Positions 1-64,000 of a stretch of 64,000 bases of DNA are shown piece by piece; the stretch's first letter is position 1; every line of letters begins with the position of its first letter. The stretch lies in the NCBI RefSeq assembly GCF_902729405.1, contig NZ_LR746496.1, positions 3,968,001 through 4,032,000 of the forward strand, in the 5' to 3' direction. Source of the stretch: Acididesulfobacillus acetoxydans. Lineage in GTDB: Bacteria; Bacillota; Desulfitobacteriia; Desulfitobacteriales; Desulfitobacteriaceae. Under the pieces are notes generated by a model. That model was not told the origin of the DNA and made no database searches. It saw nothing but the letters and a program-made list of their open reading frames with translations. The translations under genes were made by a program, and so were the position numbers.

Positions 1-90
1 TTATTTATATTCGACAAGATTCTTGCCATTCCTTCTCTTCGAGCAACAACTTTGGCAAAAATCAAGGCCACCATTCCCCAACACAACGAT

Positions 91-423
91 TTACTCCCCG
101 ACCTTCCCCGACCCGGATACCGTCTCAATAAACACCTCCATAACCCCGCCGCAAACCATCCCATCTGCCTCCGCTAGCTCGTGCGTCAGCTCGACCCGGG
201 CAGTTCGCGGCTGCCGTGTTCTTAGAACTTCCCAGGCCGTACGCCTGGCCTCCGCCTCCCCGCAGCCGCCCCCGATCGTCCCGACCGACCGCCCGTCCCT
301 GTAAAAGAGGACCTGGGCTCCCGCCTTGCGCGGAGTGGAACCGCGGGTCGAAATCACCGTGACCAAGGCCGCCTCCTCGCCCGCTGTTAAATCGAGAATG
401 GCCCGCGTTACCTTATGGTCCAC
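91..423 (-). CDS. XdhC/CoxI-family maturation protein, N-terminal domain (split gene, part 2)
   Basis: About 110 residues matching the XdhC/CoxI N-terminal domain, seen in the stretch VISTRGSTPRKAGAQ followed by GTIGGGCGEAEARR and a C-terminal MVCGGVMEVF. In the family this domain helps insert or sulfurate the molybdenum cofactor of xanthine-dehydrogenase-type enzymes. Here it is a gene of its own, lying after the gene for the Rossmann half and overlapping it by about 11 bp, so the two are probably translationally coupled. An upstream in-frame GTG exists at 432, but the GTG at 423 has AGGGGG eight bases before it and is preferred. The gene is last in the visible operon; the operon may continue past the left edge of the window. 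Confidence 0.85.
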   Translation of the reverse strand: MDHKVTRAILDLTAGEEAALVTVISTRGSTPRKAGAQVLFYRDGRSVGTIGGGCGEAEARRTAWEVLRTRQPRTARVELTHELAEADGMVCGGVMEVFIETVSGSGKVGE

Positions 424-1201
424 CCTGCACACCCCCTGACTGAGCTTTTAGCCCGCTGCTCCGGCCGTAGTATTTGACCATGACGATTTCCGCCACAATG
501 CTAACCGCTATTTCTTCGGGAGTTTGTGCCCCTATATCCAAACCGATAGGAGCCTGCACGCTGTCCAGCAGGGCGGGGGAAATGCCCTCCGCTCTCAGTT
601 CATCGAGCACGGCTTTGACTTTGCGGCGGCTCCCGATCATTCCGGTGTAAGCCGGCTGTTCCTCACTCTCGAGGACTTTGGCCAGGCAGTCCTTGTCATG
701 ACGATGCCCGCGGGTCACAATGACCGCAAAAGTGCTGCCGTCGGGAGCGTACTCTTCAATGGCCTTGCCAAACTCGTCACAAATAACCCTATCCGCTGCG
801 GGGAACCGGGTCGTCGAAGCAAAGGCCGGCCGGTCATCGACCACCGTAACTTCAAAGCCGATCATCTTCCCCATTTGTACGAGAGGCAGCGCAATATGCC
901 CCCCGCCCAAAATGAGCAGGCGCTGGGCCGGAAGGAGCGGATCCAGAAAAATCCCCAGCGGCTCCCCCGCTACTTCCCGCCGGTAAAGCCGGGGGATTCT
1001 CAACCGTAAGACCTCCCGGACCTCTTCGGCCAAATCGGGAAATTCCGGCCAAGCCTGTCCGCCGGCAATCCTTTGCCCGTCTCCGTCAAAAATGAAGCGG
1101 CTGCCGGCGGGATACCGGACGGTGCCCTGGACGATGACAGCCGCCACACCTAATCTCTTCTCTTCGAGATAACGGAGCAGAGTGGAATAATACGCAGTCA
1201 T
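413..1201 (-). CDS. XdhC/CoxI-family maturation protein, Rossmann domain (split gene, part 1)
   Basis: 262 residues. The middle carries a nucleotide-binding fold (RLLILGGGHIALPLVQ, then VTVVDDRPAF), followed by VIVTRGHRHD and TGMIGSRRKV and the family end motif IGLDIGAQTPEEIAVSIVAEI. This is the C-terminal half of XdhC proteins, which act as chaperones for molybdenum hydroxylases. The N-terminal half is encoded separately just downstream. It sits 171 bp after the fused xanthine dehydrogenase gene, which it presumably matures. The last residues (GRSSGLKAQSGGVQGGP) are low-complexity and lie over the start of the next gene. The family call is firm; the client enzyme is inferred from position. 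Confidence 0.88.
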   Translation of the reverse strand: MTAYYSTLLRYLEEKRLGVAAVIVQGTVRYPAGSRFIFDGDGQRIAGGQAWPEFPDLAEEVREVLRLRIPRLYRREVAGEPLGIFLDPLLPAQRLLILGGGHIALPLVQMGKMIGFEVTVVDDRPAFASTTRFPAADRVICDEFGKAIEEYAPDGSTFAVIVTRGHRHDKDCLAKVLESEEQPAYTGMIGSRRKVKAVLDELRAEGISPALLDSVQAPIGLDIGAQTPEEIAVSIVAEIVMVKYYGRSSGLKAQSGGVQGGP

Positions 1202-1336
1202 GAACTCCTCTCCTGTCCGGAAAACTTAATTGAAAAAACGACGGAACTTCCAGAACGGAATCTGTCCATAGTTTTGCCTCTTGTCGCACAAAACCAGACC
1301 CATGCGCATGAAATGCTGCACTTAAAACCCTTACTT

Positions 1337-1478
1337 CCGGCCTCTGACTTCTGACCTCTGCTCCGGCCTCCGTCATTTTCCCCTCGTTCTGACTTCCGGC
1401 CTCTGACTTCTGACCTCTGTTCCGGCCTCCGTCATTTTCCCCTCGTTCTGACCTCCGGCCTCTGACTTCTGACCTCTG
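1337..1478. repeat. 59-bp minisatellite overlapping the 3' end of the xanthine dehydrogenase gene
   Basis: Two full 59-bp units (1337-1395, 1396-1454) and a partial third, each built from CCGGCCTCTGACTTCTGACC followed by CTCCGGCCTCCGTCATTTTC. The stop codon of the 882-residue gene lies in the first unit, so its last residues are repeat-derived. The same core (CCTCTGACTTCTGACC and variants) returns at 4171-4362 and once near 5864. Confidence 0.9.
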
Positions 1479-4021
1479 CTATACGGTGTACCCGTCAAAG
1501 GCAGACTGGTTCTGAATTTGCCGTCCAAGCGGCGATAAGCACAAGCCACCGCCGGAGCCACCGGAATAGAGGCGATCTCCCCGACCCCTTTCGCCCCGTA
1601 AGCCAAAGGAGACGGATTCTTCTCGATGATCAGTACTTCTGTCTCCGGCATGTCCGTGGATCTGAACAACCCCAACGTGGCAAATTTGGCCGTCGGAACC
1701 CCTTGGCGCAAAGGAAACTCCTCCCGCAGAGCAAAACCTAACCCCATGGCAATACCGCCTTCCACCTGCCCTTCCACCGCTTTGGGATTGATGGCCCGGC
1801 CCACATCATGCGCGGCGATCACTTTGACCACGCGTCCCGTCTCGTCCAAAATCACGACATCGGTCGCATAGCTATAAGCGACATGATTCACGGGATGGGG
1901 TTTATCCGCATTCAGAACATCCGTAATCCCCGAATATTCCCCTTCATAAACGGCGCCCTCCAACTCCGCCAGAGACTTGTGGTTCATATCCTGCTGCAAT
2001 TTGAGGGCTGCTTGGCGGGTCGCCTCCCCAGTGAACAGGGTCTGACGCGAGGCGGTTGTCGTCCCGGCATTCGGGGTGAGGAACGTGTCCGGGGGGGTGA
2101 CCTCTATCAGCCCCGGCGCCAGACCGGTCGCTTCGCTGATGATCTGGGTCACAATGGTGGCCAGGCCTTGACCGATACAGGCCGCACTCGTATAGGCGAA
2201 GACCCGGCCCTGTGCCACTTTAAGTTTAATCCGGCCAACGTCCGGCAGTCCGACGCCAATCCCGGTATTTTTGAGGGCACAGGCGATTCCGGCATAAGGG
2301 CTGGATTCATACGCTTCCCGGACCGCCAAGAGGGTCTCTTTAATGGCGGTGCCCTCGTCGCAAATCTGACCCGTCGGATTCTCCTTGCCCGCTTCCAGAG
2401 CATTGCGCCAGCGCATCTCCCAAGCTGAGATGCCAACTTTCTCCGCCAGCAGATCCATATTGCCCTCACAAGCGAAAGCCGATTGCGGCACCCCGAAGCC
2501 ACGGAAAGCCCCCGCCGGGGGGTTATTCGTGTAGACACAGTACCCGGTAATGTCCACATTGGCTATTTCGTAAGGCCCGCCGATATGGGTACAGGCGCGC
2601 TGCAGAACCGCCGTGCCCAGCGAAGCGTAAGCCCCGGTATCGGCCGTGATCCGGGCGACCAGTGCCGTAAGTTTTCCCTCTGCGTCACACCCCGTCGTCA
2701 AGTCCAACTCCATCGGATGCCGCTTGGGATGAACCATCATGCTTTCCTGACGGCTTAGGGTCAGTTTCACCGGTTTACCGGTCTTCAGGGCCAACAAAGC
2801 CGCATGATGCTGTACGCTCAGATCTTCTTTCCCACCGAAGCCCCCTCCCACAAATTTACTGACAATGCGCACTTTTTCAGGAGGAAGGGCCAGGATCGAA
2901 CAAATGCCGTGCAGATCATCATAAACCCCTTGGTCGGCCACGTACACCGTGACTCCGCCGTCATGATCCGGCTCCGCCAGGGCACTCTCCGGCTCCATGA
3001 AAGCATGCTCCGTCGGCGGTGTCGAATAATGCTGGGTGACCACATAAGCCGAATGTGACAAAGCCTCCTGCGCGTTTCCCCGTTCCACTCGCGTGGTGCT
3101 CAACAGGTTGCCCTTCGGGTGGATTTGGGCCGCCCCTTCCCTCAATGCTTCCGCCGGGCTGAGCACAGGTTCCAGTTCATCATATTCGAACTTAATCAGC
3201 TTTAGAGCCTCCCGGGCTGCCTTTTTCGAACGGGCTGCCACCAGAGCCAAAGCATCACCGACGTAGCGGGTTTCTTCTCCCACTGCGACCAAAGTCGGCC
3301 AGTCGTGAATAATATGCCCGTGGTAACGCTCACCTGGAATGTCATCGGCCGTCAAAACCGCTTCCACTCCCGGAAAGGCCCTGGCCGCCTCCGTAACCAG
3401 CGTCTTCAGCAGAACCCTGGGGGCCGGTGAACGCAGTACAGCCCCGAAAAGCATCCCCTCCCGGTACATATCGTCGACATATTCCGCCTCGCCCAAGGTT
3501 TTCGCCCGAGCATCGACCCGATGAAAGTTGGCGCCGATCCCGCTTTTAACAGGAGCCGTCCCGAAAGCTGACTCTCCGCGCAGGGCCTTGCCGGCCAGGA
3601 GAATTCCCTGCTCTATTTTGACATATCCGGTGCAGCGGCACAAATTCGCCCGTATCCCGTCTTTAATGTCTTGCGGCGAAGGGTCCGGGTTCCTGTCTAA
3701 AAGGGCCTTGGCACTCATCACCATCCCCGGAGTACAAAAGCCGCACTGAACCGCCCCGACTTCCGCAAAGGCCCAGCTGAAGACTTCTTTCTCTTTCTCG
3801 GACAATCCGTCCGTCGTCATCAGCTCTTTCCCCTCAACCTTGCCTGTCGTCAGGCGGCAGGCCCGCATGGGCTTTCCGTCAACCAGAATCGTGCAGGCGC
3901 CGCATACCCCTTCGCCACAGCCGTTCTTGAGCGAAGTCAAATGCAAATGATCCCGCAAAAACTCCATCAGATTCATGTCTTCATCTGTGGCATAGCTCTT
4001 ACCGTTTACACTGATGTTCAT
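1373..4021 (-). CDS. Fused [2Fe-2S]/molybdopterin xanthine dehydrogenase (XdhD-like)
   Basis: 882 residues. Residues 1-150 are a two-cluster [2Fe-2S] domain: a plant-ferredoxin-like part with CGEGVCGACT and a second part with CGFCTPGMV and CRCTGY. The rest is a molybdenum-cofactor-binding subunit (GGGFGGKED, GAFRGFGVPQ, GVGEIASIP; the Glu of GVGE is the family catalytic base). There is no FAD domain, so electrons must leave to a partner, possibly the YgfK-type flavoprotein. The architecture matches E. coli XdhD and clostridial selenium-dependent hydroxylases. In the pathway it would hydroxylate or reduce purines. The natural end is probably near LPLTGTPYS; about 34 further residues are translated from the 59-bp repeats. 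Gene order after hyuA and before xdhC agrees with the function. Confidence 0.92.
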   Translation of the reverse strand: MNISVNGKSYATDEDMNLMEFLRDHLHLTSLKNGCGEGVCGACTILVDGKPMRACRLTTGKVEGKELMTTDGLSEKEKEVFSWAFAEVGAVQCGFCTPGMVMSAKALLDRNPDPSPQDIKDGIRANLCRCTGYVKIEQGILLAGKALRGESAFGTAPVKSGIGANFHRVDARAKTLGEAEYVDDMYREGMLFGAVLRSPAPRVLLKTLVTEAARAFPGVEAVLTADDIPGERYHGHIIHDWPTLVAVGEETRYVGDALALVAARSKKAAREALKLIKFEYDELEPVLSPAEALREGAAQIHPKGNLLSTTRVERGNAQEALSHSAYVVTQHYSTPPTEHAFMEPESALAEPDHDGGVTVYVADQGVYDDLHGICSILALPPEKVRIVSKFVGGGFGGKEDLSVQHHAALLALKTGKPVKLTLSRQESMMVHPKRHPMELDLTTGCDAEGKLTALVARITADTGAYASLGTAVLQRACTHIGGPYEIANVDITGYCVYTNNPPAGAFRGFGVPQSAFACEGNMDLLAEKVGISAWEMRWRNALEAGKENPTGQICDEGTAIKETLLAVREAYESSPYAGIACALKNTGIGVGLPDVGRIKLKVAQGRVFAYTSAACIGQGLATIVTQIISEATGLAPGLIEVTPPDTFLTPNAGTTTASRQTLFTGEATRQAALKLQQDMNHKSLAELEGAVYEGEYSGITDVLNADKPHPVNHVAYSYATDVVILDETGRVVKVIAAHDVGRAINPKAVEGQVEGGIAMGLGFALREEFPLRQGVPTAKFATLGLFRSTDMPETEVLIIEKNPSPLAYGAKGVGEIASIPVAPAVACAYRRLDGKFRTSLPLTGTPYSRGQKSEAGGQNEGKMTEAGTEVRSQRPEVRTRGK

Positions 4022-4170
4022 GATCGTCGGGCCTGCGTACTTCTGACCTTGGCCAGGAGGGGCGCGGCCCTTCTGCCTCCTTTCTCTGTCTGTGACTTAT
4101 GCTATCTGACGTGAGCGCATCCTTCGCCATTCACGCGGCAGATGTTCGCACCCCTATTGCCTGTCTCCCC

Positions 4171-4362
4171 CGTTCTCCTTCCGACCTCTGACCTCTGATT
4201 TGACCTCAGGCTCTCTTATTTTCCCTAGTTCCGACCTCCGACCTCCGACTTGGCCTCAGGCTCTCTTATTTCTCCTCGTTCCGACCTCTGACCTCCCACT
4301 TCTGTTTTGACCTCAGGCTCTCTTATTCCCCCCCGTTCCGACCTCTGACCTCCGACTTCTGA
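4171..4362. repeat. Degenerate minisatellite between the dehydrogenase gene and hyuA
   Basis: Three to four imperfect units of about 55-62 bp built from TTCCGACCTCTGACCTC, GACTTCTG and GACCTCAGGCTCTCTTATT. The right end runs into the 3' end of hyuA and supplies its last ~15 residues (RSRRSEVGTGGNKRA). It fills most of the 291-bp gap to the next gene. Confidence 0.85.
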
Positions 4363-5722
4363 ATACGTAGCCCCCGGACGGCCGGACGTCGAGCAGCCTC
4401 CCCTCTTGTACAACCAAGCGGCCGCGCAAAAAAACATATTCGGCTTTTCCCTCTATCTTAAACCCCTCAAAAGGAGAGTAATCCACCTGCTGATGCAGAG
4501 TTCCGGCGCTAAGCGCCGTGGAACCCTCCGGGTTCCAGACCACTACGTCCGCGTCACTGCCGACGGCCAGCGTCCCTTTGCGCGGATAAAGACCGAACAG
4601 TTTAGCCGGATTGGCAGCGGTCAGAGCGGCAAAGTCACTGAGACCCATCCTGCCGCTTTTGACGCCATAAGTGTAGAGAAGCCCTAACCGCGTTTCCACA
4701 CCCGGCATTCCGTTGGGGATCCGGCTGAAATCCTCCCGGCCCAGCTCCTTTTGTCCCCGGAAATTGAAGGCACAGTGATCCGTCGCCAGCGTGTCGATCA
4801 CTTTGGCCTCCAGGCCTTGCCAAAGTGCCTCCTGATGGCCCGCGGGCCGCAGAGGAGGAGAAATGACATATTTCGCCCCCTCAAAGCCCTCTGCCCCATA
4901 GCGGCTGTCATCCAGAAGAAGGTACTGCGGACAAGTCTCGGCGTAAACCTTAAGGCCGCGCAATTTCGCCTTGACAATCTCCGCCAGCGCATCCCGGGTA
5001 CTGACATGCACGATATACAGAGGTGCTCCCACAGCCTCCGCCAAGGCAATAGCCCGGGACACCGCTTCTTTCTCCGCCGCGACCGGCCGGGTCAACGGGT
5101 GAAAGCGGGGTGAGCGTTCTCCCCGGCGCAGGGCCTCCCGGGTCAAGTCGAAAACCAGATCTCCGTTCTCGCAATGTAAACAGAGCAGGGAGCCATTCTC
5201 TTTTGTTTTGCGAAACGCTTGCAAAAGTACCGTGTCATCTACTTGCAAAGTGTTCTTATAAGCCATATAGAACTTAAAGGAAGTAATCCCATCCTCCCGG
5301 GCGAGCAGGTCCATCTCTTCCGCCACAGATTCACTCCAATCCGTGACCGCCATATGAAAACCATAATCGGTGAACGCTTTCCCCCGCGCTTTGGCTTGCC
5401 AGTTTCTCAGCGCCTGGGCCAGGGACTCACCGTGAAACTGAGTCGCGAAATCAAGCACGGTCGTGGTTCCCCCCAAGAGGGCCGCCCGTGTACCTGTGAA
5501 AAAATCATCTGACGTGAAAATCTCGCCGGCCGGAAGATCAAAATGGGTGTGCGGGTCGACCCCGCCGGGAAAAAGATAACAGCCGTCAACCCCGTAGACC
5601 GTATCATCCGTTCTTGTCAAACCCAAACCTAAAGAAGAGACCTTTTCTCCTTCTATTCTTAAGTCGGCCCGGAACACATCCCCGGCCGTAACAATCGTTC
5701 CGCCTTGCAAAACAATGCCCAT
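4313..5722 (-). CDS. hyuA: Dihydropyrimidinase/hydantoinase-type cyclic amidohydrolase
   Basis: 469 residues of the amidohydrolase superfamily. Visible metal-site motifs are GGVDPHTHFDLP near residue 55, the carboxylated-lysine segment TSFKFYMAYK, IVHVSTRDA, YAETCPQYL and LATDHCAFNF. The family opens cyclic ureides such as hydantoins and dihydropyrimidines. In this cluster it would open a ring intermediate of purine breakdown in the cytoplasm, as proposed for HyuA in the homologous E. coli cluster. It follows arcC by 167 bp. The last ~15 residues come from the adjoining minisatellite, so the true functional end is near LLDVRPSGGYVF. The exact substrate cannot be told from sequence. Confidence 0.93.
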   Translation of the reverse strand: MGIVLQGGTIVTAGDVFRADLRIEGEKVSSLGLGLTRTDDTVYGVDGCYLFPGGVDPHTHFDLPAGEIFTSDDFFTGTRAALLGGTTTVLDFATQFHGESLAQALRNWQAKARGKAFTDYGFHMAVTDWSESVAEEMDLLAREDGITSFKFYMAYKNTLQVDDTVLLQAFRKTKENGSLLCLHCENGDLVFDLTREALRRGERSPRFHPLTRPVAAEKEAVSRAIALAEAVGAPLYIVHVSTRDALAEIVKAKLRGLKVYAETCPQYLLLDDSRYGAEGFEGAKYVISPPLRPAGHQEALWQGLEAKVIDTLATDHCAFNFRGQKELGREDFSRIPNGMPGVETRLGLLYTYGVKSGRMGLSDFAALTAANPAKLFGLYPRKGTLAVGSDADVVVWNPEGSTALSAGTLHQQVDYSPFEGFKIEGKAEYVFLRGRLVVQEGRLLDVRPSGGYVFRSRRSEVGTGGNKRA

Positions 5723-5889
5723 GTCTCTCCCTCTCCTTCGCCCCTTTTCCCTGCGTCACCGGCAAGCCGCTGCCGGCACCCTTAACGCCGGGCAATTTCC
5801 CCTTTTGCCTGTGAGGCCACCGGCTGCTGACTACCGGATATCCGAGACTTCCGTCACCCGCCTCCCCTCTTCCGACCTCCGACTTCTCT

Positions 5890-6843
5890 TTAGGTATCCG
5901 GATAAATGTGGGTGCCCGTCTTGCCCTCCACAGCCTCAGCCAGCGACTCGGGGTTGGTAATGATCGCTTCTTTCCCACCCTGCTCCAAAAAGCGCAGAGC
6001 CGCTTCCACTTTCGGCAGCATGCTCCCCGGCGCAAAATGATGCTCTCCGATATACCGCCTCATCTCGGCGGCGCTCACCCGGTCCAAAGCTTTCTGCTCC
6101 GGCTTGCCAAAGTTCAGGTAGACCATGGGCACCCCCGTAGAAATTACCAAGAGGTCCGCCCGGATCTTGACAGCCAGGAGGCTGGAGGCGAAATCCTTGT
6201 CGATCACGGCATCGACCCCGCCGAGCCGGCCGTCAGACCCTTTGACGACCGGAATCCCGCCGCCGCCGGCGCAGATGACACAATAGCCGTCGCGCGCCAA
6301 GCGATCCACAATGCCAAGTTCAATGATCTCCAACGGATAGGGGGAAGGGACCACCCTCCGGTAGCCCCGACCGGCGTCATTTATCAGCGTCCAATCCGGA
6401 TGCTCCACCCGGATCCTCTCCGCCTGCTCCTCGTTGTAAAACGTTCCAATCGGCTTACTGGGCTTGGTGAAAGCCGGATCGTCTCCCGCCACCAAAACCT
6501 GAGTCACCACGGTGGCCGCCCGCAAATCAAAGCCGCGCTGCGCAAATTCGTTGTCCATAGCCTGCTGAATCTGGTAACCGATGGCTCCCTGGGTGTCGGC
6601 GTCACAACTGACCAGGGGCACCCTGTGCAACCCTCCCATCTCATAGGCAATCTCAGCCCGGCGCAGAATAAATCCCACCTGTGGCCCGTTCCCGTGCGTG
6701 ATCACGGGATTATAACCGCGTTCGACCAATTCCGCGATGTGTTTGGCCGTTTCGCAGACGGCCTCATACTGATCCGAGACTTCCATGTGGGACTTGTCGC
6801 GGATGAGTGAGTTTCCCCCAATGGCAATAACAGCTAATTTCAC
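5890..6843 (-). CDS. arcC: Carbamate kinase
   Basis: 317 residues of the amino-acid kinase family: AIGGNSLI at the N terminus, THGNGPQVG, VVTQVLV, and AGGGGIPVV followed by DKDFASSLLA. It makes ATP from carbamoyl phosphate and ADP. It begins 2 bp after ygeW, so the pair is surely co-translated, and the carbamoyl phosphate released by the YgeW step would be its substrate. The stop codon lies immediately before another copy of the CCGACCTCCGACTTCT repeat core. Normal length; no missing motif. Confidence 0.96.
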   Translation of the reverse strand: MKLAVIAIGGNSLIRDKSHMEVSDQYEAVCETAKHIAELVERGYNPVITHGNGPQVGFILRRAEIAYEMGGLHRVPLVSCDADTQGAIGYQIQQAMDNEFAQRGFDLRAATVVTQVLVAGDDPAFTKPSKPIGTFYNEEQAERIRVEHPDWTLINDAGRGYRRVVPSPYPLEIIELGIVDRLARDGYCVICAGGGGIPVVKGSDGRLGGVDAVIDKDFASSLLAVKIRADLLVISTGVPMVYLNFGKPEQKALDRVSAAEMRRYIGEHHFAPGSMLPKVEAALRFLEQGGKEAIITNPESLAEAVEGKTGTHIYPDT

Positions 6844-6845
6844 GT

Positions 6846-7853
6846 TTATCTTCCACCCATCAATAACGTCATTACCGCTTTGGCAGTATGGATACGGTTC
6901 TCGGCTTCATCGTAGACAATCGAGTGCGGCCCGTCAATGACGGAATCCTCAACCTCGTTATTACGGTCAGCCGGCAGCGCGTGCATGTAGACCACGTCTT
7001 TGTCGGCCAAAGCCATCTTCGCTTCCGTGCATTTCCAACCTTTTTGGGCTTTCAGCTTGTCGTCGATCACCGCCGTGGCTCCGACCGGGGCCGCGCCTGT
7101 TTGGTCGGTCACCCAGCTGCCCCAGTTCTTGGGAATCACGATGTTGGCCCCCCGGTAGGCTTCTTCCTCATTATCCGTGACGGTCACACTCCCGCCGAAC
7201 TTGGCCGCGTTGGCTTCGGCTTGCTCAATCACCCAGTCCGGCAGCTCCCAGCCTTTCGGGTGGGCCAGAACGACATCCATGCCATAGCGGGGGAAGAGGA
7301 GAATCTGCGATACCGGCACGGAAATCGGCTTCTTATGGCTTTCGGCGTAAGCCCAGATGATAGACACCTTTACCCGTTTGAGATCTTTGCCGATTTTCTC
7401 CTGCATCGTCATCAGATCAGCCAAAGCCTGGAACGGGTGGTAGAGATCGCATTGCAGGTTCATGACCGGAGCGGTGGACCACTTCGCCATCTCGTTCAGG
7501 TATTTATTGCCGTAGCCCCAATTGCAATAGCGACAGGCTATCGCATGGCCGAAGCGCGACAGGATGATGGCCGTGTCTTTGGCGCTCTCTCCGTGCGAAA
7601 CCTGCATACTGCTGCTGTCCAAAAACCCGGCGTGCCCGCCCAGCTGGGCCAGGCCCGCTTCCATCGAATTGCGGGTACGAGTCGATTGTTCGAAGAACAT
7701 AAGAAACATGGTCTTGTTGACCAGATAAGGGGTCGGTTCCCCCATGGCAAACTTCTTCTTTAAGTCGAAGGACACTTCCAGCATGGTGTCAACTTCCTCT
7801 TTGCTGAAATCCTCCAGATTGATAAAATGCCTGCCGTGAAAAATCGTCTGCAT
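6846..7853 (-). CDS. ygeW: Knotted carbamoyltransferase, YgeW family
   Basis: 335 residues of the aspartate/ornithine transcarbamylase superfamily. The carbamoyl-phosphate motif FEQSTRTRNSMEAG is intact, and HPFQALADLMT is present. The usual HCLP motif reads HALP, a YgeW-type variant. YgeW is an orphan transcarbamylase; in the purine cluster it is thought to run in the phosphorolytic direction, releasing carbamoyl phosphate from a ureido intermediate for ArcC. It lies 27 bp after ygeY and 2 bp before arcC. The family assignment is strong; the reaction is inferred from context. Confidence 0.93.
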   Translation of the reverse strand: MQTIFHGRHFINLEDFSKEEVDTMLEVSFDLKKKFAMGEPTPYLVNKTMFLMFFEQSTRTRNSMEAGLAQLGGHAGFLDSSSMQVSHGESAKDTAIILSRFGHAIACRYCNWGYGNKYLNEMAKWSTAPVMNLQCDLYHPFQALADLMTMQEKIGKDLKRVKVSIIWAYAESHKKPISVPVSQILLFPRYGMDVVLAHPKGWELPDWVIEQAEANAAKFGGSVTVTDNEEEAYRGANIVIPKNWGSWVTDQTGAAPVGATAVIDDKLKAQKGWKCTEAKMALADKDVVYMHALPADRNNEVEDSVIDGPHSIVYDEAENRIHTAKAVMTLLMGGR

Positions 7854-7880
7854 TTTTTGTCCTCCTTCGTTTTTTTCAAA

Positions 7881-9131
7881 TCAATCCACCCGCAGCAGGT
7901 TTTCCGTACTTTCCGGCATTGCGGCCGCATACTTTTGCACAAAAAGTTGGGGAATGACGGCATACATAGCCGCCGCGTTCACAAGCTCCTTCTTCCAGGT
8001 CCTTTCATTGGGAGCATGGGCTTGATCCTCATGTCCGGGGCCGAAGCCGATACAAGGAATCCCGTAGCGCCCCATAATGGAAACTCCGTTGGTGGAAAAG
8101 GTCCATTTGTCCAGAACCGCCGGCTCATGGAAGAGTGAATTGTAAGCTTCCTGCACCATATGGCAGACCGGGTGTTCCTCTTCAATCAGCCAAGTCGGAA
8201 AATAGGCCTCCGTCGGGTATACCAGCCCCGTATAAGCCGGCCGTTCATAGCCATACAGGGAAACTTCCGCCTGGGCCGCTTTCACCGAGGGGAGGTTACG
8301 GATTTGTTGAAGAGCGAACTCCGCCGTTTCTCCTGCCGTCAAGCGCCTGTCAATGGAAATCCGGCAACTGTCGGCCACGGCACAGCGTGAGGGAGAAGTA
8401 AAAAAGATCTCGGACACGGTCAAACTGCCTTTGCCCAGAAAAGGATGGTCAAGCAGATTTTCATGCAGAGCGCGCAGCTCCGTCAGGATCGGGGCCATCT
8501 TAAAGATCGCGTTCTCCCCGCGTTCGGGAGCCGAGCCGTGACAGCTGATACCCTTGGTCAGCACTTTTATCTCCATCCGGCCCCGGTGTCCCCGGTAAAT
8601 CTTCCCGTCCGTCGGTTCCGTAATCACGACGAATTCGGGTTTAAGCCGATCTTCGTTCACAATGTACTGCCAGCACAAGCCGTCGCAGTCTTCCTCCTGA
8701 ACGGATCCCACCACAACCAGGGTGTAATCGTCTTCCAAGCCGAGTTCTTTAATGATCTTGCCGGCGTAGACCATGGAAGCCATACCGCCCTCTTGGTCAC
8801 TGCCTCCCCGTCCGATGATGATCTCGTCATCTTCATACCCTTGGTGTGGATCGTACTTCCACAAGTCAGGATCCCCCACACCGACCGTATCAATATGGGC
8901 GTCCATCGCGATCAAGTGGGACCCATGGCCGATATAGCCCAGAACGTTACCCATGGGATCGATCGTAACCCGATCAAAACCCACTTTCTCCATCTCGGCT
9001 TTGATCCGCTGAACCACCCGCCCTTCCTGACAGCTCTCGCTGGGAATGGCAATCATATCGCGCAAAAAGCGGCTGATATCCGGTTCATACTTTTTGGCCA
9101 GCGCTAAGACCTGAGCATAATCCATCTTCAA
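7881..9131 (-). CDS. ygeY: M20-family metallohydrolase, YgeY family
   Basis: 416 residues. Zinc-peptidase motifs of the M20 fold are visible: [10 protein letters not shown], then [23 protein letters not shown] with the catalytic Glu pair, and a C-terminal [15 protein letters not shown]. YgeY proteins are amidohydrolases of the purine cluster, likely acting on a linear carbamoyl or amide intermediate, in the cytoplasm. First gene of the ygeY-ygeW-arcC-hyuA-xdh-xdhC operon. A sigma-54 promoter lies about 50 bp upstream. ATG 9131 is preceded by a purine-rich stretch (GGGAGTTTAGG). Confidence 0.93.
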
Positions 9132-9180
9132 TCCTAAACTCCCTTCGTCCTTTGCTTAAAAATTCGATCACTGATTTCCC

Positions 9181-9197
9181 ATGCAAGAAAGGGGCCA
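9181..9197 (-). promoter_or_regulatory. Sigma-54 (-24/-12) promoter of the ygeY operon
   Basis: On the minus strand the bases read TGGCCC-CTTTC-TTGCAT, matching the TGGCAC-N5-TTGCW consensus with GG and GC exactly 10 bp apart. A start of transcription near 9171 gives a leader of about 40 nt before ygeY. The palindromic sites at 9425-9497 lie 230-310 bp upstream, a usual distance for an enhancer-binding activator. Confidence 0.85.
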
Positions 9198-9424
9198 AAC
9201 CGCGAGTTGAAACTCCGAAAGCAGCCGGCAAAGAACACTCGGCCGGCACCAAGCGCCCGGGCGCAAGCGACTGAGACAAGTTTTCCCGCCCCGCGGCAGA
9301 CGGTTCCCAGCCAAGAGGAAGGCCGATCCGTCCCCGAAGACGAGCGGGTCACACCATTAGGGCGACAGCACCCTCAGTGGGTGACAGCACCCTTTGACCC
9401 GAGGAAGCCAAAGCCCGGATACCT

Positions 9425-9497
9425 GTCTCAGTATAAGACCTCCGGCTGTCTCAGAATGAGACCCGAGGCTTGACCGCTGTCCGTCTCAGGCTGAGAC
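9425..9497. promoter_or_regulatory. Three tandem 15-bp palindromes, probable activator (UAS) sites
   Basis: GTCTCAGTATAAGAC (9425-9439), GTCTCAGAATGAGAC (9448-9462) and GTCTCAGGCTGAGAC (9483-9497) share GTCTCA-N3-TGAGAC. Centres are 23 and 35 bp apart. They sit between the gene of the sigma-54 activator and the sigma-54 promoter of ygeY. Similar sites stand upstream of the other sigma-54 promoters here (12893, 28971, weak at 27208). The rest of the 9132-9598 gap shows no gene. Confidence 0.8.
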
Positions 9498-9540
9498 TTC
9501 AGGCTTTATTTGATACCTGCCTGCTCACACATTTGGCACC

Positions 9541-9564
9541 ACTCCCACTTGTAGAAGTGGGAGT
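9541..9564. other. Perfect 10-bp stem / 4-nt loop hairpin
   Basis: ACTCCCACTT-GTAG-AAGTGGGAGT lies 35 bp past the stop of the sigma-54 activator. There is no following T-run on the minus strand, so it is a poor classical terminator. It resembles the terminal hairpins of IS200/IS605-type elements; no transposase is nearby. Confidence 0.6.
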
Positions 9565-9598
9565 CTCACGGTTGGATCAAACTTAAATCAACATCAAA

Positions 9599-11368
9599 TC
9601 ACACTTTAAACACAGTTTGTTCCCGAATGTTGTATTCCTTAATCTTACGGTAGAGTGTGGCCCGGCTGATCCCGAGGAGCTTGGCCGCCCCTTCTTTGTT
9701 TCCTTCTTCTTCCGCCGCCGTCAAAGCCTTAATGATCGCCTCTTTCTCCAAAGATTTCAGATTCAAAGACGTTTTGGGCTGCGGTCCGGACTGGGGGCCT
9801 TCGAGCACTCTGGCCGGCAGGAACTCCGCGGTAATATATTCCCCGGGGGTCATCGTCACACTGTATTCCACCACATTCCCCAATTCACGCACATTTCCCG
9901 GCCAGGTGTAGCGGCTGAGAATTCTCAAGGCTTCCGGTGAGATCCCCCGCACAGACTTGCCGGTGACCTGAGAATAATGCTCGAGATAGAACCGGATCAG
10001 GAGGGGAACATCTTCTTGACGCTCCCGCAAAGGCGCAATATAAAGCGGAATCACATTTAAACGGTAAAACAAATCCTCGCGGAACTCACCCGTCTTGACC
10101 ATACTTTCCAGGTCACGATTCGTCGCGGCGATAACTCTGACATCCACCGGAATCGAGTGCAGCCCTCCCACCCGTTCTACTCTCCGCTCTTGCAGCACGC
10201 GCAGGATTTTCACCTGCAGGTGCAGGGGCATATCCCCTATTTCGTCCAAGAAGATCGTCCCGTTATGGGCCAGCTCAAACTTGCCTAACTTGCCGCCCCT
10301 GCGGGCCCCGGTAAATGCCCCCTCATCATAGCCGAAGAGCTCGCTTTCCAGCAAATTCTCCGGAATCGCGCCGCAGTTAATCGTAATGAAGGAATTGTCC
10401 CGGCGTTTGCTGCTTTGGTGAATAGCCCGGGCCAGCAGCTCTTTGCCGGTGCCGCTCTCACCCTGAATCAAGAGGGTGGCGTTGCTCGGCGCCACCTTCA
10501 GGGCCACCTCTTTCAAACGTTTCATTTTGGCGCTGGCCGCTATGATCTCCGAAAAGTGGGTCTCGATCTCCGTTTCCGTAGCCGCCTTCACCAGCTTCTT
10601 GATCTGTTGAACATCCTTCAGGGTAATAACGGCGCCCTCGATCCTCTCACCGTTAGCGACCGGCACCGCGTCACAATAAAACTGGCTGGCCACTCTCTTG
10701 CCTTTCACCTGACCGGAAAAAACCTCTCCCCGTTCCACGCTTCGCCACAGCCTTTTCTCATCCAGCAGCTGAAAAAGCGTGCTGGGCTCAGTCTCGGGAA
10801 TATCCAGCAATTTTTGGGCCAAACGATTATAATGAGTCACCCGACGCTCCGCATCCGTGAGGAGAATCCCGTCATTGAGAAAATTGAGCACCGTCAGCAG
10901 CTGACCTGTCAACAGTTCCCGCTCGCGGTTTTGGCGATGTTCAATCGCCTTGGCTGCCATGAGTTCCGCCATCTTGTCCAAAAAGCGCAATAACGAATCC
11001 TTATTTTCCAAGAGGCGCTGGGTTTGCTCTTCATCGAAACTGATCAAACCGATGACCCCTATAATGGAGCCTTCCGCTTTGATAGGCATGGCCACCTCGG
11101 CAAACTCCAAGCAATTGCCCCGGCTGGCGCACGGCTCACAGAGAGGATCATACCCCGGCTTATCGATAATGACCGGTTCCCCGCTCTCCAGAACGTGCCG
11201 ATAAACAAAGCTGTCCTCCATCTGAAAACCGCAGCGGCTGCTGTAAGTGCCCGTCCCAGCCACCCGGGTCAAGTCGGCGCCGGCAATCTCCACCTCGATT
11301 TTCAGGGCGGCGGCAATGGCCTCCGCCGTTTGGCGGACCGTCGTCTCGATGTCGTACAAACTATCCAT
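9599..11368 (-). CDS. Sigma-54-dependent transcriptional activator (YgeV-like)
   Basis: 589 residues from ATG 11368, chosen because GAGGG stands 8 bases upstream; an in-frame GTG at 11470 would add 34 unlikely residues. Order of domains: an N-terminal GAF-like sensor containing CEPCASRGNC, which could hold a metal or cluster; a PAS domain (ILLTDAERRVTHYN); an AAA+ sigma-54 interaction domain with GESGTGKE, the GAFTGA loop (YDEGAFTGARRG) and FLDEIGDMP; and a Fis-type helix-turn-helix at the end (AKLLGISRATLYRKIKEY). It sits between ygeX and ygeY, both of which have sigma-54 promoters, so it is the likely regulator of the purine locus. The ligand is unknown. Confidence 0.94.
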   Translation of the reverse strand: MDSLYDIETTVRQTAEAIAAALKIEVEIAGADLTRVAGTGTYSSRCGFQMEDSFVYRHVLESGEPVIIDKPGYDPLCEPCASRGNCLEFAEVAMPIKAEGSIIGVIGLISFDEEQTQRLLENKDSLLRFLDKMAELMAAKAIEHRQNRERELLTGQLLTVLNFLNDGILLTDAERRVTHYNRLAQKLLDIPETEPSTLFQLLDEKRLWRSVERGEVFSGQVKGKRVASQFYCDAVPVANGERIEGAVITLKDVQQIKKLVKAATETEIETHFSEIIAASAKMKRLKEVALKVAPSNATLLIQGESGTGKELLARAIHQSSKRRDNSFITINCGAIPENLLESELFGYDEGAFTGARRGGKLGKFELAHNGTIFLDEIGDMPLHLQVKILRVLQERRVERVGGLHSIPVDVRVIAATNRDLESMVKTGEFREDLFYRLNVIPLYIAPLRERQEDVPLLIRFYLEHYSQVTGKSVRGISPEALRILSRYTWPGNVRELGNVVEYSVTMTPGEYITAEFLPARVLEGPQSGPQPKTSLNLKSLEKEAIIKALTAAEEEGNKEGAAKLLGISRATLYRKIKEYNIREQTVFKV

Positions 11369-11478
11369 GACACACACCCTCACCAGCGACCCTGCACGGG
11401 TTTTTTCCCTAGTATTCGCCTTTTTGTTGGGATTTCCTTCCTCAGGTATTCCCTCAGTCCAACATTTCACCCGTGATT

Positions 11479-12714
11479 TCAGCGCGCCGCCGACGAGACC
11501 CCATTCCAGACAATATCCCGGTAACGCAGCGGATCGGTATCTCCTTCCGTACTGAAAAGCAGAATGCGGGAGTTGCCGTCAATTGCCAAGGCTTCCCTCG
11601 CCTCACTCAGGTTGGGGTCACAGAGGAGCGCCCACAGCAATCCGGTGGTTACCGCCCCGGACTCGCCTGAGATAACGGTGGGATCTCCCGGCAAAGGATT
11701 CCCCAAAATCCGCATCCCTTTAACCGACACCCAATCCGGACAGGCCACAAACATATCGGCGGCAGTGCGGAGAATATTCCACCCCAAGACATTCACTTCC
11801 CCGCAGGCCAAGCCCGCCATGATCGTATCCATATCACCATCCACGGATCGGGGAACACCGTCTCCGGCCAAGGCCGACCGGTAGAGGCAGGCCGCCCGGT
11901 CGGATTCCGCCACCACGGTCTTGGGCCGCTCCGGCCCGCATCCGTACAACGATACCAGATACCCCAGAACAGAGCCGGCCAAGGCTCCCACGCCCGCTTG
12001 CACAAACACATGGGTCGGCTTTTCCGCCGTTCGCTCCCTCAGCTGCTCCATCGCCTCGGCAACCATCGTGCCGTAGCCCTGCATAATCCAGCCGGGTATC
12101 TTCGTATAACCTTCCCAGGCCGTATCCTGAACCACGACCCAACCCTCGCGCCCAGCCTTTGCGGCCGTGAGGCGCACGGTGTCATCGTAATTCAAGTCAC
12201 TGATTGAGGCCTCCGCCCCTTCTTCCCGGATTTTGGCCAACCGATAAGGAGACGATCCTTTGGGCATATAGACCACCGCTCGCTGCCGCAGCTGCCTCGC
12301 CGTCCAAGCCACGCCCCGGCCGTGGTTGCCGTCTGTCGTCGTGGCAAATGTAATTTTCCCCAGTTTCTCCCGCACCATACGCGAAGTCAGCTTCGCAAAC
12401 GGCAGATCGGCGATATCCTCCTCCAACCGCTCCGCCAGGTAACGTCCGATGGCATAAGAGCCGCCCAGTGCTTTGAAAGCTTTCAAGCCGAAGCGGTAAG
12501 ATTCGTCTTTTACATAGATCCCACCGACGCCAAAGTGCTTGGCCAAAGTATCGAGGGATTGCAAAGGAGTGGGTTGGTAGCCGGGCAGGGTCCTGTGAAA
12601 CGCACGGGCTATCCTGACTTGATCCGGGCTGAACAGGTCCGCGGAAACTCGGGGCACGCTCTCCCTTCGCAGAGAATTGGCAGTCCAGACAACATTCTCG
12701 TCTTGGGTATTCAT
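11479..12714 (-). CDS. ygeX: 2,3-diaminopropionate ammonia-lyase
   Basis: 411 residues of PLP fold-type II. The cofactor lysine lies in FGLKAFKALGGSYA; TTDGNHGRGVAW and AGVGALAGSVLG follow, and a late SGESGAVTTG binds phosphate. The enzyme splits 2,3-diaminopropionate into pyruvate and two ammonia, the last step of the cluster's purine route. ATG 12714 with GGAGGAG upstream is preferred over GTG 12753, which would lie almost on the predicted transcription start. It is followed 110 bp later by the sigma-54 activator gene. Confidence 0.94.
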   Translation of the reverse strand: MNTQDENVVWTANSLRRESVPRVSADLFSPDQVRIARAFHRTLPGYQPTPLQSLDTLAKHFGVGGIYVKDESYRFGLKAFKALGGSYAIGRYLAERLEEDIADLPFAKLTSRMVREKLGKITFATTTDGNHGRGVAWTARQLRQRAVVYMPKGSSPYRLAKIREEGAEASISDLNYDDTVRLTAAKAGREGWVVVQDTAWEGYTKIPGWIMQGYGTMVAEAMEQLRERTAEKPTHVFVQAGVGALAGSVLGYLVSLYGCGPERPKTVVAESDRAACLYRSALAGDGVPRSVDGDMDTIMAGLACGEVNVLGWNILRTAADMFVACPDWVSVKGMRILGNPLPGDPTVISGESGAVTTGLLWALLCDPNLSEAREALAIDGNSRILLFSTEGDTDPLRYRDIVWNGVSSAAR

Positions 12715-12764
12715 TTCTTTAACTCCTCCATAATCATCATCCGGCACGAACACCCCAGACTCTT

Positions 12765-12781
12765 ATGCAATAATCATGCCA
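12765..12781 (-). promoter_or_regulatory. Sigma-54 promoter of ygeX and the activator gene
   Basis: Minus strand reads TGGCAT-GATTA-TTGCAT, with GG/GC spacing as required. Predicted start near 12755, giving a leader of about 40 nt to the preferred ATG of ygeX at 12714. Confidence 0.8.
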
Positions 12782-12869
12782 AGCTGCCAGTCCGCGCGCC
12801 CGACTGACTTAAAATATCTCCGGGCAGTAGTGAGCGCGGTTTTGACACTTAAGCTTAAACGTCTGGGTT

Positions 12870-12907
12870 TAGTCGCTTAAGCCCAGACATTTGTCTTAAG
12901 TTGCGAC
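12870..12907. promoter_or_regulatory. UAS-like site and inverted repeats upstream of ygeX
   Basis: GTCTTAAGTTGCGAC at 12893-12907 matches the GTCTCA-N3-TGAGAC palindrome at 10 of 12 positions, about 115 bp upstream of the ygeX sigma-54 promoter. It also forms part of a larger inverted repeat with TAGTCGCTTAAG at 12870-12881. A nearby pair GTCTGGG / CCCAGAC could form a hairpin. The remainder of the gap 12782-13037 shows no gene. Confidence 0.5.
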
Positions 12908-13037
12908 TATTTTCTTTATCGCCAATAGGTATTATCGACGATACTACCCGGAAAACAAAACGCCCACCGCTTTGATATGCCGGAGGCGCCCGGTGTGGCT
13001 ATCCCCAAGCCGAATGATCTTGGAATTCGTAAAAAAG

Positions 13038-13069
13038 GCAAGGTCCCCGAACGGGGGGCCTTGCTTTTT
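13038..13069 (-). terminator. Rho-independent terminator after the PLP-enzyme gene
   Basis: GCAAGGTCCCC and GGGGGGCCTTGC form a stem around GAAC, flanked by A6 on the left and T5 on the right, so it can work in both directions. It lies about 30 bp past the stop at 13100 and closes the upstream transcription unit before ygeX. Confidence 0.88.
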
Positions 13070-13099
13070 GCCTCATCAGTCAGCCGGGCACGGGCAACC

Positions 13100-14452
13100 T
13101 CATCTCAGCTTCTCAATCTTCTCGTCATAGTCCTCAATCTTGGCAAACTCTTTTTCCCAGAACTCCGGTTCCTTCATGGAGTCCAGGTACTCCTGGGAAT
13201 AGCCGAAAGGCAGCCAGTCTTTCTCTTTTTGGCGGTAAAGCTGTTCCTTCGCCTCCGGGCCGCGAAAATCAAAGATGTTCTCCGTATTGGGTTTGAGGAA
13301 AATGTCCCGGGCCCAGCGCCGGACGACGAAATCCTCCGTCTCCAGATAGCGCCGCTCCAAGTCTTCCATAACGGAAGGATAGCGGTCGAATCCGTCCGTG
13401 GCGATCGTGACCACATTGTCATCCGGTCCCAACTTGAGATAGTGAGCCATGCGGATCGCACCCAGGATGTTGCAGATGCCGGAAACTCCGAACAAATCTT
13501 TCAGCCCCAAGGCCTGCGCCGGGGACACGCCCATCTCCTCCAAGACTTTCGTCCCCTCTTGAATAACCTTCAGCCCGCGCACCGCATCATCATCCGGGAT
13601 CAAAGCCACAAAGTCGGTATTGTTGACATTGTGAATCAACGTGCACATCTTGTCCCCGATCCCCTCGATCCGGTGCTGGCCGCGCCCGCCGGTGGCCAGG
13701 GTCGAGCATTCGTACGGCTCCAAGGCGACCACCTTGGCTTCGGGAAAGGCCAGCTTAATTTGGTCGCCGGCGGCGATGGTTCCGGCCGATCCGGGCGCGG
13801 ACGTAAAACAGGCGATCCTCCCGTTGCCGACCCCTTTGACAGCCTCTATCGCCGAATTGCCCGTGACATAACGGTGAAAACGGTAATTGGGCAGGAGTTC
13901 GAACTGAGCCAGAGGCCGGTTCTTGGGATCTTTCTTCAATTCATACGTTCTCTGCAAGGTCAGGATCACATCCGACTCTGTACCCGGGGTCAGGTCCAGC
14001 TTGGCGCCGTATTTCTGAATGCGCTCGTAACGCTCTTTGCTCATGTTGTCCGGCATGATCACGACCGCTTCATACCCCATCAGGTTGCAGATATATGAGA
14101 CCCCAATCCCGAAGTTGCCGGTGGAGGGACCCAGGATCGTGTGCTCACCCGGCAGAATATCCCCGTCCACACAGCCCTCAATCAAAGTCGCGTAGGCGGG
14201 CCCGACTTTATGCGAACCCGAAGGGAAATATTTACCCAGCAGCACGACAATGTTGGCTTCCGTTCCGGTTAACTCCTTCGGCAAAACGACTTTGTGGACT
14301 TCACCCACTTCATCCTTCCAGGTGATGTTAAAAAGGTTGATGGGGTCCAGTTCGTCTTCCTTGGCCTGCAAAGCTTTCCGGCGAATTTCCGGGGCTATCC
14401 TCCCCGGATCAAGCATCTCTTTATACGTGGGTCCGAACGGAATCTTGGGCAT
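13100..14452 (-). CDS. PLP-dependent fold-type II enzyme (cysteine synthase/threonine synthase-like)
   Basis: 450 residues. The likely cofactor lysine is in GSHKVGPAYA (about residue 82); GPSTGNFGIGVSY and TSAPGSAGTIAAGDQ are the substrate and phosphate loops of the tryptophan-synthase-beta fold. It is longer than cysteine synthase, with an added C terminus rich in charged residues. The gene lies 66 bp after the threonine-synthase-like gene and before a terminator, so it belongs to the upstream purine transcript. A lyase or beta-replacement on an amino acid formed by the pathway would fit. The substrate is not known. Confidence 0.75.
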   Translation of the reverse strand: MPKIPFGPTYKEMLDPGRIAPEIRRKALQAKEDELDPINLFNITWKDEVGEVHKVVLPKELTGTEANIVVLLGKYFPSGSHKVGPAYATLIEGCVDGDILPGEHTILGPSTGNFGIGVSYICNLMGYEAVVIMPDNMSKERYERIQKYGAKLDLTPGTESDVILTLQRTYELKKDPKNRPLAQFELLPNYRFHRYVTGNSAIEAVKGVGNGRIACFTSAPGSAGTIAAGDQIKLAFPEAKVVALEPYECSTLATGGRGQHRIEGIGDKMCTLIHNVNNTDFVALIPDDDAVRGLKVIQEGTKVLEEMGVSPAQALGLKDLFGVSGICNILGAIRMAHYLKLGPDDNVVTIATDGFDRYPSVMEDLERRYLETEDFVVRRWARDIFLKPNTENIFDFRGPEAKEQLYRQKEKDWLPFGYSQEYLDSMKEPEFWEKEFAKIEDYDEKIEKLR

Positions 14453-14518
14453 CTTGCTTCCTCCCTCAAATTTCGATTTTTTCTCGCTGATATTCGGTTT
14501 TTACGGATCTCCGTGCGT

Positions 14519-15766
14519 CTAACGCCAACCCTCTTTCGCCAGCTTGGGAATGAGAGCCTCAAGCGACGGCTCGACTTTCAAGGGCTCACCCACGGCCGCA
14601 ATGGCGTTCTTCACGTCTTTGAGACCGTTTCCGGTAACGATGGCCACCACCGTGTCCTCCTCTTTGATCACACCCGCGGCCGACAAACGTTTCAACCCGG
14701 CTACCCCGGTAACCCCGGCGGGCTCGCCGAAAACTCCGGCGGTCGCGCCCAAAAGCCGCATCGCGGCTAAAATTTCCCCGTCACTCACCGCCGCCATGGT
14801 GCCCCCGGATTCCCGCACGGCCCTTAACGCTTTGTCCGGGTTGCGCGGAACCCCGACCGCAATACTGTCCGCCAACGTGTTCTCCTCCGCCGGCTGCCAA
14901 GGCCGGTTTTCCAAGAACGCGTCCGCCAAAGGACTGCAGCCGGTTGATTGAATCCCCGCCAACTTGGGCAGGCGATCGATCCAGCCGACATTGTAGAGGT
15001 CCCTGAACCCTTTCCAAACTCCGGCGATCGTACAGCCGTCCCCCACTGAGAGCACAACCCAGTCCGGAACCTGCCAATTCAACTGCTCGGCGATTTCCAG
15101 GGCCACCGTCTTTTTCCCTTCCACGAGATAAGGATTAACGGCCGCGTTGCGATTATACCAGCCCCAACGCTCGATGGCCTGGCTGGAGAGCCGGAAGGTG
15201 TCTTCATAATTCCCCTGCACGCTGATCACGTGGGCGCCGAAGACAAGAAGCTGGGCAATCTTGCCTTGCGGGGCCCTGGCCGGAACAAAAATGTAGCTGG
15301 GAATTCCCATGGCGGCGGCGCTCCCGGCCAATGAGGAAGCGGCATTCCCGGTGGAAGAGCAGGCGACCGTCGTCGCTTTTTCCTCCACGGCCTTGATCAC
15401 CGCGATCACCGAGGCCCGGTCCTTGAGGGACGCCGTCGGGTTCTGACCGTCGTCTTTAACATAGAGTTTACCTAAACCCAACGCCCTGCCCAGACCGGGC
15501 GGCCGGTAAAGCGGGCTTCCTCCCACCCTGAGATGGGGGCGGGGAGTCTCCGGCCTGATTGGCAGAAACGGCAGGTAACGGAAAATCGAAGGATCTTTGA
15601 CCCGAGCGAGAGACTCGCGGCTTGTGCTGCGCTTGATTTTGCCGTAATCGTATTCTACATCCAAAATGCCCGCCTTCTGTCCGCAGACCTCGCAGGTGAA
15701 AATTCCCGCCTTGGCGGGATATTCCTTGCCGCAGTGCAGGCAGCGCAGCCCTAAAACATTCTCCAC
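14519..15766 (-). CDS. Threonine synthase-like PLP enzyme with N-terminal zinc ribbon
   Basis: About 415 residues from GTG 15766. The N terminus is a zinc ribbon (CLHCGKEYPAKAGIFTCEVCG); the PLP lysine is in NPTASLKDRAS; CSSTGNAASSLA and SVGDGCTIAGVWKG follow. The reading frame is open to a TTG at 15859, but those 31 residues contain a duplicated CCGAAAAAGAA stretch and look like leader; AGGGTGG stands just before GTG 15766. Annotated threonine synthases make threonine from phosphohomoserine, yet no other threonine gene is here and the neighbours are ssnA and another PLP enzyme, so a catabolic role is as likely. Confidence 0.8.
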   Translation of the reverse strand: MENVLGLRCLHCGKEYPAKAGIFTCEVCGQKAGILDVEYDYGKIKRSTSRESLARVKDPSIFRYLPFLPIRPETPRPHLRVGGSPLYRPPGLGRALGLGKLYVKDDGQNPTASLKDRASVIAVIKAVEEKATTVACSSTGNAASSLAGSAAAMGIPSYIFVPARAPQGKIAQLLVFGAHVISVQGNYEDTFRLSSQAIERWGWYNRNAAVNPYLVEGKKTVALEIAEQLNWQVPDWVVLSVGDGCTIAGVWKGFRDLYNVGWIDRLPKLAGIQSTGCSPLADAFLENRPWQPAEENTLADSIAVGVPRNPDKALRAVRESGGTMAAVSDGEILAAMRLLGATAGVFGEPAGVTGVAGLKRLSAAGVIKEEDTVVAIVTGNGLKDVKNAIAAVGEPLKVEPSLEALIPKLAKEGWR

Positions 15767-15922
15767 CTTTACCACCCTAATTCTTTTTCGGTTTGATGAC
15801 TTCAGTTCTTTTTCGGCTTTAAACCTCTTGCTGAAAGGTATGCCTGACCTCTGGATCAAGTCAGGGGAATGCGGTACGCCGGCCTTCTTAAGCGATCCTC
15901 GGACTCAAATCCTTGCTCGCGC

Positions 15923-17251
15923 TTAAATTCTTTGCCACAGCTTTTGGGCCAATTCCCGCGCCCGGGCATTGATCCGTTCTTCGTCGATCCCTTGCAGCTC
16001 GCGCCTCAGCATTCTCACCTTGCCGTCGGTCACGGTGGTTTCCACCGCCCTGCCGGAAACGCCGAAGAGAAGATGGCCGGACCAATTTTCCCCGGTCAGC
16101 GGGGTAGGCGGCAAATAGTCCACGATGATCAGGTCCGCTTTAGCCCCGGGACTCAACTCGCCGTAACGGCCGCCGAACAGTTGCCCCGCAATCTTAGGAT
16201 TATTGCCATAGAGCATGTCCGGCACCTCCGCCCAAGCCACGCTCGGATCGGCCGCCGCGTGCTTTTGCAGAAGGTTAGCCACTTTGGCACTCTCAAACAT
16301 ATCGGCGGTATAACCGTCCGTACCCAAGCCGACCCGCACCCCCGCCGCCAGCATCCTGAGCACAGGAGCCGCTCCGACTGCGTTGCCCATGTTCGATTCC
16401 GGATTATGCACGACCTGAGTCGCGCTTTCCCGCAAGATTTCGATTTCTCGTTCGTTAACATGCACACAGTGGGCAGCGATCGTCTTCGCTCCCAAAATAC
16501 CGAACTTGTGCAGACGTTCCACGACCCGCAGGCCGGATTTCGCCAAACTGTCCTCCACATCTTCCCGGCCTTCCGCGACGTGAATATGAAAGCCCGCTCC
16601 CAAAGCTGCCGCCGCCTCACGGCATTGGGCCAGAATCCGATCCGAGAGGGTGAGAGAGGCGTGCAGTCCGAAAAGCCCCGCCGTCATACTGTCCGGCGCC
16701 TTTTGGCAGGCGGAGATGAAGTCGGTATTCTCCGCAATTCCCTCCTGAGCAATCCTTTCTCCGTCCCTCTCCGACACCTCGTAACAAAAAGCAGAACGAA
16801 CTCCGGTCTCCCTAGCCGCTTGCGCCAGTCTGTCCAAACTCCCCCTCACAGCCATGGGACTGGCGTGATGATCGATGATCGTCGTCGTCCCGGTTTTGAC
16901 ACACTCAATCAGAGGGACGAGTGCACTGTAGTAAACATCTTCCAAAGTCAAGAGCTTATCCAGTTTCCACCACAGTCCCTGCAGAATGTCCGTAAAACTC
17001 TTGGGAGGCTTGCTTTTGGCATCCATCCCGCGGGCAAACGTACTGTAAAGATGCATATGGGAATTAATCAGGCCCGGCATGATCAACTTTCCCCGGGCAT
17101 CTATAAACGAAGCTTCGGGAAAGCGGGAACGAAGTTCCCCGGTCAAACCGACCTCTTTAATGACAGTGCCGTCAATAAGCACAGCCCCATCCGTTATCAC
17201 CCGGTTAGGCTCACCCAAAGTGAGCACCGTACCGTGACCGACCAAAAGCAT
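15923..17251 (-). CDS. ssnA: SsnA-family aminohydrolase
   Basis: 442 residues of the amidohydrolase superfamily. Metal ligands are visible in GLINSHMHLYST, FHIHVAEGREDV, AHCVHVNE and GLGTDGYTADM. SsnA is a conserved member of the ygeW-ygfK purine cluster and resembles guanine deaminase and chlorohydrolase proteins, so hydrolytic deamination or opening of a purine-derived ring is likely. It starts 434 bp after the permease and stops 157 bp before the next gene. Length is typical. Confidence 0.92.
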   Translation of the reverse strand: MLLVGHGTVLTLGEPNRVITDGAVLIDGTVIKEVGLTGELRSRFPEASFIDARGKLIMPGLINSHMHLYSTFARGMDAKSKPPKSFTDILQGLWWKLDKLLTLEDVYYSALVPLIECVKTGTTTIIDHHASPMAVRGSLDRLAQAARETGVRSAFCYEVSERDGERIAQEGIAENTDFISACQKAPDSMTAGLFGLHASLTLSDRILAQCREAAAALGAGFHIHVAEGREDVEDSLAKSGLRVVERLHKFGILGAKTIAAHCVHVNEREIEILRESATQVVHNPESNMGNAVGAAPVLRMLAAGVRVGLGTDGYTADMFESAKVANLLQKHAAADPSVAWAEVPDMLYGNNPKIAGQLFGGRYGELSPGAKADLIIVDYLPPTPLTGENWSGHLLFGVSGRAVETTVTDGKVRMLRRELQGIDEERINARARELAQKLWQRI

Positions 17252-17685
17252 GACAAACCCTCCTTAACTTCCCAACAACTTCCCCACCGGGAGCGCGAGA
17301 CTGAGTACCAATCGCTCTACATTAAAACAAGGCCGAGGAAAACAAGGCAGAGTGGTTCTGGCAGGCTTATTTTCCATACATTGGTGTACACTGTATACGA
17401 GTGAATATTTCGCCCGGCCTGAACGACCCCCCGCAGGGGCCGTGGGGTGGGAAGGGGTAACCTCTTCCCACCCCCGGCGCTCCACCCCGGGTCTCTTCTC
17501 TCTTCGGACAGCGGACCTATACGAACCCGACATATCCTTGCCATGTCCCGGCTGCATCCCGACATATCCCGGCCCTATCTATATATACCCCGGCAATAGC
17601 CTTACATACCCCAAACCACACCTGGGTGGGTCGTATCCGTGTCATATCCGGGTTTGCGGCTGACATCACCTTTTCCTTCTCGGCC
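17252..17685 (-). other. Intercistronic region between the purine permease and ssnA
   Basis: No gene is seen. It holds a strong stem-loop (GGGGTGGGAAG at 17444-17454 pairing with CTTCCCACCCC at 17464-17474) with no T-run, and a run of imperfect CGACATATCC / CATATCC repeats at about 17525-17655. GTGTACACTGTATAC at 17386-17400 is close to palindromic. Confidence 0.6.
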
Positions 17686-19032
17686 TTAGGCGGCGTCAAT
17701 ACCGCTGTTGGCTTTGAGTTCTTTCTTGATATCGTCTTCGTGGCCGCCGCCGTTGAAAAAGGCATTGAGGATGATCGCCGTAACCGCACCCAGGGTAATA
17801 TTGCTGTGCAGAATCGTCTGGCTCCAACTCGGGAAATACTTAAAGAAATTCGGGGAAACCAGGGGGATCATACCCACCCCGATACTGATAGCGACAATGA
17901 AAATATTGTAGCGGTTGTGTTTGAAGTCGACCTGAGCCAAAGTCTTGATCCCGCTCGCGGCCACGATCGAGAACATGGCAATTCCGGCTCCTCCGATCAC
18001 GGCATTGGGCACGGAAGCAATGATCATGGCCAGCTTCGGCAAAAGCCCCATAAGAACCAGGATGACACCCGAGGTGGCGACCACATAACGGCTCCTAACC
18101 CCGGTTAAGCCCACCAAGCCCACGTTTTGGGCAAAGGCGGTGTAAGGAAAAGCGTTCAGGATACCTCCTAAAAAGGTCGCAAAACCATCGGCTCTAAGAC
18201 CGCGGGTCAGATCCTCTTCGCCCAGCGGTTTTTCGATAATCTCGCCAATCGCCAGGAAGTCCCCGGTAGACTCCACCATAGTAACCAGCATGACCAAGAC
18301 CATGGAAATGATGGCCCCCAGATCGAACTTGGGCATACCGAAGAAGAAAGGAGTATCCACGTGCAGCCAAGCGGCGCTCCCTACGCCGGAAAAACTCACC
18401 AGGCCCAAGGGTATGGCTACGATGAAGCCGATTATTAGCCCCAAGAGAACCGCGGCGTTAGCAATAAAACCTTTAAAGAACTTGTTGATCAAGAGAATGC
18501 AGACCAAGACAACCGCCGCGACGGCCAAAAACTTAAAAGCGCCGTAGTTGGGAACCCCAGTTCCGCCTGCAGCCAGATCCACCCCTACGCCCAGCAGGGA
18601 CAAGCCAATCACCGTGATCACACTTCCGGTCACGACCGGCGGGAAAAAGCGCAAGAGTTTGCTGAAATAGGGCGCCGTGAGAAAGGTAAAGATACCGCCG
18701 ATGATGACCGCCCCGTAAATACCCTCCATTCCCACGCTTTTGGCAATCATGATCATGGGAGTCACGGCTGCAAACGTAACCCCCTGAATGACCGGGATGC
18801 GGATCCCCAGTTTCCACAGCCCCAGGGTTTGGAGCAGAGTAGCAATCCCACAGGTAAAGAGGTCCGCATTGATCAGGAAACCCGTTTGGGCCTTCGTCAA
18901 GCCGGCTGCTCCGGCAATGATCAGTGGTACGGCGACGGCTCCGGCATACATGGCCAGAACGTGCTGCAAACCGTACAAGATTAGTTGGCTGGCAGGCAAT
19001 ACTTCATCGACAGGATGCTTGGCATTGGCCAT
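17686..19032 (-). CDS. NCS2-family xanthine/urate permease
   Basis: 448 residues with about 12-14 hydrophobic segments. Family signatures are visible: QHVLAMYAGAVAVP in the first membrane helix, MVESTGDFLAIGE, and the nucleobase-transporter signature NAFPYTAFAQNVGLVGLTGVRSR-like segment. It would import xanthine, urate or a related base by proton symport at the inner membrane. ATG 19032 is preferred; the alternative ATG at 19050 overlaps the GGGGGG ribosome-binding stretch itself. The unusual TGTACA array lies about 200-290 bp upstream. Confidence 0.93.
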   Translation of the reverse strand: MANAKHPVDEVLPASQLILYGLQHVLAMYAGAVAVPLIIAGAAGLTKAQTGFLINADLFTCGIATLLQTLGLWKLGIRIPVIQGVTFAAVTPMIMIAKSVGMEGIYGAVIIGGIFTFLTAPYFSKLLRFFPPVVTGSVITVIGLSLLGVGVDLAAGGTGVPNYGAFKFLAVAAVVLVCILLINKFFKGFIANAAVLLGLIIGFIVAIPLGLVSFSGVGSAAWLHVDTPFFFGMPKFDLGAIISMVLVMLVTMVESTGDFLAIGEIIEKPLGEEDLTRGLRADGFATFLGGILNAFPYTAFAQNVGLVGLTGVRSRYVVATSGVILVLMGLLPKLAMIIASVPNAVIGGAGIAMFSIVAASGIKTLAQVDFKHNRYNIFIVAISIGVGMIPLVSPNFFKYFPSWSQTILHSNITLGAVTAIILNAFFNGGGHEDDIKKELKANSGIDAA

Positions 19033-19227
19033 TGCTACTTCCCCCCTCATAAGATGAACACTAAGAACAAAAGTCTGCGCGGATCGGCCTTATTTCAGTT
19101 TTTTTTCATCACCTCCTCGGTACAGCCGAGCCTCCGGCGGTCCGCGCCGCGCCGGAGGGTCTTACTTCGCCGACATGACTTTCCACTCGAATCAGAGGCA
19201 AGACCAAAGGTACCGGTCCCGCGGCCG

Positions 19228-19335
19228 GATGTACACCTCTTTGTCGATGTACACATCTACATCAATGTACACCTCTTCGTCGATGTACACACCTTTGATG
19301 TACACATCTTCGTCAATGTACACACCCTTGCCGAG
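19228..19335. repeat. 18-bp tandem array carrying six TGTACA palindromes
   Basis: TGTACA occurs at 19230, 19248, 19266, 19284, 19299 and 19317, that is at 18, 18, 18, 15 and 18 bp. Units read RATGTACACNTCTTCGTC. It lies between the end of ygfK and the start of the permease. The rest of 19051-19574 has a GC-rich inverted repeat (CCTCCGGCG / CGCCGGAGG near 19130-19158) and no gene. Confidence 0.85.
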
Positions 19336-19574
19336 GCCTTGGAAAAGTTCCCGTCCCCTGACACGGCCGCCTGGGGCCTTCCTCCTTACTCTTTATCAGA
19401 AGCCTAAGTGGCGGTAAGCCAAAAAACAGTTTCGGAACTTCAGACGCCCATGCCGGCGCTGCTCAACAAAGGAGGCGCACCCGGTGCAACTTCACTTTGG
19501 GAGCTCCGGACGCCCATGCTTCCGCGATCGCGCCGCGATCGAAACAGAATACTTACCGGGTTTCCGTGCGTTTA

Positions 19575-22500
19575 TCAGAACAGATAGGGGTAGTTACGGT
19601 AGGCGGCCCAAATCATGGCGGCCACATCCTCGCTCAAACCGGATCTTCCGCCTTTTTCGTCAAAACGGACTTCCCGGACATCCCCTCCGATCCTGACCTT
19701 GAAACTCGGAGCCTCACCGCCGCTTCGCAGGAGAAACCCTGAGTTCTTGCTATTATTAAAATCCTCATCACTCCAGAAGAGAGTCAGCTTATCTTTATAA
19801 GGATCTCCGGCCGTCGGGCAAAAAGTAGCACAGTTGCCGCACTCATTGCACATGCCGTCGATGTGAATAATCTGGTTGGTATTTTTCAAGCCGGGGGCAG
19901 AAACCTGAACCGCGATATTGGCCCGGTTGGGGCAGACCTCCGTGCAGACGTTGCAGACCGCCTGGCATTCCAGGCAGCGGCCCGGTTCCTGCTCCAAGCC
20001 GGCAAAAGTTTGCAGCACCCCCTTCTTGGCCGCAATCTCAGCCCTCTGCCCCTCTGTGATAACCGTCGCCGGAGCTCCGGTGCTGTCACGGGCGCCGCTC
20101 CTTCCAAAGCCGGCGACCGTCTTCTCCCCCGCGTCCTCACCCACTCCGACCTCAGGAGCTTGGTCAAAGCCAAGCTCGGCCAGAATAGCCTTGGCGGCCC
20201 GGGTCCCGTGGGCGATGCTCTCCACTACGGTCGAAGGTCCGTAAAGGGCATCCCCGCCCAGATAAACATGCTCCAGATTCGTCTTGAGGGTCATGGGATC
20301 CACTTGCACCCCGCCCTTAGCATCGAGTGCAATCCCGTTTTTAACCAGAAGTTCGCGATCCACCTGCTCGCCGATCGCCGTCAAAACCGTATCGGCCGGA
20401 ATATCCTCAAACCGGCCCGCTTCCGGCAGCGGGCTGCGGCGGCCTGAAGCATCCTCTTCGCCCAGGACCATCACCTGGCAATGCAGCATCCCGCCCCGCA
20501 AGCTCACGGGAGAAAGAAGTTCCTTGAAAACAACCCCTTCCGCCAGAGCCAACTCTAATTCTTCCCGATCCGCGGGCATATATGCCCGCGTGCGACGGTA
20601 GACGATCGAAACCTTTTCCACTCCCGGCACCCGCAAAGCCGCTCTCGCCGCGTCCATAGCGGAGTTACCCCCGCCGATGACGGCAACATGGCGACCCAAA
20701 GTGAGTGTCCCTTGCCCACGCTTGAATTCTTCCAGAAACTCGATCGCGCCCCTAATCCCGCCGCTTTCTCCCTCCAAGGACAAAGTGCCGGGCTTGCCTG
20801 CTCCGATGGCCAGGTAAATATAATCATATCCCTCACCCCGCAGGGCCTCGATCGAGAAATCCGGACTTACGCCCAACCTGAACCTGACGCCCGTTTGCGC
20901 GATCAAGTCCAAATCCCGTTCGATCGCCTCTGCGGAAATCCGGAAGCCCGGAATGACATAAGCTACGGTTCCGCCGGCTTTTTCCCGTTTGTCAAAAACC
21001 GTAACCTCCAGCCCCGCTTGGGCCAGAAAATAAGCCGCCGCCAATCCCGAAGGCCCCGCGCCGATCACGGCCACTTTGGCCGGGGTCGCCCCAGACCCCG
21101 CCGCCGGAACGTGAGCGGATCCGACCGGAACGGACATCTTCCCGCCTCCGCTCATCTTCGCCATATAGCCGGCGAAACCGCGCTCGGAGGCCAGCAGCTT
21201 CAAAGCACGGATCCGGATTGACTCGTCGTAATCCTGGCGGGTGCATTGAGTCATGCAATTATGGTTGCAAATCGTCCCCGTAATGAAGGGCAAGGGATTT
21301 CGCCGGACGATCACCCCGTATGCTTCCTCAAAACGGCCTTCTCCGATCAGCCGAATATACTCCGGCACGTCCTGTTCAATCGGGCAGCCCAAGGTGCAGG
21401 GCGCCGCAAAACAATCCGTCAGTCCCAACTGTTTCCTGCCGCTCTTGCGGCTTTGACCCGCCCGGCTCTCCTTGCGGTGGTGAGCCGTCTCAAAGGCACT
21501 ATCCGCCAAGGCTTTCAATTTCCCTAAATCAATCCGGCCCGCTTCCCCTTCATCCAGAAGCACTTCCAAGTCCTGAGCCATCTGCTGCAACCGCATATAT
21601 CCCCCCGGTTTGAGCAGCGTGGTGGCGACCGTGATGGGACGAATTCCCGCGGCGAAAATCTCTTTGACGTTGAAGAAATCCGCCCCCCCGGAATAAGAGA
21701 TCAATAGGTCTCCGTTGAATTCCTGCGCCAGTTTTGAAGCCAGGTTAATCGTCAGCGGATAGAGCGCCCGGCCTGACATATACATCTCTTCCCCCGGCAG
21801 TTCTCCCCGGGTGATCCGCGCGGGCAGCGTGTTGGACAGTTTGACCCCGAATCCTCTGCCCTCCCGGCGGGCAGCCTCCTTCAGCCTCTTCAGCATGGCC
21901 ACCCCGTCCGCATATTGCAGATCATGACTGAAAGACTCTTCTTTCAACTTAATGTAACCGTAACCCATCCGGTCAAAGGTCTGGCGCACAAAAGTATAGC
22001 CCAAAAGGGTGGGATTCATCTTCACCAATGTATTCAGCTTCTTTTCTTTCAGGAGATACCCGGCAATCGCCTCGATTTCAGCCGGCGGACAGCCGTGCAT
22101 GGTCGATAGGGTGATGGATTGACACAGAGAAGAAGGAATCGTCTCAACGAAGGCACGGTCGACCCGGGTTAAATTTCCTTCAGCGACTTCGTCCAGCAAA
22201 ACCTGCCGGCATTCCCGGAAGATTTCTGTCCCCGAAGCCTCTTTGAGCCCCTCAATGAATCCATCCACTTTAGGGGATTGGATCCCTTTCAGATCATAAC
22301 CCACACTCATATTGAACAGGAAATTCGGCCCCGGCTGCCGCAAGATTTCTTTCTGCAACATATGGAGCAAGAACCAGGCCTTGACATATTCCGCAAAAGC
22401 CCCCTCGATCGAAAGCTCTGTCGACCATTCCGTGTTGTAACATTCGTCTTCGGCCTTGATGCAGGGTTTGGGAAACTCCAGCCGATCCAGGATCTGAACG

Positions 22501-22751
22501 GTTTTAAGTTCAAAGAACCGGCCTCCGGCCAAGTAAGCGGCCGCGATGTTTTGCGCCAATTGGGTGTTGGGGCCGGCCGCGGGTCCAACGGGAGAGGCAA
22601 GCGGCGCCCCGAACAAGTTCATGGTCTTATGGAGCGCCGGTCTGAAGAATTTGCCTTCGGGGACGCCAAAAATCGTCTGTCTCTGCCGATATTCGGCCAG
22701 AACCCAACGCACCAGTTTCTTAAATGGGATCGGTCTCATTATGTCGCTCAT
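19575..22751 (-). CDS. ygfK: YgfK-family iron-sulfur flavoprotein (putative selenate reductase)
   Basis: 1,058 residues. The first ~420 form a dihydroorotate-dehydrogenase-like barrel. Then comes a GltD-like half: cysteine motifs CFAAPCTLGCP (447-456) and CNHNCMTQC (495-503), an FAD loop VIGAGPSGLA (563-571) and an NAD(P) loop AVIGGGNSAMDAAR. Near the C terminus are further cluster sites CLECQAVCNVCTEVCP and CNECGNCATFCP. YgfK is a hallmark of anaerobic purine clusters and probably shuttles electrons between NAD(P)H and a reductive step on the purine or with the xanthine dehydrogenases. Between the FAD part and the last clusters is a Gly/Asp/Ala-rich stretch that looks like a linker. GAGGAG precedes ATG 22751. 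Confidence 0.94.
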   Translation of the reverse strand: MSDIMRPIPFKKLVRWVLAEYRQRQTIFGVPEGKFFRPALHKTMNLFGAPLASPVGPAAGPNTQLAQNIAAAYLAGGRFFELKTVQILDRLEFPKPCIKAEDECYNTEWSTELSIEGAFAEYVKAWFLLHMLQKEILRQPGPNFLFNMSVGYDLKGIQSPKVDGFIEGLKEASGTEIFRECRQVLLDEVAEGNLTRVDRAFVETIPSSLCQSITLSTMHGCPPAEIEAIAGYLLKEKKLNTLVKMNPTLLGYTFVRQTFDRMGYGYIKLKEESFSHDLQYADGVAMLKRLKEAARREGRGFGVKLSNTLPARITRGELPGEEMYMSGRALYPLTINLASKLAQEFNGDLLISYSGGADFFNVKEIFAAGIRPITVATTLLKPGGYMRLQQMAQDLEVLLDEGEAGRIDLGKLKALADSAFETAHHRKESRAGQSRKSGRKQLGLTDCFAAPCTLGCPIEQDVPEYIRLIGEGRFEEAYGVIVRRNPLPFITGTICNHNCMTQCTRQDYDESIRIRALKLLASERGFAGYMAKMSGGGKMSVPVGSAHVPAAGSGATPAKVAVIGAGPSGLAAAYFLAQAGLEVTVFDKREKAGGTVAYVIPGFRISAEAIERDLDLIAQTGVRFRLGVSPDFSIEALRGEGYDYIYLAIGAGKPGTLSLEGESGGIRGAIEFLEEFKRGQGTLTLGRHVAVIGGGNSAMDAARAALRVPGVEKVSIVYRRTRAYMPADREELELALAEGVVFKELLSPVSLRGGMLHCQVMVLGEEDASGRRSPLPEAGRFEDIPADTVLTAIGEQVDRELLVKNGIALDAKGGVQVDPMTLKTNLEHVYLGGDALYGPSTVVESIAHGTRAAKAILAELGFDQAPEVGVGEDAGEKTVAGFGRSGARDSTGAPATVITEGQRAEIAAKKGVLQTFAGLEQEPGRCLECQAVCNVCTEVCPNRANIAVQVSAPGLKNTNQIIHIDGMCNECGNCATFCPTAGDPYKDKLTLFWSDEDFNNSKNSGFLLRSGGEAPSFKVRIGGDVREVRFDEKGGRSGLSEDVAAMIWAAYRNYPYLF

Positions 22752-22983
22752 CTTTGTCTCACTCCTCGATCATAAGATTGCGCCTGCCCCAAGGCCCTGT
22801 CCTCGTGCCGCCTGGCTGCCCGCCTCCGGGCTCCGGCTTGTGCCGGTCATGCCACCTGTGCTCCGCGCCATCCGGCTCCGTACCTGTCTTTGTGTCTTGA
22901 GCGCAGCCTGCTTCCCGGCTCCGCGGCACTCGCCGGCGTCATCCGCTTTTTTATCCTCGCCTTTCCTCTCGGCGGGCACTCGC

Positions 22984-23625
22984 TCAACCTTTTTCTCCTT
23001 CCTGCTCATGTTTACAGTGGGCACAGCGGTGTCCGGCCTCATGCACGGCGCGTTCCGCCGCCTTAAGGATATTTTGATACCCGGTGCAGCGGCAGAAATG
23101 GCCGGACAGTTCCCTTTTTATCTCTTCCCGGCTATATTCTTTGCCGTTCTCGACCATAGCGGTCGTCGAAAGCACTAAACCCGGGGTGCAAAATCCGCAT
23201 TGAATCGCCCCCTCTTCCACAAACGCCTCCTGAACCGGGCTCAGCTTGCCGTTGACGGCAAGTCCCTCAACAGTCCTGATCTCCTTGCCATCCGCCCAGA
23301 CGGCGAGATAAATACAGGAATCAATGGGGGTGCCGTCGATGAGCACCGTGCAGGCTCCGCACTCTCCGACCCCGCAGCCCTTCTTGACCCCGGTATAGCC
23401 CAAACGCTCTCTCAACACCTCGAGCAGAGACTCCCTAATATCCACGTGCAAAGTCAATGCCTTGCCGTTCACTGTGAGAGATATCTGGCGTAATACCTTT
23501 TCCGGAACCATCCTTTTATCCGACATTCTCTTTACCTCGGACATTCTCTCTGCCTCGGACATTCTTTCTGCCTCCGGCATTTCCTCTGCCTCGGGCATGC
23601 TCTTAACCTCAGACATGTTCTTCAC
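22984..23625 (-). CDS. xdhC: Xanthine dehydrogenase [2Fe-2S] subunit
   Basis: 213 residues if read from 23625. The core has both clusters: GCGVGECGACTVLID for the ferredoxin-like site, and CGFCTPGLVL with CRCTGYQN for the second. It passes electrons from the molybdenum subunit to the FAD subunit. Residues 1-39 are a six-residue repeat, (M)SEAER and variants, coded by 18-bp tandem repeats that each hold an ATG with GAGG before it, so the true start is ambiguous. The conserved part begins near KVLRQISLTVNGK. If started at 23625 it overlaps xdhB by 17 bp. The E. coli-style symbol denotes the Fe-S subunit, not the XdhC chaperone. Confidence 0.9.
   Translation of the reverse strand: MKNMSEVKSMPEAEEMPEAERMSEAERMSEVKRMSDKRMVPEKVLRQISLTVNGKALTLHVDIRESLLEVLRERLGYTGVKKGCGVGECGACTVLIDGTPIDSCIYLAVWADGKEIRTVEGLAVNGKLSPVQEAFVEEGAIQCGFCTPGLVLSTTAMVENGKEYSREEIKRELSGHFCRCTGYQNILKAAERAVHEAGHRCAHCKHEQEGEKG
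23511..23616 (-). repeat. 18-bp repeats forming serial ribosome sites and start codons
   Basis: Six units of six codons, MSEVKS, MPEAEE, MPEAER, MSEAER, MSEVKR, then MSDKR-M. Each unit has an in-frame ATG with GAGGCAGAGAGA or a close variant just upstream, so each could start translation of the Fe-S subunit. Confidence 0.85.
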
Positions 23626-24493
23626 CTCCGGCCGTCCGCATTGCCTCTTTCAGCGCCCTGGGGACCAGTTCCGCCACCAGATGTTCCCGGTACTCTTTAG
23701 AAGCCCGCCAGGACGTCCGGGCCTTGGCCGACCTGACCGCTAACTTGCCGATTTCCTCCAGAGTCTCGTCAGAGCCGGTTTTTCCTTCCGCAAAGGCCTC
23801 CGCTTCCGGGCAGCGGACGGGAGTCGGGGCGGCGACCCCCAAAGCGATCCTCACTCCGCTTAAGACCCCCCCGGCCTCAACCCGGCAAAGTACGCTTACC
23901 CCTAAAGTGGCGATATCCATCGCCTTACGCATAGCAAATTTAATATAATGTCCATGATAGCCCAGGTAGTCCTGCGGGCGAACTATGATCCCAATCAGAA
24001 GTTCTCCGGGCCGCAGATCCACCTTGCCGGGACCGAGATAAAATTCCCTTAGCGGCACTTTTCTCTCACCCCCAGCACTTTGCAGCCTCAACTCGGCGTT
24101 GAGCGCCAACAGAGTGGGAGCACTGTCGGCTGACACCGCGCCGTTGCAGATATTGCCGCCGATAGTCGCGATGTTGCGAATTTGCGGCCCTCCCATCGAG
24201 ACAGCCGCCTGGATCAAAACAGGAATCGCTTTTTGCAAAAGCGGATCCCCGGCGATTTGCGCGAACGTAGTCAGGGGCCCTAGGAAGATCGCCCCGTCCG
24301 CGGTGCGCTTAATTCCAGTCAGTTCTGCCAGGCCGCGGATGCTGAAAAGCTCTGCTTCTCCCATCTTCCCGTTTTGCATCTTGATCAGGACATCCGTCCC
24401 CCCGGCAATGACTTTCGCTGCCGGATGGCCGGATAAGAACGCCAAAGCCTCGTCCAGACTGCCGGCCTCATCATACTTAGCAATATTAAACAA
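23609..24493 (-). CDS. xdhB: Xanthine dehydrogenase FAD-binding subunit
   Basis: 294 residues of the FAD-binding subunit of molybdenum hydroxylases. FAD contacts are seen in VIAGGTDVLIKM near residue 31 and TIGGNICNGAVSADSAP near residue 110. It hands electrons from the [2Fe-2S] subunit to NAD+ or another acceptor. Order xdhA-xdhB-Fe-S subunit with 18-bp spacing and a short overlap marks one operon. Length is typical. Confidence 0.95.
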   Translation of the reverse strand: MFNIAKYDEAGSLDEALAFLSGHPAAKVIAGGTDVLIKMQNGKMGEAELFSIRGLAELTGIKRTADGAIFLGPLTTFAQIAGDPLLQKAIPVLIQAAVSMGGPQIRNIATIGGNICNGAVSADSAPTLLALNAELRLQSAGGERKVPLREFYLGPGKVDLRPGELLIGIIVRPQDYLGYHGHYIKFAMRKAMDIATLGVSVLCRVEAGGVLSGVRIALGVAAPTPVRCPEAEAFAEGKTGSDETLEEIGKLAVRSAKARTSWRASKEYREHLVAELVPRALKEAMRTAGGEEHV

Positions 24494-24511
24494 GTAGCTG
24501 ACCCCCTTTTC

Positions 24512-26803
24512 CTAACCCACGATTCCGGATTCCCGCAGCTTTTCAAATACCCTTTGGGGATTCATCGGCAAACGGTTGAAAGCTACGCCGGTCGCGTCCA
24601 ACACCGCGTTGCGAATGGCGGGAGCCGGAGTAATGGCGGGTGGTTCGCCTAAAGACTTCACTCCGAAAGGTCCCGTCGGATCATCAAGTTCAACAAAAGC
24701 GGCTCCTATCTCCGGGGTATCCATAATGGTGGGCAATTTATAATCCAACAGATTGTTGTTGAGCACCCGGCCCGTCTTCTCATCGTAGAGCAGCTGTTCA
24801 GACAGCGCATAACCGATACCCATGCTCACACCGCCGTGAACTTGTCCCTCGGCCAGCTGCGGATTGATGATCCGGCCTGAATCATGCACATTGTAAATCT
24901 CCAAAACTTCCACCTTGCCCGTCTTCAGGTCAACCTCAACTTCGGCAAAGGTCACCCCGTAAGACATGGCATTGACGCGTGCGTTGCTGCTCGTATCACT
25001 CGTGATCGGGTGAGCAAAAACCGGATCATAGTATGTCTGGAGGGCCACCTCCGCCAAAGGCATCAAAACCTCGCCGGAATGTTTGTAGACCACATTCTGC
25101 CCTTTCAGATCGAGCATTCCGGCCGGAGTGTCAGTCATACCCCAGACAAAATCCAAGATTTTGGCTTTCACCTCTTCCGCCGCTTTCTTGACTGCCATCC
25201 CGCTGATATAAGTCTGCCGAGAAGCGTAGGCCCCGGTATCGAAAGGACTGACATCCGTATCCTGAGTCGAAATCACGTGCACCATAGCCAGAGGCAGACC
25301 CAAAACTTCCGCTGCCATCTGACCGAACACCGTATCGCTGCCCTGCCCTATTTCGGTAGCTCCCACTTGCAATTGGACCGAACCGTCCTGGTTGAGCACG
25401 ATCCGCGCTCCCGCTATCTCCAGGTTCACGGGGTGAGTTCCGGATTGATAACTGAAACAGGCCATACCCAGCCCCCGGCGTTTATCTCCGCTCTGGTTCT
25501 TATACAACTTTTTCTTCTGATCCCACTTTATCATTTCCCGGCCTTTGTCAACACATTCGCGGATACCGCAAGACAGCACCTTATTCTTTCCGATCGGGTC
25601 GACAAAACCGGTTTCCACGAAGTTCATTTTGTGCAGGGCGATCGGGTCCAGACCGAGGCCCCGGGCAATATCCTCCATGTGACACTCAAAAGCGTAGAAG
25701 ATCTGCGGCGTCCCGTAACCGCGCATGGCCCCGGCCACGGGCAGATTGGTATAAACGGTCACCGGTTCATATTTGAGGGCGTCTACCTGATAAAGGTAAC
25801 GGAATTTGCCGCCGCCGCTGCTGGCAATCGAGTGCCCGTGGGAAGCATAAGCCCCCGTATTGGAGATCGCCTCGATCCGGATACCGGTTATTTTTCCGTC
25901 CCGCTTTACCCCCGTCTTAATCCGGTACTTAATCGCGTGCCGGGTCCGGGTATCAATCATACACTCCTCCCGGGACAGCTCCAGGCGCACCGGCCTTCCC
26001 CCCACCGCCAGGGTCATCGCCGCGGCCAAAGGTTCCACACAGACATCCTGCTTGTTACCAAATCCCCCGCCGATGCAGGGTTTCAAGACCCGAACCTTGC
26101 CCCAGGGTATTCCCAAAGCCTGGGCCACAATCCGGCGTACAATATGCGGAATCTGAGTCGAAGTCGTGATCACGATCCGGCCGTTTTCATCCACCTGGGC
26201 CGTGGCAATCTGATTTTCCAGCTGGCAGTGCTGGACTACGCTCGTCTGGTATTCCCCTTCAAAGATCCGGTCCGCCTCCGCAAAAGCCTGATCCAGATCG
26301 CCGAATTCATAGCCGAAAGTCGACAGGATATTGCGTTTCGCCTCGTGAATCAGAGGGGCGTCTTCCCGCATGGCCGCTTCGGGGGAAGTTAAAACTTCCA
26401 GAGGTTCATATTCTACCTCGATCAGTTGCAGGGCCTTTTCCGCGATGAGTTCACTTTCAGCCACCACGGCTGCCACCGCATCCCCGACAAAACGGGCCTT
26501 ATCCGTCAAAATCAAGCGGTCCTCCTTGTCTCTGTGCCCGGGGTCCAAAGAATAGGGATGCCCTGCCGTCGAGAATTTTAGGTGGGGGACATCCGCGTAA
26601 GTGAGCACCGCCTCCACTCCGGGCAGAGCTCTCGCCTGCTCGCTGTGAATTTGACGCACCCAAGCATGGGCATAGGGACTGCGCAAGATTTTCCCCACCA
26701 GCATATCCCTCTCGCGGAAATCAGCGGTGTATTTCGCTTTGCCGGTCACCTTAGCCACCGCGTCCACTCTTATTTCTCTCTGTCCCACCGTATTGTAGGC
26801 CAT
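24512..26803 (-). CDS. xdhA: Xanthine dehydrogenase molybdopterin-binding subunit
   Basis: 763 residues. The N-terminal a/b-hammerhead domain (AKVTGKAKYTADF) is followed by the cofactor-binding domain with GGGFGNKQDV, GAMRGYGTPQ, GQGSDTVFGQ and the catalytic-Glu motif KSLGEPPAI near the C terminus. It hydroxylates hypoxanthine or xanthine. First gene of the xdhABC-ygfK group; a near-perfect sigma-54 promoter lies about 260 bp upstream. The 250-nt leader contains a 14-bp direct repeat TCCTCACGCTTGCA (26968-26981, 26986-26999) and no gene. Confidence 0.95.
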   Translation of the reverse strand: MAYNTVGQREIRVDAVAKVTGKAKYTADFRERDMLVGKILRSPYAHAWVRQIHSEQARALPGVEAVLTYADVPHLKFSTAGHPYSLDPGHRDKEDRLILTDKARFVGDAVAAVVAESELIAEKALQLIEVEYEPLEVLTSPEAAMREDAPLIHEAKRNILSTFGYEFGDLDQAFAEADRIFEGEYQTSVVQHCQLENQIATAQVDENGRIVITTSTQIPHIVRRIVAQALGIPWGKVRVLKPCIGGGFGNKQDVCVEPLAAAMTLAVGGRPVRLELSREECMIDTRTRHAIKYRIKTGVKRDGKITGIRIEAISNTGAYASHGHSIASSGGGKFRYLYQVDALKYEPVTVYTNLPVAGAMRGYGTPQIFYAFECHMEDIARGLGLDPIALHKMNFVETGFVDPIGKNKVLSCGIRECVDKGREMIKWDQKKKLYKNQSGDKRRGLGMACFSYQSGTHPVNLEIAGARIVLNQDGSVQLQVGATEIGQGSDTVFGQMAAEVLGLPLAMVHVISTQDTDVSPFDTGAYASRQTYISGMAVKKAAEEVKAKILDFVWGMTDTPAGMLDLKGQNVVYKHSGEVLMPLAEVALQTYYDPVFAHPITSDTSSNARVNAMSYGVTFAEVEVDLKTGKVEVLEIYNVHDSGRIINPQLAEGQVHGGVSMGIGYALSEQLLYDEKTGRVLNNNLLDYKLPTIMDTPEIGAAFVELDDPTGPFGVKSLGEPPAITPAPAIRNAVLDATGVAFNRLPMNPQRVFEKLRESGIVG

Positions 26804-27059
26804 TTTCTTCGCCTCCGTCGCTTCCGCCTTCTACCGTAAACCTGTAACCAAAACCGGAAAACCCCTCGTTTCATCCATACCCCTTGTTTTATCTCCCCGC
26901 CGGCCGTGCTCCGAACGGCTCTGCCATCCAAAACGCGTTGCCGATTGACTTTCCGGGTGTCAATTTATCCTCACGCTTGCATTTTTCCTCACGCTTGCAA
27001 GTGAAGACTTCCTCGCTGCGACTTTTGTGAACCGCGGGAATGGTTTAACCTTTTGTTTG

Positions 27060-27076
27060 ATGCAAATATTGTGCCA
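27060..27076 (-). promoter_or_regulatory. Sigma-54 promoter of xdhA
   Basis: Minus strand TGGCAC-AATAT-TTGCAT is a perfect match to the -24/-12 consensus. It lies 27 bp past the stop of the chemoreceptor gene; the start point is near 27050. A weak activator palindrome (ATTTCA-AAT-TGAGAA, 9 of 12) is at 27208-27222 inside the chemoreceptor coding end. Confidence 0.88.
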
Positions 27077-27103
27077 ACTTCCTCTTTTTCTCCGGGGGAA
27101 CCC

Positions 27104-28804
27104 TCAGGACAGCCTTCCCGTGGCCGCCGGGCCTTGTCTTTTCCGGGTATCCTCCTTTGGCCGCGCCTCCGCTCCCTCCGGCCGCTCTCTCAGATCTTGC
27201 GATTCCGATTTCAAATTGAGAATCCGGTCCGCCGACAAGGCCAGCTCCATGAGGCCCCGCCCGTTTGGCCTGGGAGCAACAAAAAATTTAAAGCGCTGCT
27301 TGTCTTCCACTCTTTCGATAATCGGCGTAATATAATAGGGAATTTCCCCCGCCGCCACCCGCCGAAACTGGTCGTTCAGCGGAAAAATCGAGCTTCCTTC
27401 GATAGATTTCTGGGTCGCTAAGGAAAAGATCCCTTCCCGATCTGTTAAGTAAATGTCATCCACATCCAGTTCCCGTTTTAACCGTTCCAGATCCTCGCGG
27501 GTGATCTCTTTTTCCGTGTCATAAGCCCGGAAGCGTTTGCCCCGGGTCACAAGAGTCTGGTTCAGGGCCTTTTCCGCAACCCATTGCTGCAATTCATTGG
27601 CGGACTCCGTCAGTTCGGCCAAAACCGTCCCGTTCCTTTCCAAAACCCGGCTCTGCTCCTCCATCGCTGCGGACACCTCCTCGGCACTGGCGGCCGTCGC
27701 CTGAGTCACGGCCGCGATTTCCTCGCCTTGCGCCTGCATGTCCAGGGCACTCCGGCTTATGTTTTGCACGGCGGAAACGATGATTTCAACCTTCCCGCTC
27801 ATGGTCCGCACAGCTCCCGCCACCCCGTCAAAAATCCCGGTCGCTTGGCCTACTGCTTTCACACTTTCCCGCAGATGCTCGGACAAAGCATTTTCTGACT
27901 TAGCGACCCGCTCTATGCCCTCGGTAATCCCCCCCAGGTTATTGCGTATCTCCTGGACGTGTTGGGTGGATTGCTCGGCCAGCTTTTTAACTTCCTCCGC
28001 CACGACAGAAAACCCGCGGCCCGCCTCCCCCGCGCGAGCCGCTTCAATCGCCGCGTTTAAAGCCAGTAAGGAAGTCTGGCCCGCGATCCCCTCGATCAGC
28101 TTCAGCACACCTCCGATCCCTTCGGACTCGCTGCTGAGACGCTCCACCGCTTCGTGCGTCTTATCCGCGTTTTCTCGCATAAAGCCCATCGTTTCCGTCA
28201 ACAGGCGGGTGGTCTCGACCCCTCTTGCCGACGATTTTCGTGCTTCCTCTGCCTCCCGAGCCAGCTCCCCCGCTTGCTCCCGCGCCTTACCCGCGTCCTC
28301 ACCGAGTGAAGCGACCAAGCGGTGGATCTCTTCTGCCAAAACCGCCTGGCGACTATTCTGTTCCGCGATTTGGGTCACACTGGCCGTAACCTCCTCAGTC
28401 CCCGCTTGGGTTTCCAAAAAGGCTTGGAAAATCTCATCCGCCGTGGCGTGCACTCTCACTGACAATCCGACCGCTGAGCCCAAGAAGAGGTGAATACTCT
28501 CCTGGACTTTCGCTATGGCCGTCAGCAAGCTCTGAAAAAAGCCCGAGTTTTGCGGAACTTCTTGGAAATAATCGCCCAGCGCGATTTCCCTGGCGACCCT
28601 GTCAGAGGCCAGCAAAGGCCGGATGACGCTCTTCCAGACCAGAAGGAAGACAACTCCCCCTTCAATGAGAACCTCCAGAACCTCCAACGGAATCCGGTAG
28701 TAAGACATCTTCCCGGCGACCCCCAGCAGCGCTTGGAATCCCCCTTGAATAAAGGAAAAAATGAGCAAGATGGCGATCATCAGCCGCGCCAACTTCGTTT
28801 TCAA
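27104..28804 (-). CDS. Methyl-accepting chemotaxis protein with C-terminal sensor domain
   Basis: 566 residues. Two hydrophobic segments lie in the first ~65 residues with almost nothing between that could be a periplasmic sensor. A long coiled-coil signalling region follows, with the conserved hairpin tip at GIAGQTSLLALNAAIEAARAGEAGRGF. After it, residues ~410-530 form a globular part (RFRAYDTEKEITREDLERLK ... VDDIYLTDREGIFSLATQ ... YYITPIIERVEDK) resembling a Cache or PAS-like sensor placed at the C terminus, hence inside the cell. A sigma-54 promoter and activator-like palindrome upstream tie it to the purine regulon, so it may steer cells by purine or energy status. Ligand unknown. Confidence 0.92.
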   Translation of the reverse strand: MKTKLARLMIAILLIFSFIQGGFQALLGVAGKMSYYRIPLEVLEVLIEGGVVFLLVWKSVIRPLLASDRVAREIALGDYFQEVPQNSGFFQSLLTAIAKVQESIHLFLGSAVGLSVRVHATADEIFQAFLETQAGTEEVTASVTQIAEQNSRQAVLAEEIHRLVASLGEDAGKAREQAGELAREAEEARKSSARGVETTRLLTETMGFMRENADKTHEAVERLSSESEGIGGVLKLIEGIAGQTSLLALNAAIEAARAGEAGRGFSVVAEEVKKLAEQSTQHVQEIRNNLGGITEGIERVAKSENALSEHLRESVKAVGQATGIFDGVAGAVRTMSGKVEIIVSAVQNISRSALDMQAQGEEIAAVTQATAASAEEVSAAMEEQSRVLERNGTVLAELTESANELQQWVAEKALNQTLVTRGKRFRAYDTEKEITREDLERLKRELDVDDIYLTDREGIFSLATQKSIEGSSIFPLNDQFRRVAAGEIPYYITPIIERVEDKQRFKFFVAPRPNGRGLMELALSADRILNLKSESQDLRERPEGAEARPKEDTRKRQGPAATGRLS

Positions 28805-28879
28805 CAGAATACCTCCTTTTGCGGCGTCGTCTGCCCGGGCGAAACCCTACACCGGATCGTTTCGCTCCGCAACAGATAA

Positions 28880-28896
28880 TGGCAAGTTTTGTGCCA
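28880..28896 (-). promoter_or_regulatory. Sigma-54 promoter of the chemoreceptor gene
   Basis: Minus strand TGGCAC-AAAAC-TTGCCA fits the consensus with correct spacing; predicted start near 28870, 66 nt before the ATG at 28804. Confidence 0.85.
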
Positions 28897-28970
28897 GGGT
28901 CCAAAACGCCTTCGAGCGCACTTCCGGCAGTACGGCCAGCCGTTTTTCTCTATAAATCCCTCCTTTCCGG

Positions 28971-28985
28971 GTCTCATATTGATAC
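28971..28985. promoter_or_regulatory. UAS-like palindrome upstream of the chemoreceptor
   Basis: GTCTCATATTGATAC matches GTCTCA-N3-TGAGAC at 11 of 12 positions, about 80 bp upstream of the sigma-54 promoter. The rest of the gap 28986-29363 holds a 14-bp repeat and the promoter of the carboxypeptidase but no gene. Confidence 0.65.
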
Positions 28986-29241
28986 TAGGTTCCTACTTTG
29001 ATACCCGTTTTTACCCGCGCCGGCACGCTCTTTCCCTCAGCCGATTTACAAGCTATATTAGTTATCGTCCGCGCTTGCCCTTCGCTTAATCACGGCGTTT
29101 ATTTTTTTCTTCCGAACCTTTCCCAACCGGTTTTGCGCAATACTTTTTTCCTTAGTAGGACCGGCTTTCCGGGACGAACTAAACAGACCTTACAACTTTA
29201 CTGCTCCGCATCATAACTTCCTCATACCGGGGCCATTTTTT

Positions 29242-29273
29242 GCAGGGGCTATTTTGCAGGGGCTATTTTGCAG
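29242..29273. repeat. Short 14-bp direct repeat
   Basis: GCAGGGGCTATTTT twice in tandem (29242-29255, 29256-29269) plus GCAG of a third, just upstream of the carboxypeptidase promoter. Confidence 0.85.
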
Positions 29274-29292
29274 ATCTGGCAGCTTTCGTGTC

Positions 29293-29321
29293 TTGTCGAA
29301 TGACCTGATTCCCTGTAGAAT
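29293..29321 (+). promoter_or_regulatory. Housekeeping-type promoter of the carboxypeptidase gene
   Basis: TTGTCG - 17 bp - TAGAAT, followed 42 bp later by the ATG with AGGAGG at 29352. Confidence 0.6.
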
Positions 29322-29363
29322 AAAATATGGCAAAAAAAATTCAACCACATTCAGGAGGGCATT

Positions 29364-30608
29364 ATGTCTGTACCGCAGCCGTCTCCCCAACCCGGGAAAT
29401 CTTCGTTGTTCAAAGGCCTCTACCTAAAGATTCTTCTTATCGTGATCATTGTCTTGGCTATTGTGGGAGCGGGCTTTGCCCAGCTCAACCGCCCCTACCC
29501 GCCGGTGGCCGCGGCACCCGTCACAGCGGGCACTGTTTTGCCCGGCAAATTTTCCGTCACTTTCCCCGCGCAGGGGGAAGCCGCTGTCGGAACCGAGAAT
29601 TTAGGCGTCGTCGCTTCCTCGCCTGATCAAGCCTCGGTCGCTATCGCCAGCGTGGCCAAAATCATGACCGCCTATCTGGTCCTGAAGGCCCATCCTTTGC
29701 AGCCGGGGGAAAGCGGACCCGTCCTGACAATGACGGCCCAAGATGTAGCTGACTATCAGCAGGGCCTTCAGAACAATTATTCTGTCCTTAAAGTTACTCA
29801 GGGAGAACAATTGACGGAGAGACAACTCCTCGAGGGTCTCCTCCTCCCTTCCGGCGACAACATCGCGGATACTTTGGCCCGTTGGGTCTCGGGATCGGAT
29901 TCAGCTTTCGTGGCGAAGATGAACGAAACCGCTAAATCCCTGAAGATGACATCCACTCACTACGCCGATGCCAGCGGAGTCAGTCCGGCCACTGTGAGCA
30001 GCGCGGTGGACCAAATCAAATTGGCCCAAGCAGCGATGCAGGACCGCGCTTTCCGCTCGATCGTCGCCATGCCTCAAGCCATCCTTCCCGTGGCCGGCAA
30101 GGTCTTTAACGTGGACGGAATGCTGGGTAAACACGGCATCGTCGGCATCAAGACCGGCTCCACCTCAGAGGCCGGCGGCTGCTTCATCTCGGCCACACCC
30201 GTGGTTGACGGGAGCAGCACCCACTACATCATCGGCGCAGTCCTGGGCCAAAAAACCGCTCTATCCTTGCAAAGTGCCTTCGACGCTACCGTGCAAATGC
30301 TCGATCAAGTACGTCCCGAGTTCAAATCCTACACCCTGCCTCAGCCTGCCGGGGGCTTTGCTCAAATCTCCACAGCCTGGCATGCGCAAAGCCCTTTGAA
30401 GACCACCCAGCCGGTGCAGGTTTTCGGCTATCCCGGCCTCAAAGTTCAGTACAGCACCCAGCTGCTTCACAGTCAACTCCCGCTGGCAGTCGGCGATCAA
30501 GCCGCGAACTTAAAAGTGCAGGCAGGCAGCCAGGTCCAGACCATTCCCCTGCGTACGGTTCAGAAAGTCACGCCGCCGGGATTGCTCTGGAAACTGTTCC
30601 GGCTCTAA
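29364..30608 (+). CDS. D-alanyl-D-alanine carboxypeptidase (penicillin-binding protein, S11 family)
   Basis: 414 residues. A signal-anchor helix (LKILLIVIIVLAIVGAGFA) at 20-38 is followed by the serine peptidase domain with all three active-site motifs: SVAK (catalytic Ser in SVAKIMTAY), SGDN and KTGST. It trims the terminal D-Ala of peptidoglycan outside the membrane. The C-terminal ~110 residues are a beta-rich extension. A good AGGAGG site precedes the ATG and a terminator lies 170 bp downstream. It is one of the few plus-strand genes and is transcribed alone. Confidence 0.94.
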   Translation: MSVPQPSPQPGKSSLFKGLYLKILLIVIIVLAIVGAGFAQLNRPYPPVAAAPVTAGTVLPGKFSVTFPAQGEAAVGTENLGVVASSPDQASVAIASVAKIMTAYLVLKAHPLQPGESGPVLTMTAQDVADYQQGLQNNYSVLKVTQGEQLTERQLLEGLLLPSGDNIADTLARWVSGSDSAFVAKMNETAKSLKMTSTHYADASGVSPATVSSAVDQIKLAQAAMQDRAFRSIVAMPQAILPVAGKVFNVDGMLGKHGIVGIKTGSTSEAGGCFISATPVVDGSSTHYIIGAVLGQKTALSLQSAFDATVQMLDQVRPEFKSYTLPQPAGGFAQISTAWHAQSPLKTTQPVQVFGYPGLKVQYSTQLLHSQLPLAVGDQAANLKVQAGSQVQTIPLRTVQKVTPPGLLWKLFRL

Positions 30609-30774
30609 ACGCGGCATGATAGATGCCTGAGCGCGCACGACACGGAAATACCCCTGCAAGCAAAAAGCCTCTGCTTTCAGATAGGATGACCAAGAGGCTT
30701 AGCCGCATACCTCCGGCTTTCGCCATGGGGAGATTCAGAGTAAGAAAACTCGGCTGGCACCAAGCTAAGAAAAA

Positions 30775-30804
30775 GCCGGAAAGAAAATTCTTTCCGGCTT
30801 TTTT
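30775..30804. terminator. Bidirectional rho-independent terminator
   Basis: GCCGGAAAGAA / TTCTTTCCGGC stem with T6 to the right and A5 to the left. It lies between the converging carboxypeptidase and YhgE genes and can end both transcripts. Confidence 0.92.
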
Positions 30805-30875
30805 CCGTTGACGGGATCAGCAGCTCGGTCCCTATATCTTGTTCATCTCTTGTACCGTCCCCCAATACAAGACTT

Positions 30876-30931
30876 ACTATACGGGATCTACTATACGGGA
30901 TCTACTATTCAGGACCTTCTTTACAGGACCT
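30876..30931. repeat. 14-bp tandem repeat, four units
   Basis: ACTATACGGGATCT twice exactly, then ACTATTCAGGACCT and TCTTTACAGGACCT. It lies between the terminator and the 3' end of the YhgE gene; no gene in 30805-31010. Confidence 0.85.
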
Positions 30932-31010
30932 CCTATGCATTTCTTCCCGTAGTCATGCGGCTTTCTCCTTCCTCACTCTGTCTTGCATTCTGCCACAGGC
31001 TCGTCCTGCC

Positions 31011-33848
31011 TCAGGCTCCAAGCTCAGGTGCCGGATGCAGATCCCGGACGCGTATTCTCGGCCTGGCAGCAAGCACTGCCAGGGCGAGGGAGAAAAGTCC
31101 GAAACCTGCCAGGACCATGAGGTCGGTCCCGAGCGGGATCACCGAACTTCCCGAGATAATCTGTCTCAACCCGGCCGTCGCGTAGGTCATCGGCAGGAAG
31201 GGGGAGATCACCCGGAAGAACTTCGGCACCAGTTCCAAGGGGAAAGTTCCGCCGCTGGACGTCAGCTGTAACATCAGCAGCACGATCGCGGCGAAGCGCC
31301 CGACCATACCGGCCGCTGCGACCAAGAGCTGCATGATGGCAATGAAAGTCAGACTCAGGAGAATGTTAAAACCATAAAAAGCCAGAACGTTGAGCGGATG
31401 CAGGCCGAGTACCTCAATCAAGACCAAGGAAGACACCACGGCCTGCAGTACGCCCAGGAGAGCGAAGGTCAAATACTTACCCAAGACAATATTCCAGGGT
31501 GAAACGCGGGAGGTGATCAGGCGCTTCTCCTTAATGTTAATGAGGAAGAAAAGCACCAAGGCCCCAACCCACAAAGACAAAGGAATGAAGTAAGGAGCAA
31601 AACCCGTCCCATAGGTCTGCACGGGATTCAGAGCATCTTTCACAATCCGCACCGGTTCCCCCATGTCTTTGGACACGAGCGACCGCTGTGCCGGCAAATT
31701 CTCCCGCACCTGTTTTACGCCCTTATTTAAGCCTTTCAGCAACTTTTGGCTTCCCGTCTTGGCTGTGTCGATTCCTTGGGTCAGTCCCGCGCTCCCGCTG
31801 TGCAAAGCCGTCAAACCACTTTGCAGGGAGGCGGAACCGCTTGCCGCCTGAGCCACTCCCTCGCTCACCGTCCGGGCTCCTTGGGCCAATTGCAGCGCAC
31901 CTTGGTTCAAGCCCGCCAGGTGCCCGGCAAATGTTTGAAATCCCCGCTCCAGCTCTCTTAAAGCACCCGTCAGGGCATTCAAACCGCTGCTCAGCTTTTG
32001 CCCTCCGTCCACGAGCTGGGGAAAGCCCTGGGCTCCTTGGACTAAACCCGCGGAAAGCCCGGAAGCCCCGGATGTCAGTTGGCTCAAGCCCGCCGTGAGC
32101 GCGGCCGAGCCGCGGTTGGCCTCTTTAAGCCCGCTGTTCAGACCCGCCGCCCCGGTCTGCAGCCGCCCCGCCCCATTGAGGAGCCGGTCCAGGCCGCCGT
32201 TGCTCGTGCCGAGAAGCTGATCTAAGCCTGTGCTCATTTGATTGGCTCCGTTATTAAGAGCCTCCACCCCGCCGTAGACCGTCTGAGGGTTAGCCGGGGA
32301 ATCATTGGTATTGTACAAGCCGGCATCCAGTTGCTGTAACCCCGTCAGGGCCGATGGCTGAGCCGGATCCGTCATAGGCCCCGTGAGCCCCGCGGCCACC
32401 TGCCCCAATCCGGCAGCGGCAGACTTGACCCCCGCCGTAATCCCGGTGGCCGGATCCGTGTTGGTGGGATCGAGAGTCGGCTGAACACTTTTCACCGCAG
32501 CGAACGCCGTCATAAAATCCTGGTTCTGGGCTAAGGCCGGGTCGGATGCCTCCATTTTCGCCAAAGACGCGGCAGCGGTCTGCAAAGCCTGGCTGTCCTG
32601 GCTCAGCCCCGCGGATGCCTGAGTCAGGCCGGAGGAAATTTGGCTCACACTCCCAGCCGCGGTTTGAATCCCCGGCATGATCCGGCCGGTCAAAGCTTGG
32701 TGCGCCGAGAGCACCGCCTGAAGGAGCTGACTCTGGGCCGAAGTCTGCGCGGCCAGCGTATTCGCTCCGTTTATAAGAGCGGGGACTCCGTTCTCAGGGT
32801 CATTCAGTTGCTGCTTCATCCGGCTTAGGCCGGAGTACACTTGGCCGGCGCCGACCTCCAGCTGGGCCGAACCGCCGAGAAGCGCCCCTGTCCCGGAGGT
32901 CAGATTCTCTGCTCCGTCATAGGCGGCGGCCGCCCCCTTCCGGATCTCCGCCGCCCCGGCGGCCGCACTGCCGATCTCCCCCCCGGCTTTGTTCAACCCA
33001 CCGGCCAAACTCGCCGAACCGGCGGCCAGCTCAGCGCTCCCTTGCTGCGCCTGCTCCAGACCCGTGCCGATGGGGCTCGTCGCCGCGAACAGGGCCTGCG
33101 CCCCGTCAGCCAGGGTGACATTTCCTGCCGCCACCTGATTCGCTCCGCTCGCCGCTGACTTTAATCCCTGAGTAATCTTTCCGGCCCCTCCGGCGACCGT
33201 CTGCAGCCGCTCAGTGATCTGCGCGCTGCCGGAAGCGGCTTGTTTCAGACCCTGATTCAGGTGCTGCGCGCCATCGGCCGCTGTCCGCATCCCGCTCTGC
33301 AAATCCGCCAGATTCAGGAAAACATTGTTCAGGAAGTCCCCCGCAATTTGCCCGTTAAACTCCCCTTTCAACTTCTCCGTTACTTTGTCGCCAATCTGCG
33401 AGGCCAAAAAGTTCTTGCTCGGATTGGAGTAATAAAACAAGCGGGCCTTCGGCGGGGTCTTACCGGATTTCGGGCCCCGGGTGATGTTGAGCAGGGTCTG
33501 GGAAAAGTCCGGCGGAATGATCAAAGCCAGGTCATATTTGGCCTCTTCCACCCCGTTTTTCGCATCCGCTTCGTTGGTGAACCTCCAGCCGACACTTGAA
33601 TCCCCTTTCAGCTTTTTGACTAGATCTTCCCCGGCATGAATGGTCTCACCATTGCGTACCGCCGCCCGGTCTAAGTTGACCACCGCGACCTTCAGGTGAT
33701 CCAAATGGCCATAAGGGTCCCAGAAAGCCGACAAATAAAGAAAACTGTAGAGCAGCGGCATGAAGCAAAGAGCCAGCGCCGCCAGCCGGGCAAAACGGTT
33801 ACGCCAGAGCCGTTTCAGTTCCATATGGGCCAAGTGAACGAACTGCAT
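31011..33848 (-). CDS. yhgE: YhgE/Pip-family ABC-2-type membrane protein
   Basis: 945 residues. A membrane helix near residues 20-45 (FARLAALALCFMPLLYSFLYL) precedes a very long extracytoplasmic part of Leu/Gly heptads (LNQGLKQAASGS, LSSGLNAL and many like them), the X-X-X-Leu-X-X-Gly repeats known from this family. Five or six membrane helices form the ABC-2-like C terminus from about residue 755. Family members act in export and are named from a phage-receptor homologue. It overlaps the ATPase gene by 50 bp and so should form a transporter with it. Three TetR-type operators control the set. Confidence 0.9.
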   Translation of the reverse strand: MQFVHLAHMELKRLWRNRFARLAALALCFMPLLYSFLYLSAFWDPYGHLDHLKVAVVNLDRAAVRNGETIHAGEDLVKKLKGDSSVGWRFTNEADAKNGVEEAKYDLALIIPPDFSQTLLNITRGPKSGKTPPKARLFYYSNPSKNFLASQIGDKVTEKLKGEFNGQIAGDFLNNVFLNLADLQSGMRTAADGAQHLNQGLKQAASGSAQITERLQTVAGGAGKITQGLKSAASGANQVAAGNVTLADGAQALFAATSPIGTGLEQAQQGSAELAAGSASLAGGLNKAGGEIGSAAAGAAEIRKGAAAAYDGAENLTSGTGALLGGSAQLEVGAGQVYSGLSRMKQQLNDPENGVPALINGANTLAAQTSAQSQLLQAVLSAHQALTGRIMPGIQTAAGSVSQISSGLTQASAGLSQDSQALQTAAASLAKMEASDPALAQNQDFMTAFAAVKSVQPTLDPTNTDPATGITAGVKSAAAGLGQVAAGLTGPMTDPAQPSALTGLQQLDAGLYNTNDSPANPQTVYGGVEALNNGANQMSTGLDQLLGTSNGGLDRLLNGAGRLQTGAAGLNSGLKEANRGSAALTAGLSQLTSGASGLSAGLVQGAQGFPQLVDGGQKLSSGLNALTGALRELERGFQTFAGHLAGLNQGALQLAQGARTVSEGVAQAASGSASLQSGLTALHSGSAGLTQGIDTAKTGSQKLLKGLNKGVKQVRENLPAQRSLVSKDMGEPVRIVKDALNPVQTYGTGFAPYFIPLSLWVGALVLFFLINIKEKRLITSRVSPWNIVLGKYLTFALLGVLQAVVSSLVLIEVLGLHPLNVLAFYGFNILLSLTFIAIMQLLVAAAGMVGRFAAIVLLMLQLTSSGGTFPLELVPKFFRVISPFLPMTYATAGLRQIISGSSVIPLGTDLMVLAGFGLFSLALAVLAARPRIRVRDLHPAPELGA

Positions 33849-34521
33849 GAAAACTCACCGCCTTTCCCTCAGGCATCGCAACAATTCTGTCACAGCGAAA
33901 AGCCGTTTCCTGCCGGCGGGTTGTCAGTACGACCGTCACTTCCCGCTCTTGCAACCGCCGCAAATGCTGCCAGAGAACCCCTGTCTCCTCGGCCGTCAAG
34001 CTCAATTCGGGTTCATCTAAAAGATAAACCCCCGGTTCTCCCACGCCGGCGACAGCCAGATTGACCAAGGCTTGCTCCATCGCTCCCACCCGGTCAACCA
34101 TCTGATCCCGCACGTCCTGCAAAGAAAACCTTCTCAGCACCTTGCGCACACTGTCCCCCGGATCCCGAGCCCCCACAGCCCGGGCTTGAAAGAGAAGGTT
34201 CTCCTCCACCGTCAGATTATAAAAAAGCGGATTAAAATCCCGAACAACACCTAACCCGATCATTTTGTTCGCCTTCTTCCCCTCTTTCAGCACGTCAACG
34301 TCGTCGCAGCGTACCTCCCCGCTTTTGGGCTTTAAGAGCCCGGCCAGGAGCAAGAGCAAAGCGGTTTTTCCGCTGGCGCTTCCTCCGTAGATTCCCGTTA
34401 CCTGCCCCATCGGAAAAGTCAGGCTGAGTCCGGCGAACACCGTGTTCCTTCCGTCTCTCACTGTGATGTCATGACATGAAAGTACCACCCGAAAAACCCC
34501 CTTTTTTCTCTTAAAAGACAT
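33799..34521 (-). CDS. ABC transporter ATPase, partner of YhgE
   Basis: 240 residues. Walker A is GGSASGKT and Walker B GVYLLDEPE. The usual LSGGQ signature is degraded: the matching stretch reads VGAMEQALVNLAVA, so ATP hydrolysis may be altered. The annotated ATG 34521 may be too early: GTG 34488 has AGGGGG nine bases before it and would give VVLSCHDITVRDG, the usual ABC start. The last ~17 residues overlap the beginning of yhgE in another frame. Energises export by the YhgE-type membrane protein. Confidence 0.85.
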   Translation of the reverse strand: MSFKRKKGVFRVVLSCHDITVRDGRNTVFAGLSLTFPMGQVTGIYGGSASGKTALLLLLAGLLKPKSGEVRCDDVDVLKEGKKANKMIGLGVVRDFNPLFYNLTVEENLLFQARAVGARDPGDSVRKVLRRFSLQDVRDQMVDRVGAMEQALVNLAVAGVGEPGVYLLDEPELSLTAEETGVLWQHLRRLQEREVTVVLTTRRQETAFRCDRIVAMPEGKAVSFHAVRSLGPYGTETALA

Positions 34522-34677
34522 TCTTAATCACTGAGAGCCGGGAAGCTCACTTCTTCCTTCTCGTCTCTGATTTTCGCACCCCCGACTTTCTTGCCACTGA
34601 CTTCGCACCCCCAACTTTCTTGTCTCTGATTTTCCTCTCCGGCCTTCTCACCTCCGGCAATCACCCTCAATTTGTGT

Positions 34678-34691
34678 ACTGACCAGTCAGT
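34678..34691. promoter_or_regulatory. TetR-type operator, copy 1
   Basis: ACTGACCAGTCAGT: perfect 6-bp arms ACTGAC/GTCAGT around CA. It is upstream of the ABC/yhgE operon. Confidence 0.75.
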
Positions 34692-34863
34692 CACCCACAG
34701 ACAGTCTTTGTCTCGGATACTTCCCTCCCCAGCCTTCTCGGCTCCGGCTGTCAGTTCACCGGCTTGCTTGTTAACTAACTCGCTTGTCAACCGCCCTGCC
34801 TGTCACGGCCCGCTTGTCTCCCGCTTACTTTCCGCCGGCGCTTGGAATCAGCCCAGTTTGCGC

Positions 34864-34877
34864 ACTGACCAGTCAGT
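34864..34877. promoter_or_regulatory. TetR-type operator, copy 2
   Basis: The same 14 bp ACTGACCAGTCAGT, 186 bp from copy 1 and also upstream of the ABC/yhgE operon. The flanking bases (GT/GC before, CA after) are shared too. Confidence 0.75.
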
Positions 34878-35010
34878 CATCTGAGAGCTGTCACTGTCTT
34901 CCTCCTCAGCTCATCCCGTTGTGCCGGCAGCCCGAACTTACGCTTGGACCCCCACAAGTCACGCCGGTATCCGGTCCAAACCAAACTCGGACCCATGCGC
35001 AGTCTCCAGC

Positions 35011-35163
35011 CATCCTGTCCCCGGACCCATGCTGTTCCGGACCCACGCTGCCCCCGGACCCACGCTGTCCCCGGACCATGCTGTCCCCCAACCATGCTGT
35101 CCCCCAACCACGCTGTCCCCCAACTCATCCTGTACCCAGGCCCATCCTGTACCCGGATCCATG
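35011..35163. repeat. 16-17-bp tandem repeat between tetR and the ABC operon
   Basis: About nine units of the form CCCACGCTGTCCCCGGA / CCATGCTGTCCCCCAA. It fills much of the 34522-35275 gap together with the two operators; a second, looser repeat (TTTCGCACCCCCGACTTTCTTG) lies at 34571-34635. No gene seen. Confidence 0.85.
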
Positions 35164-35275
35164 CTTCCGCATGCCTATCCGTAAATGCCTGTCTCATGCT
35201 GACTTTAGCTTAAGTAAGGGCTCAGGCCTAGGCTCCGACCCACGTTAAAGCCCCCGCTCACGCCCTGCCTGAGCC

Positions 35276-35854
35276 CTACCGGCTCTCCGTCAGAATCCCC
35301 CGCAGGGCATAATCCTGGAGTTCCCCGATGGTCGCCGCAATTTGCGCTTCCTGCTCCGCCAGCAGAAGATGCAGAGTAGCGGCAGCCGTCATGCCAAAGA
35401 TCGCGCTGGAGAGCAGCGCACTGTCGGTCCGGCGCAGCTTTCCTTCCCGTATTCCCTGTTCTATCATCTCCGCCAGCAGGTGCAGGTAACGGTTCAAGGT
35501 CTCCCTGAACAGCCTCTGCCGCTCTTGTTTCCCCCAGACTTCACTGAGCAGAATCTTGGCAAACTCGGGGTGCTCATAGGAAAGGCGGGTTTGGAGCTCG
35601 ATAGCTTTCCGCAACTTTGCCACCCCGTCCGGCATTTCAACGCAGGCCCGGGTTACGCTCTGGGTAAACCGTTCCACCGCGTCTTTCAGCAAGTGCAGAA
35701 ACAAGTCCTCCTTGCTCTTGTAGCGGTAAAAAAGCGTCCCTTTCGCCACCTTGGCTTTAGCCGCGATCTCATCCATAGTCGCCCGCTCAAAACCCTTGGC
35801 CGCGAAAACTTCAAGGGAACTCTCCAGAATGGCCTGCTCTCTCAGATCCGGCAT
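35276..35854 (-). CDS. TetR-family transcriptional regulator
   Basis: 192 residues. The N-terminal helix-turn-helix is clear: ILESSLEVFAAKGFERATMDEIAAKAKVAKGTLFYRYKSK-like, followed by an all-helical ligand domain. Upstream of its own start is an ACTGAC/GTCAGT-type palindrome, and two more copies precede the ABC/yhgE operon downstream, so it most likely represses itself and the exporter until a ligand binds. The gap to the ABC gene is about 750 bp and filled with repeats. Confidence 0.93.
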   Translation of the reverse strand: MPDLREQAILESSLEVFAAKGFERATMDEIAAKAKVAKGTLFYRYKSKEDLFLHLLKDAVERFTQSVTRACVEMPDGVAKLRKAIELQTRLSYEHPEFAKILLSEVWGKQERQRLFRETLNRYLHLLAEMIEQGIREGKLRRTDSALLSSAIFGMTAAATLHLLLAEQEAQIAATIGELQDYALRGILTESR

Positions 35855-35895
35855 GACATCCGCTCCTTAAAAAACTTTCTCGAACAACTCTTTGG

Positions 35896-35909
35896 ATTGA
35901 CTGGTCAGT
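35896..35909. promoter_or_regulatory. TetR-type operator, copy 3, at the tetR promoter
   Basis: ATTGACTGGTCAGT, one mismatch from the palindrome at 34678 and 34864 in opposite centre orientation; 41 bp before the tetR start. Confidence 0.72.
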
Positions 35910-35958
35910 CATATCTTACGAGGTTTGCGAATCTTTGTCAAGCTCCGCAAAAGGCGTT

Positions 35959-38649
35959 CTACATCTTTTTCCTCTTCCAAGCCAATACCATGGGGCGTGC
36001 GCCCCTGTCCAGGGTAAATCCCAAGCCGTGGCGAAAGATCTCCGGGATGTAGTACTTCTCTTTGTCTTTGCGCAGCACACCTAAAATCTCCAACTGTTCG
36101 ATTTCCTCTGCGGTCAGGCCAAAGACATCAGCGGTAAACGGTACCTTCCGCTGTCCGTCCTCATATCCCTTCAGTTTACTGAAAACACTTTGTATGTTGG
36201 TAAACTCCTCCTCGAATTCTGTTATTTTGTCTTTGCTGCACGGTTCAATGGCCCTGCGAATGGCCGCAGGCTGGATGAATCGATCATCATAGGAGATACT
36301 TTTTCTGCTGCCTCCCGCCGCATATTTTAGGAATCTGACCAGGTCCCGTGCTTGCAGCTGCCCATTAAAGTCAGACAAAGCGGCCAAAACCCAATTGGCC
36401 GTAATCGCTTCCTTCGACTTCTCAGACCCCAGCTTCCTTCCCCAAAGGCCTGTCAGTCGATCGGCCAGTTCATGAGGCTCCAAACGAATTATCTCTTTCG
36501 TATCTGAGGGCGGATTGAGAACATCCGCCCTCAGAGCCACCCAAAGCGCCAGCCGCAGTGCCTCATCTAAGTTCCAGGTTAGGTCAAACGGGCGATAGCG
36601 CATTTCGTACTGACTCACATTTTGCTTGATGACGGAGCGCAGAAGGTCACGCCTGATAAAGCACACCACCCCAAGGTAATTTTCCCGGAAATCTCTTAAC
36701 ATTTCCGGAATCTCTAACAGACCTTTCAGGGCATTTTGCTGGGCCACATCGGTCTTGGCATCCGGAAAAATATCTTCCAGTCCGTCAATCAAGACGGCAA
36801 CCCTACTGGCGCGGCTCTTAAGGAATTCTTGCAGATCCTCCATGGTGATCGGGCTCCCGAATGCACATTTAATACCTAAAGACAAGCCCATTAGGTGAAC
36901 CCAAAATTTTCTCCAATCAGTAACGTCCCACCCCGGCTCTTTAACCTTTGCTCGAATCGCATCCCGCATTATGGTTCTGTTCCACTCATCGGGAAATCCG
37001 AATTCCCGCCAGACCACGGTTCTTTGGTCCTCTACCATTTTCTTCGCAACGTCTTCCAGGTTGTAAGATTCTAAAAAGGGAAAGAGCCTGACCGTCCCGG
37101 TCTCTGCTTTAAATATTGAGTCAAGATGTAAATCATTCAGGAACTTCTCCCACACGCCCAGCCGAACCAGTTGCAAATACATGTACGTTTTCCCCGCCCC
37201 TTTGGAGCCAATCACCACTGCGAGGGGAATCCTGTCAGCATAACGTTGCCCCAAGCTTTGAATTGCCTGGATCGGCAAAAAATCTTCTCCTTCCCCCGAT
37301 TCCGCATTTTCGAGGCGGGAACAGATTTGCTCCAGGCGATTCAGCCCCTCCTTTATCTGCTGGCGCGAGGGAGCCTTTACCGGCGGTTCAGAAGACGCGC
37401 TCGGCAGATGTCTGACAATTTCTTGGGTACATTCGTATACTGAAGTTCCTTCAAGTTTTTTCCATGAACTTTCCAAATCTCCCAGGTACAAAAGTTCTTG
37501 ACCGAAATAGCTCTGCCCAATGGTCAGGCGAGGGGGCGTCGCGTCATCCTCACCCATATCCGGGTACAACGCAATCAACTCTTCCTGGATCTCGAGCAAT
37601 TTCGCCGAATCTCTGAGTTCACCCGGCACCATGGAAAACAGCAGAACCGGATCGTAGACGGTCTCCGGCTCGGGTGAGGCAACCTTAGCCAATTGGGAAA
37701 GAACCAGTTTCATCCCTTCAACCGACTGCTCCGAATACGTCGTCACCAGAAAACGCAGGCAACGGGAGTCAAATAACAAAGGGGCTGTCAATTCACTGAG
37801 TCCGGCACGCAAGTCCAAAAGAATATAGTCCACCCCCAACATCCGGCCCAGCCGAAATAAAAGATCTCCCGCCAGCCAGGCGCCATGGCTGCCTCGGGTC
37901 AGATGTTCCGGGGCTACGGGCATGCGCATAAGCTGCTCCACAGTGCGAAAGGCAGGGAGGAAGAAGAATTTGGTTTTTCCCACGGAGACCGGGGCTTCCT
38001 TTATGGCGTGAACCGCCAAGCCCATCGTCAGATTGTAGTCAGGACTATCATCATATTGCGCCAGCGCCAGAAAATCCACATAGGAAAACTCCGGCGACTC
38101 ACCCTTCTTCCTTACCCACCATGTTAAGCCAGGAGCTTCCACATCCGCATCCACGACCAAAACGTGAGGCCCATGGGTATTTTCACCGCTGAGTGCTTTC
38201 AACATAGCCAGCAAGTGAAGAGTTCTGCCGACCCCACCCTTAAAAGAGTAAAAAGAGTAAAGTTGGGGATCCCCCTGCGCGGGCGCAGGGGGGGAAAACG
38301 CTTCTCCTTCCAACCTTTCGGGAAAAAGGACCACTTCCCGGAATAACGGACGGAATACGCTTTCCGTCGGTACACCGGACTCTTCCAGAAAAGCCACCTG
38401 CAAAACTCTCTTTTCGGTTGGCGTTCCCTCAAGATAGATCCGATCTTCCGCCGCAGAATACCAGTCGCCAAAGCTGCGGGCCAAATCTTCTCTGACCTTT
38501 TTCTTCGCTCCCTCTTTCAAATAAATGTCCACTCCATCCGCATAGACCTGCACTTCCGCAACCTCGGAAGCCCAGTCCCCGCGTCTCAGCTTCTTCTGCA
38601 ATGCCAAATCCACGTCAAACCAAGTCAACAACCGGCTCCCTGCACTCAT
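35959..38649 (-). CDS. KGGVGR-motif dual P-loop NTPase
   Basis: 896 residues from ATG 38649, chosen because it overlaps the stop of the upstream gene as TGATG. After a ~130-residue N-terminal region comes a ParA/MinD-like domain whose P-loop reads SFKGGVGRT (about 135-143; Lys to Arg versus KGGVGKT), with VLVVDADVEAPG and YILLDLRAG. A second, unrelated P-loop ATPase follows: GSKGAGKT at about 481-488 and Walker B VAVLIDGLEDIF at about 618-628. The C terminus looks like a winged helix (LTAEEIEQLEILGVLRKDKEKYYIPEIF). Such KGGVGR proteins occur in mobile and predicted conflict loci. The partner is the small HEPN-like gene. Function is not established. Confidence 0.85.
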   Translation of the reverse strand: MSAGSRLLTWFDVDLALQKKLRRGDWASEVAEVQVYADGVDIYLKEGAKKKVREDLARSFGDWYSAAEDRIYLEGTPTEKRVLQVAFLEESGVPTESVFRPLFREVVLFPERLEGEAFSPPAPAQGDPQLYSFYSFKGGVGRTLHLLAMLKALSGENTHGPHVLVVDADVEAPGLTWWVRKKGESPEFSYVDFLALAQYDDSPDYNLTMGLAVHAIKEAPVSVGKTKFFFLPAFRTVEQLMRMPVAPEHLTRGSHGAWLAGDLLFRLGRMLGVDYILLDLRAGLSELTAPLLFDSRCLRFLVTTYSEQSVEGMKLVLSQLAKVASPEPETVYDPVLLFSMVPGELRDSAKLLEIQEELIALYPDMGEDDATPPRLTIGQSYFGQELLYLGDLESSWKKLEGTSVYECTQEIVRHLPSASSEPPVKAPSRQQIKEGLNRLEQICSRLENAESGEGEDFLPIQAIQSLGQRYADRIPLAVVIGSKGAGKTYMYLQLVRLGVWEKFLNDLHLDSIFKAETGTVRLFPFLESYNLEDVAKKMVEDQRTVVWREFGFPDEWNRTIMRDAIRAKVKEPGWDVTDWRKFWVHLMGLSLGIKCAFGSPITMEDLQEFLKSRASRVAVLIDGLEDIFPDAKTDVAQQNALKGLLEIPEMLRDFRENYLGVVCFIRRDLLRSVIKQNVSQYEMRYRPFDLTWNLDEALRLALWVALRADVLNPPSDTKEIIRLEPHELADRLTGLWGRKLGSEKSKEAITANWVLAALSDFNGQLQARDLVRFLKYAAGGSRKSISYDDRFIQPAAIRRAIEPCSKDKITEFEEEFTNIQSVFSKLKGYEDGQRKVPFTADVFGLTAEEIEQLEILGVLRKDKEKYYIPEIFRHGLGFTLDRGARPMVLAWKRKKM

Positions 38650-39059
38650 CAAAGCTCCCTCCCAACCCAACGACATACCGCGACAAGGTCCCGCTCAATA
38701 GCTGATTCATCCTCAACCTCACAGCCGTACCGCCAGGCTTGATTGAGTTGTTCCAACCGAACTTCCCGCACATTCCCCGGCACAGTTCGCGTGTACATGC
38801 TCACCACAAGCCCGGTCCTCAGGTCCCGTAACAACCTATTTATATCATGTCCGAATGTCCTAAAAGTAGAATCGGCCAATGAGTCTTCCAGACGGTGTTC
38901 TTTGAGCCAAATGGCCTTCAAACCGCACTCAGCCGCGTAGAAGAGCAATAACAGTTGAGACTGTCTCGCTCTGAGACTGGGCACCCACTGCAAATAAACT
39001 CGGAAATGATTTCTATATGCCCTTTGAAATTCCCTTCTTGTGATGAGCAAGTGGCTCAT
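38649..39059 (-). CDS. Small HEPN-like protein coupled to the KGGVGR NTPase
   Basis: 136 residues, probably all-helical. The segment LLLLFYAAECGLKAIWLKEH, then FGHDINRLLRDL, follows the pattern of HEPN proteins (ElllKal ... GHdl.Ll). An RX4H arrangement (R13-AYRN-H18) exists but is not in the usual place, so RNase activity is uncertain. Its stop overlaps the start of the NTPase gene by one base. No recognised promoter. HEPN proteins paired with NTPases are often toxins or RNA-targeting effectors; here that is inference only. Confidence 0.6.
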   Translation of the reverse strand: MSHLLITRREFQRAYRNHFRVYLQWVPSLRARQSQLLLLFYAAECGLKAIWLKEHRLEDSLADSTFRTFGHDINRLLRDLRTGLVVSMYTRTVPGNVREVRLEQLNQAWRYGCEVEDESAIERDLVAVCRWVGREL

Positions 39060-39473
39060 CCTTTTCCCCCCATCATCCGCGAAAATTCGGAGTTTCCCGT
39101 CACGCTGTACGCCTATTTATGAAATTTCTGCACAAACCCGCCTAATTCCTTCAGGACTTGTCCCAGTTCCTGCTAAAATTTAATGCTGTGCCGGCACGCC
39201 CGACGACCAACCGACGTCACTACGCTGCAAAGAAATCAAAATCAGCGCGTAAACGACGTTCACTTTAAGACTCGGCGCTGAGCCAAGCGAATTCGCAGGC
39301 CTGTATCGGCTGTGCAAACGGAACGCTCCCTTGAGAAAGTTCACCGAAAAACCAGTCTCTTGCTCAAGCCCCAGCGCAAACAAAAAGGAGCTCAGCCACA
39401 AGACTAGCCCCACCTGTAAAGCCAACTGTTCATCTCAATCTTAAAACCCAAATCAACTTTTCGTTCAAAATCC
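39060..39473. other. Non-coding gap between the HEPN-like gene and ptsI copy 1
   Basis: No supported gene. An 81-codon minus-strand frame at 39180-39425 lacks similarity I can recognise and has odd composition. The segment AACGCTCCCTTGAGAAAG (near 39321) resembles ACGCTCCTTTGCCCGAAAG (near 49659), downstream of ptsI copy 2, but the likeness is short. Confidence 0.5.
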
Positions 39474-41165
39474 CTAAAACTTCTTTAAAGCTTCCTTGAC
39501 CTCAGCCGCCGTTCCCAGCGCCAAGACCTCCGTCACTCGCGCCTGGGCCTCCGCGTAGTTCAGCCTGCCCAGCAGTTCCCGCGACTCCAATACAGATATC
39601 GCGCTCATGCTGAATTCGTCGAGCCCCATGCCCAGCAGCAACGGGATCAAAGCTTGATCGCCGGCCGCCTCCCCGCACATCCCGACCCAAATCCCGAACT
39701 TGTGCCCGTTTTCAATCACCTGTCGCACCAGGCGCAAAACTGCCGGATGATAAGGGGTATACAGAGATGCAATCTTTCCATTGAGCCGATCTACCGCCGT
39801 CGTGTATTGAATCAGATCGTTGGTCCCGATGCTGAAGAAGTCCACTTCCCGAGCCAGCACGTCGGACATGACGGCGGCCGCCGGAATCTCAATCATGATT
39901 CCGACCTCCACCTCCTCACTCACGGCCACGCCCTCGCTTACCAATTCCTCTCTGACTTGCGCCAGCATCCCTTTGGCCCGGCGGACTTCCTCCAGGCTGG
40001 AAATCATGGGAAACATGATGCCGAGTTTGCCGTAGACGCTCGCGCGCAGGAGGGCGCGCAACTGGGTCTTAAACATCTCCGGCCGATCGAGACAGACCCG
40101 GATCGCCCGGTAACCCAAAAAGGGATTGCTTTCCTTCGCCAAACCCAAGTAGGGGAGTTCCTTGTCCCCGCCGACATCAAGCGTCCGGATGACCACTTCC
40201 CGGGGAGCCATCGCTTCCAGTACCTCTTTATAGGCCTGAAACTGCTCTTCCTCCCCCGGCAGATCTTCCCGGTTCAAGTAAAGAAATTCTGTCCGGAAAA
40301 GGCCAACGCCTTCCGCCCCGTTCCTGAGCGCTCCTTCGCAATCTTTCGGCGTCCCGATGTTGGCGGCCACAATGACCTTGCGCCCGTCGTGTGTCACCGT
40401 CGGCTGCCCCTTCAGAGCCTGCAGCTTTTCTTTGCGTTCCGCCTGCGCCCTTTGCTTCTCCCGGTAGGTCCCGAGCACGTCCGGCTCCGGGTTGACGATG
40501 ACCTCACCGCTATTCCCGTCCAAAATCAGAGAATCCCCCGTTCGGATCAACTCCGTTCCCCGCACGGTTCCTACAATCGCCGGGATCTCCAGGGTGCGCG
40601 CCATGATAGCGCTGTGGGACGTTCTCCCTCCCACATCGGTGATAAAACCCAGCACATGCTCCGGAGCCATCGTCGCCGTGTCTGAAGGTGTGAGATCATG
40701 GGCCACGATAATACAGGGTGTGCCCAAATGAGTCAGGTCGGTCTCCGCCACCCCCATCAGGTCACGGATGATCCTGCGCCCCGTGTCCCGGATGTCGGCC
40801 GCCCGCTCGCGCAAATACTCATTGTCCATATTTTCCAACAGGTTGGCATAATACTCCACCCCGTCCCGCAGAGCAGCTTCTGCCGTCAAACCCTCTTTCA
40901 GCTTCTCACGTACCAGCGAGAGTAATTCTTCATCTTCCGTAATCAGAATCTGAGCATCGAGTATTTGGGCCTTGTTCCCGAGGCGCGCCTCGGCGCCGGC
41001 CCGGATCTTTTCCAGCTGCCGGCGGGCTGAGCTCAAGCTCCGGCTCAGACGCTCATTTTCCTCCCCCGCCGTCAAACGGCTCCGTTCCGGCAAAACCGAC
41101 GGCACATCTTTAAGCACCAGCGCCTCGCCGATCGCGATTCCGGGCGAAACCCCTATTCCTTGCAT
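39474..41165 (-). CDS. ptsI: PTS enzyme I, copy 1
   Basis: 563 residues. Phospho-histidine motif GGRTSHSAIMAR, the signature region DFFSIGTNDLIQYT and the active-site Cys motif WVGMCGEAAGD are all present. It transfers phosphate from PEP to HPr. The sequence is virtually identical to copy 2 (50013-51722) up to about residue 549; then the C termini differ (EVKEALKKF here). It ends the operon that starts with the BglG-type regulator at 47919 and includes its own HPr. Only one amino-acid change (R for Q in GTVRGTEL) was seen in the shared part. Confidence 0.97.
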   Translation of the reverse strand: MQGIGVSPGIAIGEALVLKDVPSVLPERSRLTAGEENERLSRSLSSARRQLEKIRAGAEARLGNKAQILDAQILITEDEELLSLVREKLKEGLTAEAALRDGVEYYANLLENMDNEYLRERAADIRDTGRRIIRDLMGVAETDLTHLGTPCIIVAHDLTPSDTATMAPEHVLGFITDVGGRTSHSAIMARTLEIPAIVGTVRGTELIRTGDSLILDGNSGEVIVNPEPDVLGTYREKQRAQAERKEKLQALKGQPTVTHDGRKVIVAANIGTPKDCEGALRNGAEGVGLFRTEFLYLNREDLPGEEEQFQAYKEVLEAMAPREVVIRTLDVGGDKELPYLGLAKESNPFLGYRAIRVCLDRPEMFKTQLRALLRASVYGKLGIMFPMISSLEEVRRAKGMLAQVREELVSEGVAVSEEVEVGIMIEIPAAAVMSDVLAREVDFFSIGTNDLIQYTTAVDRLNGKIASLYTPYHPAVLRLVRQVIENGHKFGIWVGMCGEAAGDQALIPLLLGMGLDEFSMSAISVLESRELLGRLNYAEAQARVTEVLALGTAAEVKEALKKF

Positions 41166-41178
41166 TTCCGCTTCTCCC
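39517..41178. repeat. 1,662-bp direct repeat, left copy (ptsI)
   Basis: Aligns without gaps to 50074-51735 (offset 557 within the gene pair, same orientation). I found only two base differences (40530 a/g; 40561 c/t). Divergence is abrupt at both ends: inside the last codons of ptsI and 13 bases upstream of the ATG. Confidence 0.93.
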
Positions 41179-41250
41179 CTCTCCCGTCGAACTCTAAACT
41201 CCTGTGACGGGTATAAAACGCTGCATTCAAAAGATCACCTGAATCTTCAC

Positions 41251-41511
41251 CTATTCTACGAATGAATTCAACAGATCAATCAACTCCTGTGCCGCCTGTT
41301 CTTCATCCTCCCCTTCTGTAGTTAGGCGAATTCTGGAACCTTTATTGGCGCCCAAGCTCAAAATACCTAATATACTTTTGGCATCCACTGACCTGCCCTC
41401 TTTCTCAATGGTGATCTTGCTCTTAAACTTAGAAGCGTTCTCAACAAGATTCGAAGCGGGTCGGGCATGTAATCCCGTACTGTTGGTAATTTCCAAATGT
41501 TTCTCAATCAC
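41251..41511 (-). CDS. ptsH: HPr phosphocarrier protein, copy 1
   Basis: 86 residues. His-15 lies in TGLHARPAS and the regulatory Ser-46 region in AKSILGILSLGA, both intact, so it can serve PTS transport and possibly HPr-kinase control. Starts at GTG with GGGGGGA upstream. It shares only family-level similarity with HPr copy 2, unlike the adjacent EI gene. Base composition is AT-rich like the rest of the island. Confidence 0.95.
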   Translation of the reverse strand: MIEKHLEITNSTGLHARPASNLVENASKFKSKITIEKEGRSVDAKSILGILSLGANKGSRIRLTTEGEDEEQAAQELIDLLNSFVE

Positions 41512-41572
41512 GATCTAATCCCCCCCCACATCGTTGACCATTTGCTACTCTCCGGTAAACATGGATAAGCAC

Positions 41573-42565
41573 TCATTCTTTATACTGAATCTGCATCTCT
41601 GCTTTTCGCCCAAGCGCTTTTCTCGCTTTCTCAACAATATGACCTGCCGTTAAACCGAATCGCCCCATTAGGTAATTCACTGATCCCACTTCCCCAAACT
41701 GATCCTGAACTCCGACGCGTTCAAGAGGCACCAATGCATTTTCGGCAATGACTTCAGCGATTGCGGAGCCTAAGCCATTGATAATGTTATGGTTTTCCGC
41801 ACTGACGATAGCACCGGTTTCCCGCGCTGCCTTAATAATCGTTTCTTCGTCAACGGGTTTAATGCTGAACATGTTGACGACGCGGGCAAAAATACCTGCT
41901 TCTACTAAAGTGTCCGCTGCCTTTAAAGCTTCCTCTACCATAATTCCCGTGGCAATAATCGTAAGGTCAGAACCTTCTCTCAACTGCACAGCCTTACCAA
42001 TTTCAAAGGATGACCCTTCTTGATAGACTTTTGTCGCGTTTTTCCGTATTAGCCGGATGTAAAACACTCCGTAAAGATCGGCTACTTGTTCGACCAGGTT
42101 TCTCAACATTACCGAGTCCGTAGGTTCCAAAATTGTAATACCCGGTACGGTCCGCAAAATTCCAATGTCCTCAAAAGGCATGTGTGTGCCGCCGTTGAAA
42201 GCTGCAGTTACCCCTGGATCACTGCCTACGATCCTAACATTTAGTTTCGCGTAACCACAGGACAAAAAGATCTGATCGAAGCATCTTCGAGTAGCAAAGG
42301 GAGCAAAACTATGGGCAAATGGAATTTTACCGGTAGCCGAAAGCCCGGCAGCCACGCCAATCATATTTGCTTCTTGAATCCCCACGTTGAAGGTTCGCTC
42401 CGGGTAAGCCTTTGCAAAGGGAAGCATGCCTATAGAACTCAGCAGATCGGCATCAAGCACAACAATCCGTTTATCCACTCTTGCCAAGTCAATTAGGGAC
42501 TGGCAATAGACGCTCCTCATTTCTTTTCCTTCCTTTACCAGTGTTTCGGCTATGGTAGCTTTCAT
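41573..42565 (-). CDS. Transketolase, C-terminal subunit
   Basis: 330 residues covering the pyrimidine-binding and C-terminal domains of transketolase: ERTFNVGIQEANMIGVAAGL with the catalytic Glu, and PFATRRCFDQI. It overlaps the N-terminal subunit gene by 4 bp (ATGA). Split transketolases next to UlaA-type PTS genes act on a phosphorylated sugar from the transporter; the apulose-4-phosphate transketolase pair is one described example of this design. The sugar here is not known. Confidence 0.92.
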   Translation of the reverse strand: MKATIAETLVKEGKEMRSVYCQSLIDLARVDKRIVVLDADLLSSIGMLPFAKAYPERTFNVGIQEANMIGVAAGLSATGKIPFAHSFAPFATRRCFDQIFLSCGYAKLNVRIVGSDPGVTAAFNGGTHMPFEDIGILRTVPGITILEPTDSVMLRNLVEQVADLYGVFYIRLIRKNATKVYQEGSSFEIGKAVQLREGSDLTIIATGIMVEEALKAADTLVEAGIFARVVNMFSIKPVDEETIIKAARETGAIVSAENHNIINGLGSAIAEVIAENALVPLERVGVQDQFGEVGSVNYLMGRFGLTAGHIVEKARKALGRKAEMQIQYKE

Positions 42566-43410
42566 TCCTTCTCTACCTCTTCCAGCTCTTTTTCTAGTTC
42601 ATACAAAGCTTCATCCATCTGATCTTTATTGATTGTCATGTGGTGGTTGGAAATGGCATCCTCTGCAAAACTCCAGCCCTTTCCTTTTATTGTATTCAGA
42701 ACTATAACCGATGACTTTCCTTTAGCTGCCTTAGCCTTTTCAATACCCTCATGTATTTCAGCAACCTTTGAACCATCAATGTCTTGAGTGTGCCAGCCAA
42801 AGCTTGCAAATTTCTGTGCGATGTCACGAAGATCATTGATATTTCGGGTATAGCCATCCAGTTGCTTCTTATTGCAGTCAACAAAGACAATGAGATTATC
42901 TAGTTCGGACTGGGCAGCGTATGAAGCCGCCTCCCAAACCTGTCCTTCTTGAATCTCGCCGTCTCCCAAAATCAGATAGGTATAATTAGTTCTTTTGTCC
43001 ATTCTGTGTCCTAACGCTACACCTACAGCCAAAGAGAAACCTTGCCCGAGCGAACCGGTCGTCATGTCTACGCCGGTTGTCAGATTTCGGTCACAGTGAC
43101 TCGGAAAATGGGTTCCTGGCTTATTGAGGGTTTGGAGTTCCTCCAGAGGAAAGAAACCCCTTAATCCAAGTGCAGCGTAAATTGCCGGACCTGCATGACC
43201 CTTGGAACAGATTAGCCAGTCGCGACCTTCCCATTGGGAGTTTTGAGGATCAATCTTCATGACCTCTCCATACAGAACCGCTAACGTATCAGCAATAGAT
43301 AATGCCCCACCAACGTGGCCAAATCCCAGGTTGCCAATCTCTTTCATTGTTTCCATCCTGATTTTTATGGCAAAAATCCTAAGTTCCTTTATTTTTTCTT
43401 TCCTAAGCAT
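42562..43410 (-). CDS. Transketolase, N-terminal (ThDP-binding) subunit
   Basis: 282 residues. The thiamine diphosphate motif is visible as LGDGEIQEGQVWEA...DNLIVFVDCNKKQLDG, and SKGHAGPAIYAAL marks the substrate channel. Forms a functional enzyme with the next gene. It stands 224 bp after IIC, a gap holding a long stem-loop. Confidence 0.93.
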   Translation of the reverse strand: MLRKEKIKELRIFAIKIRMETMKEIGNLGFGHVGGALSIADTLAVLYGEVMKIDPQNSQWEGRDWLICSKGHAGPAIYAALGLRGFFPLEELQTLNKPGTHFPSHCDRNLTTGVDMTTGSLGQGFSLAVGVALGHRMDKRTNYTYLILGDGEIQEGQVWEAASYAAQSELDNLIVFVDCNKKQLDGYTRNINDLRDIAQKFASFGWHTQDIDGSKVAEIHEGIEKAKAAKGKSSVIVLNTIKGKGWSFAEDAISNHHMTINKDQMDEALYELEKELEEVEKE

Positions 43411-43550
43411 TTAATGCCCCCCAAACCCATTTCTTTATAATTCCCCCTAACCTTTTCCTGTATAGCAGTCCAGATTACATCCATTTTAATTTCCCATAGC
43501 AACCCAGCTTTGACTGCGGATAAAATGGCTGATAGAGTTAAATACATGCT

Positions 43551-43589
43551 ACAGACCACGCACAGTTCCCCTGGCAGTGCATGGTCTGT
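43551..43589 (-). other. Intercistronic stem-loop between IIC and transketolase genes
   Basis: ACAGACCACGCAC and GTGCATGGTCTGT pair over 13 positions with one mismatch around a 13-nt loop. No T-run follows, so it is more likely an RNA-processing or stability element than a terminator. Confidence 0.7.
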
Positions 43590-43634
43590 TACTCCTCTTA
43601 CTAATCACATAGAATAGTGCCTGAAATGACTTTC

Positions 43635-45002
43635 TTAGGAATTAGCAGTGCCTTTGTCTGCTTGGCCACGAAGCGTAATCCAGCCAGCCAATGCCAATAA
43701 TAAAGCACAGATGATAACTACAGAGATATAGAGTCCCCCAATGCCAAGCTTAGCCAAAGAACCGGTCAAAATACCAGCCCAACAGAAATCGCTGTCGCCA
43801 AATGTCGTATTGGCAAGGCCGAAAGAACCCATGAAAGCCAATAATAAGGCTGGCAAGACTGTAATCAGTAACCCATTAACAAATGCACCAATAATAGCAC
43901 CCCGGCGTCCGCCAGTAGCATTGCCAAAAACTCCTGCTGTACCGCCATCAAAGAAATGCGGAACCATTCCCGGAATAATTAGGGCTAATCCTAACGGACC
44001 CATGAGAAACATTCCAACGATGCCGCCAATCAAACTGGCAATGAAGCCAACCAGCACGGCCGTCGGAGCGAAGGGAAATGTCGTAGGGCAGTCCAGAGCC
44101 GGCAAAGCGTTAGGAACAATCTTCTCTGCAATTCCTTGGAAAGCCGGTACGATCTCCGCAAGTATCATACGAACACCCGCTAAAATCACTGCAATACCTG
44201 CTCCAAAAGTAATGGCTTGTATGACCACATACATTATATAATTGCCTCCGGACGTAAATTGAGCGAGTGCTTGAGGTCCGGCTGCCAAAGCCAAAATCAG
44301 ATAAAGAATAATCATTGTGAGTGTTGTCATAACCAGTGAATCCCGTAAAAACCCCAAGCGGTCAGGAACTTTGAGGTTTTCCGTGCTATAAGATTTGTTT
44401 CCCGTTACCTTTCCAATTAGAGAAGAAATTATATACCCTAAAGTGTTAAAGTGCCCCAAAGCAAACGGGGCGTCGTCGGTGACTTGGCGCATAAACGGAT
44501 GCACGTAGGCTGGCATAATAGTAGCGATAGTCCCCAACAAAATCGCGCCGATTATAATCTGGTTAACACCCGTGACCCCGGCACTTCCAAGCACTACTGC
44601 CAGAACTGTCGCCATGAAAAATAGATGATGTCCCGTCAGAAAAATGAATTTCGAAGGCGTCACCCTTGCGAGGATTAAGTTAACTACAAAACCAAGCCCC
44701 ATAATCATAGCTGTGGGCGCGCCGAATGATTTTTGCGCCAATGCCATAATAGCCTCATTGGTAGGAATAACCCCATGGAGATGAAATCCCGCTTGGACCA
44801 TGGTGCCAAAAGGTGTTAAGGCACCGACGATAATCCCCGCACCTCCGGTCAAAATCATAAATCCGATAATCGTTTTTAGAGTCCCCGAAATAATTTCACT
44901 CGCCTGTTTACGTAAAGCAATCAAACCTAATAATGCCATTAGACCGACCAGAAGAGCAGGTTTACTGAGAATTTCATTAACAATAAAGTTAAGCACAAGC
45001 AT
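43635..45002 (-). CDS. PTS IIC component, UlaA (ascorbate/SgaT) family
   Basis: 455 residues with about ten membrane helices. UlaA-type features include GFHLHGVIPTNEA, the TGHHLFFMA segment and GHFNTLGYIISSLIG. Imports and, with IIA and IIB, phosphorylates a pentose-like or ascorbate-like substrate. The partner genes are a split transketolase rather than ascorbate genes, so the substrate is probably not ascorbate. Confidence 0.92.
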   Translation of the reverse strand: MLVLNFIVNEILSKPALLVGLMALLGLIALRKQASEIISGTLKTIIGFMILTGGAGIIVGALTPFGTMVQAGFHLHGVIPTNEAIMALAQKSFGAPTAMIMGLGFVVNLILARVTPSKFIFLTGHHLFFMATVLAVVLGSAGVTGVNQIIIGAILLGTIATIMPAYVHPFMRQVTDDAPFALGHFNTLGYIISSLIGKVTGNKSYSTENLKVPDRLGFLRDSLVMTTLTMIILYLILALAAGPQALAQFTSGGNYIMYVVIQAITFGAGIAVILAGVRMILAEIVPAFQGIAEKIVPNALPALDCPTTFPFAPTAVLVGFIASLIGGIVGMFLMGPLGLALIIPGMVPHFFDGGTAGVFGNATGGRRGAIIGAFVNGLLITVLPALLLAFMGSFGLANTTFGDSDFCWAGILTGSLAKLGIGGLYISVVIICALLLALAGWITLRGQADKGTANS

Positions 45003-45041
45003 TTTATACCCTCCCTTATAAATTACAAACGATTTAGCGCT

Positions 45042-45311
45042 TTAGTGATTTAGAACAACCGATAACTTTGCTTTCATCTCATTCTTATCAACATAATTCT
45101 TGATCGTAACTATTGGGGTGTCCTTACTCTTGAGCAGATTAGCAAATTCGGCAGAGGTAACAATTAAATCTGCCTTCTCGGTCTTTGCCGTTCCTACATC
45201 AGCTGTTGTTACATTTGCTTTAATGCCCATTTCTTTCAATACTGACTCGATTGTCATTCGTAAGACCATACTACTGCCAAACCCCATTCCGCAAACAGCC
45301 AAAATCTTCAA
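45042..45311 (-). CDS. PTS IIB component (UlaB/SgaB-like)
   Basis: 89 residues. The phospho-cysteine loop is at the start: AVCGMGFGSSMVLR, Cys-7. Lies 39 bp before IIC and 27 bp after IIA in one operon. Normal length for the family. Confidence 0.93.
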   Translation of the reverse strand: MKILAVCGMGFGSSMVLRMTIESVLKEMGIKANVTTADVGTAKTEKADLIVTSAEFANLLKSKDTPIVTIKNYVDKNEMKAKLSVVLNH

Positions 45312-45338
45312 CTCGTTTTCCCTCCTTCCATAATTAGC

Positions 45339-45773
45339 TCATTCATTGATTCTCTTAACAATATCACGAACGTTGGTGGCATTTCGGATAAAGTTAATAT
45401 TTTCGGCATTGGACAAAAACGTAGCCAATTTCCTCATGATCTCCACATGTAGATTGAACTCTAACGCCGCTATCCCAAAGACGATATCGACAGGGTCATT
45501 GTCCTGATGACCGAAATATACGGCTTTCTCCAGTGTCAGTAGACTTATTCCCGTAGATTTTACTCCGTCGGTTGGCTTGGCGTGAGCAAAGGCAATGCCC
45601 GGGGCAAGGACAATATATGGACCGTAGTCCTTCACAGCATTAATTGTCGCCTGAATATAGGCCAACTCCACATACCCATTGTCAACAAGCAACTGGATAG
45701 ACATTGCCAGCGCATCCTCCCAGTCTCTGGACGTCGCTTTAAGGCGCACGCGTTCCTCAGCAATTATCTTCAT
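45339..45773 (-). CDS. PTS IIA component (UlaC/mannitol-fructose type)
   Basis: 144 residues. The phospho-histidine is in APGIAFAHAKPTDGV. Similar to the IIA domain at the end of the adjacent regulator. Takes phosphate from HPr and passes it to IIB. Confidence 0.93.
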   Translation of the reverse strand: MKIIAEERVRLKATSRDWEDALAMSIQLLVDNGYVELAYIQATINAVKDYGPYIVLAPGIAFAHAKPTDGVKSTGISLLTLEKAVYFGHQDNDPVDIVFGIAALEFNLHVEIMRKLATFLSNAENINFIRNATNVRDIVKRINE

Positions 45774-45864
45774 TGCATCTCCTCACACTTTCCACCGTCA
45801 ACGTTACCGGCAATCTTTATGTTGTATAAGTAGCAGTTCTTTTAGTAAATACGGTATTTTGCTA

Positions 45865-47919
45865 TCACGCTTTAGCCCCGGTATCCTGTCTATCTCTAAT
45901 TATTGTATAAGCCTCCCGGACGCTGTCCGCATTCATGAATTTTTGCGAGTCATCATCGTTTGCAAAGAACTCCACGATGTCCCTAATGATACCTAAATGT
46001 TTCTCATTATCCACAGGGGCGAGAGCTATGATTACCCTGGCTACATGGCCCTTTTCAAAAAGCACTCCCTGCTTAATAATGAGGAAAGAAACTCCTAAGG
46101 CTAGTACGCCATTTTCCGGTTTTGCATGGGCTAACGCGATATTCGGCGTAATAAAGATATACGGACCGTGACTTTCCACCCCGGCAATCATCGATTGCAC
46201 ATATCCCGGAGTTATTACAGCTGCTCGGACAAGCGGCTCTGCCGCTAAAGAAATTGCCGCCTGCCAATCCTTAAGAGTTTCTGTCGTCTGAACCATGTCC
46301 TGAGTCAAAATATCGTTGAGGTGATGAACCGGTCGCTTAAAGACCTCACGGACAAAAAACTGTTGCCGGTTCTCATAATTCTTGAGTTCCATGTGCAGTT
46401 GCGCTCGCTTCTCTTCAGGTACATACTGCTCAACAATCCGGCTTATCTCCTCCATATTCCCCCGCTGCCAACCCCCGCTACCATTTTCATATACATAAGA
46501 CAGAATGGTTTGCTTGTCCGCCTTCGTTAACACAGGGTGCACTATAACTGCACAGCTGGAATGTTCGACCGGAACAGTGGAAATGATTAAGTCAGCGCCT
46601 TCTTTGTGATTCGCCAACGCCTTAACTGACACAACGTCAAGAACTTCTATCAATGAGGACAACTCTTGCACTTGCTTCGTCAAAATGCCAGCTGTCGAAA
46701 CCCCATTTGGGCACACCAGAAGTGCTCTTACCAAGCCCCTTTTCTCGTAGGGGTTCACAAGATGTGCTCCAAAATACATCGTGAGATACGCGATTTCATC
46801 TCTTGACATCGGGCATCCGATTATCCGGTAAAACTTCGCGGCTACCTTACCCGCGAGCCGGAACAGATATGGGTATTTACTTTCTATCTCATCGGTCAAG
46901 GGATTTCTATCGATGATTCCATAATCGTAGCGGTAAATTGAATTATGAATGTGCCATAGAAGTTTCTTTTTTAGCTCTTCAACACTACCCAAGCTCACAC
47001 AGGCCAAGTGCTCGAACTCGGCAATCATATCTTGAATAATGCTATTGATTTTACCTTCACCTTCAGGGACATTTCGTACACTTTGTACCCTAGCGCCCAG
47101 CAGGTGAACTGTTAAATATACCTGTTCTGTTAGTCCGAGTTCTGGAAAATGTTCCTGAATCATTTTAAATTCCCATTTGTCCGTAAACCGCTTCTCATTG
47201 CGGTTAAGGACTTCCGGTCTTTCATCGGTTCGTTTCATCACCGAAATTAGAACCGCCAACGCCAACAGTGTACCCTCAACATACTCTGTCTTTAAGGTTG
47301 ATTCCACTTCCGAAAGGCTACTCAGGTTCGACCGGACCTCATCCCGGACAAATATGTTCACTACGTCGCGTCGTACCAGGTCAATAATAAAATGAAGGTA
47401 ATGAAGGAACACTGCCCATTTTTTTAGAATAGAGCCCGTAATAAGATAGCCGGTTCGGTGTTCGTACTCCAGTTCCAAGCCGTAGTGGCCTAACTGAGCT
47501 CGAACGATCTTCAGATCATTGGTGACGGTACTTCTACTCACCCCCTCCACAATACCCAAATCGTCAGTAAAAACTGCTTTTCGGGCTGCCATAATGAAGC
47601 AGATGATTATGGCAACTCTTTCTTCTGGAGAATAAATATAGTCAGACACTTGAGGTAGATCATCAACGAGCTTCTGAACCATTTGACGTTGGAGCTCACT
47701 CAGACAAATACCCTTTTGACGCTCAACTTGAACTTCCGGAATATGGTGATAGGAGAACCAATCGTTAATTTTACCTAACTCGTAATAGACGCTGCGTTTA
47801 GAAATATTCATCATTTCAGCCACTTCACCAACCGATAAATAGGTTTGAGTAAAGACCAAACAACTTAATATACTACGGCTCCGGCTATCGAGATTGATCA
47901 GGACCGCCATCACATCCAC
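45865..47919 (-). CDS. BglG-family PRD transcriptional regulator with IIB and IIA domains
   Basis: 684 residues. Order: N-terminal helix-turn-helix (LSVGEVAEMMNISKRSVYYELGKIN), a second HTH, two PTS-regulation domains at about 190-390, a IIB-like domain (LLVCPNGVSTAGILT; Cys in VCPNGVS) and a C-terminal IIA domain (ITPNIALAHAKPENGV). Its own PTS would control it by phosphorylation and it would activate the island operon, which follows 91 bp downstream. Low GC like the neighbours. Confidence 0.93.
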   Translation of the reverse strand: MDVMAVLINLDSRSRSILSCLVFTQTYLSVGEVAEMMNISKRSVYYELGKINDWFSYHHIPEVQVERQKGICLSELQRQMVQKLVDDLPQVSDYIYSPEERVAIIICFIMAARKAVFTDDLGIVEGVSRSTVTNDLKIVRAQLGHYGLELEYEHRTGYLITGSILKKWAVFLHYLHFIIDLVRRDVVNIFVRDEVRSNLSSLSEVESTLKTEYVEGTLLALAVLISVMKRTDERPEVLNRNEKRFTDKWEFKMIQEHFPELGLTEQVYLTVHLLGARVQSVRNVPEGEGKINSIIQDMIAEFEHLACVSLGSVEELKKKLLWHIHNSIYRYDYGIIDRNPLTDEIESKYPYLFRLAGKVAAKFYRIIGCPMSRDEIAYLTMYFGAHLVNPYEKRGLVRALLVCPNGVSTAGILTKQVQELSSLIEVLDVVSVKALANHKEGADLIISTVPVEHSSCAVIVHPVLTKADKQTILSYVYENGSGGWQRGNMEEISRIVEQYVPEEKRAQLHMELKNYENRQQFFVREVFKRPVHHLNDILTQDMVQTTETLKDWQAAISLAAEPLVRAAVITPGYVQSMIAGVESHGPYIFITPNIALAHAKPENGVLALGVSFLIIKQGVLFEKGHVARVIIALAPVDNEKHLGIIRDIVEFFANDDDSQKFMNADSVREAYTIIRDRQDTGAKA

Positions 47920-48032
47920 CTCGCACTTTTATATTACACGGAAGTTACAGAATATTGAAGCATAATTATTGTCTGTTTATTTGTGCAAAATCCTCCACTC
48001 AAGCTGTCCTATGTGTCCTATGTTAAAAAACC

Positions 48033-48060
48033 TGCCTTATTCCGGCAAGAGGCATTTTTT
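48033..48060. terminator. Probable bidirectional terminator
   Basis: TGCCT...AGGCA with an inner TGCC/GGCA alternative, T6 on the right and A6 on the left. It separates the regulator's promoter region from the broken genes at 48.2-48.7 kb. Confidence 0.6.
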
Positions 48061-48181
48061 CCGTCTCACTGGGTAGTAATGCCCCTTGAAAAATTTTTTC
48101 AGCAACCATGCGCTCCAGACGCCCTTCCTCCTCTTTTATTGCAAATACTAAGCCTTAAAAATAAAATATAAGATTTCTGAA

Positions 48182-48448
48182 TTACCACTTCGATATTTCA
48201 AGAAAAGCCTGACTGGATTCCGCAGCCAGTAACGCTTTCACCTTATCCTCATCCAAAAGGATATCGGTAAGCTGTTCCAACAGGTCAATGTGTGCATCCT
48301 GATCGACGGCAGATAGCGTGATAATCAGTTTAATGGGGTCGAATATCTCAGATCCGAAATTAATAGGCGGATTCAGCGTGAAAAAGCTTAGAGCCATTTT
48401 CTTTGCTCCAAATTCCGGCCGGGTGTGTGCAAGTGCAATGTGCAGTAG
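48182..48448 (-). pseudogene. PTS IIA domain remnant
   Basis: About 88 residues read IALAHTRPEFGAKKMALSFF to the end LEISKW, a IIA domain of the fructose/mannitol type with its active His but lacking the first half of the domain. The frame is joined to a different gene fragment upstream. Confidence 0.8.
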
Positions 48449-48584
48449 CAAGGGCCAATTTAAGGCCCTTGCTTTTAACAGATTCAATAAATTCAGTTAC
48501 GCCCTTTTTAGCCGGAAGAGTATTGATCCGCGGTATAAATAGGTTTTGTGTGTCTTCCGTAAATTTCTGTCTGTCGATTATCAC
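48444..48584 (-). pseudogene. HAD (beta-phosphoglucomutase-like) hydrolase fragment
   Basis: About 47 residues, with FIPRINTLPAKKGVTEFIES and VKSKGLKLALAT matching the cap-to-core passage of beta-phosphoglucomutase-type HAD proteins (PGVxEFLxxLKxxGxKxALATS). Both the nucleophile motif and the C-terminal half are missing. It runs straight into the IIA remnant in another frame. Confidence 0.65.
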
Positions 48585-48597
48585 GCCCTGCTCTTTT

Positions 48598-48708
48598 TCA
48601 GGGGTTTGAAACAAGCCCTTCTTTGACCCGGATAAAGTCCCGGCGGACATGAAGCCAGCACAGCTGACGCAGAATCTGACCGTCTAAAACGACATAAGCG
48701 GGATAACG
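48598..48708 (-). mobile_element. IS66-like transposase fragment
   Basis: About 36 codons fused in frame to the end of the Cof-type HAD gene: YPAYVVLDGQ followed by LCWLHVRRDFIRVKEG resembles the CWAHVRRxF motif of IS66 transposases. No terminal repeats or other IS parts are visible, so this is a relic. Confidence 0.55.
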
Positions 48709-49323
48709 CAGGGCTTCCCCTTTGGAGGCGTCTTGTGAGACAATTTCCAAATGCTTGTCATTACTCTGCACAAAGCAGTAGTAACTCCTATACTTTGCCT
48801 CATGTTCTGCGTTAAATTCCGCGACAGCTTCGGGATTTCCAGAAACGAGCAGTTTCATGATCGGCCGCTCCATGAGCAGGGAATTATTTCGAGGGGAAAA
48901 TGGCCAATTATCAACGATCTCCGCCCGGACTTTCTCCAAACTCCAATGGAAATCCAGCCGAGTTTCATCCTCCAGCGGATTTTTCTTCAGCACAATGCCG
49001 TCGGCGAAGTAGAAACTCACGTGGAGTCCTTCGGTTTCGGCATGTTCAATTAAGGGAACAAGCCCCTCGGTCTGCAGAGGCAAGCGAAGCCAAGGAGGAG
49101 CCCCCGGTTTTTCGACCCAAGCTCCGTTAAGACCAATCAAAGGCATTTCCGTACCGATTGAACTCGCATAACTTTCTAGTGAAGAAATAAGCCTTCCTGA
49201 GGCCAAGGTCACGCGAATTCCCTGTTTTTGCAGTCTGTGCAAAGCCGAAAGAACTTGCGGAGGAATCCTTTTCTGATCGTCGACTAAGGTCCCATCCACA
49301 TCCAGACAAACCAAACGTACCAT
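48598..49323 (-). pseudogene. Cof-type HAD sugar-phosphatase, 3' end replaced
   Basis: 241 residues. Residues 1-205 are a Cof-like HAD phosphatase: VCLDVDGTLVDDQKR with the catalytic DVDGT, TLASGRLISSL, PIMKLLVSG and EIVSQDASKGEAL. The expected continuation after KGEAL, with the conserved GDxxND acidic loop, is absent; an IS66-like tail takes its place. Without that motif it should be inactive. Confidence 0.8.
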
Positions 49324-50012
49324 TGGCCCTCCTCTTTAATAAATAGAACGGGTTATGTAAGATAATCTAAGCTTAGCACAAAGCCGTTGGTTTAGACAGA
49401 AAACAAACGTTAAAAAACACATTATTCTTATGGCAAAAAACAAACAATTGGCTAAAAGCCCCCGGAATAAGGCTTTATAGACAATTGCCAGTATCACCAC
49501 ATAAAATTGGCATCCCATATACGGCTCTGCTGCGCACGCTCACCTTGCGCCAGAGCTGCGTACTCGGAGGCTCCGCTAACGCACCTAACCTCAGGGTATT
49601 CCTGCATGTGAACCCTGATGCCTGTTTTAACGCTGCGCCTTCTGCGTGCGCGGACGCTCCTTTGCCCGAAAGGTTCGCTAAGGAGCCACGACCGAATAAA
49701 TTTTCTAGGGGTGGCCCGGACGGACGGCGTAATTCCATTCACCGTGGAATTGAGAATACTCGATTTGGACTTCGGCCAGGTCAGTACCATTTACACTAAA
49801 TAATCTTCACTCCTTGAGAAAAACTAGTTCAGGGATATGATGATGAGGAAATATTGACTTCCCCCTACTGGTGGGACTGGAAATCCAACTTAAACGTGTT
49901 TTCGGCTAACCATCCTACTTGGAGCGCTACACGTTAGGCTATAACGTCTTAGCACCGGAGTTGGATTCAGGGACTAACCAATGTCCGTTTTTTTCGGACG
50001 GCTCCTGTTTTA
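49324..50012. other. Non-coding gap between the HAD relic and ptsI copy 2
   Basis: 49324-49480 is AT-rich; 49490-49760 is abruptly GC-rich with several overlapping frames of no recognisable family; 49985-50001 has GTCCG-T7-CGGAC. No gene is supported. The composition jump marks a junction of the island. Confidence 0.5.
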
Positions 50013-51722
50013 CTAAACCTCCTCTGAGATCCTAAGAATTTGCAAAGTCTCTTCGATCTCCGCCGCCGTACCTAGCGCCAAGACCTCCGTCACTCGCGCC
50101 TGGGCCTCCGCGTAGTTCAGCCTGCCCAGCAGTTCCCGCGACTCCAATACAGATATCGCGCTCATGCTGAATTCGTCGAGCCCCATGCCCAGCAGCAACG
50201 GGATCAAAGCTTGATCGCCGGCCGCCTCCCCGCACATCCCGACCCAAATCCCGAACTTGTGCCCGTTTTCAATCACCTGTCGCACCAGGCGCAAAACTGC
50301 CGGATGATAAGGGGTATACAGAGATGCAATCTTTCCATTGAGCCGATCTACCGCCGTCGTGTATTGAATCAGATCGTTGGTCCCGATGCTGAAGAAGTCC
50401 ACTTCCCGAGCCAGCACGTCGGACATGACGGCGGCCGCCGGAATCTCAATCATGATTCCGACCTCCACCTCCTCACTCACGGCCACGCCCTCGCTTACCA
50501 ATTCCTCTCTGACTTGCGCCAGCATCCCTTTGGCCCGGCGGACTTCCTCCAGGCTGGAAATCATGGGAAACATGATGCCGAGTTTGCCGTAGACGCTCGC
50601 GCGCAGGAGGGCGCGCAACTGGGTCTTAAACATCTCCGGCCGATCGAGACAGACCCGGATCGCCCGGTAACCCAAAAAGGGATTGCTTTCCTTCGCCAAA
50701 CCCAAGTAGGGGAGTTCCTTGTCCCCGCCGACATCAAGCGTCCGGATGACCACTTCCCGGGGAGCCATCGCTTCCAGTACCTCTTTATAGGCCTGAAACT
50801 GCTCTTCCTCCCCCGGCAGATCTTCCCGGTTCAAGTAAAGAAATTCTGTCCGGAAAAGGCCAACGCCTTCCGCCCCGTTCCTGAGCGCTCCTTCGCAATC
50901 TTTCGGCGTCCCGATGTTGGCGGCCACAATGACCTTGCGCCCGTCGTGTGTCACCGTCGGCTGCCCCTTCAGAGCCTGCAGCTTTTCTTTGCGTTCCGCC
51001 TGCGCCCTTTGCTTCTCCCGGTAGGTCCCGAGCACGTCCGGCTCCGGGTTGACGATGACCTCACCGCTATTCCCGTCCAAAATCAGGGAATCCCCCGTTC
51101 GGATCAACTCCGTTCCCTGCACGGTTCCTACAATCGCCGGGATCTCCAGGGTGCGCGCCATGATAGCGCTGTGGGACGTTCTCCCTCCCACATCGGTGAT
51201 AAAACCCAGCACATGCTCCGGAGCCATCGTCGCCGTGTCTGAAGGTGTGAGATCATGGGCCACGATAATACAGGGTGTGCCCAAATGAGTCAGGTCGGTC
51301 TCCGCCACCCCCATCAGGTCACGGATGATCCTGCGCCCCGTGTCCCGGATGTCGGCCGCCCGCTCGCGCAAATACTCATTGTCCATATTTTCCAACAGGT
51401 TGGCATAATACTCCACCCCGTCCCGCAGAGCAGCTTCTGCCGTCAAACCCTCTTTCAGCTTCTCACGTACCAGCGAGAGTAATTCTTCATCTTCCGTAAT
51501 CAGAATCTGAGCATCGAGTATTTGGGCCTTGTTCCCGAGGCGCGCCTCGGCGCCGGCCCGGATCTTTTCCAGCTGCCGGCGGGCTGAGCTCAAGCTCCGG
51601 CTCAGACGCTCATTTTCCTCCCCCGCCGTCAAACGGCTCCGTTCCGGCAAAACCGACGGCACATCTTTAAGCACCAGCGCCTCGCCGATCGCGATTCCGG
51701 GCGAAACCCCTATTCCTTGCAT
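50013..51722 (-). CDS. ptsI: PTS enzyme I, copy 2
   Basis: 569 residues. All active motifs as in copy 1 (GGRTSHSAIMAR, WVGMCGEAAGD). The C terminus differs from codon ~550: EIEETLQILRISEEV. It lies 149 bp after HPr copy 2 in a GC-rich setting and is preceded by a clear promoter upstream of that ptsH, so it is the likelier chromosomal original, serving the cell's general PTS including the cellobiose-type operon. Confidence 0.97.
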   Translation of the reverse strand: MQGIGVSPGIAIGEALVLKDVPSVLPERSRLTAGEENERLSRSLSSARRQLEKIRAGAEARLGNKAQILDAQILITEDEELLSLVREKLKEGLTAEAALRDGVEYYANLLENMDNEYLRERAADIRDTGRRIIRDLMGVAETDLTHLGTPCIIVAHDLTPSDTATMAPEHVLGFITDVGGRTSHSAIMARTLEIPAIVGTVQGTELIRTGDSLILDGNSGEVIVNPEPDVLGTYREKQRAQAERKEKLQALKGQPTVTHDGRKVIVAANIGTPKDCEGALRNGAEGVGLFRTEFLYLNREDLPGEEEQFQAYKEVLEAMAPREVVIRTLDVGGDKELPYLGLAKESNPFLGYRAIRVCLDRPEMFKTQLRALLRASVYGKLGIMFPMISSLEEVRRAKGMLAQVREELVSEGVAVSEEVEVGIMIEIPAAAVMSDVLAREVDFFSIGTNDLIQYTTAVDRLNGKIASLYTPYHPAVLRLVRQVIENGHKFGIWVGMCGEAAGDQALIPLLLGMGLDEFSMSAISVLESRELLGRLNYAEAQARVTEVLALGTAAEIEETLQILRISEEV

Positions 51723-51735
51723 TTCCGCTTCTCCC
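50074..51735. repeat. 1,662-bp direct repeat, right copy (ptsI)
   Basis: Counterpart of 39517-41178; the two copies are 8.9 kb apart end to start and in the same orientation. They enclose the AT-rich PTS island. Confidence 0.93.
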
Positions 51736-51871
51736 TTCGGCCTTTAAACTCCCGTCGGCATCTACGATCCCGTGACATTCTGAGCCACGCCATCCCACCA
51801 TTCGCTCCGCCTCGTCATCCCGGTTTTCGTTCCGGTCCATCCTCTTGGGATCCTGTTCGGGCATTCGGCCC

Positions 51872-52135
51872 TCATTCACCAAAATTCCCGGCAAAGAGCG
51901 CCTGCAGCCTCTTGTCTGTCTCTTCCTCATCCGGACCCTCTATCCTAATGACCAGGCTGTCCCCTTTTTGCGCACCCAGGCTGAGAACTCCTAAAATGCT
52001 TTTCGCGTTATATTCTTTGTTATTCTTGATTAGGATCACTTCCGAACGGCTCTGACCGGCCGCCTGCACCAGCAGGCTGGCCGGGCGGGCATGAAGTCCC
52101 TGGGGATTTGTCAAGGTATACTCACGTTTAATCAT
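51872..52135 (-). CDS. ptsH: HPr phosphocarrier protein, copy 2
   Basis: 87 residues from ATG 52135, which has AGGAG seven bases upstream; an earlier start at 52213 would add 26 odd residues. His-15 in QGLHARPAS and the Ser site in AKSILGVLSLGA are intact. First gene of a ptsH-ptsI operon with a TTGAAT-N18-TATAAT promoter. Only about half of its residues match HPr copy 1. Confidence 0.95.
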   Translation of the reverse strand: MIKREYTLTNPQGLHARPASLLVQAAGQSRSEVILIKNNKEYNAKSILGVLSLGAQKGDSLVIRIEGPDEEETDKRLQALFAGNFGE

Positions 52136-52236
52136 GTTATTTCTCCTCATCGTCACCAATGACCGGCGAGCTGCACCGTTGTCCGCCGGTCCGCCTGTTT
52201 TACGCCGGATCAAGAAGCCCGATTGCGTCCGCTTCC

Positions 52237-52290
52237 ATTATATAGCCTGCGGAAAAGGGAATTCAACCCGAAGATCCTTATAGTTTGTCA
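52237..52290 (-). promoter_or_regulatory. Promoter and conserved upstream box of ptsH2-ptsI2
   Basis: Minus strand: TTGAAT (52266-52261), 18-bp spacer, TATAAT (52242-52237). Just upstream of -35 is GACAAACTATAAGGATCTTC, closely matching the same position at 59861-59884 before the PRD regulator. Leader to ptsH is about 95 nt. Confidence 0.78.
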
Positions 52291-52452
52291 CTGTTACTCT
52301 GTCATCTCTTTGAGAATCTATTTTGGCTTTATCCACGCCCCGTTTCACCCGCGACACGGTTTCCTCAGCGCCCCGGTGTTACCAAAGTTGTTTTCCACGC
52401 TCTCTCTCACCGTTAATCTGCCCGGGTTAAAGAGCGGCAATGCAGACCCGGC

Positions 52453-52486
52453 AAAAACAGCCGGGATGCGCATGCACCCCGGCTGT
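52453..52486 (-). terminator. Terminator of the amino-acid permease gene
   Basis: ACAGCCGGG / CCCGGCTGT stem followed on the minus strand by T5. About 120 bp after the permease stop; the remainder of 52291-52603 shows no gene. Confidence 0.82.
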
Positions 52487-52603
52487 CCATTTTCCGCTGG
52501 TTTCTTAATTATCATGCCGGTTCAACTTTGTCAGGGGCACGTGCAACGCCGTGAGCAACGTTCTCGGTTCGTCCGTCAGCGTGCCGGCTCAACCCAGGTG
52601 AAC

Positions 52604-54139
52604 TTATCTGGCAACCTGCTTTTCCGCCTGCGGGAAAGATCTCTGTTTCTTTTCGTACCTATGGTACATCCAGAAAGCTACCACGGTGAAGAACAGCGGT
52701 CCGGCAATCATCCAAAGAGTGGATTGCACATCACCCTGAGTCAGCGGCTGGATAATGGTAAAGAAGTTCGCGAAACCGACAGTGAAAGTCACAACGACCG
52801 TTGCCACCAACGCCGATTTGTAACTCTTGTATACCTGGAACGGCTTCTCAATCTCGGTCTTTTTCTTAAAAGCCGCGAACGCTCCCGAAATGAACATATA
52901 GGGAATCGTCATAGCTACGTTGGTCATAAGCACAAGTTTGTTGAAAAAGGCCGAGGCAGCCTGCCCTCCGAAGGACACGATGAAAATCATGACGGCCACA
53001 ACCGCGCACTGTATCCAGAGCGCTCTCAGAGGCATCCCTTTCTTGACCTCGCCCATCTTTCCCGGCCATAGCCCGGCGGGGGTTCCTTCAATCATTTGCT
53101 TCAGAGGAGCATAAATCAGGGTGAAAAACGCGCCCGTCAAAGCCAGGAACATGGACAAGCCGACCAGCCGCGCCACCCAGGCGCCGAAGGTCAAAGCCGC
53201 CGCCTGATTCAAGCCGAATCCGAGTCCGACCTGGAAGCCCAGATTCTGCATCACGAGGTAAGACACATTCGCCATATTCACACTGTTTGAAGCCAGGACA
53301 TGATTCCAGTTAACGAAAATACCAACCAAAAAGATACCCAAAGAATACGCTATCGCAATGATAATAGCCGAGATAGTGACTCCTTTCGGGAAAACCTTTT
53401 CAGCATGTTCCGTCTGGTCCACCAGGCCGCCTACCACCTCGATACCGCCATAGGCGAAGAGGGCGAACACGATAAAGGAAAGCATGGCCACCGGTGTTCC
53501 GTAAGCATGGTTAGGCGAAGCGACAAAGGAATGGAGAGACAGGATGGGCTGGGCGAAATGACCGTGATTGGCGATGAGGACGAAGACTGCGCCCAGCAAG
53601 AGGACGACATTGAGCAAAGCCACGGCCGTACCGCCGACAGACGTCACTTTCGTAATCTTATCCAAACCTTTGGAAGCGACGAAACTGACCACGATGATCC
53701 AGACAATTCCCAAGAGCCCCAAAGTTTGAGTTGAACTCATGTGAAACAGTGTCCAGCTCGCGGTTGTGTCTTTACCGAAGATGGAATTAGACAGGGGAAC
53801 CCAGATGGTCGACGCCACATTCACCATCCAGACCACATAAGACGCGTACCACATGAACGTTCCTACAAACGCGTACTTGGGTCCGATCGAGCGCTCCATC
53901 CACGAATAGATCCCACCCTTTTCATTCTTGAAGGCGGCGCCGTATTCTGCCATCATGAAAGCGTACGGAAGAAAGAACGTTATTCCCGAGAGCAGATACC
54001 ACGGTATGGCGCCGTATCCCATTAGGTAAAAGGACCGAGGCATGTTTGTAAACCCGAAGACAGAAGTGAAGATCATTAGGACTAATGGTAACAAAGTCAA
54101 TTTGCTTTTGCTTTTTTCTTGGGACCCCATCTCTTTCAT
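52604..54139 (-). CDS. APC-family amino-acid permease (YjeM/glutamate-GABA antiporter type)
   Basis: 511 residues, about 12 membrane helices. The first helix pair (SVFGFTNMPRSFYLMGYGAIPWYLL) and ALFAYGGIEVVGGLVDQ are typical of the glutamate/GABA-antiporter branch of the APC superfamily that includes YjeM. It should import or exchange an amino acid at the cytoplasmic membrane. A single-gene unit with its own terminator; a short AT-rich and repeat-filled region precedes it. ATG 54139 or ATG 54130 are both possible starts. Substrate not known. Confidence 0.85.
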   Translation of the reverse strand: MKEMGSQEKSKSKLTLLPLVLMIFTSVFGFTNMPRSFYLMGYGAIPWYLLSGITFFLPYAFMMAEYGAAFKNEKGGIYSWMERSIGPKYAFVGTFMWYASYVVWMVNVASTIWVPLSNSIFGKDTTASWTLFHMSSTQTLGLLGIVWIIVVSFVASKGLDKITKVTSVGGTAVALLNVVLLLGAVFVLIANHGHFAQPILSLHSFVASPNHAYGTPVAMLSFIVFALFAYGGIEVVGGLVDQTEHAEKVFPKGVTISAIIIAIAYSLGIFLVGIFVNWNHVLASNSVNMANVSYLVMQNLGFQVGLGFGLNQAAALTFGAWVARLVGLSMFLALTGAFFTLIYAPLKQMIEGTPAGLWPGKMGEVKKGMPLRALWIQCAVVAVMIFIVSFGGQAASAFFNKLVLMTNVAMTIPYMFISGAFAAFKKKTEIEKPFQVYKSYKSALVATVVVTFTVGFANFFTIIQPLTQGDVQSTLWMIAGPLFFTVVAFWMYHRYEKKQRSFPQAEKQVAR

Positions 54140-54352
54140 CTTCTTTCTAATACTTAGTTTTGATTTAATTATAGTTATTTCGAGTAATAATACAATACTG
54201 CGAAAGAAATTTAAATTTTACCGTCAATTTATGTTCTCTCCGCGGACAAATGTTTATAATTAACGGATATTCGAAGACAAATGTTCATATATGACGGATA
54301 GGTAATACAGTTTTATTTACAAAGTTGGCAACTGTATTATAACTTTTCCCGT

Positions 54353-54459
54353 CAGCGGCAAATTTTGTCTGCGGAAGATCCTTTCAGCGGCAAATCTGTC
54401 TGCGGAAAATCCTTTCGGCGACAAATCTGTCTGCGGAAAATCCTTTCGGCGACAAATCT
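54353..54459. repeat. 31-bp tandem repeat
   Basis: Three units of CGGCGACAAATCTGTCTGCG + GAAAATCCTTT plus a partial fourth. Two older, diverged copies 31 bp apart (GACAAATGTTTATAATTAAC at 54245; GACAAATGTTCATATATGAC at 54276) suggest the array once ran further toward the permease start. Confidence 0.88.
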
Positions 54460-54464
54460 CTTCT

Positions 54465-54503
54465 GCAGTAAAAAACCCGTCTTGATAACGGGTTTTTTAC
54501 TGC
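54465..54503. terminator. Long-stem terminator of the lactose/cellobiose-type PTS operon
   Basis: GCAGTAAAAAACCCGT pairs perfectly with ACGGGTTTTTTACTGC over a 7-nt loop. It is 52 bp after the IIA stop. Confidence 0.88.
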
Positions 54504-54554
54504 ATTGCTTTTTGCGGCTCTCTCATCTATACTGGGTTTGTCTCTTACTTGGAC

Positions 54555-54923
54555 CTACCTTATCTTCCTTTCCAATTCATGCACCCTTTTATAAAGGGAT
54601 ATCTCTCTCTTGATCAGGGTCTTCTCAGCCAAAGCGGTCATGAGCTGATCCTGGGCATGAATGACCAGGAAATTGGGTGTGATGTCTTTCTCTAACTGGC
54701 CTTGAACGAGCAGATTCTGGTATTTATGGCCCTCATAAAATTCCTCGTCTGCTTCTTCAAGGTTTTTTTCCGCCTGGGCAAAATTGCCCCCTTCTGCCGC
54801 ATCCAAAGCTTCATAGGCCTTGGCCCGGGCATTTCCCCCGTGCAGTACGAGGTTAAAGACTATTTGCTCCAGATCGGGATTCGGGTTTTCCCCGTTAGTG
54901 TTTTTTTCGTTTGCGTTTTCCAC
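54555..54923 (-). CDS. celC: PTS IIA component, lactose/cellobiose family
   Basis: 122 residues, helical. The phospho-histidine lies in FLVIHAQDQLMTA; the N-terminal LEQIVFNLVLHGGNARAKAYEAL is typical of LacF/CelC proteins. It has an extra Asn/Glu-rich N terminus of ~18 residues. It is separated from IIC by a 480-bp region with the 17-bp repeat array. Substrate within the family (cellobiose, chitobiose, lactose) cannot be told. Confidence 0.92.
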   Translation of the reverse strand: MENANEKNTNGENPNPDLEQIVFNLVLHGGNARAKAYEALDAAEGGNFAQAEKNLEEADEEFYEGHKYQNLLVQGQLEKDITPNFLVIHAQDQLMTALAEKTLIKREISLYKRVHELERKIR

Positions 54924-54988
54924 TTTAGCGCCTCCCCACTTTTTCTTTCGCCGGGCCCCGCCCCCGGCATCAGCCTCGCCTTGGCGTA

Positions 54989-55257
54989 CCTTGCCCGGGC
55001 GTCTGCCTTGCCCGGGCGTCTGCCTTGCCCGGGCGCCTGCCTTGCCTTAGCGTCTGCCTTGCCTTGGCGCCTGCCTTGCCTTAGCGTCTGCCTTGCCTTA
55101 GCGCCTGCCTTGCCTTGGCGCCTGCCTTGCCTTAGCGTCTGCCTTGCCTTGGCGCCTGCCTTGCCTTAGCGTCTGCCTTGCCTTAGCGTCTGCCTTGCCT
55201 TAGCGTCTGCCTTGCCTTAGCGTCTGCCTTGCCTTAGCGTCTGCCTTGCCTTAGCGT
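54989..55257. repeat. 17-bp tandem array within the PTS operon
   Basis: About 16 units of CTTGCCTTAGCGTCTGC, with variants CTTGCCCGGGCGTCTGC and CTTGCCTTGGCGCCTGC. It lies between the IIC stop (55404) and IIA start (54923); the rest of the gap is GC-rich with no gene. Confidence 0.92.
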
Positions 55258-55403
55258 CACTTCTGTCTTTGCGTCAGACTCCTCCGGGTGTCGCAGCCAA
55301 TCTTTCGAACCATATCCCCGCCGTTTAGCGTAAAGCCGGCGAACTTTTCCCGGACTTCTCCCGCAGCTTTCCGGGACTTCTCCGGGAACTTTTCCGCCAC
55401 TTC

Positions 55404-56726
55404 TTAGCCGGCGAGCGCGGTCGCGGCCTCTTCTTCCGCCGCTTTCTCGTTCGTCACCAGCTCTTTCTCATACATCTTAAAAAACGGATAGTAAATCAGC
55501 GCCGCCACAACCAGGTTCACTGCCTGCAGCGCGGCCCCCTGCCAATATCCCCCGGTGGCAATGATACCGCCCAGGAAGACTGGGGTGGTAAAGGACGGCT
55601 GGGTCACAATCCTCGGAACGAGATTGAAAGCGAAGGCCGCGTAGTTAATCGTCACAGCAGCCAGCGGAGCCAGAATGAAGGGAATGAACATGATGGGATT
55701 GAGAACCAGCGGGGCGCCGAAAATGATCGGTTCATTAATATTAAAGATCGCCGGTACAATTTCCGTCTTCCCAATCGCTTTCAATTGCTTGGAAGCGGAC
55801 AGCAGAAACATGATCGTCAAAGGCCAGGTCAACCCCGAACCGCCGATATGCGTAAACATGTGGAAGAAAGGTTCGGTCACAATCCCCGGCAGGGGCCGGC
55901 CCGCTTTGAGGGCCGCGTCATTCGCAGCCAGCTGGGTCATCCAGAAAGGATAAGCAACCGAAGAGACGACATTCATGCCATGGATACCCAGAGACCAGAG
56001 GAGCATCATAAGAACAATTTCTGCCGCCGCAGCCGGATAACTGTCAGAGGCAGCCACCAGCGGTTTAAAAATCTCCAGGACTAACTGGGGCAGGGTAATG
56101 TGAAAATGTGCCCAAACTGCCCATTCCAGGGCCCAGGAAAAGGTGATCATAAAGAAGAACGGTACCAAAGCCGTGAAAGTACGCACCACATAGGGCGGAA
56201 CCCCTGCCGGCATCTTGATGACAAGTCCTTTCTCGCCAAAGAATTTCATGATCTTGGCCGTCATGATCCCGAGGAGAATGGCGACAAACAGGCCCTCGCC
56301 CCCGAGATAATTCAGTACATCCCCAAAAGCCACTTTCGTGATGTCTGTGGCCGGAAAACTGACGATGAGAAAAGATACCATAGACAGAATACCGGCCATC
56401 ACGTCATCCAAATCCCATCTCGAAGCCAAACTATAGGCCGTGCCGAAAGCCACCATCAGGGCCATGATCCCGAAGCTCAAATTAAAGGCGATTAGGATCT
56501 GCGGTTGAATAGGAGTGATGGCGTTGTTCCAAGCGGTAATGATGCCCCAATGCAAGGCCACCGGCGGATTGGAGATGATCAAAAAGACGGAGCCGGTGAT
56601 GATCAGGGGCAAAGCAAAAATACAAAAGGCGTCTCGAATTGATTGCAGATAGATGTTCTGCGCGATTTTGGCCAGAACCGGCATAAAGTGCTCATCCATC
56701 CACTGCATAAAACGGTTGCTTTTCAT
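55404..56726 (-). CDS. celB: PTS IIC component, lactose/cellobiose family
   Basis: 440 residues with eight to ten membrane helices. Family marks: MPVLAKIAQNIYLQSIRDAF at the start, MPAGVPPYVVRTFTALVPF, and the substrate motif FNINEPIIFGAPLVLNP. It overlaps the IIB gene by 4 bp. Forms the sugar channel. Its C-terminal tail is rich in Glu and Ala. Confidence 0.94.
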   Translation of the reverse strand: MKSNRFMQWMDEHFMPVLAKIAQNIYLQSIRDAFCIFALPLIITGSVFLIISNPPVALHWGIITAWNNAITPIQPQILIAFNLSFGIMALMVAFGTAYSLASRWDLDDVMAGILSMVSFLIVSFPATDITKVAFGDVLNYLGGEGLFVAILLGIMTAKIMKFFGEKGLVIKMPAGVPPYVVRTFTALVPFFFMITFSWALEWAVWAHFHITLPQLVLEIFKPLVAASDSYPAAAAEIVLMMLLWSLGIHGMNVVSSVAYPFWMTQLAANDAALKAGRPLPGIVTEPFFHMFTHIGGSGLTWPLTIMFLLSASKQLKAIGKTEIVPAIFNINEPIIFGAPLVLNPIMFIPFILAPLAAVTINYAAFAFNLVPRIVTQPSFTTPVFLGGIIATGGYWQGAALQAVNLVVAALIYYPFFKMYEKELVTNEKAAEEEAATALAG

Positions 56727-57037
56727 GCTTGAGCCTCCTTGGTCAAAGCGAGAATCTGGTCAAGCACCTTCCCGCCGTTCATGGTGGCAAAGGCCTGCAT
56801 GTCCACTAGCGCTACGGGAATGCCGTATTTTGCCGCCGCCTCCTCAATCTCCTTTTTCAGGTGCCTGACCTGCGGCTCCAGCAAAGCGACGGCATACTCG
56901 GCGGCTTTTTTCTTGAATTCTCCCGTCCCTCCGGCGTCGACCACGATATCCAGATTTCTCCTCTTGGCTTCATCCGTGACACTTTTCGCCAGAGAACTCG
57001 ATGTGGCACCCCAACTGCAAAGAATAATCGCTTTCAT
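56723..57037 (-). CDS. celA: PTS IIB component, lactose/cellobiose family
   Basis: 104 residues. The phospho-cysteine is Cys-7 in IILCSWGATSSSLAKS. A GAGGAGGG site precedes the ATG, and directly before that is the perfect 10-bp palindrome TTGTATACAA (57053-57062), a possible operator. Overlaps IIC by 4 bp. Confidence 0.93.
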   Translation of the reverse strand: MKAIILCSWGATSSSLAKSVTDEAKRRNLDIVVDAGGTGEFKKKAAEYAVALLEPQVRHLKKEIEEAAAKYGIPVALVDMQAFATMNGGKVLDQILALTKEAQA

Positions 57038-57204
57038 GTCGATACCCTCCTCTTGTATACAAAATACTTTTGACTCAGCGGAGTCTCTTATTTCCTCGGT
57101 CTGACAGGCATTTTCACGCTCAGCCAGTGCTGTCTGGGCGGCACCGGGGCCTACCCTGCGGTACCTTGCTTCCCGACCGCGGTACCTTGTTTCCCGGCCG
57201 CGGC

Positions 57205-57543
57205 TCAGGTTGACGGGTTTTCGCTTCTGTTTTTCCCCCTAATATTTGCGGACGCCAGCCCCTTGCTTCCCGCTCTCCTGCCCTCACCCCCCGCCTTCCG
57301 GCCCTTAGCCGTTGATTTGGTCAAGTTGCTCTGGTAAAGCCGCAGCATCTTGCTGAAATAACTTTGGATCCCGTATAAAGCAGCGAGGAAACCGGCCCCG
57401 AAGAAAAAGAGCAAAAGTCCGGCCGCAAGATTGTTCCGGCTGAGTTCGCCGACAGACTCCCACAGCCAAACAGCGGCCAGAAGAGCATAGAATAGGAAGA
57501 TTTGCTTTTTGGAAATAGATAAATATTTGCCTCCTTGAATCAT
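57205..57543 (-). CDS. Small membrane protein of unknown function
   Basis: 112 residues from ATG 57543; the earlier in-frame start at 57627 would run 67 bp back into the regulator gene and is disfavoured. Two membrane helices (IFLFYALLAAVWLWESVG and AAGLLLFFFGAGFLAALYGI) are followed by a Lys/Arg/Gly-rich cytoplasmic tail. It lies between the PRD regulator and the IIB gene on the same strand. No family recognised; position suggests a link to this PTS operon. Confidence 0.65.
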   Translation of the reverse strand: MIQGGKYLSISKKQIFLFYALLAAVWLWESVGELSRNNLAAGLLLFFFGAGFLAALYGIQSYFSKMLRLYQSNLTKSTAKGRKAGGEGRRAGSKGLASANIRGKNRSENPST

Positions 57544-57560
57544 CCTGATCACCCCTTTCC

Positions 57561-59663
57561 TTAGCGTAATCTTGTGATTTGCTGGGACAGTTTTTTGAGC
57601 AAAGCTTCCTCCAGCAGGGCCCGGCATTCCTCCACCCCGGAACTGGCATTGATCCGGGAAACAAAGTCTCCCTCCTCAATCATGGCGGCGGAGATGTCCC
57701 CGATAACCTCCAGGCTTTCTCTGACCTCCGCGGGCGCCAGCATAAGAAAGGCGGTCGTCACTTTCTCTTTCTTCCCCAAAAGGTTTAACAGCTGCGCGGG
57801 TTTATCCAGGCGGCCCACCGCGACCATCGGTTCGCGGATCTCCGCGCTGGCGCAATGATAAATGGCGAAATTCCGTTTGGGGAGGACGATGGTGCCCATT
57901 CCTTCCCGGTCGAGCAGGGTATGGCGCAGGCTTTGAACCTGGGCTTCGCCCAGGAGCTGCCGCCCGGCCAGCTCCAGCAAAAGCTCCGTCACGATCTCAT
58001 CGCTTTGACGGGAGTGAATCGGGGCAAAGCAGACATTTTTCGTCAAAATGCTGACCTGGGTTCCATAGTCTTTGACAGCTCTGACTTGGTCCAGGTATTC
58101 CTGCCGGGGCGCCGGGCCCTGTTCTTCCGTCCGGAAACTGATCTTTACATTCAGTTCCCGCTCCAGCTTCCTTACATCCTCCGGGAGGAAGAGGGGATTG
58201 ATCACGATTACCTTGATGTCGTCTCTCTGCAGGGGAATCGTCGAAAGTATGACATTCGGATTATATTTTTCCATAGCCTCGGCGATTTTAAGCACGGATG
58301 CGGTGGCGACCACGTTCAACTGGGGAACATTCTTCAGCTTGGCCACGAGCATGCGGGAAGTCCCTATCCCGCTGGCACAGACCAGCAGAGCATCGATCTT
58401 TGCCGACTTACCTTTTAACCGTTCCTGCGAGGCCAGAAAATGCATCGTGACATAGCCGACCTCATCATCCGTGACTTCCAGCCCCGAATCCTCCCCCAAA
58501 ACCCTGCTCAGAACCGTCCGGCAGCCATCGAACATCCGGGCATACTCCTCTTTGATCCGCTCCACCAGGGGATTGCGGATCTTGAAACCGCTCCGCAGAC
58601 GGTAGAGCGAGTACAAAAGATGTGTCTTCAGATCCTTTTGCAGGGTTTGGTCTTGCCGGAAATCCAAAGCGAACCAATCGGACGCTTCTTTGATAATCTT
58701 GGCCGTCAGCGTCGCCAAATATTGCTCCTCAACCTGGAGGACACGGCTTCCTATCCTCACCCCTTGGAGATGGATGGTCATGTAGCCAATCTCTGCCTCC
58801 GGGATTTCCAGAGGAATTTCCTTCTCAATAAAGCGGGCGATCATCTCCGCATAGGTATATTCTTGCGCTTTTTTCAAATCTGCCAGCGTCTTGCTGTCCA
58901 AGTCGATTCTTTCCCCGTTGAGGAGCCTGCGGATCGCCAAGGCCAAATGAATGGAAAGCTCTATATAGAGTCGGTCTTCGATCTGGTAGTCGACCTGTTC
59001 CTCAAAGTCCAACAGAGCCTTTTCAATAATCTTGATCGTGTGGTAATCGATCATATTTAAAAGGCGCGCATCCAACTCATGTTTCAACATATCGTCCGCC
59101 GCCGCGTTGTCCCCGGAGGCAAAGCTCTTTTGCAGAAAGCCTGCCAACTCATCGGCACTGTAATTTTTATACAGCAGATCGATGATGGCCTGCCGGATCG
59201 CCTTTTCTTCGGCTTCAATGTAAATTCCCACCCCGGGTTTAGAGATCAGGGAGATGTTTTTGCCCTCCAGCCACTCCTTGATATCCTTTAAATAATAACT
59301 GACGGCTGCGTTGGAGACGTGAAATTTGCTGGCGAAGTATTGGGTCTTAACCGGTCCGTGACCCTGCAAAAGCTCGCCCAGGATCAGATTCTTTCTATTC
59401 TCAACTTTCAGGACAGAATCAACGCCGGGGATATTTAATTTAAGGTTAATAATCTGTTCCCCATTCCCCTCCAAGGCCAGGCTTTCCCCGCGATTGACGA
59501 TCTTCACCCTGAAAAGTGCGATTTCTCGGTTGATATTGTCAATTTCCCGATAAACCGTCCGTACGCTGATATGGTTTTCCTGGGCAAAACTTTGAACCGT
59601 GACTTTCTCTTTGTCGACGAGCTTCCTAAACAAGTCCGTCTGACGCGAACTCAGTTTAATCAT
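57561..59663 (-). CDS. BglG/MtlR-type PRD transcriptional regulator
   Basis: 700 residues from ATG 59663 (AGGGGTGAG upstream); a TTG at 59687 is less likely. Order: HTH of the DeoR/HTH_11 type (VTVQSFAQENHISVRTVYREID), a second Mga-like HTH (TQYFASKFHVSNAAVSYYLKD), two PRDs with conserved His-containing motifs (IGYMTIHLQGVR, VGYVTMHFLASQ), a IIB-like domain (LLVCASGIGTSRM) and a C-terminal IIA-like domain (VCFAPIHSRQSDE). It should activate the downstream PTS genes in response to their phosphorylation state. Its promoter shares an unusual upstream box with ptsH2. Confidence 0.93.
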   Translation of the reverse strand: MIKLSSRQTDLFRKLVDKEKVTVQSFAQENHISVRTVYREIDNINREIALFRVKIVNRGESLALEGNGEQIINLKLNIPGVDSVLKVENRKNLILGELLQGHGPVKTQYFASKFHVSNAAVSYYLKDIKEWLEGKNISLISKPGVGIYIEAEEKAIRQAIIDLLYKNYSADELAGFLQKSFASGDNAAADDMLKHELDARLLNMIDYHTIKIIEKALLDFEEQVDYQIEDRLYIELSIHLALAIRRLLNGERIDLDSKTLADLKKAQEYTYAEMIARFIEKEIPLEIPEAEIGYMTIHLQGVRIGSRVLQVEEQYLATLTAKIIKEASDWFALDFRQDQTLQKDLKTHLLYSLYRLRSGFKIRNPLVERIKEEYARMFDGCRTVLSRVLGEDSGLEVTDDEVGYVTMHFLASQERLKGKSAKIDALLVCASGIGTSRMLVAKLKNVPQLNVVATASVLKIAEAMEKYNPNVILSTIPLQRDDIKVIVINPLFLPEDVRKLERELNVKISFRTEEQGPAPRQEYLDQVRAVKDYGTQVSILTKNVCFAPIHSRQSDEIVTELLLELAGRQLLGEAQVQSLRHTLLDREGMGTIVLPKRNFAIYHCASAEIREPMVAVGRLDKPAQLLNLLGKKEKVTTAFLMLAPAEVRESLEVIGDISAAMIEEGDFVSRINASSGVEECRALLEEALLKKLSQQITRLR

Positions 59664-59830
59664 GCGGTTCTCACCCCTTACCCCCAAAACTCACTATCGA
59701 CTTTTCTTTCATCCTAGCGGAAAATCAAGTTCCTCATCCTATCAGAGCCTGACTTTTCGCTAAGATGAGCAAACTCAACAACACGTTCTCTCAGATTTTT
59801 AGACTTTTTACTTCGTTTCTTGCAAATACA

Positions 59831-59884
59831 ATTATAGACCCGGCCGAAAATGAAATTCAACTCGAAGATACTCACATGTTGTCA
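59831..59884 (-). promoter_or_regulatory. Promoter and conserved upstream box of the PRD regulator
   Basis: Minus strand TTGAAT (59860-59855), 18-bp spacer, TATAAT (59836-59831). Upstream, GACAACATGTGAGTATCTTC aligns with the ptsH2 box at 52267-52290 and keeps the same distance to -35. Leader to the ATG is about 160 nt; the gap 59885-60142 holds the CoA-transferase terminator and no gene. Confidence 0.78.
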
Positions 59885-59958
59885 TAGCTATTGTGCCATT
59901 TTTTTAAATATCCACTCCTCGGCTCGGACCAAAAGCTGAGCAAACTGGTTAGATGGTC

Positions 59959-60006
59959 AAAAAAGAATTGCCTCGAGATTCCCCTCGCCGGGAACCTGAG
60001 GCAATT
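59959..60006 (-). terminator. Terminator downstream of the CoA-transferase gene
   Basis: AATTGCCTC / GAGGCAATT with inner GGTTCCC/GGGGAAT pairing, followed on the minus strand by T6. About 140 bp past the stop. Confidence 0.85.
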
Positions 60007-60142
60007 TAAATGTCACTGCGACACCGACCTTACATTCGCGACAATACCTGCCCCGATCTCACCCGGGCGCCTCTCCGCGCAGACCCGGCATGGTCTTAGA
60101 CGCTCCGCCGCAGGCGTCTGCCGTGGTCCGCCTCTTCCCCCG

Positions 60143-61438
60143 TCAGATGATCCTCAGGCGCCTGGCGGCTTCGGTCAATTCCGGGCGGAAATCCGGGTGT
60201 GCAATCGCGATTAGTTCCCTTGCCCTCTGCTTTGCCGACTTTCCGCGCAACTGGGCCACTCCATATTCCGTCACAACATAGTTAACATCGTTTTTGCTCG
60301 TGGTTACCGCACAGCCCGGGGTCAGAGTAGGCACGATGCGTGAAACCGTATTATTCTTGGCCGTAGAAGGCAGGACGATAAACGATTTTCCCCCGCGCGA
60401 ACGATTGCCGGCCCGCACAAAATCCGCCTGCCCGCCCGTCCCCGACACCGGCAGAGTGCCGAGACTCTCCGACCCGCATTGCCCCAGAAAATCCACCTCC
60501 ATGGAGGCATTGATCGTGATCAGTTTGTCGTTTTGCCCCGCCAGGTACGGGTCGTTCGTATAATTCACCGGATGCATTTCCAAAACAGGATTCCGGTCCA
60601 TGAACTCATAGAGCTTCCTTGACCCGAGTGCAAAAGTCGCCACCATTTTTCCCGGCAGGTAATTCTTCCTGCGGTTGGTCACGGCCCCGCTCTCGATCAA
60701 GGTCAGGATACCGTCACCCACCATTTCCGTATGGATCCCCAGTTCGTGTTTATGTGTCAGCTGCATAACAACGGCATCCGGAATACCGCCGTAACCGATC
60801 TGCAATGTCGACCCGTCCTCGATCATGGCCGCGACATAGCCGCCGATGGCTTCCTGCACGGGCCCGATTTTCGGCAGGCTCACTTCCAGGATGGGATCCA
60901 TACTTTCAACCAAAGCCGCTACCTGGGAAATATGAACGTGACAAGCCCCGAAAGTGAAAGGAACGTTCGGGTTGACCTCGAGCACTACGGCCCGGGCCTT
61001 GGCGATCGCCGCCATCGTATAGTCCGTACCCAGACTGACGGCGAAATAGCCGTGTTTGTCCATCGGGGATGCCATGGCCAAAACGGCGTCGGCGGGAACA
61101 TGCCCTCGGGAAATAAGGCCGGGTATTTCGGAAAAATAGTTAGGGATGTAATCCGTCCAGCCCTCCTGCCCGCCCCGGCGGGTCGGGGAGCCGAAAAACA
61201 GGGCTACATGCCGGACATTCTCGGCCGTATCCGGATCGATGTAACCATAAGTACGCACGGGCAGGATTTGGCTCACTTTCACATCGTGAAACTCACGCCG
61301 CTGATGGGACAGGGCCGTCAGCAGGGTCGGAGGTTCGCCCACCCCTGTGGGAACGATGACAAAATCTCCGTCACGCAACTGTCGGACCGCTTCATCCGGG
61401 TGCATCCGCTTCTGCCTGTAAAGCTCCTCGATTGACAT
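60143..61438 (-). CDS. Acetyl-CoA hydrolase / 4-hydroxybutyrate CoA-transferase family protein
   Basis: 431 residues from ATG 61438; the ATG at 61453 contains the GGGGGAA ribosome site itself. Family motifs: PTGVGEPPTLLTAL, LQIGYGGIPDAVV, the Glu-containing HTEMVGDGILTL, and GTGGQADFVRAGNRSRGGKS near the C terminus, ending VTEYGVAQLRGKSAKQRA. It would move CoA between acetyl-CoA and an organic acid such as butyrate or 4-hydroxybutyrate, consistent with a fermenting anaerobe. Transcribed alone from a promoter with an operator-like palindrome. Exact acid unknown. Confidence 0.9.
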   Translation of the reverse strand: MSIEELYRQKRMHPDEAVRQLRDGDFVIVPTGVGEPPTLLTALSHQRREFHDVKVSQILPVRTYGYIDPDTAENVRHVALFFGSPTRRGGQEGWTDYIPNYFSEIPGLISRGHVPADAVLAMASPMDKHGYFAVSLGTDYTMAAIAKARAVVLEVNPNVPFTFGACHVHISQVAALVESMDPILEVSLPKIGPVQEAIGGYVAAMIEDGSTLQIGYGGIPDAVVMQLTHKHELGIHTEMVGDGILTLIESGAVTNRRKNYLPGKMVATFALGSRKLYEFMDRNPVLEMHPVNYTNDPYLAGQNDKLITINASMEVDFLGQCGSESLGTLPVSGTGGQADFVRAGNRSRGGKSFIVLPSTAKNNTVSRIVPTLTPGCAVTTSKNDVNYVVTEYGVAQLRGKSAKQRARELIAIAHPDFRPELTEAARRLRII

Positions 61439-61512
61439 TTCACATTCCCCCATGCTTTATTTGCTCCACCGTTTCCCGCCCGATTGATCTGTGAGTACCG
61501 TCAAATATACAG

Positions 61513-61567
61513 CAGACCGGTCTGGATCTTATCTATTATAATACGGTCAGCGGCTTTCATTCGTCAA
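61513..61567 (-). promoter_or_regulatory. Promoter and palindrome upstream of the CoA-transferase gene
   Basis: Minus strand TTGACG (61567-61562), 18-bp spacer, TATTAT (61543-61538). Just past the start point is CAGACCGGTCTG (61513-61524), a perfect 12-bp palindrome well placed to act as a repressor site. Confidence 0.65.
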
Positions 61568-61763
61568 GCTAATCAGAATTTTCCGCACGTCAGGTCCGGC
61601 TAACTCCCCTCGCCCGCCGCGCCATTCATCCGCTCGAGTCCGGGCTGTTCCTCCCCCTTCCCGTTCCCCGGGTATCCGCTTCCCGACTTCGCGCTGACGT
61701 ATACTTGGGACAATACGGGTCATCCTAAACACGGATGGAAATACTTATCCGGGGGTGATTTGC

Positions 61764-61892
61764 ATGTCTTTCCGTAATACTTTGCTGAAAGTCGTGGACT
61801 ATTTGGCCAGGAGCGATCCCTACTATTGCCTCTATGCCGCGGAAGAGCCGGACGCCCGCAACAACGCGGAACCGGACAAGCCGGACGACTGA
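61764..61892 (+). CDS. Hypothetical 42-residue protein
   Basis: ATG 61764 with GGGGGTGAT seven bases before it opens 42 codons: MSFRNTLLKVVDYLARSDPY at the start, an acidic Pro/Asp/Asn-rich tail ending DKPDD. Amphipathic N-terminal helix, single Cys. Codon use is like the host. It diverges from the CoA-transferase gene. No known family; coding status rests on the ribosome site and composition only. Confidence 0.45.
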   Translation: MSFRNTLLKVVDYLARSDPYYCLYAAEEPDARNNAEPDKPDD

Positions 61893-62089
61893 CCTTCGCT
61901 CTGGATGGTATCCGACGACGCATTTTGGCATTTATTAGGGAGGATGAGCGTCTTGGCGAATTTTCTTACCTGGAAGGCAGGATATTAGCCCTTTGCGTCG
62001 AATATTAATTATTTGTTAAGCAATTGCTTTTGCACCGGCTTAGGCCCCTCGTTTGAACCGGCCCGGACCGGCTTGGACTGGCGATTGCT

Positions 62090-62217
62090 TGAGGAGATGA
62101 TTAATGCAGGCTGAATCCGTGTTCATCCGGAGCAGGGAGATTTTTTTGCGGACTTAAAGCGAACTGCGCCCACGGGCTTACACCTTATTGCCCAAATCCG
62201 CCGACAACCCTGTAGGC
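62090..62217 (+). ncRNA. Possible c-di-AMP (ydaO-yuaA) riboswitch leader
   Basis: The 3' part, GCCCAAATCCGCCGACAACC then CTGTAGGCC (62191-62219), resembles the conserved 3' strand of ydaO-yuaA riboswitches (GCCGAAUCCG.CAGCUAACC..GUAGGC). GGCTGAATCC at 62109 and the GGGAGATTT stretch may be the 5' parts. The place is right: directly before a LysM/NlpC wall hydrolase, a common target. The 5' half does not match clearly, and no terminator is seen. Confidence 0.4.
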
Positions 62218-62237
62218 CAGGAAAGGTGAACGAAAAC

Positions 62238-63962
62238 ATGAGTTTACACCCCACGTTCTCACCCGTAAAGAACTTCGCACAACGCCGGGTATGGTCGCCC
62301 CTGAAGGACTTTACCCTGCACGAGGCATGGTTACCCTTGAAAGACTTCACTCTGCACGAGGCATGGCTGCCCCTGAAAGACTTCACCCGTCATCAGGTAT
62401 GGTTTCCGCTGAAAGACTTCGCTCGGCATGACCTGTTGCCACCGCTGAAAAACTTCGCCCGGCACAGGGTATGGTCACCGTCGAAGGCCTTTGTCATGCG
62501 CCGGGTAACTGTGTCGCATCCGGCTCAAGCGCCAAAGAAGTTAGCTCAGACCGAGACGCGGAAAAAAATCAACCTATTTTTCCGCCAGTACCCCAAAAAC
62601 CTATCCTGGAAATCTCCCCCGATCATCGCCGGCCTAACGGCTCTGGCCCTCCTCGGCGGCGGACTCACCTATTACTTCTCGACCACAACTGCAGCGGTGG
62701 CCGTGATGGTCAACGGTCAGCAAATCGGCCTGGTTAGCAATATCCAAGCCGGCAGGAACCTCGTTCAAACGGCACTCGCCCGGCAGGGCCGGCCATTCGG
62801 GCTCATCGCCAAGACCCACGATCAGATTACATACACGAACCTCCGGGTCAATCGGGCACTATACCTCAAGTCAGAAGTAGGCGAACAAGCCCTGGAAAAC
62901 AAGTTGAGTTTCTACCTCAACGGCTATGCCCTGGAAACTAACGGCAGCGTGATCGCGGTGCTGCCCAGCAAAAACGATGTGGAAAAAGTCCTGCAAGAAT
63001 ATCGGGATCATTATGTGGTGCCGGGCCAGGATAACAACGTGACCACCGTCGCTTTTGCCGAAAACGTAAACATCCAAGAGGAAAACGTTCCGCCCAGCCG
63101 GGTGGAAACCCCCGCTCAAGTCCTCAAGACGCTGATTGACGGCAAAACCACCACCACGAATTACACCGTCCAACCTAAAGATTCCTGGTGGCTCATCGCC
63201 CGCAAAAACAATATGCTGACTGATGAGGTTCTGGCCGGCAATCCGGGAGCCACCAAAAACACCAAGCTGCATCCCGGGCAGGTCATTAAACTGGTCGACG
63301 TGGAGCCTTATCTGACGGTAGTGAGCAAGGGGACCTATACCGGAACGGAAACCGTTCCCTTTGACGTCGTGACTAAGACGGATTATAATCTCGCCCCCGG
63401 CCAAACCTCCATCCTCAAACAGGGCAGCAACGGCGCCGTCTCCATCACCTATTCCTACGTACAAAAGAACGGCATCGATACCTCGAAGAAGGTACTCAGT
63501 GAAAAAATTCTTAAGCATCCTGTGAGCCAAGTCATCGCCAAAGGCCCCAGCCGGGGTCCCATAAGCGTCGCTTTTGCAGCCTCCCGTGGCGGCACCGGTT
63601 CGTCCAATATTGTCGATCGCGCGCTCAGTTACGTCGGGGCACCCTACGTCTTCGGCGGTACCAATCGCAGCGGCTTTGACTGCTCCGGTTTCACCAAGTA
63701 CGTGTATGCACAGTTCGGTGTGTCCTTGCCGCGCACATCTTTCGAACAGTTTGACTCCGGGACTCCGGTGAGCATGGATAACCTCCAGCCTGGCGATTTG
63801 GTGTTCTTCACCACCTACGCCAGGGGCGCGTCTCACGTCGGCATTTACATCGGAGGCGGCCGCTTTGTCCAAGCCGCCAACCCAAACAGCGGCGTCGAAG
63901 TGTCAAATCTCGGCGACAGGTTTTACTCCTCCCGCTATCTGGGAGCCCGTCGCTACAATTAG
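62238..63962 (+). CDS. NlpC/P60 peptidoglycan endopeptidase with LysM and G5 domains
   Basis: 574 residues from ATG 62238 (AAAGGTG nine bases upstream; GTG 62226 also in frame). The N terminus, before the membrane helix (PPIIAGLTALALLGGGLTYYFS, ~130-150), is a run of 12-residue repeats such as LPLKDFTLHEAW. Outside the membrane: a DUF348-like region (VMVNGQQIGLVSNI), a LysM (NYTVQPKDSWWLIARKNNM ... HPGQVIKLV), a G5 domain (PYLTVVSKGTYTGTETVPFD) and a C-terminal NlpC/P60 domain with Cys in FDCSGFTKY and His in ASHVGIYIGGG. It cuts peptide stems of peptidoglycan. Two basic-rich stretches precede the helix. Confidence 0.92.
   Translation: MSLHPTFSPVKNFAQRRVWSPLKDFTLHEAWLPLKDFTLHEAWLPLKDFTRHQVWFPLKDFARHDLLPPLKNFARHRVWSPSKAFVMRRVTVSHPAQAPKKLAQTETRKKINLFFRQYPKNLSWKSPPIIAGLTALALLGGGLTYYFSTTTAAVAVMVNGQQIGLVSNIQAGRNLVQTALARQGRPFGLIAKTHDQITYTNLRVNRALYLKSEVGEQALENKLSFYLNGYALETNGSVIAVLPSKNDVEKVLQEYRDHYVVPGQDNNVTTVAFAENVNIQEENVPPSRVETPAQVLKTLIDGKTTTTNYTVQPKDSWWLIARKNNMLTDEVLAGNPGATKNTKLHPGQVIKLVDVEPYLTVVSKGTYTGTETVPFDVVTKTDYNLAPGQTSILKQGSNGAVSITYSYVQKNGIDTSKKVLSEKILKHPVSQVIAKGPSRGPISVAFAASRGGTGSSNIVDRALSYVGAPYVFGGTNRSGFDCSGFTKYVYAQFGVSLPRTSFEQFDSGTPVSMDNLQPGDLVFFTTYARGASHVGIYIGGGRFVQAANPNSGVEVSNLGDRFYSSRYLGARRYN
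62256..62490 (+). repeat. 36-bp (12-codon) in-frame repeats in the wall-hydrolase gene
   Basis: Six to seven units of the pattern W-x-P-L-K-[DN]-F-[TA]-x-H-x-[AV], for example WLPLKDFTLHEA repeated. They encode a cytoplasmic N-terminal segment. Confidence 0.88.
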
Positions 63963-64000
63963 TACTTGGCTTTAACCCGGCTTCGGCAACCGCCTCGCTG

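Follow-up and report, generated by a model that had tools for sequence, protein, structure and literature searches.

A candidate natural multi-start minisatellite at the xdhB/xdhC junction of Acididesulfobacillus acetoxydans

The 5' end of xdhC in Acididesulfobacillus acetoxydans is built of six in-frame 18-bp units (23521..23628, minus strand), each of which carries GAGG 8 nt before an ATG. Positions are those of the window, the whole 64,000-nt stretch of DNA that was analysed. TRF, reading of the frame and sequence shuffles confirmed that this six-ATG array is real and non-random. The preferred explanation, to which we give close to an even chance from sequence comparison and an engineered analogue, is a natural multi-start minisatellite, born from the start segment of the gene in the ancestor of the genus, in which the first ATG would be dominant and the array would be a tolerated by-product.

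Read from ATG 23616, the likely start that lies farthest upstream, xdhC (22984..23616, minus strand) encodes the Fe-S subunit of xanthine dehydrogenase. The protein scores 252.5 bits against NCBIfam NF043084 (cut-off 217) and contains Pfam domains Fer2 and Fer2_2, that is, two [2Fe-2S] domains. Upstream on the same strand are xdhB, encoding the FAD subunit (23609..24493; NCBIfam NF043083, 409 bits), and xdhA, encoding the molybdenum subunit (24512..26803; NCBIfam NF043082, 1217 bits), and a ygfK-like gene (TIGR03315) lies downstream. All three genes of this xdhABC cluster exceed their NCBIfam cut-offs and adjoin one another, in agreement with the preliminary description, which had assigned the repeat to the Fe-S subunit gene. 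The xdhB stop codon (23609..23611, minus strand) falls within the array, so that xdhB and the start of xdhC overlap by 8 nt (ATGTCTGA), an arrangement also seen in relatives (TTGTTTAA). When the junction was folded as RNA (z -2.65), part of the first Shine-Dalgarno (SD) site and the AUG paired in a weak hairpin, which is compatible with coupling to xdhB.

The six ATGs follow one another on the minus strand, in the xdhC frame, at exact 18-nt steps (first bases 23616, 23598, 23580, 23562, 23544 and 23526), and the units occupy 23628-23611, 23610-23593, 23592-23575, 23574-23557, 23556-23539 and 23538-23521. GAGG-N8-ATG is present in 6/6 of these in-register units, with an SD-SD distance of 18 nt. 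TRF called the repeat at 23522-23616 (period 18, 5.3 copies, 77% matches). Chance periodicity was rejected, as dinucleotide shuffling of the 320-nt region, repeated 5000 times, never gave a run of more than three ATGs at exact 18-nt steps (longest run 1 in 4515 shuffles, 2 in 474 and 3 in 11), against the six observed. The original observation of serial ATG and GAGG start signals in an in-frame 18-bp repeat is thus upheld, with six units at exact 18-nt steps and sites spaced as the native site is. Its boundaries, given as 23511-23616, do enclose the array, but ATG 23511 sits 15 rather than 18 nt beyond its predecessor and is without GAGG, and the stronger site belonging to the first ATG (GGAGGTGA, 23629-23622) falls outside them. 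Similarly, the unit does begin with ATG as had been proposed, but within the ATG-first unit GAGG falls in codons 3-4 instead of at the end. ATG 23511 belongs to the degenerate end of the array (23497..23520, minus strand), where no GAGG stands upstream of it and the predicted duplex with the anti-SD tail of the ribosome reaches only -3.6 kcal/mol.

The units lie head to tail in an open frame with a period (18) that is a multiple of three, as expected of an in-frame coding minisatellite. The array resembles such minisatellites of bacterial genes in its tandem 18-bp units, its preserved frame and its species-variable copy number, and differs from others in that the unit bears the gene's own ribosome site and start. 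A phase-variable contingency locus that switches frame was rejected because an 18-bp unit keeps the frame. In the phase-variable lic-type loci of Haemophilus, repeat number selects a start codon by frame switching; xdhC shares with them 5'-end repeats affecting starts, but its 18-bp unit cannot switch frame.

Comparison with 28 orthologs (L001-L028) indicates how the array arose. It is absent from 26 of them and present in A. acetoxydans and its sister species. The distance from the xdhB stop to the cysteine anchor of XdhC is 112 nt in 25 of the 28 and 109 nt in one; in A. acetoxydans it is 232 nt and in the sister 310 nt, corresponding to 40 and 66 inserted codons, respectively, at the 5' end of xdhC. 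A start codon is found at -5 from the first base of the xdhB stop in all 28 (TTG in 26, ATG in two), the ATGs being those of the array species where array-less relatives have TTG. Protein alignment, together with the stop-to-anchor distance, places the relatives' TTG start opposite a GTA (Val) codon in both array species (23494..23496, minus strand, in the window), the ancestral start having been lost there. Since the TTG aligns with GTA and the stop-to-anchor distance has lengthened, insertion of the repeat shifted the xdhC start to a place farther upstream of the fold.

The array is likely to be a tandem duplication of xdhC's own SD and start segment. The first repeat unit agrees with the native segment CCGGAGGTGAAGAACATG at 14 of 18 nucleotides and the other four agree with it at 11 to 13, and one array-less relative (L003) has an identical GGAGGTGAAGAAC ahead of its TTG. 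The likeness of this segment (unit 0) to the unit consensus is 11/18, a value that other gene starts attain in 4% of cases; because these are equally unit-like, duplication is likely rather than proven.

A broader set of 110 loci was also surveyed, from which 20 were dropped for want of a cysteine anchor with an open upstream frame. Among the 62 measured loci of L031-L110, a set that shares genomes in part with the orthologs above (L003-L028 with L031-L054), the start was at -5 in 44 and at -1 or +2 in 14. Three loci with long distances and no start at the overlap (L039, L053 and L101; 401, 205 and 613 nt, respectively) and one with a short distance (L087, 22 nt) probably had the wrong stop or frame assigned.

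Clear differences in predicted strength exist among the ribosome sites. The native SD site of the first ATG, GGAGGTGA (23622..23629, minus strand), forms a duplex of -13.8 kcal/mol with the anti-SD tail, and its GGAGGTG is likewise present in relatives without the array. The five downstream SD sites pair over 4-5 bases only, giving -5.9 to -9.5 kcal/mol. By medians they rank between ordinary internal ATGs (-3.8 kcal/mol, n = 1599) and the first starts of ORFs (-8.1 kcal/mol, n = 226), the latter being starts of longest ORFs and hence a proxy.

A man-made device provides the closest comparison. In the report by Zhang et al. (2022, PMC9723656), tandem in-frame RBS-start units placed before GFP in Bacillus licheniformis raised output up to five-fold. 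Output rose with unit number to six and was then flat, and there was one protein band per unit, every start being used in this host. The best SD-start spacing was 8 nt, and benefit was obtained only at SD-SD distances of 15 to 21 nt. A GTG or ATG start codon was required, and weaker SD complementarity gave less output. The device also functioned in Bacillus subtilis and Corynebacterium glutamicum. In Escherichia coli DH5alpha only the last site was used, and in BL21(DE3) the first and last, so the host matters. A. acetoxydans belongs to Bacillota, the phylum of Bacillus. Mutual exclusion of starts 18 nt apart by the size of the ribosome was considered and dropped, because engineered sites 15 to 21 nt apart were all used. 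A study on silk in Bacillus megaterium found slightly lower titres with three or six units in tandem (PMC10821235).

The xdhC array matches the device (PMC9723656) in having an in-frame SD and start repeated before a single gene, with 8-nt spacing, an 18-nt period and six units. It is natural and its starts are putative, whereas the device is man-made, has hairpin-borne SDs and demonstrably uses every start in B. licheniformis; the downstream SDs of xdhC are also weaker, and its array overlaps the stop of an upstream gene. Because the layout matches that of a working device, several starts are probably used in A. acetoxydans. XdhC would then probably form an N-terminal ladder dominated by the first start, and a dose effect of the putative extra starts is plausible.

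The same ribosome sites can be read in another way, namely that ribosomes start nowhere but at the first ATG, the later ATG and GAGG being simply codons of a tolerated Met-Ser-Glu-Ala-Glu-Arg repeat. This plain coding minisatellite is a serious though rather unlikely alternative. It fits with a first site that is far stronger than the rest (-13.8 against -5.9 to -9.5 kcal/mol) and conserved in position. Against it stands a layout that would suit the engineered device, all of whose starts were used (PMC9723656), and, weakly, codon choice: the Glu codon is GAG in all six units, which are related to each other, compared with 77 GAG and 84 GAA among nearby Glu codons. It is very improbable that the array acts mainly as an untranslated spacer, with initiation confined to the last start (23526, 23511 or later). 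E. coli DH5alpha offers a precedent for this with the engineered device (PMC9723656), and relatives need no tail; however, a strong conserved site precedes the first ATG, and ATG 23511 has no SD.

The sister species shows what becomes of the starts where the array persists. Its in-register start positions read ATG, ATC, ATG, CTG, CTG, ATG, ATG, ATA and ATG, so that ATG is found at five of nine; GAGG precedes two of these five, and GAAG replaces GAGG in five units. The sister array is therefore longer and yet carries fewer start signals than that of A. acetoxydans. Since ATG is retained at 5/9 positions and GAGG at 2/5, the number of starts has not been maintained in the genus; judged on the sister, sites have not been kept where the array has been kept, as we would expect of a functional array under selection. 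It had been suggested that gain or loss of units would change the number of starts while preserving frame, and that this could set the dose of the subunit. The suggestion is partly supported: the sites are in frame and unit number does differ between the two species (40 and 66 inserted codons), but the longer array has fewer starts. Because the starts of the sister have decayed while its tail persists, the feature reads as a tolerated by-product.

A natural counterpart of the engineered leader, namely a heritable rheostat built by slippage and neutral to frame, with unit number setting ribosome loading and the amount of XdhC and an N-terminal ladder as its signature, is doubtful. Still less probable is a rheostat kept by selection, in which slippage would adjust unit number to set the level of XdhC relative to XdhA and XdhB. 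The growth of engineered output with units to six (PMC9723656), the species-dependent copy number and the occurrence of the pattern in one of 45 family genomes are in its favour. The sister, however, has more units and fewer usable starts, and since XdhC acts together with XdhA and XdhB in one complex, a surplus of XdhC by itself would seem to serve no purpose. Selection is unlikely to have kept a dosage dial across the genus, because the sister combines more length with fewer start signals; the sister does not support dosage control of that kind.

Constraint on the encoded peptide was assessed among six regular units of A. acetoxydans and eight of the sister, irregular last units being excluded. 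Third positions account for 94 of 180 pairwise differences between units in the sister (p = 0.005), 33 of 72 in A. acetoxydans (p = 0.18) and 270 of 548 in the pooled comparison (p = 0.015), and pN/pS among units is 0.35 to 0.40. The third-position excess suggests coding constraint on the repeat peptide, tandem units not being independent of each other. Units of both species have the peptide pattern M/L/I-S/P-E-A/V-E/K-x in common. Structure prediction for 14 sequences was poor (mean pLDDT 59.6) and favours no reading. The unit comparisons fit translation from the first ATG only, as sister units retain the peptide pattern while losing ATG or GAGG, the third-position excess and decay of starts in the sister fit a purely coding repeat, and the pN/pS value agrees with one. 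These comparisons could also be taken to mean that the repeat peptide is itself functional and under selection, for example as a charged tail aiding assembly, and both the significant excess in the sister and the shared pattern point that way. We regard this as improbable: the tail is absent from the other 26 orthologs, its length differs by 26 codons between sisters and repeat homogenisation complicates the use of pN/pS.

Both species of the genus are rich in tandem repeats. TRF found 54 arrays in 400 kb of the A. acetoxydans genome (71 in 464 kb including the window) and, for the sister, 63 in 280 kb, compared with five and six in 200 kb each of two relatives; that is, 135 and 225 arrays per Mb versus 25 and 30. 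The density in the genus samples is thus five to nine times that of the two related genomes, and a trait of the genus in repair or replication may lie behind it. Across 744 kb of both species there are 134 arrays. ORFs of at least 150 aa contain 43 of them, 12 of which are within the first 60 codons, a stretch that makes up 16% of codons. As the genus is repeat-rich, the birth of the xdhC array needs no special cause. A repeat-rich genus also speaks for a plain coding minisatellite, and the period is divisible by three in 30 of the 43 ORF-internal arrays, against 39 of 91 outside or straddling ORFs.

Several other repeats were seen in these genomes. An in-frame 36-bp array at 62288-62479 (PLKDFTLHEAW units, approximately five copies) is near the N terminus of an NlpC/P60-G5-LysM protein and has more copies in the sister (L147, 13672-13941). 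Arrays of 7-bp sub-units (TCTGACC, TCCGACC) are found at or near ORF ends at 1333-1480 and 4175-4361, and TCAGAAG/TCAGAGG heptamers similar to these sub-units recur in the sister (L154 and L155). A 17-bp unit repeated 15 times with 93% matches (54999-55258), a period that is not a multiple of three, lies partly within a predicted ORF. A second 17-bp array, of approximately nine copies (35010-35165), is within a 154-aa ORF that may not be a gene, because this period breaks the frame. CRISPR-like repeats spaced by approximately 66 bp were present in A. acetoxydans (L142, 45-6058; shared part GTTTCAATTCCTCATAGGCAGGCTATCGGC) and in the sister (L158, 18182-18606).

Surveys with fixed patterns yielded no second clear case at a gene start for the 18-nt GAGG and AGG, 21-nt and 15-nt forms, patterns that are blind to arrays with other spacings or start codons. 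Three GAGG-N8-ATG at 18-nt steps occurred in one of 45 family genomes, that of A. acetoxydans, and not in the sister. The looser AGG form at 18 nt was found in four of 398 phylum genomes including A. acetoxydans (one match in the reversed control). Of the other three, one is 259 codons inside an ORF, one is in a short frame consisting only of repeat and one lies close to the start of an ORF of 97 aa that matches no Pfam family, where three AGG-N8-ATG stand at 18-nt steps (L181, genome G149, approximately 1497-1560, minus strand). This last, the only other match near an ORF start, is probably due to chance. The 21-nt form was absent from 82 genomes with AGG at spacing 7 and from 249 genomes with GAGG at spacing 8 (three reversed-control matches, in one genome), and the 15-nt form from 249 genomes.

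Literature searches on starts made by repeats returned only work on mammalian cells, unrelated work on yeast and the silk study (PMC10821235). The array is akin to bacterial alternative N-terminal proteoforms (PMC13245402, PMC11005335) in having several in-frame starts a few codons apart; PMC13245402 uses neither the term 'tandem start' nor 'repeat'. Comparative proteomics of A. acetoxydans has been published (PMC10949509; dataset PXD045135), and the main text of that article contains neither 'xanthine' nor 'N-terminal'. Only initiation at the first ATG (23616) or upstream of it can yield the tryptic peptide SMPEAEEMPEAER.

Taken as a sequence of events, the multi-start minisatellite would have arisen in frame where xdhB and xdhC meet, in the ancestor of the genus, most likely, to judge from likeness, by tandem duplication of 18 bp containing the SD site and start codon of xdhC. 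Ribosomes, probably coupled to termination of xdhB, would initiate mainly at the first ATG, which has the full GGAGGTGA site and the ancestral overlap. Several of the five GAGG-N8-ATG sites farther downstream may be used to a lesser extent, as their sequence and the engineered precedent suggest. The product, on the same grounds, would be a ladder of XdhC forms that are alike except for a charged tail preceding the Fe-S fold, and a larger number of putative starts may increase the output of XdhC. Most of the extra starts have decayed in the sister while the tail has persisted, consistent with a by-product of a repeat-prone genome, not conserved control.

A serial-start reading is plausible for A. 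acetoxydans. If the extra starts work, a device reported by engineers in 2022 would already exist in nature, and slippage could grow or shrink the array without breaking the frame, making it an evolvable dial for protein dose, unlike on/off phase variation. If the extra starts are idle, the array would still be a clear minisatellite that copies a start signal and shifts the start of a gene, with the ancestral state visible in relatives.
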